A stretch of DNA of 44,773 nucleotides from an uncultured Chlorobiaceae bacterium. Lineage in GTDB: Bacteria > Bacteroidota > Chlorobiia > Chlorobiales > Chlorobiaceae. Location: assembly GCA_903871235.1 (NCBI GenBank), contig CAIQGA010000135.1, positions 1-44,773 of the forward strand. The letters are read 5' to 3'. The notes under the pieces are model-generated. The model ran no database searches. It saw only the letters and a program-made list of their open reading frames with translations, and had not been told where the DNA came from. The stretch's first letter is position 1; each line of letters starts with the position of its first letter. Of the stretch, positions 1 through 44,773 are shown piece after piece. The translations under genes were made by a program, and so were the position numbers.

Positions 1-840
1 ATGCTGAGCGATGGGCGGCATGGGGAGATGAGCTACATGAAAAAACAGATAGAGGAACGGGGCGATCCCTCCCTGCTCTTTACGGGCCTGCACACCATCA
101 TCTCTGCGGCCATCAGCTATAATTACCCGCTCAATTATGGTCATGGAGTCCCGAAAATTTCGAAATATGCGCTCATCAACGACTATCACTCCGTGATGAG
201 AGCAAAACTTGAAGCGCTTGTTGCAGCAATACAATCGCTTGTTGAAGAGCCTCTCCATGCAAGAATAACCGTTGACAGCTCTCCGATTCTTGAAAAAGCG
301 TGGGCTGAAGAGGCTGGCATCGGAAAAACGGGGAAAAACACCCTGCTGAAGGTACCCTCTGCCGGGTCATATCTTTTTCTTGGAGAGATTCTTGTTGACC
401 GGGAGATAGTGGCCGCAAAACTTGCACTGCCCAACTATTGTGGAAGTTGCAGCAACTGTCTTGAGCGATGCCCTACCGGCGCACTGCTTGAACCGGGAAA
501 AATTGATGCGTCAAAATGTATCTCTTACCTAACGGTGGAGCTGAAACGGGAGTTTACGACTGAAGAGGCGGCAATGATCGGCGAGTGGCTGTTTGGGTGC
601 GATCTCTGCCAGGAGGTTTGCCCTCATAACCGGCAGACAACCATCACGGCAGATGAGTCGTTTGTGTTGCGGCAGAATCTTGTGAACATCACGACAGAAA
701 CAATTCTGAACCTCACCAGATCAGGCTTCCATGAGCTTTTTTATGGAACCCCGATGTTCCGCATTGGCCTCAGGCGTCTCAAACGCAACGCCCGGGCTGT
801 AGCGGATAATCTGAAAAGAAGCCTTTACCTCAATGCTTGA
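1..840 (+). CDS. queG: Epoxyqueuosine reductase QueG (5'-truncated by window edge)
   Basis: Catalyses the last step of queuosine synthesis, reducing epoxyqueuosine to queuosine in tRNA with cobalamin and two [4Fe-4S] clusters. The visible 279 residues contain the family segment [16 protein letters not shown] followed by GKTGKNTLL. They also contain two ferredoxin-like cysteine sets: C147-x2-C150-x2-C153-x3-C157, and C200-x2-C203-x3-C207. The first visible residues (HGEMSYM) match a point roughly 35-40 residues into normal QueG proteins, so the true start lies before position 1 and the ATG at position 1 is internal. The stop overlaps the end of the convergent purH by 11 bases. A second queuosine gene, queE, lies about 8 kb to the right. 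The family call is secure; only the N-terminus is missing. Confidence 0.93.
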
Positions 841-2407
841 AGTGGCGCATACCGGTAAAGACCATTGCGAGGTTGTTGGCATCGGCAGCCTCAATCACCT
901 CGTTATCGCGGATGGAACCGCCTGGCTGAATAACGGCTGTCACTCCAGCCTCGGCAGCGGCAAGCAGGCCGTCAGCAAAGGGGAAAAAAGCATCGGAGGC
1001 AACAACTGAACCGTGCAGGTCGAGGTTGACTTCGGAAGCCTTCCAGCGTGCGATTTTGGATGAGTCAACGCGCGACATCTGACCGGCGCCGACACCGTAG
1101 GTCTGACGGTTTTTGACATAGAGAATGGTGTTCGACTTGATATGCTTGCAAATCTTCCAGGCAAACATCAAATCAGCAATCTCCTCCTGGGTTGGCTGCC
1201 GTTTGGTGACAACAGTCAACTCCTCTTTTGCAACAATTTTGCTGTCGCGCTCTTGAACAAGCATCCCGAAAGGGGTTGACTTGAACTCCCAGCCGCCCTT
1301 GGGCAAGGCGCCCGTCTGCAGCACAAGCCTGCGATCTTTTTTCTTCATCAGCATCTCAAGCACGCCTTCCTCAAAAGCAGGAGCAATGAGAATTTCGGTG
1401 AAGATTTCATTGACCGCCTGAGCCGCTTCCATGTCGAGAGGACGGTTGAAGGCGATAATGCCGCCAAAAGGGGCTTGTGTATCGGTTGAAAATGCCCTGC
1501 GGTAGGCTTCAGCAAGTGTCGGGGCCTGCGCGACACCGCACGGATTGGTGTGTTTGACAATGACCACGGTCGGCTCTTCGCCACGAAACTCTTCAATCAG
1601 AGTGACGGCTGCTGCGATATCGAGCATATTGTTGTAAGAGAGCTCCTTGCCATGCAGCTTCTCAAAAAAGTCGGCGAAGGAGCGGGTACCGTTCTCATCG
1701 GTTAGGCGATAAAGCCCTGCGCTCTGGTGCGGGTTCTCACCGTAACGCATGTCAAGCTCACGCTCAAGGCTGACACTCATCTTCACCGACGCCTCTTGCT
1801 GCGCTCCGCCGACAGCTCCAGCCAGATAGGAGGCAATGGCGCGGTCATAACGGGAGGTGAGTTCAAAAACCTTCAGCGCAAGTGTCAAGCGGGTCGTCCT
1901 TTTTGTTGCACCGCTATTCTCCTGCATCTCCTGCAATACAAGCGCATAGTCGGCGCTGTCTGTGACCACCGTTACCGACTCGTTGTTCTTGGCTGCGCTG
2001 CGAAGCATGGATGGTCCGCCGATATCAATATTTTCTATGGCATCCTCAAAAGTTACGTCCGGTTTTGCCACCGTAGCCTCGAAAGGATAGAGATTTACAA
2101 CAACAAGATCAATAAAGCTGATCCCGTTTTCGGTTGCCTGTTTGACATGGTCCAGGTTCTCCCTGACGGCAAGCAGTCCACCGTGTATTTTCGGGTGAAG
2201 GGTTTTGACCCGTCCATCCATGATTTCCGGAAATCCGGTGATAGTTGAAATGGAGGCTGCGCTGACACCTGAATCCTGCAGCGACTTCAATGTTCCCCCA
2301 GTTGAAAAAATTTCAACGCCCATGCCACTCAACTCCCGACAAACTTCAACACTACCGGTTTTATCAGATACAGAGACCAGCGCCCGCTTGATGACAGGAT
2401 CAGACAT
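830..2407 (-). CDS. purH: Bifunctional AICAR transformylase / IMP cyclohydrolase
   Basis: Carries out the last two steps of de novo purine synthesis: formylation of AICAR with 10-formyl-THF, then ring closure to IMP. The 525-residue length is normal for the family. The N-terminal MGS-like cyclohydrolase domain shows [22 protein letters not shown] and VVNLYPFE. The C-terminal transformylase domain shows [17 protein letters not shown], the DAFFPFADG segment and the terminal GMRHFKH. The start is an ATG with no strong Shine-Dalgarno sequence. It is convergent with queG, tails overlapping by 11 bases. purN and purF are in the same window but not in one operon with it. Confidence 0.97.
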
Positions 2408-2521
2408 TTGCAGAAAATTTATGTATTGATTCGTTTAAAAGCTCTTCGTGAAGCGGGAATTTAAGAAAAATTCTTCAATTATTTGAGGGCAACCTGGGCT
2501 GTACTGTTCAACAAAAGCAGC

Positions 2522-2551
2522 CTTGCCAGGCGTCCGTGACTGACGGGCAAG
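2522..2551 (-). terminator. Probable terminator hairpin after the decarboxylase-like gene
   Basis: On the minus strand, CTTGCC and CGTC pair with GACG and GGCAAG around a 7-base loop, with a small bulge between the two stem blocks. The stem is followed by GCTGCTTTTG, a short T-run. It sits about 35 bases beyond the stop of the phosphatidylserine decarboxylase-like gene and separates it from purH. The T-run is short, so efficiency is uncertain. Confidence 0.45.
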
Positions 2552-2586
2552 AGTGCTCCTGTTCTGTGTTCCACGTGTAAACTCTG

Positions 2587-3873
2587 TTATTTTTTTACGG
2601 CAAGTACGCCATATTCTTCACCCATCAAAACATGGCGATAGTTGCCATCACTCCCTTTTGGAACGGTTAAGGTAAAAAGAACCTTGCTCTGGAAAAGTAT
2701 GACGCAGTCTGAACCCCCAAACAGGAAATATCCAAGCATATCTCCTTTCTTTACGGTAGCACCGGCCTTGACGCTCTTTTCAAAATTAATCGACGATACC
2801 TGCGACATGCCAATCGGCAAAAATGCAACCAAACCATATTTTTTGGTCTCTATAATGACGCAACCGCGAGTCTCAATATTCTGCCAGCCTGGAGTATTTG
2901 CATCAAGCATATATTTCTTTTTTTCAGCGTCCCAGGTAATAATACCACCAACCGCATCATCGCTCTGAATAATACGAACTTCTTTTATGGTGCCATCAAG
3001 AGGAAAATGAAACCGGTGATAATCATTGACATCAAGAAACGTATGCGTTAATGTACCATTGGCAAAAGCATTCCTGTAAGCACTCCCTTCACCGATAAGC
3101 TCAGATATAGACTTGAAAACCTTTGATTTGATGGCAACACCCGATTTATGAACAATATTGGAGTTGTTGTCTATCCTCCAGACACCCTGGGGCTTTGAAT
3201 CGGCTGGAGAAGAGAAAATTGAAGGATCATCTGGCGATGCAATCGGTCGCTGATCAGGTGATTTAAGATACCTTGCAAAAAAGTCATTGAATGTTTTCCA
3301 GTTTGATGGATCCTCATACCACCCGTTCTGCAGACCGAAGCTCTCATCTGCCAAAGCTTTTTTGTAGTATTCATCATTCCACGACCCCTCTTTGCTTAAA
3401 TAGAGACCCCACTCTTTCACAAAATTGATCAACCAGGTACGATAAGGCTCATGGTATTGCAGTGAATTATTGAAATACCCTTTATTTTTTAATTCAAGAA
3501 GCGGACGGTCATTGACAAAATAGAAATAATCCAGACTTTGATCAATGTGATCGTACAAATTTGAATAGGGAAGATTTGGCAAAATTGACCAGGGCATTGC
3601 CTTTGCAGCCCAATCCATAAAATCATAATATTCCTCCAGCGTAGTGGCTGGATTTGTTTTTTTATCTGGATTGATTTTTTTTGCTGACTCAAGTGAATGA
3701 ACAAGCATTTTTTTAATCTCAGAATTATGCTCTACCATTGTGACCAATTGCTGTGTAATTGGTGCATGAGTTGTGTCCGCCGACTTGATCTCCCCTGCAA
3801 AAGCAGTAAAGCTCAAAAAAGAACATAGCGCTACGAGCCGCAACAAGCATACCAGAGTTTTTTTCGTTTTCAT
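2587..3873 (-). CDS. Phosphatidylserine decarboxylase-family protein, predicted exported
   Basis: 428-residue member of the pyruvoyl-dependent phosphatidylserine decarboxylase family. These enzymes self-cleave at a Gly-Ser bond to make a pyruvoyl cofactor and decarboxylate phosphatidylserine to phosphatidylethanolamine. Family marks are NDYHRFHFPLDGTIKEV and, near the C-terminus, GYFLFGGSDCVILF, with Gly387-Ser388 as the expected cleavage site (GGS type, not LGST). A Sec-type signal peptide is visible (MKTKK, a hydrophobic stretch, then AFAG), followed by about 230 residues without a recognised domain. Housekeeping decarboxylases are cytoplasmic membrane enzymes, so a secreted long form is unusual. 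The ATG is preceded by GAGAGG. It is the first gene of an AT-rich accessory block. Family membership is firm; substrate and location are inferred. Confidence 0.82.
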   Translation of the reverse strand: MKTKKTLVCLLRLVALCSFLSFTAFAGEIKSADTTHAPITQQLVTMVEHNSEIKKMLVHSLESAKKINPDKKTNPATTLEEYYDFMDWAAKAMPWSILPNLPYSNLYDHIDQSLDYFYFVNDRPLLELKNKGYFNNSLQYHEPYRTWLINFVKEWGLYLSKEGSWNDEYYKKALADESFGLQNGWYEDPSNWKTFNDFFARYLKSPDQRPIASPDDPSIFSSPADSKPQGVWRIDNNSNIVHKSGVAIKSKVFKSISELIGEGSAYRNAFANGTLTHTFLDVNDYHRFHFPLDGTIKEVRIIQSDDAVGGIITWDAEKKKYMLDANTPGWQNIETRGCVIIETKKYGLVAFLPIGMSQVSSINFEKSVKAGATVKKGDMLGYFLFGGSDCVILFQSKVLFTLTVPKGSDGNYRHVLMGEEYGVLAVKK

Positions 3874-4396
3874 ATCCCTCTCTATAGTTATATGTTATCA
3901 TTTTTTTAAGTATACCCGAAACAGCAGTGACGTATCTTTGACTTTTTATTATAAACATCGCTGCATTTAAAAAAGCATAACACGCACAAAAGAACGATTA
4001 AGAACAAATATAGTCCATCTTTTTTAGCAAATTAGTGGTTAATTTCTTTATAAGTTGCGATAGTTCCAGCGCGAAAACCCGACAATACCATATTTTGAAG
4101 TCACTTAAAAAGAACAGAAATAAAGTAGTCACCTGTAAATTTGCATAATATTTTAATTAATTGGCTATAAGTGAGTCGACCACATCAATCCACTTCGAAA
4201 ATCGGACCATTATCTCGTCAAAAAACATGCCGAAACATCCATAATTATAAAACACATACAACACCACCAAATCATTTAAAAAAATAAATTATAAAAATTT
4301 TTTGCTTATTTTTTTTGAAAATTCCATTAAAATTTAAATGCATCATACTTTGATCTTCTTCCGCTTTTCTACAAAATTATTCCAAGAACCTATCAA
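3874..4396. other. AT-rich gap with no gene found
   Basis: About 520 bases, strongly AT-rich with long A and T runs around 4261-4330 and many stops in all frames. I see no RNA gene, clear hairpin or recognisable gene remnant. It presumably contains the promoter for the decarboxylase-like gene, but no convincing -35/-10 pair stands out. Its base composition matches the neighbouring broken genes and suggests acquired DNA. Confidence 0.4.
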
Positions 4397-4945
4397 TTAA
4401 CCCATTCGTAATGAGGGGTCAAGAAACATTTCATCACATTCATCTGTAAGCGCTTTCTCCAATTTTTTTTCAAATTCTTTACTTTGTGATGATTGATTTT
4501 TTGAATGAGCTATGAATTGCCCACTAAAATCGGGCATTCGAGAATTAAAAAAAATATCCATCACTGTGTCAACCCCTTTTTCAGTAACGTCTCGCAATCC
4601 TTCAGCCCAGAATTGTGCGTGACCATAAGGACTTGTAATAATTTCATAAGATGGAAAATAATCAACAACAGAATTATTATTGATTACCTCTTCAATTGAT
4701 GCTCGCAAAATACTTTTGGAGGCAACGGTAGAAACGATAACACTACGCGGTTCGACAGTAGCCACCAAGCCTACAGGAGATACTGTCAGTAAAATTTGAG
4801 CTGCCGAATTATTTGCAAGTATGATATTAATCACATTCTGAAGATCATCAACAGTTTCTGCAAACGTAAAGTTACGAAAGCTATGAATAGCCGATGAAAA
4901 ATCTCCTGCGATGACACCGGGGACTACCGGATATAAAATAACACA
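4397..4945 (-). pseudogene. C-terminal remnant of a GSCFA-domain protein
   Basis: GSCFA proteins are SGNH-hydrolase-related and often lie in surface-polysaccharide loci. The open frame runs from codon 4945 and reads YPVVPGVIAGDF, then HSFRNFTF, ILLTVSPVGLVAT, SKSILRASIEE, VDYFPSYEIITSPYG and LRDVTEKGVD. This is the typical C-terminal half of the family. The N-terminal half with the GSCFA catalytic motif is absent, and a TGA lies directly upstream at 4948-4946. The frame joins, out of register, the end of the glycosyltransferase-like fragment at 4924-5397, so this is a deletion scar. A GTG at 4834 could start a 145-residue peptide, but it would lack the catalytic N-terminus. Confidence 0.7.
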
Positions 4946-5397
4946 TCAATTTCTTCCTCTTCCGCAGTACACTTCAATAAGCGAGTCAGTACTGAAGCAT
5001 AGCCCAATGGAACAAATTCGGGAACAGAATTTGGTTTCATACGAGTCAGCGCCGCAATATTATATCGACTGTAATCCCAGCAACGATGTGAAGAAAGTGC
5101 ATTAATATAGCTTGGACGAATCCATACCGAATCAGAAGAAAATTGCTCAAAATTATACAGAATAATATTTTGTGGCAATTCATCCAATTGCCTATCAGTA
5201 AGCAGATGAGCTCCGATGACAATATTAAGCGCTTTCAGATCAAATTCATTATCAACCACACAAGCAACGATCCCGCTTGCAGTCAATCCAAAAAGAAGAC
5301 TCTCCACAACTTCGTCAAAAACCCGATAATGAGAATAACCTTCAGGGAAAATGCGAACAATACGCACTGAGGAGTGACGATTCTGCAGAGGTTGCAT
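4924..5397 (-). pseudogene. N-terminal remnant of a glycosyltransferase-like protein
   Basis: 157 residues beginning with an IFPEGYSHYRVFDEVVESL segment, then IVIGAHLL, IILYNFEQ, CWDYSRYNIAAL, VPLGYASVLTRLL and EIDVLFY. This resembles the N-terminal region of CgeB/GT-B-like glycosyltransferases, which continue after DVLFYG for about another 200 residues. Here the frame hits TAG two codons after DVLFY. The DNA then continues in another frame as a GSCFA-domain C-terminus. I infer a deletion that removed the 3' part of this gene and the 5' part of the next one. The ATG at 5397 has no clear ribosome site. Family naming is from memory of the motif order and is moderately sure. Confidence 0.62.
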
Positions 5398-5584
5398 GAA
5401 GACTATTTGGCACCGTTAATGAAAAAAAATAATCAAAACCTGGACATCCCAAAACCGACCCCGTTGCTCTACATAAATTCTTACAATTTCTCATTTCTCG
5501 AGACGCACCACTGAACTCAATTTAATCAATATTTGTGTAAGATGCGTTCTATTTCTGCAACATCAACATCACAAAAATGACGAT

Positions 5585-6562
5585 TCAGCCAATAAACTCA
5601 ACCACAGCATCGCACATCTGCGTCAGGCCGGGTTGCTCAAGTGGATAGTGACCTGCATTGTCAAGCATCACCACCTTTGTCGGCACACGATTGATACGAC
5701 GGAGAAAAAGCTCACTGAGATAGAGGGGTGTCCAGGAGTCTTTTGCCGGTTGGGTCAATAAAATCGGGCAAACAGCAAATCCTTCAGGTTCAACCACTGG
5801 TTTGTAGGCTGTGAGTGAACTGAGAAACTTCATCGTGACCCATTTGCCCGCTGAAGTCTTGTCGCTCAAGCATGCCTTGAGCGCTTCTTTATTATTGACA
5901 AGTGCCGACATTTTGCTTGCCAGGCTCATCGGCATCCTCAAAGCTTTGAGAGGCGTTTTGGCTGCGAGATGAGTCAATGGTACGCCAATACGACTCATAA
6001 AGAGATTCAAAGCTGTTTCATCACGAACCTGTTGTTCCAGTTGATCAAGAAAAGCCATTCCAACAATGCCGGTGACTTTGTTATTGAGCGCTGCTATATG
6101 AACAGCAAGCATACCACCAGCGCTGAGACCGTAGAGCACGATAGGGCGGTCATCTTTTTCAAGCTCCAGGTCAATGAGGTCACTGCCTGCCTGAACCCAA
6201 TCGTCGTATGTCACCAGCGCACCTGGAGCTACCTGGGTCATGCCGTACTCTGGCATGTCGATGGCAATGGTTTCAAATCCACGCTTGAAAAGGGGATGGC
6301 CCAGAATGGTCGACATTTGCCGCCCGTTGGTGCCAACTCCGTGCAACAGAATCACCTTTACCCTGGCTTGGGGATTACGAAAGCAGTCAAGGTGAATCTG
6401 GTGTCCCCTCCACTCCCACCACTCTTCCGAGGGCTCATAGCTCGGTTCAAGATGAAATCCTTTGGGAAGAAAAGCCTGGATTTCGCGCCAATTCGATTGA
6501 GTTTTGTAGTCCATATTGATATTTTTGATTGATATCATCATAATCTCTGAATGGTTAAACAA
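5585..6562 (-). CDS. Alpha/beta hydrolase
   Basis: 325-residue alpha/beta-hydrolase-fold enzyme. The oxyanion-hole segment is LLHGVGTNG at about residue 72. The nucleophile elbow YGLSAGG places Ser147 as nucleophile. A plausible acid is Asp275 (QPAKDSW) and the base His305 (DNAGHYPLEQPG), giving a complete triad. Substrate is unknown; such enzymes include esterases, lipases and C-C hydrolases. No signal peptide is seen. I keep the TTG start at 6562 because it is preceded at correct distance by GGGGAGGT. The in-frame ATG at 6541 lacks such a site. It is probably the last gene of a four-gene minus-strand run with the lipoprotein, the YiiX-like protein and the zinc-ribbon protein. Confidence 0.85.
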   Translation of the reverse strand: MFNHSEIMMISIKNINMDYKTQSNWREIQAFLPKGFHLEPSYEPSEEWWEWRGHQIHLDCFRNPQARVKVILLHGVGTNGRQMSTILGHPLFKRGFETIAIDMPEYGMTQVAPGALVTYDDWVQAGSDLIDLELEKDDRPIVLYGLSAGGMLAVHIAALNNKVTGIVGMAFLDQLEQQVRDETALNLFMSRIGVPLTHLAAKTPLKALRMPMSLASKMSALVNNKEALKACLSDKTSAGKWVTMKFLSSLTAYKPVVEPEGFAVCPILLTQPAKDSWTPLYLSELFLRRINRVPTKVVMLDNAGHYPLEQPGLTQMCDAVVEFIG

Positions 6563-6603
6563 CCAGGTACCTCCCCTTCTCTTTCAGAAAAGAAAAGAAC
6601 ACA

Positions 6604-6993
6604 TCACTTGTTCATACTTACCTGAATTTTCCACTCTCCATTTTCTTTAATAAGATCGAAAGAACCATCTTCGGTGGCAGTATTATTAAACGTGACTTTA
6701 TAGGTAACTTTTGCCACATCACCGGTAATAGTTTCCTGGGTATCGATTGACTTTATTCCACCCTTACTCTTGATGGTGCTGACTTGATAAGCCATAATTG
6801 ATGAGAGTTTTGAACCGAAAGTCTGCGCCGACTGTTTTGAAAACAGCTTTGCAGCATTCTCAACGTCTCCCTTCTCGACATATTGAAAAAAATTCTTTAC
6901 CACTTGCGAAGGGCCTGGATTAAACAGGCTGCACCCAACCATTGAAAGCATCAAGATAAAGAGCACAACAGCCCGTATTCTCGTTTTTTGCAT
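6604..6993 (-). CDS. Small lipoprotein, DUF4878-like
   Basis: 129 residues with a lipoprotein signal: MQKTRIR, a hydrophobic run, then LSMVGC with Cys21 as the lipidated residue. The mature part, VVKNFFQYVEKGDVENAAKLF followed by VAKVTYKVTF and ENGEWKIQVSM, matches the compact NTF2-like pattern of DUF4878/DUF4348-type lipoproteins, whose function is unknown. The ATG is preceded by AAAAGGAG, a strong site that overlaps the stop codon of the YiiX-like gene, so the two are likely co-transcribed and coupled. Not catalytic as far as can be seen. Confidence 0.75.
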   Translation of the reverse strand: MQKTRIRAVVLFILMLSMVGCSLFNPGPSQVVKNFFQYVEKGDVENAAKLFSKQSAQTFGSKLSSIMAYQVSTIKSKGGIKSIDTQETITGDVAKVTYKVTFNNTATEDGSFDLIKENGEWKIQVSMNK

Positions 6994-7005
6994 TGCAGAC
7001 TCCTT

Positions 7006-7641
7006 TTAAACAGGGTTTATTGATACTTTTTCAAGCCATCTACTCTTTAGCAACGTCGAAATCAAAATATACTTCCCTTTATAAAACGGAAATGCAACGC
7101 TTTCATATTTCCCGTCAATCAAGTCAATGTGTGCCATACGATATGCCCACCAGACCAGTTCCGTACAATAGAGCTTTCCGTGATTTTTATAATCCATATC
7201 GTAATCATAATGTATTCTTTTCTTAAAAAAGGAAGTTGCCACATCAACAGCCCTGGATGGAATTGTACCTTTATTATCGGACAAGCGATACAAAGCAAAA
7301 CCAGAGGTCCTTTCCGGCGACAAAAAATCGCCAAGAGGTTCCCTCCTTACAAGCCCCTCTTTTGACTCATTACTCTCTGGCAAAATATGGATGACAAAAA
7401 TATGGTTTTTCGACTTACAGATAATACCAACATGAGAGTACACAGAGCCGGAATCAACGGACACAACAAAAGTACTTGCAACATTCCTGCCACGCTGGAA
7501 AATTATATCTCCATTTCTGAATACGCTTTCCTGATATATTATTTTTTTATTCCCTGCCTGATCTTGATGGTACACAGAACCATTACAAAACAACAGAATC
7601 GTCAACATGAAAACCGGCAAGAAGAGTGATCGATATATCAT
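7006..7641 (-). CDS. YiiX-like permuted NlpC/P60 cysteine hydrolase
   Basis: Member of the YiiX/YebB-like group of permuted papain-fold hydrolases, many of which act on amide bonds of cell-wall peptides or lipid substrates. Motifs are GDIIFQRG, then VYSHVGIICK with the presumed catalytic His70, and GKLYCTELVWWAY with presumed Cys159. The Cys follows the His, the circularly permuted order. I chose the ATG at 7641 because it opens a signal-anchor-like segment (MIYRSLFLPVFMLTILLF), implying export. An ATG at 7716 in frame would add 25 Cys-rich residues and has no ribosome site. The stop overlaps the ribosome site of the downstream lipoprotein gene. Exact substrate cannot be given. Confidence 0.78.
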   Translation of the reverse strand: MIYRSLFLPVFMLTILLFCNGSVYHQDQAGNKKIIYQESVFRNGDIIFQRGRNVASTFVVSVDSGSVYSHVGIICKSKNHIFVIHILPESNESKEGLVRREPLGDFLSPERTSGFALYRLSDNKGTIPSRAVDVATSFFKKRIHYDYDMDYKNHGKLYCTELVWWAYRMAHIDLIDGKYESVAFPFYKGKYILISTLLKSRWLEKVSINPV

Positions 7642-7759
7642 TTCATAAAAGGAATGTATCACACAATCAGATGTTGTCGAAACGCAGAACCAACCCTTAC
7701 AGCACGACCCAGCCATAGCGCTTGGCCGGGAACCAGTATTTTTGCACGTTGCTCACACT

Positions 7760-7987
7760 TCATGAACCTTCAACAAGGCGCGCCACTGTGCGTCCACAAA
7801 TTGCGCAATTTCCCTTGAGAAGGAGATCACCACTCACAACGGAGCCGGAATAATCAACCATTCTGACAGAATCACGACAATTAGAGCACAAGACGTTGGA
7901 GAGTATTGTATCCTGGAATTCCACCGGAATTTTTTCCCATATTTTGACAGCTTCCAGCGAGAATTGGGGGAATTGAAATATGGTCAT
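7760..7987 (-). CDS. Small zinc-ribbon-like protein
   Basis: 75 residues. Two CxxC knuckles are visible, LCSNC and NCAICG, about 30 residues apart and separated by a beta-rich stretch with VDYSGSVV. That is the usual layout of a four-cysteine zinc ribbon. The N-terminal third is an amphipathic segment containing IWEKIPVEFQ. No family name can be given with certainty. It is first in the minus-strand run leading to the YiiX-like, lipoprotein and hydrolase genes, but about 120 bases separate it from the next gene, so co-transcription is not assured. No strong ribosome site precedes the ATG. Confidence 0.6.
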   Translation of the reverse strand: MTIFQFPQFSLEAVKIWEKIPVEFQDTILSNVLCSNCRDSVRMVDYSGSVVSGDLLLKGNCAICGRTVARLVEGS

Positions 7988-8273
7988 GGTGAAAAGTTTT
8001 TTTCAATACGATAAGCTCATTGCCGTTCAGAAGAGTAAGTCCGCCTTGAAAGTACGGATAATTTAAGTAAAATCGCAAAAAAGGGAACCCAAAAGAAGAG
8101 AAATTATCGGCCATCCGGAGAGAAAACCCCAAAAAGCGGAAAAACTTGGAAATGGGTAAACGTTATGATAAAATCTATCCATACGCTGAAAAACTCAGGT
8201 GACTTATGCCTGCTCGTCACACCCACCATTACCAGCTCTCAAGAACAAGCTTGATGCAGAAAAAAAAACCATA

Positions 8274-8876
8274 ATGACTACCCACAAAACCCGTATTGCA
8301 GTCTTCTGCTCAGGTGGAGGAAGCAACTTCAAATCGATCTACCGGGCCATAGCCGAAAAACCGCTTGATGCTGAAATCATCCTTTGCCTCTCGAACCGTT
8401 CGCAGTGCGGAGCGATGGAGTTCGCCAGCCAAAACGGCATCACAACCGTGCATATCACGGAGAAACAGTTCAGCTCCTTTGAGGAGTTTGCTGCTGCGAT
8501 GGTACAATACCTCAAGGATGCCCAAATCGACATTGTCCTGCTTGCGGGCTATATGCGGAAGGTACCGGATGCCGTTGTTGCAGCATTTCCGGACAAAATG
8601 CTCAATATCCACCCGGCGCTTCTGCCGAAATTCGGTGGCGAGGGGATGTATGGCATGTTTGTTCACCATGCTGTACTTGAAGCAGGCGAAAAAGAGAGCG
8701 GAGCAACGGTGCACTTTGTCAACGAAGAGTACGACAAGGGAAAAATCCTGCTTCAGAAAAGAGTTCCTGTGTTGCCAGGCGACACACCGGAAAGCCTTGC
8801 GGCAAGAGTGCTTGAGTGTGAACATGCACTCTACCCGGACGCCCTTGAAAAGCTGCTGACCATGCAGAACTCATGA
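8274..8876 (+). CDS. purN: Phosphoribosylglycinamide formyltransferase PurN
   Basis: Transfers a formyl group from 10-formyl-THF to GAR in purine synthesis. The 200 residues begin with the conserved TRIAVFCSGGGSNFKSI. The catalytic region LNIHPALLPKFGG holds the Asn-x-His pair, and GATVHFVNEEYDKGKI carries the family Asp. I use the ATG at 8274 because it directly precedes the first beta strand; an upstream in-frame start at 8199 would add 25 non-conserved residues. The stop overlaps the queE start in an ATGA, so the two are translationally coupled. Confidence 0.95.
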   Translation: MTTHKTRIAVFCSGGGSNFKSIYRAIAEKPLDAEIILCLSNRSQCGAMEFASQNGITTVHITEKQFSSFEEFAAAMVQYLKDAQIDIVLLAGYMRKVPDAVVAAFPDKMLNIHPALLPKFGGEGMYGMFVHHAVLEAGEKESGATVHFVNEEYDKGKILLQKRVPVLPGDTPESLAARVLECEHALYPDALEKLLTMQNS

Positions 8877-9544
8877 GCGCCGAAACACTCCACATCAGCG
8901 AGATTTTTCACTCCATCCAGGGAGAATCCTCTTTTGCAGGCTGGCCCTGCGCCTTCATACGGCTTGCGGGGTGCGGACACGGCTGCATTGGATGCGACAG
9001 CGCTTATGCAGAACGTGACGGAGTCGCACTTAAAGTAGAGAAGATCATTCAAAGAACACTCGCATTCCAGGCCCCCTTTATTGAGGTCACCGGAGGAGAA
9101 CCGTTGTTGCAGCCTGCAGTGCACAGCCTCATGCGGCAACTCTGCGATCTTGACCAGAAGGTTCTGCTTGAAACCGGCGGCTTTCTCTCTGTTGCCCGGG
9201 TCGACCGGCGGGTGCATAAAATCATCGACCTTAAACCGCCCTCATCAGGCGTCTGCGATCAGAACAATCCTGAAAACATTGAGCTGGCACTTGCAGCAGA
9301 GCCCCCCTGCCGCCACACCTTTGAGTTCAAGATAGTCATTGCAAACAAAGAGGATTATGAGTGGGCCACTTCACTTTTGCACAAGCACCAACTGACAACC
9401 TCCTTCACCGTCATGATGGGCGTAGCATTCGGCCAGCTTGACCCCGCTGAACTTGCAGAATGGATGCTCCACGACCGCATCCGGGCAAGAATGCAGCTCC
9501 AACTCCACAAATATATCTGGGATCCCGCCCTGAGGGGTGTATAG
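8873..9544 (+). CDS. queE: 7-carboxy-7-deazaguanine synthase QueE
   Basis: Radical SAM enzyme that makes the 7-deazaguanine ring of queuosine from carboxytetrahydropterin. The variant radical SAM motif AGCGHGCIGCDSAY has C34-x3-C38-x2-C41. The substrate-side segment EIFHSIQGESSFAGWPCAFIR and the SAM-binding VTGGEPLLQ are also present. Length 223 residues is typical. It overlaps purN by four bases (ATGA). With queG at the left edge this supports tRNA queuosine synthesis from precursors in this organism. Confidence 0.95.
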   Translation: MSAETLHISEIFHSIQGESSFAGWPCAFIRLAGCGHGCIGCDSAYAERDGVALKVEKIIQRTLAFQAPFIEVTGGEPLLQPAVHSLMRQLCDLDQKVLLETGGFLSVARVDRRVHKIIDLKPPSSGVCDQNNPENIELALAAEPPCRHTFEFKIVIANKEDYEWATSLLHKHQLTTSFTVMMGVAFGQLDPAELAEWMLHDRIRARMQLQLHKYIWDPALRGV

Positions 9545-9580
9545 TTTGGCTTTACCCCCTCAACTCCTTACCTTTCCCCT

Positions 9581-9643
9581 GTCCATCGTCCATTGTCAAC
9601 TATCCATTGTCCCTTGTCAACTGCGCACTGTTCACTCTCCATC
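9581..9643 (+). repeat. Degenerate 7-bp tandem repeat array
   Basis: Nine consecutive heptads can be written from 9581: GTCCATC, GTCCATT, GTCAACT, ATCCATT, GTCCCTT, GTCAACT, GCGCACT, GTTCACT, CTCCATC. The consensus is GTCCATT alternating with GTCAACT. It resembles heptameric short tandemly repeated repetitive sequences known in cyanobacteria and, as I recall, also found in Chlorobi. It covers all plausible start codons of the downstream glycosyltransferase gene and ends at its first conserved beta strand. Confidence 0.75.
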
Positions 9644-10618
9644 ATCGTCCCGCTCTTCAATGAAGGGGAATCGCTTCCCGAGCTGATCGGGCAACTCTCT
9701 GCCGCAATGGCAGAAAAAGAGCTGCACAACCTCTTTGAGGAGCCTTTCAGTTTCGAAATCATCCTTGTTGATGACGGTTCCACCGACGATTCATGCAGAT
9801 TGATCGGCCGCATGATTAGCTCAATGCCTGAGCTTCGCCTTATCTCCTTTCAAAGAAACTTTGGCAAAACAGCGGCCCTTTCGGCCGGCTTCATGGCCGC
9901 GACGGGCGACTTCGTCTGCACCATTGACGCAGATCTGCAGGATGATCCCTTTGCCATCAAGGAGATGATCCGGAAACTGCAGGAAGGGTATGATCTGGTC
10001 AGTGGATGGAAACAGTACCGCAAGGACCCGCTCTCCAAAACACTCCCATCGAAGCTCTTCAACGGCGTAACTCGCCTTTGTACCGGAATCACCCTGCACG
10101 ATTTTAACTGTGGACTGAAAGTCTACCGCCGGGAGGTGACCAGAAGGCTGGAACTGCATGGCGATATGCACCGCTATATTCCCGTGCTCGCCGAGTGGAT
10201 GGGGTTCAAAATTGCCGAACTTCCGGTTGAGCACCGGGCACGAAAATTCGGCACCACCAAATATGGCTCGTCGCGTTTTTTTTCAGGGCTTTTCGACTTC
10301 CTCTCGGTACTCTTCATTACCCGATACCTTCGCCGTCCCATGCACTTTTTCGGTATGGCGGGTCTTTTGAGCTTTCTCTTTGGCTTTATCATCAGCCTCT
10401 ACATCACATTGGATAAAATCCTGCTGAACAAACCGGTCAGCAACCGCCCGATCCTTTTTCTCGGCATTTTGCTGCTTATTCTTGGTGTTCAGCTTTTTTC
10501 GACCGGCCTTCTTGGTGAAATACTTTCAACATCTTCGGCCAAAGGCAACGCATTCGCCGTCCGTGAAACCATGAATCTCACCTCTGGACAGGCAAAAAAA
10601 TTCGGCACGACCGATTAA
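9593..10618 (+). CDS. Family 2 glycosyltransferase, DPM1/GtrB-like, two C-terminal membrane helices
   Basis: Up to 341 residues. It is a GT2 enzyme that probably transfers a sugar from a nucleotide donor to a polyprenyl phosphate on the inner face of the membrane. The GT-A domain shows SIIVPLFNEGESL, ILVDDGSTDDS and the acidic metal site TIDADLQDDP. A HRARKFGTTKYG segment is followed by two hydrophobic helices at about residues 240-265 and 280-305, the usual DPM1/GtrB/ArnC form. The 5' end is odd: residues 1-16 are encoded by a 7-bp repeat array and the only in-frame starts are TTG codons (9593, 9614). The given start is therefore uncertain, but the domain from SLSIIVP onward is secure. queE ends about 50 bases upstream. 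Confidence 0.85.
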   Translation: MSTIHCPLSTAHCSLSIIVPLFNEGESLPELIGQLSAAMAEKELHNLFEEPFSFEIILVDDGSTDDSCRLIGRMISSMPELRLISFQRNFGKTAALSAGFMAATGDFVCTIDADLQDDPFAIKEMIRKLQEGYDLVSGWKQYRKDPLSKTLPSKLFNGVTRLCTGITLHDFNCGLKVYRREVTRRLELHGDMHRYIPVLAEWMGFKIAELPVEHRARKFGTTKYGSSRFFSGLFDFLSVLFITRYLRRPMHFFGMAGLLSFLFGFIISLYITLDKILLNKPVSNRPILFLGILLLILGVQLFSTGLLGEILSTSSAKGNAFAVRETMNLTSGQAKKFGTTD

Positions 10619-10646
10619 TAATTCACCATTTATTTATCTATTTATT

Positions 10647-11489
10647 ATGAAACGGGTTGGAGCTCACGTCAGTACAGCCGGAGGAGTGGAAAATGCTCCG
10701 CTGCAGGCCACAAGCATCGGGGCAAAAGCCTTTGCCCTCTTTACAAAAAACCAGCGGCAGTGGAAAGCGCCAAAACTGACAACTACCTCAATTGACGCAT
10801 TCCGCAGAAACTGCGATGATGGAGGCTTCCGGCCTGAACACATTCTGCCGCACGACAGCTACCTCATCAATCTCGGCAGCCCTGACCCAGAAAAGCTCCT
10901 GCGTGCACGCGAAGCCTTTATAGAGGAGATGCTGCGGGTCGAAGAGCTTGGGCTTGTGATGCTGAACTTTCATCCGGGAAGCCATCTGAAAGAGATTGAT
11001 GAAACGCGGTGCCTGCAACTGATTGCCGAATCCATTAACATGGCGCTTGAGAGAACAACCACCGTAACCGCAGTGATTGAAAACACTGCCGGGCAGGGTA
11101 CCAATCTCGGAAACAGCTTTGAACAATTAAGGTCGCTCACTGACCAGGTTGACGACAAAAGCAGAATCGGCGTGTGCCTCGACACCTGCCACCTCTTCGC
11201 AAGCGGTTACGACCTGCAATCAAGGTCGGCAATCGAGGCCACCTTCATGGAGTTCGACCGCATTGTCGGGCTCAGCTACCTGCGCGGGATGCACCTCAAT
11301 GATGCAATGCAACCACTCGGCAGCCGGATTGACCGCCATGCAGGTATCGGCAAGGGAACGATAGGAATGGAAGCCTTCTCCTGGATCATGAACCACCCCG
11401 CATGTGAGGAGATTCCCCTCATCCTTGAAACACCAAACTCCGAAGAGTGGCAAAAAGAGATCCAGCTCCTCTACTCCCTCGCAAAATAA
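10647..11489 (+). CDS. nfo: Deoxyribonuclease IV (AP endonuclease IV)
   Basis: Cleaves DNA 5' of abasic sites in base-excision repair, using three zinc ions in a TIM barrel. The 280-residue protein starts MKRVGAHVSTAGGVENA and carries the metal-ligand segments NFHPGSHL, IENTAGQG, CLDTCHLFASGYDL, HLNDAMQPLGS with RHAGIGKG, and ILETPN. Length and motif order are standard. The ATG lies in an AT-rich leader. It is convergent with the ftsX-like gene, with only 10 bases between the stops and no hairpin. Confidence 0.96.
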   Translation: MKRVGAHVSTAGGVENAPLQATSIGAKAFALFTKNQRQWKAPKLTTTSIDAFRRNCDDGGFRPEHILPHDSYLINLGSPDPEKLLRAREAFIEEMLRVEELGLVMLNFHPGSHLKEIDETRCLQLIAESINMALERTTTVTAVIENTAGQGTNLGNSFEQLRSLTDQVDDKSRIGVCLDTCHLFASGYDLQSRSAIEATFMEFDRIVGLSYLRGMHLNDAMQPLGSRIDRHAGIGKGTIGMEAFSWIMNHPACEEIPLILETPNSEEWQKEIQLLYSLAK

Positions 11490-11499
11490 ACAAGGGGGG

Positions 11500-12381
11500 T
11501 TACCGCTTCGAAACCGCCCTGAGATAGTTACCCACCGAGAGTGCACTGCCAAAAACACCGAGCAAAAGACCGAGCGCTACCGTGGCCGGATAAACAAGAC
11601 GTGTTGATGGCTGCACCACCGCATAAAGGATCGGCTCATAGCGGAAAAGCAGTTGGTCGGAAAACAGCCAGAGAGCCCCCGCCGCAAGCACTCCTGAAAG
11701 CACTCCCTGAAGCGCCCCCTCAACAACATAAGGAGCACCGATAAACCAGCCCGTTGCACCGACCAGACGCATGGTTCTGATCTTTTCTTGCCGTGAATAC
11801 ATGGCCAACCGGATGGTATACCCCACAAGCACAATGGTTGCCACTGAAATCAACGCCCCCATACCACCGGTCACCAGAGTAAAGAGGCGTGCATTTTCCT
11901 CGATCTGGCCTAGAAATGACTGATTATAACGGATATCAGCATCAGGAACGATTGCCTGGATTTTTGGAACAATCCGCCGGATACTCTCCGGACGGGCATA
12001 TTCCGGCAAAAACTTCAGCCTGACAGAGCGTGGCAAAGGGTTTGAACCAAGAATCCTGACAATATTCTCCCCAAAATCCTGGGCAAACGTCTCGGCGGCT
12101 TCATCCTTTGAAACATAATAAGCCTCACTCACCCCCCTGACCAACTTGATCTGTCGCACAGCATCCATCGTCTGCGCCTCATTCATTGAGTCGCCAAGAA
12201 AAACCTCAACCTCTACGCGACTGCGCAACTCCCCAATGATATCGAGAAAACTCAATGAGACGGTACTGAAAAGCGAAAGTAGCACAAGAGCAAAAAAACT
12301 GATCGTAACCGTAATGGCTGCTGGCAATTTTGCCCTTCCCATACCCGAAAACCCTTCCCTGACAACAAACAAAAATGACAT
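11500..12381 (-). CDS. ftsX: FtsX-like cell division permease protein
   Basis: Membrane partner of the FtsE ATPase, which relays division signals to cell-wall hydrolases. The 293 residues have one N-terminal membrane helix (about 20-45) and an extracytoplasmic domain starting with ELRSRVEVEVFLGDSMNEAQ. The latter includes YVSKDEAAETFAQDFGENI and NPLPRSVRLKF, typical of FtsX. Three C-terminal helices contain RQEKIRTMRLVGATGWFI. No ftsE is adjacent in the window; the gene stands alone, divergent from tRNA-Ala. The assignment rests on overall architecture and the MRLVGAT motif. Confidence 0.88.
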   Translation of the reverse strand: MSFLFVVREGFSGMGRAKLPAAITVTISFFALVLLSLFSTVSLSFLDIIGELRSRVEVEVFLGDSMNEAQTMDAVRQIKLVRGVSEAYYVSKDEAAETFAQDFGENIVRILGSNPLPRSVRLKFLPEYARPESIRRIVPKIQAIVPDADIRYNQSFLGQIEENARLFTLVTGGMGALISVATIVLVGYTIRLAMYSRQEKIRTMRLVGATGWFIGAPYVVEGALQGVLSGVLAAGALWLFSDQLLFRYEPILYAVVQPSTRLVYPATVALGLLLGVFGSALSVGNYLRAVSKR

Positions 12382-12433
12382 AACGACTTTTTTAGCATTA
12401 ATAACAGCTCCTGACTGAAAGAATCAACAAAAG

Positions 12434-12458
12434 AAGTTGGAAAAACAACTTTTTTTTC
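12434..12458 (+). terminator. Terminator-like hairpin upstream of tRNA-Ala
   Basis: AAGTTG, loop GAAAAA, CAACTT, followed by seven more Ts. This is a textbook plus-strand rho-independent shape, but no plus-strand gene ends here: the ftsX-like gene is transcribed away from it. It may shield the tRNA from read-through or be chance in an AT-rich gap. Confidence 0.3.
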
Positions 12459-12478
12459 TTTTACTTAGAGCTGCAAGA

Positions 12479-12551
12479 GGGGCTATAGCTCAGTTGGTAG
12501 AGCATTTGCATGGCATGCAAAGGGTCAGGAGTTCGAGTCTCCTTAGCTCCA
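12479..12551 (+). tRNA. tRNA-Ala (anticodon GGC)
   Basis: 73-base cloverleaf. Acceptor stem GGGGCTA pairs with TAGCTCC (one G-T). The D arm is GCTCAGTTGGTAGAGC. The anticodon stem TTTGC/GCAAA encloses loop ATGGCAT, giving anticodon GGC. The T arm is CAGGAGTTCGAGTCTCCTT with the standard TTCGAGT loop. Discriminator base is A. The 3' CCA is not encoded (the next bases are CAT), so it would be added by CCA nucleotidyltransferase. Confidence 0.96.
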
Positions 12552-12568
12552 CATAAAAAAACAGCGAA

Positions 12569-12600
12569 GCGCAGTGCAAAACACTGTGCTTTTTTGTTTT
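12569..12600 (+). terminator. Rho-independent terminator of tRNA-Ala
   Basis: GCGCAGTG, loop CAAAA, CACTGTGC (8 pairs with one G-T), followed by TTTTTTGTTTTT. It lies 17 bases past the tRNA end and is correctly oriented for it. Confidence 0.85.
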
Positions 12601-12669
12601 TATGCATTTCAACCCCTTATTACGCCCCACTTGCGCAACAGGGCAACCACAAGAGATTGCCCCTGCCTT

Positions 12670-13194
12670 TTACCGCTTTTTGTAACCCACTCTTGCAATC
12701 AGAAAAATCAAACCCACAATCAATGATGCCGCTATACCGGCAGCGATATTGAAGAGGGCTGCAAGCAGAACAACAGGTACCGTCAAATCAACCACAAAGC
12801 CAAGCATAGCTGAGCTTCCGAGAAAGGTCACGGCTGTCAGGGCTGTAAAGAAAAAACTGGTTGCAAGACTTCCGGCAAAAGAGATAAAAATTTTCTCTCC
12901 CTTCCCTTCTGAAATGTTCTGCCACCGCGCAATCTGTTTCTGGCCTCCCGGCTCAAACCTGTTTTTCACCATCATGGCTACAAGCGCGAAGAGAATCAAC
13001 ACACCAACCTGAACGGCATACACCATTCTCTGCTCGCTCCCCGACGGGTTGAAAGAGCCCTCCTGGAGTTGATACACGGCAAGTTGCAGCATAAAAATCG
13101 ACGTCCAGTAAAAAACCGTGCCCCAAAGCAGGGTCACCAAAACCCAGATTGCCACGCCAGGCGGTTTTGAAGTTTTTTGTGTCATTGCTGCCAT
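12670..13194 (-). CDS. Unknown integral membrane protein, four helices
   Basis: 174 residues with four clear hydrophobic segments at about 15-40, 63-82, 103-130 and 134-167. A hydrophilic loop (about 83-100) contains KNRFEPGGQKQIARWQ and EGKGEK. No motif that I recognise is present, and it has no cysteines or charged residues suggestive of catalysis or metal binding inside the helices. The ATG at 13194 has AAGGA upstream; an ATG three codons later is an alternative. It is divergent from purF, about 300 bases away. A function cannot be assigned. Confidence 0.65.
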   Translation of the reverse strand: MAAMTQKTSKPPGVAIWVLVTLLWGTVFYWTSIFMLQLAVYQLQEGSFNPSGSEQRMVYAVQVGVLILFALVAMMVKNRFEPGGQKQIARWQNISEGKGEKIFISFAGSLATSFFFTALTAVTFLGSSAMLGFVVDLTVPVVLLAALFNIAAGIAASLIVGLIFLIARVGYKKR

Positions 13195-13321
13195 TTGTGA
13201 ATATTCCTTGTGAATGAATTATTTGAGAAGCCCAAAAGCAATCTTTCGCTTTCGAAAATATAACCCTCTTCATGAAAAAGACAATCCTCAGGGCAAACGA
13301 AGCAAAATAAGTAAAGAGTCA

Positions 13322-13357
13322 CCCCTTTTTACTCTATAAATAGAGGTTTGCAAGGGG
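13322..13357 (+). promoter_or_regulatory. Nested hairpin in the purF leader region
   Basis: CCCCTT (13322-13327) pairs with AAGGGG (13352-13357). Inside it CTCTAT pairs with ATAGAG around a two-base loop. It lies in the roughly 300-base gap between the divergent membrane-protein gene and purF, about 137 bases before the purF start. No known riboswitch core (for example the purine or PRPP class) is recognisable. It could be an operator dyad or an RNA structure in the purF leader; nothing else is visible in this gap. Confidence 0.3.
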
Positions 13358-13494
13358 CAATACGTTTCGGAAACAAACGAACAAGAACAACTGCAACGAT
13401 TATTTTCAATTTAGAGTTCGAATGGTTATGTTGATTCGGCATTGCTGAACCGGGTTGTTCTGCCAGTTTACTCAACGTTAAGATACCATTGCTT

Positions 13495-14988
13495 ATGTGT
13501 GGAGTTTTCGGTGTTTTTAATTCAAAAACTCCCGCGGAAGATACTTTCTATGGACTGTACTCACTGCAGCACAGGGGACAGGAAGCCGCAGGCATCGTTG
13601 TAGCAGAATACAATAAAATCAAAAAGAAGACCCTCTTCAAGCAACACAAGGGGATGGGTCTGGTGGCTGAAGTATTCCGTGATGAGACCATTTTTGAAAA
13701 GCTTGGCGGATATGCCGCAATAGGCCATAACCGCTATTCCACTACAGGCTCCTCCTCGTCGATGAGCAATGTGCAGCCATTTTCACTGACCTACCGCTCA
13801 GGAAGCCTGGCAATAGCCCATAATGGAAACCTGACCAATTCCCGCACACTTCGTCGCGAGTTGACAGAGCTCGGCGTTATCTTCCAGGCCTCTTCAGATA
13901 CTGAAATCATCCCGCATCTGGCTGCACGAAGCCGTGCAAAAGAGCCAATACAGCAGCTCTACGAGGCACTGCTCCAGGTACAGGGAGCTTACTCAATGGT
14001 ACTTCTGGCAAACAACCAGATGATTGCCGCAAGAGATCCTTACGGCTTCAGACCACTCGCTCTCGGTAAAAAGGTGGACCCACTCACCGGAGAGCTTGCT
14101 TATGTCGTCGCCAGTGAAACCTGCGCCTTCGATATCATCCAGGCAGAATATATCCGCGATATCGAGCCCGGTGAAATCCTTTTGATCGACCATCTCGCCG
14201 TAGCAAACGAGAAACCAACCTCGCTCTTTCTGCCACCCTCAGAGCGCAAGGCACGCTGTATTTTTGAGTATGTCTATTTTGCCCGCCCCGACAGCTTTAT
14301 TTTCAAGCATTCAGTTGATAAGATCAGACGCAACCTCGGCAAAAACCTTGCAAGAGAATCAACAATCGAGCACCAGCCCGGCCAAAAAGAGCTTACCGTT
14401 GTCAGCGTCCCCGACTCGTCCAATACCGCCGCACTTGGATTTGTGCGCGAAAGCCTTAAAATGGAGCGACCGGCAAGGTTTGAGCATGGCCTTATCCGCA
14501 ACCACTATGTCGGCAGAACTTTTATTCAGCCAGGCATTCACAGCCGCGACATCAAGGTGCGCTCGAAATACAACATTGTACGCGGCGTACTCCTTGACCG
14601 ACCAATCATTCTTGTTGACGACTCCATTGTCAGAGGCACAACAGCCAAAATGCTGATCAAACTGATCCGTGAGGCCGACCCAAAGGCAATTCATCTGCAC
14701 ATCAGTTCTCCGCCAATCACCAATCCCTGCTTTTACGGCATGGATTTTCCAACCAAACGGCAACTCCTCACCCACATGTTCGACTCTCTCGACAATGACG
14801 TGGAGGAGATAGAAAAGATCAGGGAATATATCGGCGTCGATTCACTCAAATACCTCTCCATGGAGGGACTGATGAACAGCGTTCCATCATTTGAGGGAGA
14901 AACATGCAGCTACTGCACCGCATGTTTCAGTGGAGACTACCCGATCGAGGTCACCGATGCAACAACCGATAAAGAGGAAAACGACTGA
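13495..14988 (+). CDS. purF: Amidophosphoribosyltransferase
   Basis: First committed step of purine synthesis: PRPP plus glutamine gives phosphoribosylamine. The 497 residues start Met-Cys-Gly-Val-Phe-Gly-Val-Phe; removal of Met exposes the catalytic N-terminal cysteine of the Ntn glutaminase domain. A TTG two codons upstream would bury that Cys, so I chose the ATG. The glutaminase shows LQHRGQEAAGIV and GHNRYSTTG; the PRTase site is ILVDDSIVRGTTAKML. Cysteines in KARCIFEY, NPCFYGMD and GETCSYC match the [4Fe-4S] ligand positions of the Bacillus subtilis-type enzyme, but without that enzyme's propeptide. The stop is 5 bases from the convergent dksA-like gene. Confidence 0.96.
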   Translation: MCGVFGVFNSKTPAEDTFYGLYSLQHRGQEAAGIVVAEYNKIKKKTLFKQHKGMGLVAEVFRDETIFEKLGGYAAIGHNRYSTTGSSSSMSNVQPFSLTYRSGSLAIAHNGNLTNSRTLRRELTELGVIFQASSDTEIIPHLAARSRAKEPIQQLYEALLQVQGAYSMVLLANNQMIAARDPYGFRPLALGKKVDPLTGELAYVVASETCAFDIIQAEYIRDIEPGEILLIDHLAVANEKPTSLFLPPSERKARCIFEYVYFARPDSFIFKHSVDKIRRNLGKNLARESTIEHQPGQKELTVVSVPDSSNTAALGFVRESLKMERPARFEHGLIRNHYVGRTFIQPGIHSRDIKVRSKYNIVRGVLLDRPIILVDDSIVRGTTAKMLIKLIREADPKAIHLHISSPPITNPCFYGMDFPTKRQLLTHMFDSLDNDVEEIEKIREYIGVDSLKYLSMEGLMNSVPSFEGETCSYCTACFSGDYPIEVTDATTDKEEND

Positions 14989-14993
14989 ACCGC

Positions 14994-15428
14994 CTACTTC
15001 TTCCCCTGCTTGAACTCTATTCTTACCGAAGTATGCGGCACCGCTTCAAGCCGCTTCTTCGGGATGGGTTTGCCTGACTTGATGCAGATACCATAGACCT
15101 TGTTCCGGATACGGTCAAGAGCCTGATCGATATAGCCGATATATTTCTCATCACGGGCAATGAACATGAAACGCTGCTCACGATCCATGGTATCAGTGCC
15201 GTGATCAGCCATGTGCATAGAGTAGTTGGAATTAATAGAGTCTTCCACATTCTCGTCCGAAAGCGATGAACGCAAGATATCCAGATCACGAAGCACCTCT
15301 TCGCGTCTTTTCAGCAACAGCAGTCTGAAGTGTTCGAGCTCTTCGTCGGTTAAATAGGTTTTTGTCAGGACAGGCTCTTCCATAAGCTCATTGTCCTTTT
15401 TGGAGGCGTTACCGTTTTTTTTCGCCAT
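14994..15428 (-). CDS. DksA/TraR-like protein with degenerate zinc finger
   Basis: 144 residues. The coiled-coil part (LTDEELEHFRLLLLKRREEV) and the central HMADHGTDTMDREQRFMFIARDE resemble DksA/YteA-type regulators, which insert their coiled coil into the RNA polymerase secondary channel. The C-terminal finger reads YGICIKSGKPIPKKRLEAVPHTSVRIEF. It keeps the GxxIxxxRLxAxP frame but has only one cysteine of the usual four, so zinc binding is unlikely. I chose the ATG at 15428 (MAKKNGNASKKD) over an upstream in-frame start that would overlap ileS. It follows ileS by about 60 bases on the same strand and is probably co-transcribed. Confidence 0.8.
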   Translation of the reverse strand: MAKKNGNASKKDNELMEEPVLTKTYLTDEELEHFRLLLLKRREEVLRDLDILRSSLSDENVEDSINSNYSMHMADHGTDTMDREQRFMFIARDEKYIGYIDQALDRIRNKVYGICIKSGKPIPKKRLEAVPHTSVRIEFKQGKK

Positions 15429-15487
15429 AATAATACACTTTTTAATACTAACAGAATGCGGTAAAAAGAGAGAGTTGGATAATACCA

Positions 15488-18400
15488 TTAACCCGCAGAT
15501 TTTTCAAGCAATAACCTGCATATTTCACCATTGGCCATCTCCTCTTTCCACTTTGTTGTATCGGAACAGTCAAGCCCCTCCATGACAAGAGTTGTAGCAA
15601 GCGTTTCCGCCTTGATAAATGCCTCATTGCACCTCACCGCCTCCAGCACCCGTTCTGAGCCTTGAAGAGAAAGCGCTATGCGGTCAGTAATGTCGAGACC
15701 GTTCTCTTTGCGAAGCGCCTGGATGCGGCTGACCAGCTCACGCGAAAGCCCCAGCATTGCAAGCTCCTCGGTCATCTCCGTATCGAGAGCAACCATAATC
15801 CCGTGCGCTTCATCGGAGGCGACAAGCCACCCCTCAATATCTTCGTGCATGATATCAACATCCTCACGCAGAAGTTCAAAAAGCTTTCCGTCAAGTTCAA
15901 ACGAAAGATGGCCCTCTTTTTCAAGCAGCGCAATCTGTTTATGGCTCATGACCCTGATGGCTTCCGCCAGCGATTTCATCTCCTTGCCAAAACGGGGGCC
16001 AAGGGTTTTGAAGTTTGGCTTGACTTTTTTGCTGATGACCGAGCCGTCCTCTTCGATATACTCGATCTTCTGGACGTTAATCTCCTCCATGATGATCTCA
16101 GCAACAAGGGCATACTCCTCCCTTGACGAAGCATCAGCGACGGCCAGCAAAATCCGTTTGAGCGGCTGACGAACCTTGATTGAGGCCTTTTCACGCATGG
16201 TACGCACAAGCGAGGTGATAATCTGTGCCTTTTTCATCCGTTGCTCAAGCGGACGGTCAATCGCTGAAAAATCAAGCACGGGAAAATCTGCAAGGTGAAC
16301 CGATTCGAAGGCTTCGAGCTTGCTGATTCCGTTCAGGTTCAAGTAGATCCGCTCCGCAAGAAAAGGGGTAAAGGGGGCAAGCAGTTTTGCCAGGGTCTCA
16401 AGAGCGCTGTAGAGTGTCTGATAAGCCGCAATCTTGTCGGGGCCCATGTCACTTTTCCAGAACCGTTTTCTTGAACGGCGGATATACCAGTTTGAAAGAT
16501 CATCAACGGTAAAATCGTTGATCAGTCGTACGGCACCGGTAAGATCATACTGCTCCATACGCATACCAACCGCCTCAACCAGGGTGTTAAGGCAGGAGAG
16601 CACCCAGCGGTCAAGCTCGGAACGCTCACAAAGGGCAATTGAGGGCTCTGCAAAGGTAAAGTGGTCAACGTTAGCGTAGAGTACAAAAAAGTTGTAACTG
16701 TTGATGTATGCGCGGAAAAACTTGCGCTGCTCCTCCTCAATCTCGGCGGTATTGAACGATTTCGGCCTCCAGGGAGGGCTACTCACCAACAGGTACCAGC
16801 GGAGCGCATCGGCACCATATCGCTCCATCGTCTCAAAAGGATCAACCACATTGCCTTTCGACTTCGACATTTTCTGGCCACTCTTGTCGAGAATATGACC
16901 ATTCACAATCAGGTTTTTGTAGGCAGGCTTGTCGAACAGAAGCGTCGCAATGGCGTGCAGGGTATAGAACCACCCCCTCGTCTGATCGACCCCCTCCGCA
17001 ATGAAATCGGCTGGAAAAGAGGCGTCGAACTCTTCGCGATGCTCGAATGGATAGTGCAGTTGGGCAAAAGGCATGGAGCCACTGTCGAACCAGACATCGA
17101 CCAGTTCGGGTGTCCGGTTGAAGCGCTTTCCATCGCGGATAAAGTAGATCCGGTCAACAAAAGGCTTATGCAAATCAAGCTCCACCAGCCCCCTGTCGAG
17201 CGCATCTCCAAGGATAAGCTGCTGACCCTCAATATCAATATATCCCTCGCGCAGCTCTGCAACAGAGCCAATGGCAAACATGTTACCCGAAGAGGCGTCA
17301 TCACCAATAACAAAATCTTCCGAAACCCAGAGCGGCAGCGGTGAACCCCAAAAGCGCTCACGTGAAAGCGCCCAATCCTTGTTATCCTCAAGCCAGTTAC
17401 CAAAACGCCCCGAACCAATCTCGGGTGGGCACCAATTGATGGTTTTGTTGAGTTCCACCATACGCTCGGCAATTGCCGTCGTGCGGATATACCACGACTC
17501 GCGGGCATAATAGATCACCGGCACATCATAACGCCAGGAATAGGGATAGGTGTGGGTAATCATCTCCTTGCGGTACAATTTCCCGGCATCCTTGAGCTGA
17601 CGAATCACAAGGGGATCGGTATCCTTGAAAAACATCCCGTCGTAATCACTCACTTCAGCCGTAAAACAGCCGTTCCGGCCAACCGGCTGGAGCATCGGCA
17701 GATCATATTTTTTTGCAATTTCATAGTCGTCCGCGCCAAAAGCCGGAGCGATATGCACAATACCGGTACCATCCTCAGTTGAAACAAACGAGCCTGCCGT
17801 CACGTACCAGCACTTTTTTTCAGGATGCATGTAACCAAAAAGCGGCTCATAGTCAACCCCTTCCAGATCGCGCCCTTTCAGTTCAGCAATCACCCTCCAG
17901 AGCGACTCCCCCTCCTCATTCTTTTCAACGAGCACCTGCAAACGCGACTTTGCCAGTATCAGCACCTCTCCGCTCTCGCTGTGCGAAACCTTGACGTAGT
18001 CAATATCCGAACCAACACAAAGGGCGACATTTGAAATAAGAGTCCACGGAGTCGTCGTCCATACCAGCAGCGACTCAACAGAGTCTTTGATACGGAACTT
18101 CACATAAATGCTCGGGTCGGTCACCTCTTTATACCCGAGGGCCAGCTCATGCGAACTGAGCACCGTCTCAGACTTGGGATCCTGCGGCACAATTTTATAA
18201 TCCTTATAGATGAGCCCCTTGTCGAAAATCGTTTTCAGCGCCCACCAGACCGACTCGATATAGTCATTGGTGCAAGTGATGTAAGGGTGCTCCATATCGA
18301 CCCAATATCCCATCCGCTCAGTCAATTTTCCCCACCCTTCACGGTTATCGTCGATATGGTGATAAACCAGTGCCTTGGCCTCGGCATTGAATTCACCATC

Positions 18401-18745
18401 GCCATAAGCAACAACCTGCGCCTTGTTCTTCAGGCCAAGCTTTTTTTCAACGGAAATCTCCACCGGCAATCCATGGGTGTCCCACCCCGCCTTGCGCGGC
18501 ACCCGGTAACCCTGCATGGTCTTGTAACGACAAACCACATCTTTGATGGTACGGCTGAAGACATGATGAACACCAGGCTTGCCATTTACTGTCGGAGGCC
18601 CTTCATAAAAAGAGTATATCCGATCGCCCGGTTTTTCTTCAAGGCTTTTATGAAAAATTTCATGTTCATTCCAGTATGCCAAAACTTCCGCCTCAACAGC
18701 ACTGTAAGGTACACTGGAGGGATACTCAACAAATTTAGCGTCCAT
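15488..18745 (-). CDS. ileS: Isoleucyl-tRNA synthetase, IleRS2-like with GXHH signature
   Basis: Charges tRNA-Ile with isoleucine and edits mischarged valine. The 1085-residue length and the segment [21 protein letters not shown] suit the eukaryote-like IleRS2 type. The class I signature, normally HXGH, reads Gly58-Val-His60-His61 ([19 protein letters not shown]), a swapped GXHH motif. KMSKS is intact ([11 protein letters not shown]). The editing domain shows [13 protein letters not shown], and the long C-terminal anticodon-binding part includes [20 protein letters not shown]. Altered GXHH motifs in IleRS2 have been linked to very high mupirocin resistance. The start is an ATG without a strong ribosome site; the dksA-like gene follows. 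Confidence 0.95.
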
Positions 18746-18836
18746 AATTCTTCGAAATCATTCAAATCAAAAACAGGCATCAGGGCCTGTCATTAAAAAA
18801 AAACAACACAACCTGCATAGCATCATTAAAACAGCA

Positions 18837-18871
18837 CAGGCAAGCCTCTCAATAACGGAAAAGCTTGCCTG
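18837..18871 (-). terminator. Hairpin after the chlorosome-like gene
   Basis: A perfect 9-bp inverted repeat, CAGGCAAGC and GCTTGCCTG, with a 17-base loop, lies about 65 bases beyond the stop of the small chlorosome-like gene and before ileS. On the minus strand it is followed by TGCTGTTTTAATG, a weak T-run. It probably attenuates or terminates the small transcript, or stabilises its 3' end. Confidence 0.55.
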
Positions 18872-18934
18872 AAAACACCTGCGGGGGATAAACGCCTGGC
18901 TGCCAAACGCCCCCGGCGCAACACCTCCAGCCAA

Positions 18935-19147
18935 TTACTTCTTGCTGCCGAGTGTCGTATTTACCCCTTCAAGAACCTGTTTTGCCACCACAGCAAGCGA
19001 ATCCAGCGACTGGGCTACAATCTTGCTCATTGGAGCAATCGTACTGTCAATAAAAGTGCCTACACTGACAAAAAGCATTGACATATCGCCAGTCAAAGCG
19101 CCCCGCTCCTGCTGTTCCTGCCCGGAAGTCTTCATTTCTTCAGCCAT
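18935..19147 (-). CDS. Small chlorosome envelope-like protein (CsmB/CsmF type, tentative)
   Basis: 70 residues from the ATG at 19147 (MAEEMKTSGQEQQERGAL). A TTG at 19177 in frame would add 10 unlikely residues. After a hydrophilic start there is one long amphipathic/hydrophobic region (MLFVSVGTFIDSTIAPMSKI, then SLDSLAVVAKQVLEGVNTTL) ending in a Lys-Lys tail. Small size, Gly/Ala/Ser/Thr/Val-rich content, a P-x-SK segment and a QVL..V region before a lysine end recall the CsmB/CsmF chlorosome envelope family that coats the bacteriochlorophyll antenna of green sulfur bacteria. Identification is by pattern memory only. It stands alone between the GDP-mannose gene and ileS, with a hairpin behind it. 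Confidence 0.5.
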   Translation of the reverse strand: MAEEMKTSGQEQQERGALTGDMSMLFVSVGTFIDSTIAPMSKIVAQSLDSLAVVAKQVLEGVNTTLGSKK

Positions 19148-19165
19148 AGTACACTGATATTTAGG

Positions 19166-19228
19166 GTTGCCCGACAATTTCCCAAAATTTAATATATTTA
19201 ATCAACCTTTCAAAGCAAATCGGGCAAC
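19166..19228. promoter_or_regulatory. 9-bp perfect inverted repeat upstream of the chlorosome-like gene
   Basis: GTTGCCCGA (19166-19174) and TCGGGCAAC (19220-19228) flank a 45-base AT-rich spacer. The spacer holds TATATT-like sequence on the minus strand that could be a -10 element. The left arm lies about 18 bases before the ATG of the chlorosome-like gene; the right arm is 57 bases past the stop of the GDP-mannose gene. It could be a paired operator around the promoter or a long-loop terminator. Confidence 0.35.
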
Positions 19229-19285
19229 GCACGGCAAATCAATCCCCCATGCAGTTCCCTGCGTCAGAGGAAGTAACGTTTCACC

Positions 19286-20701
19286 CTACTGACGTCCATA
19301 TCGATCATCAACCCGAACAATATCATCCTCTCCCAGATAACTGCCCGACTGAACCTCAATCAGTTCAAGCGGAGTGTTTCCGGTATTCTCAAGGCGATGA
19401 TACTCCCCGACAGGAATATAGGTTGACTGATCCTCCGAGAGGGTAATTTTTTTCTCCCCCAACGTCACCTGCGCCACTCCCTTCACAACAACCCAATGTT
19501 CGGCACGATAATGATGTTTTTGCAACGACAACGCTGCCCCCGGATTCACCGTAATACGCTTGACCTTGAAGCGATCAGAAAAATCAACAGTCTCATAAGT
19601 ACCCCACGGCCTGTAAACCCTTCGATGAGTCTCAACCTCATCGCGCCCCCTCTTTTTAAGCTCTTCAACAAGCACCTTGACATCCTGAACGCGATCGCGT
19701 GAAGCAACAAGCACAGCATCAGCAGTTTCCACAATGATATGGCCATCAAGACCAACGGCGGCAACAAGACGGCTTGTGGCGTGAATATAACAGTTCTTAA
19801 CGTCATGCACCAGCACGTCCCCCCTCTTGACATTGCCCGCATCATCCCGCTCCTGCACATCCCAGAGCGCAGACCATGCTCCCACATCATTCCATCCCGC
19901 ATCAAGAGGAACAAGAGCGGCCCTCGTGGTTTTTTCCATCACCGCATAATCAATAGAGTCGGAAGGAGAGGCTGAGAACGCAGCACTATCGAGCCGTAAA
20001 AAGTCAAGATCTTTTACCGCTTTCTGCAAAGCCTCCCGGCAGGCAGCAACAATGGCCGGAGCGCGAGCTTCAAGTTCGAGGAGATAGGTTTCTGCCTTGA
20101 AAAGAAAGATACCGCTGTTCCAGAAATAATCACCCGAAGCGAGATAGTGCTCCGCCCTCTGCTTGTCAGGCTTCTCAACAAACTCCTGTACCCGATAAGC
20201 TCCAACAGCACCTTCTGCAGGCACTGATGCCCTGATATAGCCATACCCGGTTTCCGCCGAAGAGGGCACAATACCAAAGGTGACCAGCTCCCCCTTTTCG
20301 GCGGCACACTTTCCGGCAGCAACAGCAACACCAAAGGCGAGTGTGTCACGAATGACATGATCAGCAGGCAAAAGCAGCATAGTGGCACCTGGATACTTTT
20401 CCTCGACAAGCAGTGCGGCTATGGCGGCGGCAGGAGCGGTATTTCGACCCTTGGGCTCAAGCACAATTTCACCAATATCGGCATTGATTGCATGGAGTTG
20501 CTCAGCAACCAGAAAACGGTGACTCTCATTGCAGATACAATAGAGCGGCCCGATATCATCGGCAGCAACAAGGCGAAGCACGGTCTCCTGCAGCATGGTC
20601 TTCTCTCCGGAGAGATCAAGCAACTGCTTGGGGTACATGGCGCGCGAAAGGGGCCAGAGCCTTGTGCCCGAACCGCCACTGAGAATCACAGGAATAATCA
20701 T
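19286..20701 (-). CDS. manC: Mannose-1-phosphate guanylyltransferase / mannose-6-phosphate isomerase
   Basis: Makes GDP-mannose from mannose-1-phosphate and GTP. A C-terminal type II isomerase domain can also interconvert fructose-6-P and mannose-6-P. The 471 residues start MIIPVILSGGSGTRLWPLSRAM, the nucleotidyltransferase signature, followed by YPKQLLDL and the VEKPDKQRAEHYL segment. The C-terminal cupin shows RPWGTYE and LSLQKHHYRAEHWVVV, the metal-binding histidines. It is the last gene of the minus-strand sugar-nucleotide operon, 18 bases after galE. No good terminator follows it apart from the long-spaced inverted repeat described separately. Confidence 0.94.
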   Translation of the reverse strand: MIIPVILSGGSGTRLWPLSRAMYPKQLLDLSGEKTMLQETVLRLVAADDIGPLYCICNESHRFLVAEQLHAINADIGEIVLEPKGRNTAPAAAIAALLVEEKYPGATMLLLPADHVIRDTLAFGVAVAAGKCAAEKGELVTFGIVPSSAETGYGYIRASVPAEGAVGAYRVQEFVEKPDKQRAEHYLASGDYFWNSGIFLFKAETYLLELEARAPAIVAACREALQKAVKDLDFLRLDSAAFSASPSDSIDYAVMEKTTRAALVPLDAGWNDVGAWSALWDVQERDDAGNVKRGDVLVHDVKNCYIHATSRLVAAVGLDGHIIVETADAVLVASRDRVQDVKVLVEELKKRGRDEVETHRRVYRPWGTYETVDFSDRFKVKRITVNPGAALSLQKHHYRAEHWVVVKGVAQVTLGEKKITLSEDQSTYIPVGEYHRLENTGNTPLELIEVQSGSYLGEDDIVRVDDRYGRQ

Positions 20702-20719
20702 GAAGCAAAAAGTGATGAG

Positions 20720-21697
20720 TTAAGGGTTGACAAACTTCTCATACATCTTCCATGTCGAAGAGACAAGGGTATCGACATCGCTGTACTTGGGCTCCCACCC
20801 GAGAATCTCCCGAGCATGGCCAGACGAAGCTACAAGCTCTGAAGGGTCACCGGCACGCCTGGCGGTAACCTCTGCCTCAATGGCACGCCCGGTAATCACG
20901 CGGGCGCGCTGAACCATCTCAAGCACACTCACACCGGTCTGGCTTCCAAGGTTCACCGTGAGGCTTTTGTTATGCTGCTGAATATATTCAAAGGCCGCAA
21001 CATGCGCTTCCGCCAAATCAGTCACATGCACATAGTCACGAATACAGCTTCCATCCCGCGTGGGGTAATCAGTGCCGTAGATAGAGAGTTTCGGACGAAG
21101 ACCGGCCGCAACCTCCATCACAATCGGCAGAAGGTTTTCCGGATTCAGCTCAAGCCCCTTGATTCTGCCTTCGACATCATACCCCGCAGCATTAAAATAA
21201 CGGATCGCCGCAAAACGCATCCCCTTCAACTGGTCATACCAGCCAAGCAGACGCTCAATTTCAAGCTTGGTAAAGCCGTAAAAATTTTCCGGCTCCCTGG
21301 GGTGCCCCTCATCCATCGGGAGATATCGGGGACTTCCGTACACGGCTGCTGAAGAGGAGAAGATAATAGGCGACAAGCGTACCTCAGCCGCCTGATTGAG
21401 GATGTTGATAGTCCCCGCAATATTGGTTTTGGCATACTCCGCCGGATTGAGCATCGACTGACCGGCAGCTTTAAGCCCCGCAAGATGGACACATCCATCA
21501 TACCCTCCGGCCATCACCTCCCGCAACTGTTCAGGATGCGAAATATCACCATGCACAAAGCGGGCATCCGAAAAAAGATTTTCCCTCAGCCCTGTCTGTA
21601 GATTATCAAAAACCGTAACCCCATAGCCACGATCAAGAAAAGCCCTTACAACATGACTGCCGATATAGCCAGCGCCGCCAATCACCAGAATTCGCAT
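20720..21697 (-). CDS. galE: UDP-glucose 4-epimerase
   Basis: Interconverts UDP-glucose and UDP-galactose with bound NAD. The 325 residues have the Rossmann motif VIGGAGYIGSHV, DNLQTG, the FSSSAAVYG serine/threonine segment and the catalytic Tyr140-x3-Lys144 (ENFYGFTK). The C-terminal RDGSCIRDYVHVTDLAEAH is diagnostic of GalE-type epimerases. The ATG has GAGGGT upstream. It lies 22 bases after rfbB and 18 before manC, clearly within one operon. It could also act on UDP-GlcNAc/GalNAc; specificity cannot be read here. Confidence 0.93.
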   Translation of the reverse strand: MRILVIGGAGYIGSHVVRAFLDRGYGVTVFDNLQTGLRENLFSDARFVHGDISHPEQLREVMAGGYDGCVHLAGLKAAGQSMLNPAEYAKTNIAGTINILNQAAEVRLSPIIFSSSAAVYGSPRYLPMDEGHPREPENFYGFTKLEIERLLGWYDQLKGMRFAAIRYFNAAGYDVEGRIKGLELNPENLLPIVMEVAAGLRPKLSIYGTDYPTRDGSCIRDYVHVTDLAEAHVAAFEYIQQHNKSLTVNLGSQTGVSVLEMVQRARVITGRAIEAEVTARRAGDPSELVASSGHAREILGWEPKYSDVDTLVSSTWKMYEKFVNP

Positions 21698-21719
21698 AAA
21701 AAGTACCCTCGCTCAATGG

Positions 21720-22769
21720 TTAACGATTGCCATACATCTCTTCGTAATAACGCTGGTAGCCTCCAGAAGTCACATCATCAAGCCACTCCGCATGTGAAAG
21801 ATACCACTCAACCGTCACTTCAAGCCCTTTTTCAAAAGAGATCGACGGAACCCAGCCAAGCTCCTTTTGCAGCTTTGAGGAGTCGATTGCATAACGAAGA
21901 TCATGCCCCGCCCGATCGGTCACATAGGTGATGAGCTTTTCGGACTCTCCCGCTATACGCCCAAGCTTTTCATCCATAATGCGACAAAGCAACCTGATCA
22001 GCTCAATATTGCTCCACTCGTTGTGACCACCGATGTTATAGGTTTCACCATTTCGCCCCCGATGAAAAATTTCACCGATCGCCTGCGCATGATCGACAAC
22101 CCAGAGCCAATCGCGGATATTCTCACCCTTGCCGTAAACCGGAAGCGGCTTGCGATTGACAATATTGTTGATAAAAAGAGGAATGAGCTTTTCAGGAAAC
22201 TGAAACGAGCCGTAATTGTTGGAACAGTTACTGATCACCACCGGCATACCGAAGGTATCGTGCCACGCCCTGACAAAATGGTCGGAAGAGGCTTTCGACG
22301 CAGAATAGGGGCTATGGGGATCATAAGAAGTCTCTTCGGTAAAAAGCCCCTCACGGCCAAGTGAACCATAGACCTCATCGGTTGAAATGTGATAGAACCT
22401 CTTGCCCTCATAATCACTCTGCCAGGCCGCCTTTGCGGCATTAAGCAAATTGACCGTACCAAGCACATTGGTCACCACAAACTCCGTCGGATTGGCAATT
22501 GAGCGGTCAACATGCGACTCGGCGGCCAGATGAATCACCCCGTCAAACTGCTGCTCTTCAAACATGCGCATCAAAAAAGCGCCATCGGTGATATCCCCCT
22601 TGACAAAGCGATAGTTCGGATTGCTCTCAATATCGTGCAGGTTGGCAAGGTTCCCGGCATAGGTAAGCTTGTCAAGATTGGTAATGGTGTATGAGGGATG
22701 GCTTTTCAGGAAATGGCGGACAACATGTGAGCCGATAAAACCTGCCCCTCCGGTAATCAAAATATGCAT
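21720..22769 (-). CDS. rfbB: dTDP-glucose 4,6-dehydratase
   Basis: Second step of dTDP-L-rhamnose synthesis. 349 residues from MHILITGGAGFIGSHV, with the active-site Thr130-Asp131-Glu132 (HISTDEVYGS) and Tyr155-x3-Lys159 (SPYSASK). The ATG at 22769 is preceded by AGGT. Another ATG at 22811 overlaps the rfbD stop as ATGA and would add 14 non-conserved residues; translational coupling may still use it. All four rhamnose genes are present in this operon, in the order A, C, D, B. Confidence 0.95.
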   Translation of the reverse strand: MHILITGGAGFIGSHVVRHFLKSHPSYTITNLDKLTYAGNLANLHDIESNPNYRFVKGDITDGAFLMRMFEEQQFDGVIHLAAESHVDRSIANPTEFVVTNVLGTVNLLNAAKAAWQSDYEGKRFYHISTDEVYGSLGREGLFTEETSYDPHSPYSASKASSDHFVRAWHDTFGMPVVISNCSNNYGSFQFPEKLIPLFINNIVNRKPLPVYGKGENIRDWLWVVDHAQAIGEIFHRGRNGETYNIGGHNEWSNIELIRLLCRIMDEKLGRIAGESEKLITYVTDRAGHDLRYAIDSSKLQKELGWVPSISFEKGLEVTVEWYLSHAEWLDDVTSGGYQRYYEEMYGNR

Positions 22770-22807
22770 TGGCTGTACCTGTTTAATTGTAGTTGCCTCT
22801 CCCGCTC

Positions 22808-23683
22808 TCATCCATTCGCTTCCTGTTGCAGCTTTTCAAGCATGGCGGCCAGCGAGACCCGCCAATGAGGGATTTCGAGCCCACACTCCTTCTTTATAGC
22901 CGACTTGCTCAGAACACTGTACTGCGGCCTCGGTGCAATCTGCGGATATTGACTGCTTTCAACCGCCACCACCTTGCAGGGCAATTGAGCCAACTCCATA
23001 ACCGCCCCGGCAAAATCATACCAGGAACAGACCCCTTCGTTGGAGTAATGGTACGTAACTGAAGAGAGTGCCCCCTTCTCATACCGCTCAACCATCAACA
23101 GAATGGCTTTTGCAAGATCAGCCGCCCAGGTAGGCGTCCCAATCTGGTCAGCCACAACGCTGAGTTCCGATCGCTCCGCACCGAGACGCAGCATGGTCTT
23201 GACAAAGTTGCTGCCATAGATTGAATAGAGCCAGGAGGTGCGAATAATACAGTGTGATGGGGCAATACGGCGAATCTGCTCCTCACCCTCCCACTTCGAC
23301 ACACCATAAACACCAAGCGGAGTTGCGGGATCAGTTTCGCGGTAAGGAGTGCTGGAGCGGCCATCAAAAACATAATCGGTGGAAATATGCACCAACAAGG
23401 CATTGCGCTCGCGGGCACAGGCAGCAAGCACGGCTGCACCATCGCGGTTCACCCTGAAGGCCGCCTCTGCATCCGATTCCGCCTTGTCCACCGCCGTATA
23501 TGCCGCACAATTGATAATCACCTCAATAGCATGGTCGTGGCAAAATGAGGCAACATGAGTGGGGGAGGTAATATCAAGATCAGGAAGGTCGCAGAAAAAA
23601 AAACGCTGCTTTTCAGTGAGGGCTGAAAGCTCCCCCAACTCAGATCCCAGTTGACCCCGGCTGCCTGTAACAAGGATATTCAT
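22808..23683 (-). CDS. rfbD: dTDP-4-dehydrorhamnose reductase
   Basis: Final, NAD(P)H-dependent step to dTDP-L-rhamnose. 291 residues with MNILVTGSRGQLGSEL, INCAAYTAVDKAE, the STDYVFDG motif and catalytic Tyr126-x3-Lys130 (GVYGVSK). Its stop overlaps an ATG of the rfbB frame by ATGA. About 140 bases separate it from the small unknown gene upstream. The ATG has no strong ribosome site. Confidence 0.95.
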   Translation of the reverse strand: MNILVTGSRGQLGSELGELSALTEKQRFFFCDLPDLDITSPTHVASFCHDHAIEVIINCAAYTAVDKAESDAEAAFRVNRDGAAVLAACARERNALLVHISTDYVFDGRSSTPYRETDPATPLGVYGVSKWEGEEQIRRIAPSHCIIRTSWLYSIYGSNFVKTMLRLGAERSELSVVADQIGTPTWAADLAKAILLMVERYEKGALSSVTYHYSNEGVCSWYDFAGAVMELAQLPCKVVAVESSQYPQIAPRPQYSVLSKSAIKKECGLEIPHWRVSLAAMLEKLQQEANG

Positions 23684-23824
23684 ACAAAAAGTAACCGTTT
23701 AGGATGGCAATCAATGAGATGATGCACTGAAAGAGAATGCTGCCACAAGTTGAAGCCACGATCAGGAACAAAGATAAAAAACGGGAGCGAAAATACAGAC
23801 TGGAGTATCGCAAAAAGAGACTCT

Positions 23825-24073
23825 TTACTCCACAGAAATATAATCCTTCTCTTTTGTCGCATCCTCAATAACCGGAAGACCGAAAAAGAACTCCACATCG
23901 TCAACACTTTTCGGCGCAACCACTTTATTTTTAAAATCATCCCTTATCCTCACCATGAGCTCAGGATGAACCGTTACGGATACGGGATTTTTGACGTTAC
24001 GAAATCCATAAAAAATAGCGGCGATAATCTCTTCACGAAAAAAATCGGAGCCAACCTCATACTGACGTTCCAT
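23825..24073 (-). CDS. Unknown small protein within the rfb operon
   Basis: 82 residues from the ATG at 24073 (MERQYEVGSDFFREEIIAAI), chosen because GAGGA stands 8 bases upstream. A longer in-frame start at 24175 lacks such a site. It is acidic, with VSVTVHPELMVRIRDDF and a C-terminal FFGLPVIEDATKEKDY segment. No signal peptide, membrane helix or known motif is seen. It sits between rfbC and rfbD in the same direction, so it is probably co-expressed with rhamnose synthesis, but nothing links it mechanistically. Confidence 0.55.
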   Translation of the reverse strand: MERQYEVGSDFFREEIIAAIFYGFRNVKNPVSVTVHPELMVRIRDDFKNKVVAPKSVDDVEFFFGLPVIEDATKEKDYISVE

Positions 24074-24184
24074 TTCCAATTCCTCTTTTAATTTTTCAAA
24101 TATACCAAATTTACCGACAATCGCGGGCGTGCCGTGATATGGTACATTTACCAGGCATCGCAAGGGCAACGCCATGGCGCGCCC

Positions 24185-24784
24185 TTACCGGGTAACCGAT
24201 TTATGGGCATAAAGCCTCTCCTGCCGGAACTCCTCATACAAAAAAGCGTTGACCGAAGAGAAGGCAGGCTGCACGGCATCTTTTTCGGAAACCCTGATCA
24301 CCTCTGCCGGAAGTTGCCACTCGATGGCGAGGGATGGATCGTTCCACAGAATCCCGGCATCATGCGATGGGGTATAGTAGTTATCACACTTGTAGGCAAA
24401 CACCGCCTCCCGGGAGAGAACAACAAAACCGTGGGCAAACCCTTGCGGAACCCAGAGCATCCTCTTCCGCTCCGTATCAAGCAGGCAAGTGACATGCCGA
24501 CCATACCAGGGCGAACCAAGGCGCAGATCGACGGCGACATCGAGTACGCTCCCGTAAAGCACCCGAACCAGTTTCGACTGCGTAAAGGGTGGCTTCTGAA
24601 AATGAAGACCGCGAAGCACCCCATAAGTTGACTTCGACTCATTCTCCTGCACAAAGGCAATACGACCGACATGCTCCTCAAAAAAATCCTGCCGGAACGA
24701 CTCAAAAAAATAGCCCCGATCATCACCGAACACCGTCGGCTCAAAAATCAGAACATCAGGTATGGCTGAAGGAATCACTCGCAT
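24185..24784 (-). CDS. rfbC: dTDP-4-dehydrorhamnose 3,5-epimerase
   Basis: Third step of dTDP-rhamnose synthesis. 199 residues in the cupin fold. Family marks are FGDDRGYFFESF, FVQENESKSTYGVLRGLHFQ with catalytic His61, SKLVRVLYGSVLDVAVDLR, and WVPQGFAHGF. It lies 28 bases downstream of rfbA. The ATG has AGGG a few bases upstream. Confidence 0.95.
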   Translation of the reverse strand: MRVIPSAIPDVLIFEPTVFGDDRGYFFESFRQDFFEEHVGRIAFVQENESKSTYGVLRGLHFQKPPFTQSKLVRVLYGSVLDVAVDLRLGSPWYGRHVTCLLDTERKRMLWVPQGFAHGFVVLSREAVFAYKCDNYYTPSHDAGILWNDPSLAIEWQLPAEVIRVSEKDAVQPAFSSVNAFLYEEFRQERLYAHKSVTR

Positions 24785-24812
24785 AAGCGCCCTAAAAAAA
24801 TATTAAATCAAT

Positions 24813-25694
24813 TTACCCTCTCTGAACAAGCAACTGCCGAAGGTACTGGCCATAATGGCTTTTCATCAGCGGCTCCGACAACCGTAACAACACATCATCC
24901 GTTATCCAGCCATTTCGCCAGGCAATCTCTTCAGGGCAGGCAATTTTCAGCCCCTGTCGTTTCTCAACGGTCTGAATAAAATTTCCCGCCTCCTGGAACG
25001 ACTCATGCGTACCGGTATCGAGCCAGGCAAAACCACGCCCCAGCATGGAACACCTGAGTTCCCGCCGCTGCAGATACTCCTCATTAACCGCCGTAATCTC
25101 AAGCTCCCCACGCTCTGATGGCCGCACCTCTTTTGCAATCCCGACAACACTGTTGGGATAAAAATAGAGCCCGACAACCGCATAATTTGATTTCGGCTTC
25201 ACCGGCTTTTCAGCCAGAGAGAGCACATTCCCCTCCCCGTCAAGCTCGGCTACACCGTAACGCTCCGGATCACTGACATAATAACCGAAAATGGTCGCCT
25301 TGCGCTCTTTTTGAACGCACTCAACAGCAGCCTCAAGCATAGGGGTGAATGCGTAGCCAAAAAAGATGTTATCACCAAGAATAAGCGCCACATCATCACT
25401 GCCGATAAAAGCTTCACCAAGAATAAAAGCCTGAGCCAACCCGTCGGGAGAGGGCTGCACAATATAAGAGAGCGAGATACCCCAGTCACTGCCATCACCA
25501 AGCAGCTTCATAAACATCGCCTGGTCTTCAGGTGTGGTGATAAGCAGAATATCGCGGATCCCCGCAAGCATCAGCGTGGTCAGTGGATAGTAGATCATCG
25601 GCTTGTCATAGACCGGAAGAAGCTGTTTTGACATTGCCCTGGTAACAGGATAAAGCCTTGTCCCCGACCCCCCTGCAAGAATGATTCCTTTCAC
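24813..25694 (-). CDS. rfbA: Glucose-1-phosphate thymidylyltransferase
   Basis: First step of dTDP-rhamnose synthesis: dTTP plus glucose-1-P gives dTDP-glucose. 293 residues with [48 protein letters not shown] and [10 protein letters not shown]. The start is GTG at 25694, overlapping the stop of the preceding 72-codon ORF as GTGA. GAGGAGGG lies inside that ORF's last codons. The overlap implies translational coupling to the small ORF. Confidence 0.96.
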
Positions 25695-25909
25695 TCCCCC
25701 TCCTCATCGTCACTAAAAAGTTGAATCTCCAACCCTGTTACAAACCCCATCATAAAAACTTTTTTTGCAATCTCAGGCACAATTTTCTCAAGATCATCAA
25801 GAGTAAACCGGTAATCAGCTTTAATCGCCTCGTTCAAACTCTCCCTTGAGTTTTCAAAAGCCTCTTCGGCCAATTCCCACAACCGTTCCACTGTTTCGTT
25901 CTCGTCCAT
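25691..25909 (-). CDS. Unknown acidic small protein coupled to rfbA
   Basis: 72 residues: [20 protein letters not shown], later [20 protein letters not shown], ending in an acidic DDEEGE tail. It appears all-helical and has no signal peptide or membrane helix. I do not recognise the family. The ATG has GAGAG upstream, and its stop overlaps the rfbA GTG by four bases, making it a probable upstream, coupled member of the rfb operon. The short length, good start signal and overlap all support real coding. Confidence 0.6.
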
Positions 25910-25918
25910 ATTACTCTC

Positions 25919-26074
25919 TCAAAGAAAATCCTCCAGAGCGTGCAGCACCCCGAAGGCGATAGCGGAATCTGGTGGCCAACGCTGCACTCGCTGACCATAG
26001 GCAGTATAAATAAATTCTCCGTAAAATGTCTGAAGTATTGCGTGCCAGAGAGAGCGCTCTTTTTTAAACGGCAT
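25919..26074 (-). CDS. Possible 51-residue protein at the head of the rfb operon
   Basis: Small frame starting MPFKKERSLWHAILQTFYG and ending VLHALEDFL before TGA, which lies 9 bases before the start of the next small ORF. It is amphipathic, rich in aromatic residues, with a WPPDSAIAFG turn. No known motif. Its tight spacing to the next gene, and the reuse of the GAGAG of its stop region as that gene's ribosome site, suggest a genuine operon gene. A short length and a weak start signal keep confidence low. Confidence 0.4.
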   Translation of the reverse strand: MPFKKERSLWHAILQTFYGEFIYTAYGQRVQRWPPDSAIAFGVLHALEDFL

Positions 26075-26277
26075 CGCACTCTCAAGAAGTTATCTCTCTC
26101 TCGCACCATGCAGAGGACTCTTCAATACCCTTCACTCAGTTGCGACCATCAGCCTGCGCGATGTCTGTGTGAGTCTATCAGGAAAAGGCTACCAAGAAGC
26201 AAGGAAAAACTGAATGTTTCGGTTTCTCTTGTTGGAGTAAGAAAAAAACGTACCGAAAAAAAATCTACTGGCAGCAT

Positions 26278-26352
26278 GATGCGAAATTCGTCATGAATGC
26301 AGGGGGGAATCGAATATAAATAACGGGATGCGACATTTGTTATGAATGTACG
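26278..26352. repeat. Imperfect 26-bp direct repeat at the 3' end of the kinase gene
   Basis: Copy one (26278-26303, GATGCGAAATTCGTCATGAA then TGCAGG) and copy two (26327-26352, GATGCGACATTTGTTATGAA then TGTACG) agree at about 21 of 26 positions, with starts 49 bases apart. Copy two contains the stop codon of the sensor kinase gene. The remaining sequence of this gap (26075-26277) shows no further gene. Confidence 0.55.
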
Positions 26353-28451
26353 GGCGGTTGTATCGCGTACCGCACCGGCAATGAGAACGTAACCGTAACA
26401 CCATTCCCGGGCGGAGAGTCGACCGTAATGGTGCCATGATGTTTTTTAACAATGATGTCGTAAGAGATATTCAGCCCGAGTCCAGTCCCTTTGCCCGGAT
26501 CTTTGGTGGTAAAAAAGGGTTCAAATATTCTGGACTTTACCTCTTCACGAAGTCCCGGACCGTCATCGGTCACGGAGCAAAAGAGCTGTTCAGCCGTTGC
26601 CCATGTTTTGATCTCAATCTGACCGGGAGAACTCCTCTTTTGTGACTCAATGGCATGAGTGCCGTTGATGATCAAGTTGAGAATAACCTGATTGATCTGT
26701 GACGAATCGCAAAGAAGCAAAGGAAGCTCCTGGAGCTCCAGGGCAATTGTGGCAATGTAGAGATATTCGCTCTTTGCAATGATAAGTGCTTCATGAATTG
26801 CCTTGTTGAGATCAAGTGACGTTAGCTGCTCCAGACTGTTTGTATAGGAGTAGCTCCTCATACTGTGGGTAATGCTCTTGATGCGCTCTACCCCAATTTT
26901 TGATTTCTCAAGGGTTTCAGGAATGCTTTTGAGCAAATCATCAACATCAAGTTCCCTCTCTTTTGCACGAAGCCACCCCACCTCTTCGGCAAGAAGCGGG
27001 AACTGCTCTATTTTATCAATCAGAGAACGATAATGGCCCATAAGTTCACGAAGATCGTTAAAATCGTCATGAAGATTATACTCATTAAGAATGATGAAGT
27101 TAAGCGGGTTATTGATTTCGTGGGCAACACCAGCGGCAAGCTGGCCGATCATCTCCATTTTCATTGAGTGCTGAAGCTGGGAATGCAATTTTTGCTCTTT
27201 CTCCTCATTGACTTTCCTCTCTATAATATCCCATGCCTGATCGGCAAGAGTGGTTGCCCAGGTGACATCACTCTGATCATAATCAAACGGCTTGTTTCCA
27301 ACGCCAAGAATTGCCATTGTTATCCCGTTACGAATGACGGGGACAACCAGCTCACGCATCAGCAAAACAGGCCCCTCAGGCATCTCTTTATGAGGCCTGA
27401 GTGACAGGTAATCATTGTGAATCACTGCCCTGCGATCTCTGACGGCATCAGCCCACAGGCCAGCTTTGGAGAGCGGAAAGGGAACATCCCTTTTCTCAAC
27501 ATTGCTCATAAGCAGAAAAGTCTTTGTCGAGTAGCTCTCATGAGTAAATGAAGCCTGATCATCATCCATTAAATAGCCGAAACCAAAAGAGCTCTCTGTG
27601 AGCCATTCGACTTCGTCAATAGCCGATTGCAAAAGTTCCTCCACTGAATGGTTTTTTTCCATTTCAAGCAGGCGAATGCGCATTTGCGAAACCGTTTCGA
27701 GACGGTTGCGAAGGGTAACGTCATGAACAATATCGTAAACAAGATCGCGGCCGCTTATTGATATTTTTTTGCCGAAAATCTCAACATCACGAATAGAGCC
27801 ATCAGCTCTCCGGTGACGGAATGTCATGCTTCTCTGCTCCATCGCTTTCCATATCTCCAGCTCTTTCTGGACAGCTTCATAAGAGCTGCTATTGAGATCG
27901 AAAATGTTCATCACCCGCAGTTCATCAACACCCCATCCATAAAAATCGGCTGCAGCCTGATTGGCATCAACAATATTGCCAGCTTCAGGATCAAGGACAA
28001 TCATGATTGCGGAGTGGTCTTCGAAAAGGCTGCGAAAGCGCTCCTCACTTTCAAGCAAAGCCCTTTGCAGCTCTTTGCGCCCGGTAATGTCGTAAAAGAG
28101 TGCAACGACACGCCCTTCCTGAGGGCTGTACACTGAAAAGTCGTACCACTTGTTCAATCGTTCGAAATACTCATCAAATCGACCGGGGGCTCCACTTCGC
28201 ACAACCTCGAAGAGTTTTTCAAAAAACCCGTGATTCGATTCAGCAATGCCCGACATGGCATCCGACAGTCTGCGTCCCGCAACATTTTTCAGACTTATCA
28301 GCTCCTCATAACCGGAATTGACCTCCTCCAGAATAAAATCAAACGGTTGGCCCTCTTCAACAATCACCCGACAGCAGAGATAGCCGTAGTGCGCGTTTTC
28401 GGCGACCGCATGACGATGTATTTCTTGAGCGTTCGCATTGGCTTGCTCCAT
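26340..28451 (-). CDS. Soluble PAS-PAS-GAF sensor histidine kinase
   Basis: 703 residues, no membrane helix, so a cytoplasmic sensor. Domains in order: PAS (about 20-125), PAS (about 135-250, with SLFEDHSAIMIVLDPEAGNI), GAF (about 260-410), and a dimerisation domain with the phospho-acceptor His444 in GVAHEINNPLNF. The ATPase domain follows, with N box NLIINGTHA (about 592), DDGPG (about 629), FEPFFTT and GTGLGL (about 655-660). No receiver domain is attached and no regulator is adjacent; the nearest is about 11 kb away. It is closely related to the second kinase at 29227-32286. Ligand or redox signal is unknown. Confidence 0.92.
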   Translation of the reverse strand: MEQANANAQEIHRHAVAENAHYGYLCCRVIVEEGQPFDFILEEVNSGYEELISLKNVAGRRLSDAMSGIAESNHGFFEKLFEVVRSGAPGRFDEYFERLNKWYDFSVYSPQEGRVVALFYDITGRKELQRALLESEERFRSLFEDHSAIMIVLDPEAGNIVDANQAAADFYGWGVDELRVMNIFDLNSSSYEAVQKELEIWKAMEQRSMTFRHRRADGSIRDVEIFGKKISISGRDLVYDIVHDVTLRNRLETVSQMRIRLLEMEKNHSVEELLQSAIDEVEWLTESSFGFGYLMDDDQASFTHESYSTKTFLLMSNVEKRDVPFPLSKAGLWADAVRDRRAVIHNDYLSLRPHKEMPEGPVLLMRELVVPVIRNGITMAILGVGNKPFDYDQSDVTWATTLADQAWDIIERKVNEEKEQKLHSQLQHSMKMEMIGQLAAGVAHEINNPLNFIILNEYNLHDDFNDLRELMGHYRSLIDKIEQFPLLAEEVGWLRAKERELDVDDLLKSIPETLEKSKIGVERIKSITHSMRSYSYTNSLEQLTSLDLNKAIHEALIIAKSEYLYIATIALELQELPLLLCDSSQINQVILNLIINGTHAIESQKRSSPGQIEIKTWATAEQLFCSVTDDGPGLREEVKSRIFEPFFTTKDPGKGTGLGLNISYDIIVKKHHGTITVDSPPGNGVTVTFSLPVRYAIQPPVHS

Positions 28452-28470
28452 ACAATCACATCGCTTTTGA

Positions 28471-29112
28471 TTAACGGATAAAATTGGTTAAAATTTTTGC
28501 GACAGGCTCCGGCCCGGGAAGTTGGGCTTTTGTTTGCTCACGCATTTTGAGCAGCCACGCCATATTTTTGCCAAGAAGATCCATGATCTGCACCCCTTCA
28601 GCATCCTGCAACACTTCGCCGGGAGTTCGACCATGGGTTATATTCCAGTAGTTGGAGGTTGCAAGAATCATTTCCGAGTAGGTCAAATAATGGTTCAGGC
28701 TGTCGAATGTGGAGGAGCCTCCTGTACGGCGAACTGCCACGACGGCTGCGGCCACCTTTTGACGGAACAGGCCGCCATTGCTTCCTGCAACATAAAATAC
28801 GCGATCGAGAAAACATTTCATGGTGCCGGCAATGCCTGCATAATAGACCGGGGAGGCAAGAATGATTCCATCAGCCGCTTTGAGTTGCTGGATCGATTCA
28901 TTTACCGGGTCGTTGGTTATACTGCACTTTTCATCCCTGTTTTTTGCGCAAATTCCGCAGGCGAGGCACCCCCTGACCATCTGATTGCCAATGTGCAGAA
29001 TTTCAAAATCGATATTATGCTCCTGCAACTGCCTGCCAACTCCCGTCAGTGCATGAAAGCTATTACCCTCCTTGCGTGGGCTCCCGTTAACTGCGACAAC
29101 TTTCAATTTCAT
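28471..29112 (-). CDS. Flavodoxin-fold NAD(P)H-dependent oxidoreductase
   Basis: 213 residues of the NADPH-dependent FMN reductase / iron-sulfur flavoprotein type. The FMN phosphate loop is VNGSPRKEGNSF and the isoalloxazine-side segment is ILASPVYYAGIAG. RGCLACGICAKNRDEKC has closely spaced cysteines, like those that bind a [4Fe-4S] cluster in iron-sulfur flavoproteins. The ATG at 29112 (MKLKVVAVNGS) has AAGAG upstream; an in-frame start at 29145 would add 11 residues. It lies between two paralogous sensor kinases on the same strand, so it may be co-transcribed. Its redox partner is unknown. Confidence 0.82.
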   Translation of the reverse strand: MKLKVVAVNGSPRKEGNSFHALTGVGRQLQEHNIDFEILHIGNQMVRGCLACGICAKNRDEKCSITNDPVNESIQQLKAADGIILASPVYYAGIAGTMKCFLDRVFYVAGSNGGLFRQKVAAAVVAVRRTGGSSTFDSLNHYLTYSEMILATSNYWNITHGRTPGEVLQDAEGVQIMDLLGKNMAWLLKMREQTKAQLPGPEPVAKILTNFIR

Positions 29113-29226
29113 TTTTCTCTTATGGTTATAACCGCGCAAACACACCCCCGACTCCGTGAGGTGAAATCTTTAACCGGTATTGGAAAACTAATCTTGTATT
29201 GAAACATTCGCCCGAACTTTAATATA

Positions 29227-32200
29227 TCATGATGGGGATATTTTTTCCAACGGCAATGAAAAAGTAAAAACCGCACCTCCCCCGGAAGGAGAATCGACAG
29301 AAAAGGTGCCCTGATGTTTCTTGACAATGATGTCATAGGAGATACTCAAGCCCAGCCCCGTTCCTTTGCCTATCTCCTTGGTTGTAAAAAAAGGCTCAAA
29401 AACGCGCCCCAGAACCTCTTCAGAAATTCCCGGGCCATCATCGGCAATAGAGCAAAAAACGCTTTCAGGCTTCACCCATGTCTTAACCTCTATCCTGCCA
29501 TGAGAGTTCCGGTTTTGTGACTGGATGGCATGAGTACTGTTGACAATAAGGTTGAGAAGCACCTGATTGATCTGGGCGGGATCACAAAGAACCATCGGCA
29601 GGGTTTCAAGTTGTACTTCAGGGGTCGCAACGGAGCGATATTCACTTTTTGCAATAACAAGCGCCTCCTGAATTGCCTTGTTAAGATCATAATGACAGAA
29701 TCGACCTGTAACGTTCTTGAAGGAGTAATTCTGCAAACCCTGACTGATGATTTTTATGCGTTCGATTCCACTGTGTGAGTTTTCAAGAGTTTCTGGAATA
29801 GTGTGGAGCAATTCATCAATGCCGAGGGCTTGCTCTTTTTCACGAAGCTGCCCGACCTCTTCGACAACAGTCGGAAGTGCCTTGACTTTTTCAATGATCC
29901 GTCGATAAGAGCCAACAAATTCAGCAAGATCCTCAAAATCCTCTTTCAGGGTAGAGTGGTTGATCGTAAGAAAATTGAGGGGATTTTTTATTTCGTGAAC
30001 AATCCCGGCGGCAAGATGGCCAATCATCTCCATCTTCGTCGACTGCTGAAGCTGATCCTGAAGTTTTTTTGCCCTCTCCTCATCACTCTTTTTATCGATA
30101 ATATCCCAGAGCTGATTGGCAACATTCTCTACCCACTCAATATCCTTCTCATTATAATCGAAAGGCTTGTTTCCGACTCCCATGATTGCTACAACACTGT
30201 TGTTTCTAATTATGGGCACAAGCAGTTCACGCTTGATTTCTGCATGTTCAGACGGCATCCCGGGGCAATGGCTGAAGGTCGCACCATTGTTGTGAATCAC
30301 CGCCCTTTGGCTCTCTATGATATCAAGCCACACCCCGTCTTTCCCCAGTGGATGGTTCTCCCCTTTTTTTTCTGCAGAGCAAATCTTCTCCACACCGGGG
30401 GATGAACATGCCTGCAGTGAAAGAGTCGCCTGATCTTCAGCAACATAAAAAAGAAAGCTCATCGAACTTTCCATCAACTGTTCCGCCTCTGCCAGTGCCG
30501 CTCTGAGCAGCTCATCTCTCGAAGCGCTTCCAGCCATCTGAAGCATACGAAGCCGGCACGCATTGACCTGTTCATAACGCTTGCGATCGGTAACATCATG
30601 AATAATAGAGTAGATCAGCTCTCTGGCGGCAACCTTGATACGGTTACTGAAAACGGCCACATCACAGAGAGAACCGTCAGCACGCCGATGTCGAAATTGA
30701 AATTCATTTTGCCTCATCGATAGACTTTTTGCCATTTCAGCCGCCACCGTTTCGGGAGAAAGTGTATTAATTTCCTGAATGTGCATCCTGCAAAGCCGCT
30801 CAATCGGCCACCCATAGAAATCTGCTGCGGCCTGATTGGCATCAATAATGGAGCCGGTGGCAGGGTCAAGAACCAGCATAACGGCAGAGTGGTCTTCGAA
30901 AAGACTTCGGAACTGCTCCTCGCTCTGACGCAAAGCCTCTGCCGCCAGCCGTTCAGATGCAAGCACCACCTCAAGCTCTGATTTTCTCTCCTGCAGCTCA
31001 GAGGTCATCTCAGCGGCAAGTGCGACCGCCCTCTTTTCAGAGTCACGGGCGGCTGATGCGAGCTGCTTTTCTGCCGAACGCAGACGCTTGGTCATAATCA
31101 GAAACATCAGAATCATGTTAAGCAGTGAAAGAAGCTGCACACTGTCAGCACTCCACCAGTCGAGATGAATCCATCCAGCCTGCGTCAACAACTCAAATAC
31201 ATTTCCAACATTGCTGACTCCAAATGCAGCCACATAGACGACTCCGTCCGGATCTCCTTTTATGACAAGGTGCAAACTCAGCAAACTGATAACAACAATC
31301 AGAACAAAAAGTCCTGGAAAGCTAAAAAGAAGCATCAAATCATAGGAGCCAAAATACACCGACATGATGGCCAGAAAACCAAGAACGGGTAACACTTTCA
31401 GACAACGGCAAGTCCTGGGGAACCTCATCTCAAAGATGTGGATCGAAAAGAGGGAGGAAAAGAGCAACGCAGAGCCAAATGAGATCCCTGTAAAATAATT
31501 TGAAAACAGTCGCTCCGAGTTTGGAAGCAGAATGGCAAGAAGACCGTCCTGAGCCAGATAATTGACAAAAAGGGTAAAAACAAAGAGTGAGAAATAGAGA
31601 TAAATCCGGTCTCCAAGGCGAAGAAAAAAAAGCAGATTCAGCGAGGCAATGATCAGGGCAATACCGAGATAGGCACTCTGAAACATGATCGCTTGATCAG
31701 TAATATGCACTAAATCATCACGGGTATGAACGGCACCGCCAAGGCTGATTGCACTGACGGTTTGAATCCTCATATAGACCTCGACTGGCCTCTCCAGAGG
31801 CAGAGAGAGCGGAACGACCAGATTAAAATTCCGCACAAGACGATCAACGAGCGGAATATGGTCGCCCAGAGAGATTTCAGAATAGGAGGCTGGCACCAAT
31901 GAGGAGGCTCCGCTCTGCACATAGACGCTGACAGTATCCACATTGGGCGGAAGCAATCGCAGAAACGCATTTCCGGGAAATCCCTTGCGGCGGATGATCT
32001 TAAAACGCAACCAGACAACATCACTGCTATACCCTCTGTTCAGATATCCTTGAAGCGGCTTGAAGCGGGAAGCGTGTGCAGGAGAAAGAACATCGGCAAG
32101 GAGAAGTTTCCCGTCGGGATCGACCAGTTGCTCCAGATGGCCCGACAAATCGTAGGAGGGCGCATTGTTGAGCACGACAGGTGACACGGAAGCCTGTACC

Positions 32201-32286
32201 AAAAAAGGAGAGAAGCCGATCAGGATTATGACAAGCAACAAAAAACCTGGCGCTCGCCGCAGAAGGAACTGTAACGCAGAATTCAT
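29227..32286 (-). CDS. 7TMR-DISM sensor histidine kinase with PAS and GAF domains
   Basis: 1019 residues from the ATG at 32286; a TTG three codons upstream is an alternative. There is a signal peptide, then an extracytoplasmic 7TMR-DISM extracellular-2-type domain (about 45-190, with RGYSSDVVWLRF). A seven-helix membrane bundle spans about 200-400 and a coiled coil about 405-455. PAS (about 460-570, SLFEDHSAVMLVLDPATGSI) and GAF (about 580-730) follow. The dimerisation domain carries His764 in GIVHEIKNPLNF and the ATPase domain DDGPG and GTGLGL. DISM input domains are thought to bind carbohydrates or other small molecules. From the PAS onward it is a paralogue of the kinase at 26340-28451. 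No receiver is attached. Confidence 0.92.
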   Translation of the reverse strand: MNSALQFLLRRAPGFLLLVIILIGFSPFLVQASVSPVVLNNAPSYDLSGHLEQLVDPDGKLLLADVLSPAHASRFKPLQGYLNRGYSSDVVWLRFKIIRRKGFPGNAFLRLLPPNVDTVSVYVQSGASSLVPASYSEISLGDHIPLVDRLVRNFNLVVPLSLPLERPVEVYMRIQTVSAISLGGAVHTRDDLVHITDQAIMFQSAYLGIALIIASLNLLFFLRLGDRIYLYFSLFVFTLFVNYLAQDGLLAILLPNSERLFSNYFTGISFGSALLFSSLFSIHIFEMRFPRTCRCLKVLPVLGFLAIMSVYFGSYDLMLLFSFPGLFVLIVVISLLSLHLVIKGDPDGVVYVAAFGVSNVGNVFELLTQAGWIHLDWWSADSVQLLSLLNMILMFLIMTKRLRSAEKQLASAARDSEKRAVALAAEMTSELQERKSELEVVLASERLAAEALRQSEEQFRSLFEDHSAVMLVLDPATGSIIDANQAAADFYGWPIERLCRMHIQEINTLSPETVAAEMAKSLSMRQNEFQFRHRRADGSLCDVAVFSNRIKVAARELIYSIIHDVTDRKRYEQVNACRLRMLQMAGSASRDELLRAALAEAEQLMESSMSFLFYVAEDQATLSLQACSSPGVEKICSAEKKGENHPLGKDGVWLDIIESQRAVIHNNGATFSHCPGMPSEHAEIKRELLVPIIRNNSVVAIMGVGNKPFDYNEKDIEWVENVANQLWDIIDKKSDEERAKKLQDQLQQSTKMEMIGHLAAGIVHEIKNPLNFLTINHSTLKEDFEDLAEFVGSYRRIIEKVKALPTVVEEVGQLREKEQALGIDELLHTIPETLENSHSGIERIKIISQGLQNYSFKNVTGRFCHYDLNKAIQEALVIAKSEYRSVATPEVQLETLPMVLCDPAQINQVLLNLIVNSTHAIQSQNRNSHGRIEVKTWVKPESVFCSIADDGPGISEEVLGRVFEPFFTTKEIGKGTGLGLSISYDIIVKKHQGTFSVDSPSGGGAVFTFSLPLEKISPS

Positions 32287-32462
32287 ACTACTCAATCAAT
32301 CACAAGAATAACTGTAGCACCACGCTGGAAAATAGACTCCATATCGCACTCTCTTTGTGAGGTGCAATGTAACAGAAATAAAATCTTAACAGAAAAACGA
32401 AGGGCGTTCAGAAAAATATAGTGAAATGATGAGTCAGTGTATGAGCTCGCCTCCCCTGACGC

Positions 32463-32900
32463 TCAGTCGGCCACCTGAACCATATCCGCCAGTTCAGAAC
32501 TCACGCGCATGGACTTGCGGGCAGCCTCAAGAGCCTGCATAGCCTCCGCTTCATTGAAGAGTTCCCAAGGCAACTGGTAGGATGATTCATTGCCATATTT
32601 TGCCAGCATTTTTTCATGTGAGTCATATTTCTCCAGCTCCGGCAAGATCTCTTCAATCAATTCAGCAACCTCTTTGGTAACCGTCCCCTCAGCCATAAGC
32701 TGGGATAGATGGCGGGCGGGTTTGTGGGTCATGGCTGAGACGCCAAAGAGCATCAGCACGGCAAGTCCGCTATTTTCAAGAACAAGTATGGAGCCGGAAA
32801 CACATGCCCGCCAGCGCTTGAGAGAACAATCCTGCTCCGCTTCATTGAGAAAGCCACGCGCAAGTTCAAGACGATAGTCAACATCTCTGTGTAAATCCAT
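32463..32900 (-). CDS. HEPN-type domain protein
   Basis: 145 residues from the ATG at 32900, chosen because AAAGGAG stands 7-8 bases upstream; longer in-frame starts toward 33128 overlap lptE. It is helical: DVDYRLELARGFLNEAEQD, RWRACVSGSILVLENSGLAV, then THKPARHL. This order resembles HEPN proteins, some of which are RNases with an R-x4-6-H motif. The arginine and histidine placement here is not a clear match to that motif. No minimal nucleotidyltransferase partner is adjacent. It is the last gene of the RuBisCO-like-protein gene run, about 110 bases after lptE. A nuclease or toxin role cannot be claimed. Confidence 0.6.
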   Translation of the reverse strand: MDLHRDVDYRLELARGFLNEAEQDCSLKRWRACVSGSILVLENSGLAVLMLFGVSAMTHKPARHLSQLMAEGTVTKEVAELIEEILPELEKYDSHEKMLAKYGNESSYQLPWELFNEAEAMQALEAARKSMRVSSELADMVQVAD

Positions 32901-33012
32901 AACAATCTCCTTTAAAATGATCCCCGCCTGCGGCAGGCATTGCATTACGAAGAATAATAAAAAAAAATCAATTTCTTTCCCTTCCGGTTGCAGCCCTGCA
33001 TGAAGGGTAAGC

Positions 33013-33522
33013 TTACCATCCGGAAACAACCAGATCGAAGACCTGGTCGATAATCTGGACAACGCAACTGCGAAATGCCTCCTGCTGGGCGATGGCATTA
33101 CCTGTGCGATAGTCTGAAAATCCGACAACCGATTGCTCGAAGAGCGTCGTTTTTTTTACCCGATCAACCATTCTGACCTGCACAACAAGCGTTACCCGAT
33201 TCGTCATGGCCCGCTCAGTTATGCTGGAGAGCTGGCTCGGAGCATCAGAAAAAGAGGTGATAGCCCCTTCAAGCACCGCATTGGCACGAGCCATGGAGGG
33301 CGTCATGCGAAGTGGGCTTTGAGCCTCAATTTTATTGGCAAGCCCACCGGTAATCTCCCCCCTGAACTGCGCAATACCAGCACCTGAACGGTCTTCAAAA
33401 ACCGGAATGGCAATGGTTTTAAGATGCACAGGCAGCGATGAGCCTGTAAAGCTGTAACAACCCCCAAGGGTCGCAAGAACAAGAAAAAAAAGCAGAGAGA
33501 CAAACAGGGCAGTTTTCGGCAT
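33013..33522 (-). CDS. LptE-like LPS-assembly lipoprotein
   Basis: 169 residues with a lipoprotein signal ending LATLGGC (Cys22). The body, GCYSFTGSSLPVHLKTIAIP followed by VFEDRSG, and VVQVRMVDRVKKTTLFEQSV with EQEAF-like C-terminal region, fits the LptE/RlpB fold that plugs the LptD outer-membrane LPS transporter. The ATG has AAGGA upstream and follows the SDR gene by 15 bases, so it is co-transcribed with it. No other lpt gene is in the window. Confidence 0.78.
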   Translation of the reverse strand: MPKTALFVSLLFFLVLATLGGCYSFTGSSLPVHLKTIAIPVFEDRSGAGIAQFRGEITGGLANKIEAQSPLRMTPSMARANAVLEGAITSFSDAPSQLSSITERAMTNRVTLVVQVRMVDRVKKTTLFEQSVVGFSDYRTGNAIAQQEAFRSCVVQIIDQVFDLVVSGW

Positions 33523-33537
33523 GACAATCCTTCGACG

Positions 33538-34362
33538 TTAATAGGTTCGACGGTCAATCCTCTTCGTTATTTTACGGAAGGGATAGGTCAGGAGCAACCA
33601 TTTTTTTTTTCTTCCATTCAGAGCTGAAAGATAGAGTGCAGTTTTAGAGTCGCTCCAGTCAGAAGCGAGTTGTACGGCAAGCGATGCCGCAACCGAGGGA
33701 GGCTGTGCAAAAATATCAAGAACCGTGCTGAAGGTGGCCAACTGCCGTGAAAGCTCCGGCGTCGGGTTCCGGGTACTGACCATAGCGGTACGCACCAGAC
33801 CGGGGTGAAGCAGCATGACCGAGATACCGGTATGGCGGTACTCACGGGCAACCGCAGAGGTAAAACGGGCAATGGCCGCCTTGGTGGAGCCATAAGCGCT
33901 CATCCAAGGGGTATTGGAGCCGCTGTCGGTACCGGAACCGGCCATGTTAATAATCTTTCCCGGAATATTTTCGCGGAGAAAATAGCTGATTGCCGCACGG
34001 CATCCGTTATAAGTGCCTTTAAGATTGGTGTCAATGACCTTTCCCCACACTTCAGGATCACTTTCTGTAATGCTTTTGAAGGGATCGGAGATGCCTGCGT
34101 TATTGATAAAACAGTCCATCCGGCCAAACCGGGCGACTGCCGCAACAATCAGGTGCTCCATATCTGAGATTGAAACAACATCGCAGAGGCATCCATAAAC
34201 GCTGCCTGGGGGAAACTCTGCAACAGCCGCCTGAACGTTGGCTTCCGAAGAGGAGGTGATAACCACCTTCGCCCCCTGGCGCACAAACTCATGCGCGATA
34301 GCTTTACCAATACCTCTGGTGGAGCCGGTAATGACGGCAACTTTATTCTCCAGTCTACCCAT
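33538..34362 (-). CDS. Short-chain dehydrogenase/reductase
   Basis: 274-residue classical SDR. The cofactor motif is TGSTRGIG, NNAGIS follows, and the catalytic residues are Ser in INMAGSGTD and Tyr-x3-Lys in SAYGSTKAAI, then LLHPGLVRTAMV. The cofactor is likely NAD(P). A basic C-terminal tail (NGRKKKWLLLTYPFRKITKRI) could be membrane associated. The ATG is preceded by AAAGGGGGG. It starts 44 bases after the RuBisCO-like gene, across a heptad repeat, and is followed by lptE after 15 bases. Substrate is unknown. Confidence 0.88.
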   Translation of the reverse strand: MGRLENKVAVITGSTRGIGKAIAHEFVRQGAKVVITSSSEANVQAAVAEFPPGSVYGCLCDVVSISDMEHLIVAAVARFGRMDCFINNAGISDPFKSITESDPEVWGKVIDTNLKGTYNGCRAAISYFLRENIPGKIINMAGSGTDSGSNTPWMSAYGSTKAAIARFTSAVAREYRHTGISVMLLHPGLVRTAMVSTRNPTPELSRQLATFSTVLDIFAQPPSVAASLAVQLASDWSDSKTALYLSALNGRKKKWLLLTYPFRKITKRIDRRTY

Positions 34363-34383
34363 ACAGCACCCCCCTTTACAGAT

Positions 34384-34411
34384 ATCTACTGATTACTGAC
34401 GACTGATTACT
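34384..34411. repeat. Heptad repeat overlapping the RuBisCO-like gene stop
   Basis: Four 7-base units on the plus strand: ATCTACT, GATTACT, GACGACT, GATTACT. The stop codon of the RuBisCO-like gene (34407-34409 on this strand) lies inside the last unit. It belongs to the same kind of heptad repeat as the one at 9581-9643, but with a different consensus. Confidence 0.6.
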
Positions 34412-35702
34412 TCCTCCCCCCGTCAACCATCGCCTGAAGTTCCGGACGACCAACGGCATACCGTTCAAGCGCTATCCCCTGCTCGATGGCATCCCATGCC
34501 TGGCGGATACTTGTTGCTCCCGCGCTCGGGCCCATGGGATGACCAAAAACCCCTCGACCAGGCACAAAACCAAAATCAACACTGCCCACCTTGCGGTAGA
34601 CCGTTTCAAGAGTCAATGCTGAATCACTCCCACCCGGGACAGGAAGCGAGCGCTTGAGATGACCAAAATCCTGCAGACACTCCGCAATATTCTCTTTTAC
34701 CTCCTTTTCGGGGGTCATCATCCTGCTGCCGAAGCCGGGCATGATGATCGAATCAAGACCTGCGAGCCGCTGAAGTTTGGTCATCACCCTTGAATGAACG
34801 CCATATTTCTCCATCCGGCTGAAGGCGGCAATAAAGGGAAAATGGCCGATCAGAGGCACTTTTGTATGTCGGGCAAGCATTCTGACGGCACTGAGTCCAA
34901 CCGGAAAAGCATTGATCAGCAGCGCATTTGCCCCGTTGCTGACGGCGATATCGTGCTGCTCAAGGAGCCGGTCAACCTCATCAGTGATATTGGCCAGATA
35001 TATTTTTGGCTCACCGGTTTTTCTTTCAGCCCTGGCTCTTGCCTCTCCAAGGACGTGAGAACGTTCGATAAGGGTTGACCAGTCAACATCGGCAAGCATC
35101 TCATCATCTTTGGCAATATCAAGCCCGCCAAGCCAGCTCTGATAGGCTATGTCGGCAAACTGGACCGGAGTGAGGCCGATATTGGGCTTTACCACTCCAA
35201 AAAAAATTGGACGGTTATAGGCCTGAAGAAGGTCGCGAATACCATCAATCCCAAATTTCGGGCCGTCAAAATCCTTGAGATAAGCGTCCGGGAAACTGAT
35301 ATCAAGCAGCTTGACCACCGGCACTCCGGGAGTAAAAAAGACCCCCTCCCCGCAAACTGCCGAGAGCAGATTGGGCAGTTTGGTGCCAAAATTGCAATGA
35401 GGATGTGCAATAGTGACACGGCAGGCGTGAATCGGGCCTGATTCAAAATGGTGTACCGGATAACTCAGCGCCTCAAGCTCCCCCTCTACCGTCAAACTTA
35501 TTACCTTGGCGGCATACGTTGGACGAAAATCTTCATCATGGTCAACGCGTTTCCACTGTGCCGTCGATTGTTCACTGCAAAAATGGGCAAGCGCGGTCTC
35601 AATATCTCCAACACACTCCAAATAATAATCGAGCGTCAAGTAATCAGCCATGTCGAGCTGCTCTTTTGAAGCAAAAAAACCTTTTCTATCCTCACTGTTC
35701 AT
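34407..35702 (-). CDS. RuBisCO-like protein (form IV)
   Basis: 431 residues with the RuBisCO large-subunit fold but not a carboxylase. Retained: the KPxxG lysine (Lys172, VVKPNIGL), the GGLDxxKDDE motif with the carbamylation-type Lys198, Asp200 and Glu201, and His287 (LIGHFPF). Changed: the second lysine of KPKxG is Asn174, and loop 6, which holds the essential GK in true RuBisCO, reads [14 protein letters not shown] with no equivalent lysine. The tail has [10 protein letters not shown] and [14 protein letters not shown]. In C. tepidum, loss of the homologue disturbs sulfur oxidation and causes oxidative stress; related proteins enolise or isomerise methylthio-ribulose phosphate. A terminator precedes it, so it likely has its own promoter. 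Confidence 0.95.
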
Positions 35703-35721
35703 AAAATCACGTCATACTCCC

Positions 35722-35757
35722 CACTCTTCCGACCCGGCCGGAGAGAGCAAAAGAGTG
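35722..35757 (-). promoter_or_regulatory. Inverted repeat in the RuBisCO-like gene leader
   Basis: CACTCTT (35722-35728) and AAGAGTG (35751-35757) form a perfect 7-bp dyad around a loop containing the palindrome CCGGCCGG. It lies 20-55 bases upstream of the gene's ATG, between that start and the preceding terminator, so it is either an operator or a leader hairpin. Confidence 0.4.
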
Positions 35758-35793
35758 CCCATTAAAAAAATCGAACTTTTTTGAAAAATAATA

Positions 35794-35816
35794 CAGCAGG
35801 CCACGAGAACCTGCTG
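35794..35816 (-). terminator. Rho-independent terminator after the LsrF-like gene
   Basis: On the minus strand CAGCAGG, a 9-base loop, CCTGCTG, then TATTATTTTT. A perfect 7-bp stem with a U-rich tail, 28 bases past the LsrF-like stop. It separates the aldolase operon from the RuBisCO-like gene. Confidence 0.75.
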
Positions 35817-35843
35817 CACCAAAAATATATCACCCGTCAATGA

Positions 35844-36725
35844 CTATCCTTCAGCCTTGATGGTATTAAAATAAGCAAAGGCATCCCCGGCACTCAACCC
35901 TTCATGCACCACCTTGTTGACGGCCTTCATCATAGCAAGAGGGCTGTCGCTCTGGAAAATATTGCGACCCATATCAACACCTGATGCCCCTTCATCAATG
36001 GCACGGCGCGACATTGCAAGCGCTTCGAGCTCAGGAAGTTTTTTGCCGCCAGCCATAACAATCGGCACCGGACATGAAGCAACAATCGTATTGAAATCTT
36101 CAGGCACATAATAGGTCTTGACAATCTGCGCACCAAGCTCAGCAGCCATCCGGCAGGCCAGCCTGAAATATTTGGCATCGCGCACCATATCCTTGCCCAC
36201 AGCGGTCACAGCCATGGTGGGAATACCGTAACGCAGCCCCATATCAACAAGGCGAGTCATATTGTGGATAGAGCGGGTCTCATACTCGCCACCAATAAAG
36301 ATCTGGAGGGTAATTGCGGCAACGTTCATGCGGATGGCATCCTCGATATCAACGGCAAGCTCTTCATCGGAAAGTTCCTTGAGAATGCTCGGGCCACCGC
36401 TGCAACGCATCACAACCGCCCTGGTGAGGCTTGGCGGAACGGTGGTGCGCAAAATACCACGGGTCAGCATGATGGCATCGGCATAAGGCATAAGCGGCAC
36501 AATGTTGACATCAGGACGCTCAAGACCGGTAGTCGGCCCCTGAAAATAGCCATGATCGATGGCAAGCATAACGGTTTTTCCCGTGTCTGGACGGAAGATC
36601 CTCGACAGGCGGTTTTTCATTCCCCAATCAAGGGAGTGGGCCCCTTTCAGAAAAAATCCGTGCGTGTTGACCGGAGTATCGAGATAGTACTCTTTTGCCT
36701 GTTTGTCTTTATCGTATTCCGCCAT
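35844..36725 (-). CDS. LsrF-like class I aldolase / phospho-diketone thiolase
   Basis: 293 residues from the ATG at 36725 ([10 protein letters not shown]); upstream in-frame starts give a non-conserved leader. It matches Escherichia coli LsrF along its whole length as I remember it: ALDWGM-type [60 protein letters not shown] with Lys203 at the same number as the LsrF catalytic lysine, AGGKKLPE and [15 protein letters not shown]. LsrF cleaves 3-hydroxy-2,4-pentanedione-5-phosphate with CoA to DHAP and acetyl-CoA in autoinducer-2 breakdown. No lsrK, lsrG or Lsr transporter gene is seen, so the physiological substrate may differ. It follows the aldolase/SDR fusion by about 60 bases. Confidence 0.9.
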
Positions 36726-36786
36726 AATAGGTGCTCTCCGCTTTTTTTCGGTTGTGGTTATTGTTCTTGATAACTCTCTCTTTCGG

Positions 36787-38904
36787 TCAGCGAAGCGCGG
36801 CTGCAATGTTGCCGCCATCCACTGTGGTAATTGAACCGGTTGTCCTGATTTCGAGCGCAAGATGCACAAAAGCCTCTGCAACATCTTCGGCGGTCACCTC
36901 AAGCTGCAAAAGGTTTCCGGCCATGTACTCCTTTTCACTCAAACCGCGGGCGGTTGAGCGGGCCTTGATCATCTCTGCGGTCAAAAGGCCGCTGCGAATA
37001 CGGTCGGCATTGATTCCATTTGAACGAATGCCGTCACGTCCGTGGTCAAGGGCATATTGGCGCACCAAAAAGAGCGTCGCCGCCTTCGCCAGACCGTAAG
37101 GGCCAAAGTCCGGACCGGGATTGACCGCCTGTTTTGAAACATTGAACAGCAATACACCGCCGGTACCCTGGAGCTTCATCACCCTGACCGCCTCCTGCGC
37201 AATGGACTGGTGCGAAAAAAAGTTGATTTCAAAGCTCTTGCGCAGCAACTCGTCAGAGACTTCTCCGATGCGCCCCTGAATGGCAGCACCAACGTTGGAG
37301 ACAATAATATCCACACCGCCAAAGCGACGACAGGCTGCATCGAAAGCTGCACGAACATCACGCTTTGAGGTGACGTCACAGGTAAGGGCAAGGAGATTGC
37401 CGCCAAGCTCCTCAGTTGCACGATCAAGTGACTCACGAGTCAGATCAAGAATGACCAGTTCAGCCCCTCTCTGGCGGAACGCTCTGGCCGTTGCAAGACC
37501 GATGCCGCTCGCCGCCCCTGTAACCAGCACAACCTTACCGGCAAAGACATCATGGTGCACCTTGGTCATCTTGGCCTGCTCCATGTCCCAATACTCAATT
37601 TCAAACGCCTCACGGTCACAGATAGACTCAAAGGTACCAACCGATTCGGCGTCAAGGATGGCCGAGGCGGTACCGGTTGCAATGTCGGCATTGACTGCCG
37701 CCAACTCGGCGGTTTTACCAAGGCCGAAGAGCCCGAGACCGGGCACCAGCACCACCCTTGGCAACGGGTCGAGCATGGTAACCGGCATATCGGAAGCCTG
37801 CTGCTGGGCCGTAAAATAGTCGATATACTCCTGACGGTAACGCTGCACGGCCTCATGCACCGCCGCCTTGAACGCCGGCATGTCGGCCGCATCGGGAGCC
37901 GGAACAACAAGCGGCCGGTTTTTGGTGCGAATAATAAAATCGGGCGTCACAGCACCCTTTTGACTCATCGTAAGGAGAGCAGCACTGTTGACATAGTCGA
38001 GAATGGCGGGCGAAGTGCGGAAATCGAGCACAAACTGATGGTACTCACGCATACCGGGAGCCTTTTCATCAACGCAGGCTCCCCTGATAACGGGAGCGGT
38101 CACTTCGACCGAAGCAATTGCTGACGGCAGCGATGCCGACGGAAAGACTTTTCGGCCTGCTTTCTTAATCCGCTCCTCAAGCGTCGTGACGGCCTCTATC
38201 ATCCGGCTGTAACCCTCGCTTGCCGTTGCGCCGAAAGTGACCAGACCATGCTTTTGCAGCACCAGCCCCCTGATCTCCGGATTTTTCTCATAAACGATAG
38301 CCGCAGCGCGTGCAAGGCCAAGGCCCGGCTTGATATAGGGAACAGAGCCAAAGCTCTCCCCCAGCGTTTCACCAACGAAAGTGGTGCCATCAGGCTGATT
38401 GCTGAGAGTAAGCAGGGCAAACGAATGGGTATGAAAAATAAAACGGTGCGGCAGAAAAGCGTGCAGAAGGGTCTCAATCGAAGGGGTAAGGCGGTGCTCC
38501 GCCATGTGGTCAGTAAGACTGAACATGTTCAAAAGCAGAAGATGTTTGAACTCTTTGGTCGAAAAGCGCTGAAGAGCCTCTTCACTTACAGTATCGTTAC
38601 GGGTAAAAAGTTCACCCAGTTTACGCAGCGGACCGAGCCGCAGCGGGGTGTAATCACAAGCGGAAACGCGGCTCAAATCGACACCACTGGCCTTGATTAA
38701 AAGCACATCCGCGCGGTTACCAACAAGATCAACCAATTCGCACTTGACCGAAGTATTCCCCCCGCCGTGCATCACCAGCGAACTTTCGCGGCCAAGCAGG
38801 CGGGAAGCATAAACCAGCTCGGCAAGTTCCGGCTGTATCCCGGTTGAGCTGCACTGCTCTTTGACGGAGCATTGAAGATCGGCGTTATTCCAAAGGTTCT
38901 GCAT
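36787..38904 (-). CDS. Bifunctional class II aldolase / short-chain dehydrogenase
   Basis: 705-residue fusion. The N-terminal class II aldolase/adducin domain has [18 protein letters not shown] and the zinc-ligand motif FHTHSF (His158, His160), and later [10 protein letters not shown]. The C-terminal SDR domain (from about residue 465) has [24 protein letters not shown] and the Tyr-x3-Lys site GPYGLAKA. Such fusions (RhaEW-type) split rhamnulose-1-phosphate to DHAP plus lactaldehyde and oxidise the aldehyde. Other deoxy-ketose-1-phosphates could also fit. It precedes the LsrF-like gene in the same direction and is probably in one operon with it and perhaps with bchV. No rhamnose kinase or isomerase is visible, which argues against simple rhamnose catabolism. 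Confidence 0.92.
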
Positions 38905-38985
38905 AAGAAATCATACTTCTTGACACCCTGCGTGCGGCGTGTCTTATTAAAAAATAACGATAGCAAAAAATGAACCTGCCCCGGG

Positions 38986-39210
38986 TCACGCCCGCCCTCT
39001 CTTTTTCTTTTCATGCCACCCCTCAATCAAAAAGCCGGAGCCGTAGATAAGCAGAAACCCGGGGATCACCACAGCAAGAAAGGAGAGCCTCTCATCAATG
39101 GAGGGCAACTGGCCGGAAGACCAGATCATCCAGACAAGCAGGCACCAGATCGGCCCGACAAAAAGAAACGTGATATTCCAGAGCTTCTTGAAACTGTGTT
39201 GCATGACCAT
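38986..39210 (-). CDS. Small two-helix membrane protein
   Basis: 74 residues: short hydrophilic start (MVMQHSFKKLW), helix one about 12-30 (NITFLFVGPIWCLLVWMIW), a loop with SIDERL, helix two about 43-60 (FLAVVIPGFLLIYGSGF), and a basic tail HEKKKRGRA. No known motif. It begins 36 bases after the bchV-like stop and 81 bases before the aldolase fusion, same strand, and may be co-transcribed with bchV. Either of the two initial ATG codons could be the start. Confidence 0.5.
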   Translation of the reverse strand: MVMQHSFKKLWNITFLFVGPIWCLLVWMIWSSGQLPSIDERLSFLAVVIPGFLLIYGSGFLIEGWHEKKKRGRA

Positions 39211-39246
39211 TACAATATCTTGAGAAAAAAAAGCGGAAACCCCCCG

Positions 39247-39720
39247 TCAAATTTTGCCGTCTATACGAAGCTTGCGTTCATTGCGTTTTTCAAGGATGAT
39301 CCTGACCAGGTACTGCAACGCATTAAGTATGTAGGTACAGTAAGCAAGAAAAGCATCGAGCAGCAACACATGTTCAGAATAGCGACGCCAGGCCAGAAAA
39401 AAATAGAGTAAATGAAAAAATGCAGCAATGGTGCTGCCGACATCCTCCCAGAAAAACTCTTTTGAGTAGACCCATTTATTGAAAATTTCCTTCTCAAAAA
39501 ACATACCAGTTATAAAGAGAAGGGCAAAAAAGAGGGTTTTGAAGAGAATGGCTACGCTGACCCAGTAAAAACTGGTGACAAAAAGGGAATTTGCGTAGAG
39601 CACTGTTGTGGTAAGACCAACAACAAAAAAGAGAAACTGGACAGGAGCAAGAATAATCTGGATATCGGTCCAGATGGAAGCGTTTCTTTTGACAAGCTGT
39701 TCGGGGGTATAACGAGCCAT
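39247..39720 (-). CDS. bchV: 3-vinyl (bacterio)chlorophyllide hydratase, BchF/BchV family
   Basis: Hydrates the C-3 vinyl group of chlorophyllide precursors to 3-hydroxyethyl in bacteriochlorophyll synthesis. The 157 residues begin [20 protein letters not shown], the family start. [44 protein letters not shown] and [10 protein letters not shown] follow, giving four membrane helices. Green sulfur bacteria have two paralogues, BchF and BchV. The position a few genes from the RuBisCO-like gene matches BchV of C. tepidum as I recall, but the paralogue is not proven from sequence. BchV favours the S-configured, highly alkylated products of Bchl c/d/e. GAGAG lies immediately before the ATG. Confidence 0.82.
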
Positions 39721-39853
39721 CTCTCTTGTACGCTTAACTTATAAAAAAAATTATATCGACCGGAGCGGCGCCACCTGCAGGACCAGGAGACTCACCCTGA
39801 ACGGAAAGGAATATAGTAAAATTGAAGAGAGAGAAAAAACCCGGCAGAGAGAG

Positions 39854-39888
39854 AAGTGCAGAGAAAGCACTTTCGCCCGGGAGCGAAA
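39854..39888 (-). terminator. Overlapping hairpins after the response regulator gene
   Basis: Two mutually exclusive stems: AAGTGC/GCACTT (39854-39872) and TTTCGC/GCGAAA (39871-39888), sharing two bases. On the minus strand they are followed, after a C/T-rich stretch and GCCGGG, by TTTTTT near 39836-39841. They lie 16 bases past the regulator stop. The rest of the 39721-39903 gap is purine-rich with no gene. Confidence 0.5.
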
Positions 39889-39903
39889 AGCACTGCTGTG
39901 GCC

Positions 39904-40659
39904 CTACACCACAACAATACCTGCCGAAAAACTGTACCCGTTACCATGTGACGTATGGATTGGCGACTGGCTTGAAACGGCCTCAATTTTTTGACGCAGG
40001 CGCTTGACAAGCGATTCAAGGGAGCTGTTGCCCGACTCATTATTGATGTAGCCCAGATTTTTCAGAAGAGTAGTGCGCGGCACCACCTGCTTCTGGCAGG
40101 CAACAAGCAAGGTCAAAAAATCAAATTCTTTCGATGTAAGCTTGATACACTCCTGCTGTGGCGTCACCAGTTGCCAGTGCATGCCAACAAGTTTCCAGAA
40201 GAGGGAATCAGAATCCTCTGCGAGCTGCTTTTTGCGTGCGACATGCAACGGCGGCTGAGCCACCAGTTCATCACTCCGGTTGAGAAGCGTTTTGATGGCC
40301 GCAACAAGCTCACGAAAATCGACCGGCTTCGACAGATAAAGATCGGCACCCGAATCATAACCGGCAAGCCGGTCGTTGATGGTTGAAAAACCCGTCAACA
40401 TGATAATCCGCATATCGGTATTTTTTCTCAGATATGCAGCAAGCTCCAGACCACTCTGGTCAGGAAGGCCGACATCAAGAATGGCAAGCTCAAAAGAGTC
40501 CTCAATGCGCTGATAAAAATCAAAAACCGTTGAAACCGCCGTCACGTCATACCCGGCAAAGGTCAAATAATGGACAATGAGTTTCAGGAACTCCAGCTCA
40601 TCGTCAACGACGATAACACGCCGCCGAGTACTTTCCAATATTTCGTTTTGAGGTATCAT
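39904..40659 (-). CDS. OmpR-type response regulator
   Basis: 251 residues from the ATG at 40659 (MIPQNEILES). The receiver domain shows VIVVDDE (acidic Asp19/Asp20), phospho-acceptor Asp62 in AILDVGLPDQSG and Lys111 in YLSKPVDF. After a linker, the winged-helix domain has IKLTSKEFDFLTLLVACQKQ, TTLLKNLGY and SLESLVKRLRQKIE. It should bind DNA after phosphorylation. No kinase is adjacent; two orphan kinases lie 7-14 kb away. It starts 29 bases after the stop of the giant surface-protein gene on the same strand, so it may be partly co-transcribed with it. Confidence 0.9.
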   Translation of the reverse strand: MIPQNEILESTRRRVIVVDDELEFLKLIVHYLTFAGYDVTAVSTVFDFYQRIEDSFELAILDVGLPDQSGLELAAYLRKNTDMRIIMLTGFSTINDRLAGYDSGADLYLSKPVDFRELVAAIKTLLNRSDELVAQPPLHVARKKQLAEDSDSLFWKLVGMHWQLVTPQQECIKLTSKEFDFLTLLVACQKQVVPRTTLLKNLGYINNESGNSSLESLVKRLRQKIEAVSSQSPIHTSHGNGYSFSAGIVVV

Positions 40660-40688
40660 GGCACAAGGTAACAGAAAAATCACAAATG

Positions 40689-43226
40689 TCAATGAGTCAG
40701 CGCCCAACTGCCATCAACATCACCCTTGACAATGCCAATCAACTGCAATGTATGATCCTGCTCCAACGTAAGTGGCAACGGATTGTCCGGCCAGACAACA
40801 TGGCTTCTCGTCATACTCTCACTGCCCACACTGTCGGGCACAAAAATCCACTCACTTGCAGGCGCTGTTTCGAGATGCACCGCCATCCTCAGGATATTGA
40901 GGGCATCAGCGGATTTGACGAAACCATCCCTGTTGATATCAGCCGCAAGGTACTGGTAAGGGGATATGGCACTCCCGTCAAGATTGGGATTCAACCCCAC
41001 GGCCATCTTGAGTGCGGCGAGAGCGTCATTTGCATCAACGGCGCTGATTTCGGCCGTACTGGCAACTTTGGCACTGCTCAGGGTGTAGGTTCCCTCATTC
41101 ATCGTGATGGACTGATAGTGGCCATCACTGCCGGTGGTCATCGTGTCGAACGCTATTCCGAAAGGAGAAACGGTATCGCTGTCCAAATCACCTGCACTCA
41201 AAATGAGTTCAAAGTGATCCGGAATGGCTGGCGCCGTAAGCGTCAGGGTTCCGAGTTTTACCGGCCCGGCTGACAAGGGTGTGAAACCCATGCCACCAAA
41301 AATAAACTGTCCGGGAGTCTCTGCATTGCTTGCAGTAATCCATCCCGATAACCCGGCGGCACTCTGCCATGCTGCCACTGATCCTGCCGGCAAGGCAAAT
41401 TCCAGCCGCACACTATCAATAGTGCTCTTTGTCGAGGTCTCCCAGATCTCTATGGTACGGCTGCCATCGGCCAAAAGCTGTATGTTCCTGAATTCGACCA
41501 GTTGAGTAGGCGCCGGCACTGAAGCAAGAGAGGTCGTAACGCCTGTAATAGCCTCACCGGTTTTCCAGAAAATCGCCCCGCCGCCCACCTCATGGGTAGC
41601 AATCACCGTCGTAAAATCGTAGGTGCCGGAATCGACAAAATGGTTTCCCGCTGCATCCTCAATGCTCCCGTCAGCCAGCGTGACGAAGTAATGGGTGCCA
41701 TTCAGCAAATCATCGGCAGGATTGATGGTCAAGGTCGAGCCCGAAATTGTTGCAGAACTCCCCACAACCGGCCCATTGGCCGAGCCACTGTGAATAGCTA
41801 TGGCCGCCCCCCCCGTCTGAATCGCTTCACTGAAATGCAGCACAATATCGCTGCCAATCGCAACATCGGCGGCCCCGTCACCCGGAGTGCACGACGTGAG
41901 AGTTGGAGCCAAAAGATCATCCGTACCGGCAATGGTTACCGTCACCGCCTGCGGTGTACCATCGGCAGCAGTCACCGTGAAACTGTCGGTGTAGTGCTGC
42001 CCACCCACAAACTCGCTGTGCGCACTGTCTGCAAGGTAGCTCCACACACCACCAGAGGTCATACTGAACGTCCCGAAGCCATGATTGCCCGCCACATCGG
42101 TCTGCGCAACAAAAAGGTTCGCCGTACCATCAACATCGGTCGAAGTAAGCGTACCCGTCGCCGTAAGCGGTATGTCGGTCTCAGTAAGGCTCACCGAACT
42201 CGTGCCACTGATGACCGCCGGGTCGTTTGTACCCGCGATGGCGACCGTCGCAGTCTGGGCAGTCAAGCCGCCCTGGCCATCAGAGATGGTGTAACTGGCA
42301 ACAATGGTTACATGCTGGCCAAGCGCAAGATGGTCAAAGAGCGCATCTGAGGGGTTCACCCGCAAACCAGTGCCCGACAACGTGACTCCCGACGGCAAAT
42401 CACGAGCCAAATTTCCGGTTGGCGCACCATCCACCATGTAGGTAAGGGTGCCGAGAGTCAACGTCCCTCCATCAGCATCAGAAGCCCCACCCAAAAGGTT
42501 CAGGGTATAAGCCGCATAACCTTCACTCACATTGCTTGTCAAAGCACCCAACACTGTCGGAGCATCATTCGTACCAGCAATAGTAACGGTGATTCGCTCC
42601 GTAATCTTGCCATCAGCAGATGCGGCAAAAAAAGTGTCGGTATAGTCATGGCTGGCAACAAACTCATTGTGAGCCGTGTTCGCCGTATAACTCCACACAC
42701 CGGAAGTCGTGACGCCAAAACTGCCATAGCCATTGTCACCAGCCACATTCGAGCGGGCAACAAAGAGAGGTGTTCCCGAGGACGAGGTACCCAAAACCCC
42801 TGTGGCAGTGAGCGCCGCATCAGTTTCAATCAACGTGCAAAGTGCGGGAAGCCCTCCCGACATCACAAGAGCAGTGCTATTGTAACCCAATCCCGTCCCC
42901 TTCACAAGCGCAGCACTAAAGCCGCTGCTCTCTGTAACTGAAAAGCTGATGGTCTCCAGCAAAAGATCAGCACCTCCACTGTTCAATGGAGTCGAAAATG
43001 AAAAACCACCATCATAAAACTCGCCTGCAACAGCAAAATTGCTCATCATATACCAGCCTGTAAATGCCGCAGGATTACGCGTCACGCTAAGCCAGGTGGC
43101 CCTGGAAAAATCGTAGGCCAGAACCAGATCAATGCCAGTCGCAACAACACCAGCCTTCAACCAAACCTGAAGATCCAGGCCAGCGGCAGTAGAATGCGTC
43201 TTGAGCTCAAGCACAGAATTTTGCAT
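40689..43226 (-). CDS. Large repeat-containing surface/secreted protein, VCBS-cadherin-like with cohesin/dockerin-like tail
   Basis: 845 residues, no Sec signal at the N-terminus (MQNSVLELKTHSTAAGL), which suggests type I secretion or similar. Order: cohesin-like region (about 15-60); VCBS-type repeat ending TIAGTNDAP; cadherin-like DADGGTLTLGTLTYMVDG block; a second VCBS repeat ending TIAGTDD; and a Big/SwmB-like domain (FSEAIQTGGAAIAIHSG, then NHFVDSGTYDF). A cohesin-like domain (about 580-720) follows, then a dockerin-like EF-hand region with AADINRDGFVKSADALNILR. The end reads LQLIGIVKGDVDGSWALTH. The neighbour at 43336-44773 shares the tail. Probable roles are adhesion or a surface layer; no enzyme domain is seen. 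Confidence 0.85.
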   Translation of the reverse strand: MQNSVLELKTHSTAAGLDLQVWLKAGVVATGIDLVLAYDFSRATWLSVTRNPAAFTGWYMMSNFAVAGEFYDGGFSFSTPLNSGGADLLLETISFSVTESSGFSAALVKGTGLGYNSTALVMSGGLPALCTLIETDAALTATGVLGTSSSGTPLFVARSNVAGDNGYGSFGVTTSGVWSYTANTAHNEFVASHDYTDTFFAASADGKITERITVTIAGTNDAPTVLGALTSNVSEGYAAYTLNLLGGASDADGGTLTLGTLTYMVDGAPTGNLARDLPSGVTLSGTGLRVNPSDALFDHLALGQHVTIVASYTISDGQGGLTAQTATVAIAGTNDPAVISGTSSVSLTETDIPLTATGTLTSTDVDGTANLFVAQTDVAGNHGFGTFSMTSGGVWSYLADSAHSEFVGGQHYTDSFTVTAADGTPQAVTVTIAGTDDLLAPTLTSCTPGDGAADVAIGSDIVLHFSEAIQTGGAAIAIHSGSANGPVVGSSATISGSTLTINPADDLLNGTHYFVTLADGSIEDAAGNHFVDSGTYDFTTVIATHEVGGGAIFWKTGEAITGVTTSLASVPAPTQLVEFRNIQLLADGSRTIEIWETSTKSTIDSVRLEFALPAGSVAAWQSAAGLSGWITASNAETPGQFIFGGMGFTPLSAGPVKLGTLTLTAPAIPDHFELILSAGDLDSDTVSPFGIAFDTMTTGSDGHYQSITMNEGTYTLSSAKVASTAEISAVDANDALAALKMAVGLNPNLDGSAISPYQYLAADINRDGFVKSADALNILRMAVHLETAPASEWIFVPDSVGSESMTRSHVVWPDNPLPLTLEQDHTLQLIGIVKGDVDGSWALTH

Positions 43227-43335
43227 GGTAAAAGGGTTTAAGCATCACAAGGATGCTCCCGGAAATCATTGTTGCAAACGACTCCCGGAAACATCCTCAT
43301 GTTACCATTTCTTTTCAAGAATTACCAGAAAAGAA
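43227..43335. promoter_or_regulatory. Spacer between the two giant genes with dyads and a direct repeat
   Basis: Just past the upstream gene's stop, TTCTTTTC (43309-43316) and GAAAAGAA (43328-43335) form an 8-bp AT-rich stem without a following T-run. CTCCCGGAAA occurs twice (43256-43265 and 43282-43291), 26 bases apart. Near the next start AGCATC/GATGCT forms a small hairpin. These may act as a weak terminator plus an operator or leader for the downstream gene. Confidence 0.35.
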
Positions 43336-44773
43336 TTATACCACGGCGTGCCAGCTTCCGTTCACATCTCCCGAAACAACACCAATCAACTGCAAGTCTA
43401 AGTTGTGATTTTCATCAAAAACTGTGCCGTGATCGAGAGTGACAGAAACCGACGTTGCTGACCAATTGACGGCATTACCGTTGCCCAAATCTGCCAGCGC
43501 CATATCTCCATTCACAAACACCCACGCAGGATCCGTAGTGTGAACAGCCATACCCATGATCGCCGGTGTATCTACAGAATTGCTCACTACTCCATCTTTA
43601 TTGATATCAGCCGCAAAAAGCTCATAACCAGTATGTCCAAGCTTGTTTGCAACTATTTGAGCAGCAAGAATAGCATCTGTGGATGTAACCGTATGAGTTG
43701 CAGGATCAATAGAACTTGCCACTTTGGCTGCACTCAAGGTGTAATTCCCCAGTTCCAGTCCATCAAACTTGACTGAACCAATAGCATCAGTCATCTGAAC
43801 AGTAGGTTCTACCGTAAAAGAGGTAAGAAGATGCAACACATCAGCGGCGTTCAATTCACCATAGGACAACGTAATAGCACCTCCACTCAAACCTGCATCA
43901 GGAGTCTGATATGTTGTCGTCAGGGTGCCAAGTAGGACATCTCCATCCGCCAACACGCCCGCTCCTGTATTCAAGGCTACCACCGTAAGAGTCTCTGGAG
44001 CAGCGCCCAAATTACTCGTAGTACTGAGCCATCCAGTAGTCTGTATTGCATTCGCAGCAGTCCAGGTCGTAACTGTTGAATCCGCAAGCGAAAAATCAAG
44101 CTCAAGGTTATTAATGCCTGCTCCCGCAATCTTGTGAACCTCGTAGGTTGCAGTGGTATAAGCGCCATTTTGAACAAACGCCATGTTTTTCAACTGAATA
44201 TCACTGTTTCCTGCGGTCCCTACCAGGCAAACCGCGACACCTTCCAACGCTCCATTACCAGCACCCCAGAAATTAACCTGTTCCGTGATTGAGTACGTTT
44301 GACCGGTGATGTGTATCTTCTCCGTTTGAGAAACCGGTGTATGACCATCCGTAACCTGATAAGAGGCTATGATGTCGAGGGTATCAGATTCAGTCATATG
44401 GATGTAGGCAGCGTTGTTCGTATCAACCCTCAGCTCGTTACCAACGATGGTCACTCCCGCAGGCAATTCATGACCGCCATTTCCGGTTGCCGCACCACCA
44501 ACAGTATAGGTGACACTTCCATCAACGACACTCAATTGATCTGTAACATCAACATCATGGACACTTACTGTAAGGTCATGAGTCTGGGTACCGGTGCCTT
44601 CGGTTACGTCGTTGGTATGCGCAGCCTGTACTTCCGGTGCATCGTTCGTCCCGGTAATGGTCACGACAACATCCTGCGTCGCTGTCGCGCTCGACGTATC
44701 GGTAACCGTGACGGTGTAGGTCTGCGTCAGCGTTTCGCCTGCGGCAAGGTAATCGACCGCACTGTCGGCCACC
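43336..44773 (-). CDS. C-terminal part of a giant VCBS-repeat surface protein (cut by right edge)
   Basis: 479 codons are open to the window end, and the gene continues beyond it. Visible: a VCBS-type repeat (TVTDTSSATATQDVVVTITG then TNDAPEV); a block like that of the neighbour (SVTYTVGGAATGNGGHELPA, NELRVDTNNAAYIHM); a cohesin-like domain (about 160-320); and a dockerin-like region with FAADINKDGVVSN. The end reads LQLIGVVSGDVNGSWHAVV. The tail parallels that of the 845-residue neighbour, so the two are tandem paralogues. The first visible Met-like codon is GTG inside a repeat and is not the real start. Likely secreted or displayed; export signals are not visible. Confidence 0.82.
   Translation of the reverse strand, partial: VADSAVDYLAAGETLTQTYTVTVTDTSSATATQDVVVTITGTNDAPEVQAAHTNDVTEGTGTQTHDLTVSVHDVDVTDQLSVVDGSVTYTVGGAATGNGGHELPAGVTIVGNELRVDTNNAAYIHMTESDTLDIIASYQVTDGHTPVSQTEKIHITGQTYSITEQVNFWGAGNGALEGVAVCLVGTAGNSDIQLKNMAFVQNGAYTTATYEVHKIAGAGINNLELDFSLADSTVTTWTAANAIQTTGWLSTTSNLGAAPETLTVVALNTGAGVLADGDVLLGTLTTTYQTPDAGLSGGAITLSYGELNAADVLHLLTSFTVEPTVQMTDAIGSVKFDGLELGNYTLSAAKVASSIDPATHTVTSTDAILAAQIVANKLGHTGYELFAADINKDGVVSNSVDTPAIMGMAVHTTDPAWVFVNGDMALADLGNGNAVNWSATSVSVTLDHGTVFDENHNLDLQLIGVVSGDVNGSWHAVV

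What the first reader, a model, noticed from the sequence alone, without database searches (positions are those of the whole stretch)
40689..44773. Tandem giant proteins share a cohesin-like plus dockerin-like tail and a GDV(D/N)GSW terminus
Both end with a cohesin-like domain, an AADIN(R/K)DG EF-hand region, a LQLIG(I/V)V segment and a GDVxGSW motif. The first lacks a Sec signal. Having both partner types in one polypeptide suggests self- or cross-assembly on the cell surface through calcium-dependent pairs. The conserved terminus may be a secretion or assembly tag. The domain order appears little described in phototrophs.
Basis: partly seen in the sequence, partly recalled or inferred. Interest (0 to 1): 0.6.

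Follow-up and report, generated by a model that had tools for sequence, protein, structure and literature searches.

The report
Shared cohesin–dockerin tail on giant proteins
Giant surface proteins of green sulfur bacteria end in one shared, probably calcium-binding tail that combines both halves of the cohesin–dockerin molecular plug-and-socket, and it sits on proteins that appear to leave the cell through a type I exporter.

Summary
Both window proteins end in one homologous ~300-residue module, and the same genome has six copies, each ending in GDV(D/N)GSW. The organism is probably a Chlorobiaceae bacterium. A predicted structure (pLDDT 94.5) and fold comparison show a cohesin-fold domain inserted in a prealbumin-like domain. 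A dockerin-like domain with one complete, invariant calcium loop follows, then the closing segment. The module occurs in 23 of 86 family genomes, up to 27 per genome, on very different cargo. In 88 of 88 countable family tails it is the extreme C-terminus. No complete tail protein examined has a Sec signal. In one closed genome a tail gene lies just upstream of a PrtD-type type I secretion operon. Two refinements matter. Some tails lack the cohesin but keep the rest, so the cohesin is optional. In other Bacteroidota the same module is followed by a T9SS sorting domain, and in proteobacterial RTX proteins by ~32 further residues. GDVxGSW is therefore the closing piece of the dockerin-like domain, not a universal secretion tag. 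Whether these cohesins bind these dockerins is untested. This is a new variant of known kinds (type I-secreted adhesins; non-cellulosomal cohesin/dockerin modules).

The parts
40689..43226 (-). ORF2, 845 aa: N-terminal cohesin-like domain, VCBS repeats, Big_5 Ig-like domain, C-terminal tail; no Sec signal
   Evidence: ORF list; Pfam/NCBIfam VCBS E 8e-37 and Big_5 E 3e-20; N-terminal cohesin-like domain
42840..43217 (-). second cohesin-like domain, at the N-terminus of ORF2
   Evidence: A profile built from this domain and its relatives also finds the tail cohesin of the same protein, E 7e-15; further copies in related genomes. Fold not predicted separately
41607..41909 (-). Big_5 Ig-like domain just before the tail
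   Evidence: Pfam PF13205, 73.1 bits
40692..41591 (-). ORF2 C-terminal tail module (whole)
   Evidence: Profile hits; AlphaFold2 model pLDDT 94.5
41514..41600 (-). prealbumin/CarboxypepD_reg-like domain, first part (GGGAIFWKTGEAI...)
   Evidence: Cohesin-less tails run straight from this part to the second part; CarboxypepD_reg over cut-off in relative L035
41139..41513 (-). cohesin-fold domain inserted in the prealbumin-like domain
   Evidence: VIA-align Z 11.8, rmsd 2.7, 121 aligned to cohesin 6kgf_A; most of the best 30 rows are cohesins
41067..41138 (-). prealbumin/CarboxypepD_reg-like domain, second part (DGHYQ...GTYTLSSAK)
   Evidence: Contiguous with the first part in cohesin-less tails
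40872..41066 (-). dockerin-like domain
   Evidence: Dockerin_1 matched from profile position 10; profile A3 best PDB hits are dockerins, E 1e-4; all 16 VIA rows are dockerins
40905..40940 (-). complete calcium loop DINRDGFVKSAD (positions 1,3,5,6,12 = D,N,D,G,D)
   Evidence: Those five positions invariant in 44 of 44 Chlorobiaceae rows
40704..40742 (-). closing segment LIGIVKGDVDGSW at the C-terminus of ORF2
   Evidence: 82% mean pairwise identity among 44 rows, the highest of any part of the tail
43336..44772 (-). ORF1, truncated at the contig edge; C-terminal 478 aa of a VCBS-type giant protein
43339..44298 (-). ORF1 C-terminal tail module (divergent member, 31% identical to the ORF2 tail)
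43351..43395 (-). closing segment LQLIGVVSGDVNGSW of ORF1
39904..40656 (-). OmpR-type response regulator immediately downstream of ORF2; no terminator-like site on this strand between them
   Evidence: Pfam; 46% identical to a regulator beside a HlyB-type T1SS on contig C224; scan

Best explanation
The tail is one shared C-terminal docking module on a family of Sec-independent, type I-exported giant surface proteins and enzymes. Its constant part is a prealbumin-like strap followed by a dockerin-like domain closed by the GDV(D/N)GSW segment; its optional part is a cohesin-fold domain inserted in the strap. Proposed mechanism: the extreme C-terminus carries or overlaps the type I export signal and enters a PrtD-type ABC transporter with HlyD and TolC first (inferred). 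Outside, calcium fills the invariant dockerin loop and the tail folds (inferred from loop conservation). The folded dockerin then holds the protein to a common surface partner, possibly the cohesins of sister proteins (inferred, weakest step). The module anatomy is shown by prediction and comparison; export route and docking are inferred.
For: Six tails in the genome on unrelated bodies (alkaline phosphatase, RTX repeats, DUF4347-like start with FG-GAP-like repeats, delta-60-type repeats, VCBS). In 88 of 88 countable Chlorobiaceae tails at most 5 residues follow the match. No complete tail protein examined has a hydrophobic N-terminal signal; the one flagged is a wrong start. In closed genome G075 the 4661-aa tail gene is followed by two PrtD-type ABC proteins, HlyD and a TolC-like protein that scores just under the TIGR01844 cut-off. 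G036 has a tail cluster beside a T1SS. PrtD over cut-off in 20 of 23 tail genomes. T9SS sorting domain absent from this genome and practically from the family. Cohesin and dockerin folds. Dockerin and terminus are the most conserved parts (68% and 82% identity against 49% for cohesin) and dN/dS is lowest in the dockerin (0.10 against 0.18).
Against: G225 has 8 tails, is 98% complete and shows no PrtD- or HlyD-type T1SS over cut-off, though it is in 290 pieces; G218 and G233 also lack it. T1SS presence alone does not separate tail genomes from others (20/23 against 43/63, Fisher p = 0.10). In the window's own genome the PrtD operon is on another contig, not beside a tail. No binding partner is identified. 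The same module precedes T9SS domains elsewhere, so it is not itself an export signal in general.
Confidence: 0.6

Rival explanations
1. Calcium-dependent self- or cross-assembly: the cohesin of one tail protein binds the dockerin of another, so the paralogous giants daisy-chain into a surface network.
For: Both folds are present in most tails. Dockerin is on every tail and cohesin on many, and ORF2 has a second cohesin-like domain. Genomes hold up to 27 tail copies. Cohesin-less and cohesin-bearing tails coexist in G234 and G237.
Against: No pairing was modelled or measured. Sequence identity to known cohesins is about 10%. G075 has a single tail. The cohesin-like jelly roll also serves other roles (adhesin domains such as 9ifr and fungal Als adhesins are among the matches).
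Confidence: 0.3
2. The tail is only a calcium-folded cap: it folds on exit, helps pull the long chain through the type I channel and protects the end, without any partner.
For: Invariant calcium loop and closing segment; extreme C-terminal position; RTX-type substrates are kept unfolded at low cytosolic calcium and use calcium-binding repeats in translocation (RTX review PMC3034196). Some tail proteins, ORF2 among them, show no RTX repeat in Pfam.
Against: Does not explain an inserted cohesin-fold domain, nor retention of the module upstream of T9SS sorting domains in other Bacteroidota.
Confidence: 0.3
3. GDV(D/N)GSW is an independent sorting tag, like a T9SS or CTERM signal, read by a dedicated enzyme or transporter.
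For: Near-invariant terminus, 88 of 88 at the very end in Chlorobiaceae, on diverse cargo.
Against: The same segment is internal in T9SS proteins (219-240 residues from the end) and 31-33 residues from the end in proteobacterial RTX proteins; it is well ordered in the model as part of the fold (block 291-300 pLDDT 88).
Confidence: 0.1

Closest known systems
Dockerin type I (Pfam PF00404) and cellulosomal dockerins
   Same: Fold, second calcium loop D-x-N-x-D-G-x-V-x-x-x-D, two loop-helix units
   Different: First loop lacks its first half (Dockerin_1 matches start at profile position 6-10); a further segment ending in GDVxGSW is appended; not on clostridial cellulosome enzymes
Cohesin modules, especially non-cellulosomal ones (Clostridium perfringens 2vo8/2jh2, Archaeoglobus 2xdh)
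   Same: Fold (VIA Z 10-12 over ~120 residues)
   Different: About 10% identity; inserted inside a prealbumin-like domain; on the same chain as a dockerin
Type I-secreted giant adhesins of green sulfur bacteria (Prosthecochloris cluster, PMC7762298)
   Same: Giant repetitive protein next to TolC, ABC and HlyD genes in green sulfur bacteria
   Different: That paper does not mention cohesin or dockerin (searched); here one tail is shared by adhesin-like proteins and enzymes
Prealbumin/CarboxypepD_reg + dockerin + GDVNG module before T9SS type A sorting domains in other Bacteroidota
   Same: Same order of domains and closing segment
   Different: There it is upstream of a T9SS sorting domain and has no cohesin insert in the examples seen; here it is terminal

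Membership tests
Cohesin fold | Jelly-roll of about 120-140 residues matching solved cohesins | tested here: met
   VIA Z 11.8 (6kgf_A, rmsd 2.7, 121 aligned); most of the best 30 rows are cohesins; Foldseek best hit cohesin 2vo8, E 9e-5
Cohesin fold | Binds a dockerin | not testable with these tools
   No complex prediction or assay available
Dockerin type I | Two loop-helix EF-hand-like units in dockerin topology | tested here: met
   All 16 VIA rows are dockerins (best Z 5.3, 62 aligned, rmsd 3.6; Z is low in absolute terms, the domain being small); profile hits dockerins in the PDB at E 1e-4
Dockerin type I | Two complete calcium loops | tested here: not met
   Second loop complete and invariant; first loop lacks ligands 1, 3, 5 in sequence. 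The terminal GDV(D/N)GS may supply them, untested in structure
Dockerin type I | Pfam PF00404 curated cut-off (22.9 bits) | tested here: inconclusive
   Window proteins 15.2-19.8 bits, below; relatives L080 (27.4 in the whole protein), L033 (35.6) and L035 (24.4) above
Cellulosome | Separate scaffoldin with cohesin arrays and dockerin-bearing plant-polymer enzymes | tested here: inconclusive
   With a profile of the N-terminal cohesin-like type, six genomes showed cohesin-like domains once or twice per frame and no array; other cohesin types were not searched
Type I secretion substrates | No Sec signal | tested here: met
   No true hydrophobic N-terminus among the complete tail proteins, by a simple hydropathy test
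Type I secretion substrates | Genetic linkage to ABC/HlyD/TolC genes | tested here: met
   G075 (next to the operon) and G036 (same contig, ~6-16 kb); not linked in the window's own genome
Type I secretion substrates | C-terminal export signal shown to work | not testable with these tools
   Needs an export assay
T9SS cargo | TIGR04183-type sorting domain | tested here: not met
   None in this genome; one marginal hit over cut-off in 86 family genomes

The most novel reading that the evidence does not exclude
Green sulfur bacteria carry a non-cellulosomal cohesin-dockerin surface network: every protein of this type I-exported set bears a dockerin, most also bear a cohesin, and they plug into each other. 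The dockerin itself would be of a new form whose first calcium loop is split, its first half supplied by the chain's own C-terminus (GDV(D/N)GS) and its second half by the first helix unit.
Probability: 0.2. Interest if true: 0.72.

Novelty: new variant of a known kind. Interest (0 to 1): 0.45.

Why it matters
Green sulfur bacteria form cell–cell consortia and are known for giant genes of uncertain function. A single tail shared by adhesin-like proteins and enzymes gives a handle on how these proteins are exported and held at the surface. It also gives a sequence signature for finding the rest of that set in a genome. If the cohesins bind the dockerins, this would be a cohesin–dockerin system in a phototroph, separate from plant-polymer degradation.

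Tried and rejected
(1) GDVxGSW as a stand-alone tag: rejected because it is internal in T9SS and RTX relatives and never seen without a tail. (2) T9SS export: rejected for this family. (3) T1SS presence as a predictor of tails: weak (p = 0.10). (4) Split calcium loop: grafting the terminal motif before the first hand raised Dockerin_1 from 19.4 to 29.3 (ORF2), 19.8 to 34.0 (ORF1) and 38.2 to 49.8 bits (L033), but a scrambled motif still gave 26.0, and an internal NPNxDG segment often resembles the second loop more (the terminus ranks 1-10). Kept as a hypothesis only. (5) Literature: nine searches found no description of this tail in Chlorobium or Pelodictyon; the Peer et al. review on non-cellulosomal modules is not held. 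(7) The ORF1 tail alone and any pair were not modelled: two jobs only, no complexes.
Full report
Observation. The window is the complete contig C135 of a 3.3-Mb, 234-contig genome. The outer ORF (ORF1, 43336-44772) therefore runs off the contig inside a VCBS repeat; the end of contig C158 carries an 88% similar repeat and a plausible N-terminal half without a Sec signal. The organism is most likely a Chlorobiaceae bacterium: the closest tails are all in Chlorobiaceae records and the window encodes BchF. A profile built from relatives only, without the two window proteins, detects both tails (E 4e-132 and 4e-38) and no other ORF of the window.

Anatomy. The tail of ORF2 was modelled with 53 sequences at mean pLDDT 94.5. 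Residues 30-154 of the 303-residue segment match solved cohesins (best Z 11.8, rmsd 2.7, 121 aligned; most of the best thirty rows are cohesins). The flanks (1-29 and 155-178) form a prealbumin/CarboxypepD_reg-like domain into which the cohesin is inserted. The evidence for insertion is comparative: 22 non-redundant proteins match the later part of the profile without the cohesin, and the Chlorobiaceae ones among them run almost directly from 'GSVTFWKTGAAIADITST' to 'DGLYQHLDMEDGTYTLTS'; 64 others have the cohesin. (The 22 include four other Bacteroidota and one proteobacterial protein.) Pfam finds CarboxypepD_reg and Dockerin_1 above cut-off in a Bacteroidota relative, L035. The dockerin-like part matches dockerins by profile (best PDB hits E 1e-4) and by fold (all 16 listed structures are dockerins, best Z 5.3 over 62 residues). 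Its second calcium loop is D-x-N-x-D-G-x-(V/I)-x-x-x-D, with the key positions invariant in 44 Chlorobiaceae rows; the first loop keeps only its last half. LIGIVKGDV(D/N)GSW closes the chain and is the most conserved stretch (82% mean pairwise identity; dockerin 68%, cohesin 49%). Selection is purifying throughout and strongest on the dockerin (median dN/dS 0.10 against 0.18 for the cohesin; many pairs are near saturation, so these are rough).

Distribution. The genome has six tails: C50 (3526-residue frame), C99 (2042), C84 (alkaline phosphatase), C207 (RTX) and two on C135. In the family, 23 of 86 genomes carry it, with 24 and 27 matches in the two richest genomes, fragments counted. A scan of one genome per species also gave diverged versions in Burkholderiales, Limnohabitans, Rhodospirillales and Beijerinckiaceae records. 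In 88 of 88 countable Chlorobiaceae tails the match ends 0-5 residues before the stop. In 10 of 12 proteobacterial ones 31-33 residues follow, and in four other Bacteroidota 219-240 residues follow. Of three such Bacteroidota proteins scanned, two carry a T9SS type A sorting domain above cut-off and the third is just below; the two proteobacterial ones scanned are RTX-repeat proteins. The module is therefore portable, and the lineage-specific sorting element comes after it where there is one.

Export. One search examined 42 records by its own counter and 40 were printed; none of those has a true hydrophobic N-terminal signal (the one flagged, L062, uses a start upstream of the conserved MAKTVVFIDSRVND start). 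In the closed genome G075 the 4661-residue tail gene is followed 1.3 kb downstream by two PrtD-type ABC genes, HlyD and a TolC-like gene. Its ABC proteins score 571 and 603 bits against a cut-off of 510; its TolC-like protein scores 223.3 against 225.15, just under. G036 has a cluster of tail genes and a T1SS on one contig. The window's own genome has the same four-gene set on C102, unlinked, and a HlyB-type set on C224 beside an RTX protein and a response regulator 46% identical to the one just downstream of ORF2. Twenty of 23 tail genomes have PrtD above cut-off. The exception that counts against the model is G225 (8 tails, 98% complete, 290 contigs, none above cut-off). The exporter is common in tail-less relatives too, so co-occurrence alone is weak (HlyD proxy, p = 0.10). 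T9SS signals are practically absent in the family. RTX-type substrates carry a ~60-residue unprocessed C-terminal signal (PMC3034196), which here would fall in the post-dockerin segment.

Mechanism. Shown by prediction and comparison: the anatomy, the extreme terminal position, the absence of Sec signals, and one clear adjacency to a type I operon. Inferred: type I export with the signal overlapping the tail; calcium-driven folding outside; docking through the dockerin. The cohesin cannot be the constant function because it is absent from a substantial minority of tails. A daisy-chain of sister proteins remains possible: every tail has a dockerin, many have a cohesin, and ORF2 has two cohesin-like domains.

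A further hypothesis concerns the terminus. Dockerin_1 matches in these proteins begin at profile position 6-10, i.e. the first half of loop 1 is missing, and GDV(D/N)GS resembles that half. Grafting it in front of the first hand raises the Dockerin_1 score by 10-14 bits in three proteins. A scrambled motif also raised it (26.0 against 29.3; native 19.4), and another segment (NPNxDG) often scores higher against the second loop. The split-loop idea is therefore unproven; coordinates of the model were not available to measure distances.

Known or new. Giant type I-linked adhesin clusters in green sulfur bacteria have been described (PMC7762298), as have non-cellulosomal cohesins and dockerins (Peer et al. 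2009, known to me by title and cited in PMC8542988; not held). No paper found in the held library describes this tail in Chlorobium. I file it as a new variant of a known kind.

Noticed in passing
L051:10525-10791 and 13018-13317; L055:3532-3966; L063:10212-10655; L097:2014-2319; L120:7523-7777: Short 5'-truncated tail copies (dockerin plus terminus, 85-150 codons) lie near intact tail genes in several Chlorobiaceae MAGs, next to toxin-antitoxin- and transposase-like ORFs in some cases; recombination debris or a reservoir of ends.
   Followed up: partly
L127:13660-19797; L128:12236-16000; L131:4314-7514: Other giant proteins in the same neighbourhoods end instead in a glycine-rich hydrophobic stretch such as GGSSGGISAGEMLAGVAGLGLLAFIIF, a second and different C-terminal type.
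   Followed up: no
window 39904-40656 and L130:8629-9357: Related OmpR-type response regulators (46% identical) sit directly after ORF2 and after a HlyB-type T1SS locus on contig C224, suggesting shared regulation of surface proteins.
   Followed up: partly
window 44623-44772 and L012 end (contig C158): Both contigs end in nearly the same VCBS repeat, so the assembly may break one giant gene in two.
   Followed up: partly
L013 (contig C122), minus strand, 2573-residue open frame: Giant protein with a DUF4347-like start, FG-GAP- and VCBS-like repeats, a GH16-like segment and RTX repeats, cut at the contig end; whether it also ends in the tail is unknown (read by eye).
   Followed up: no
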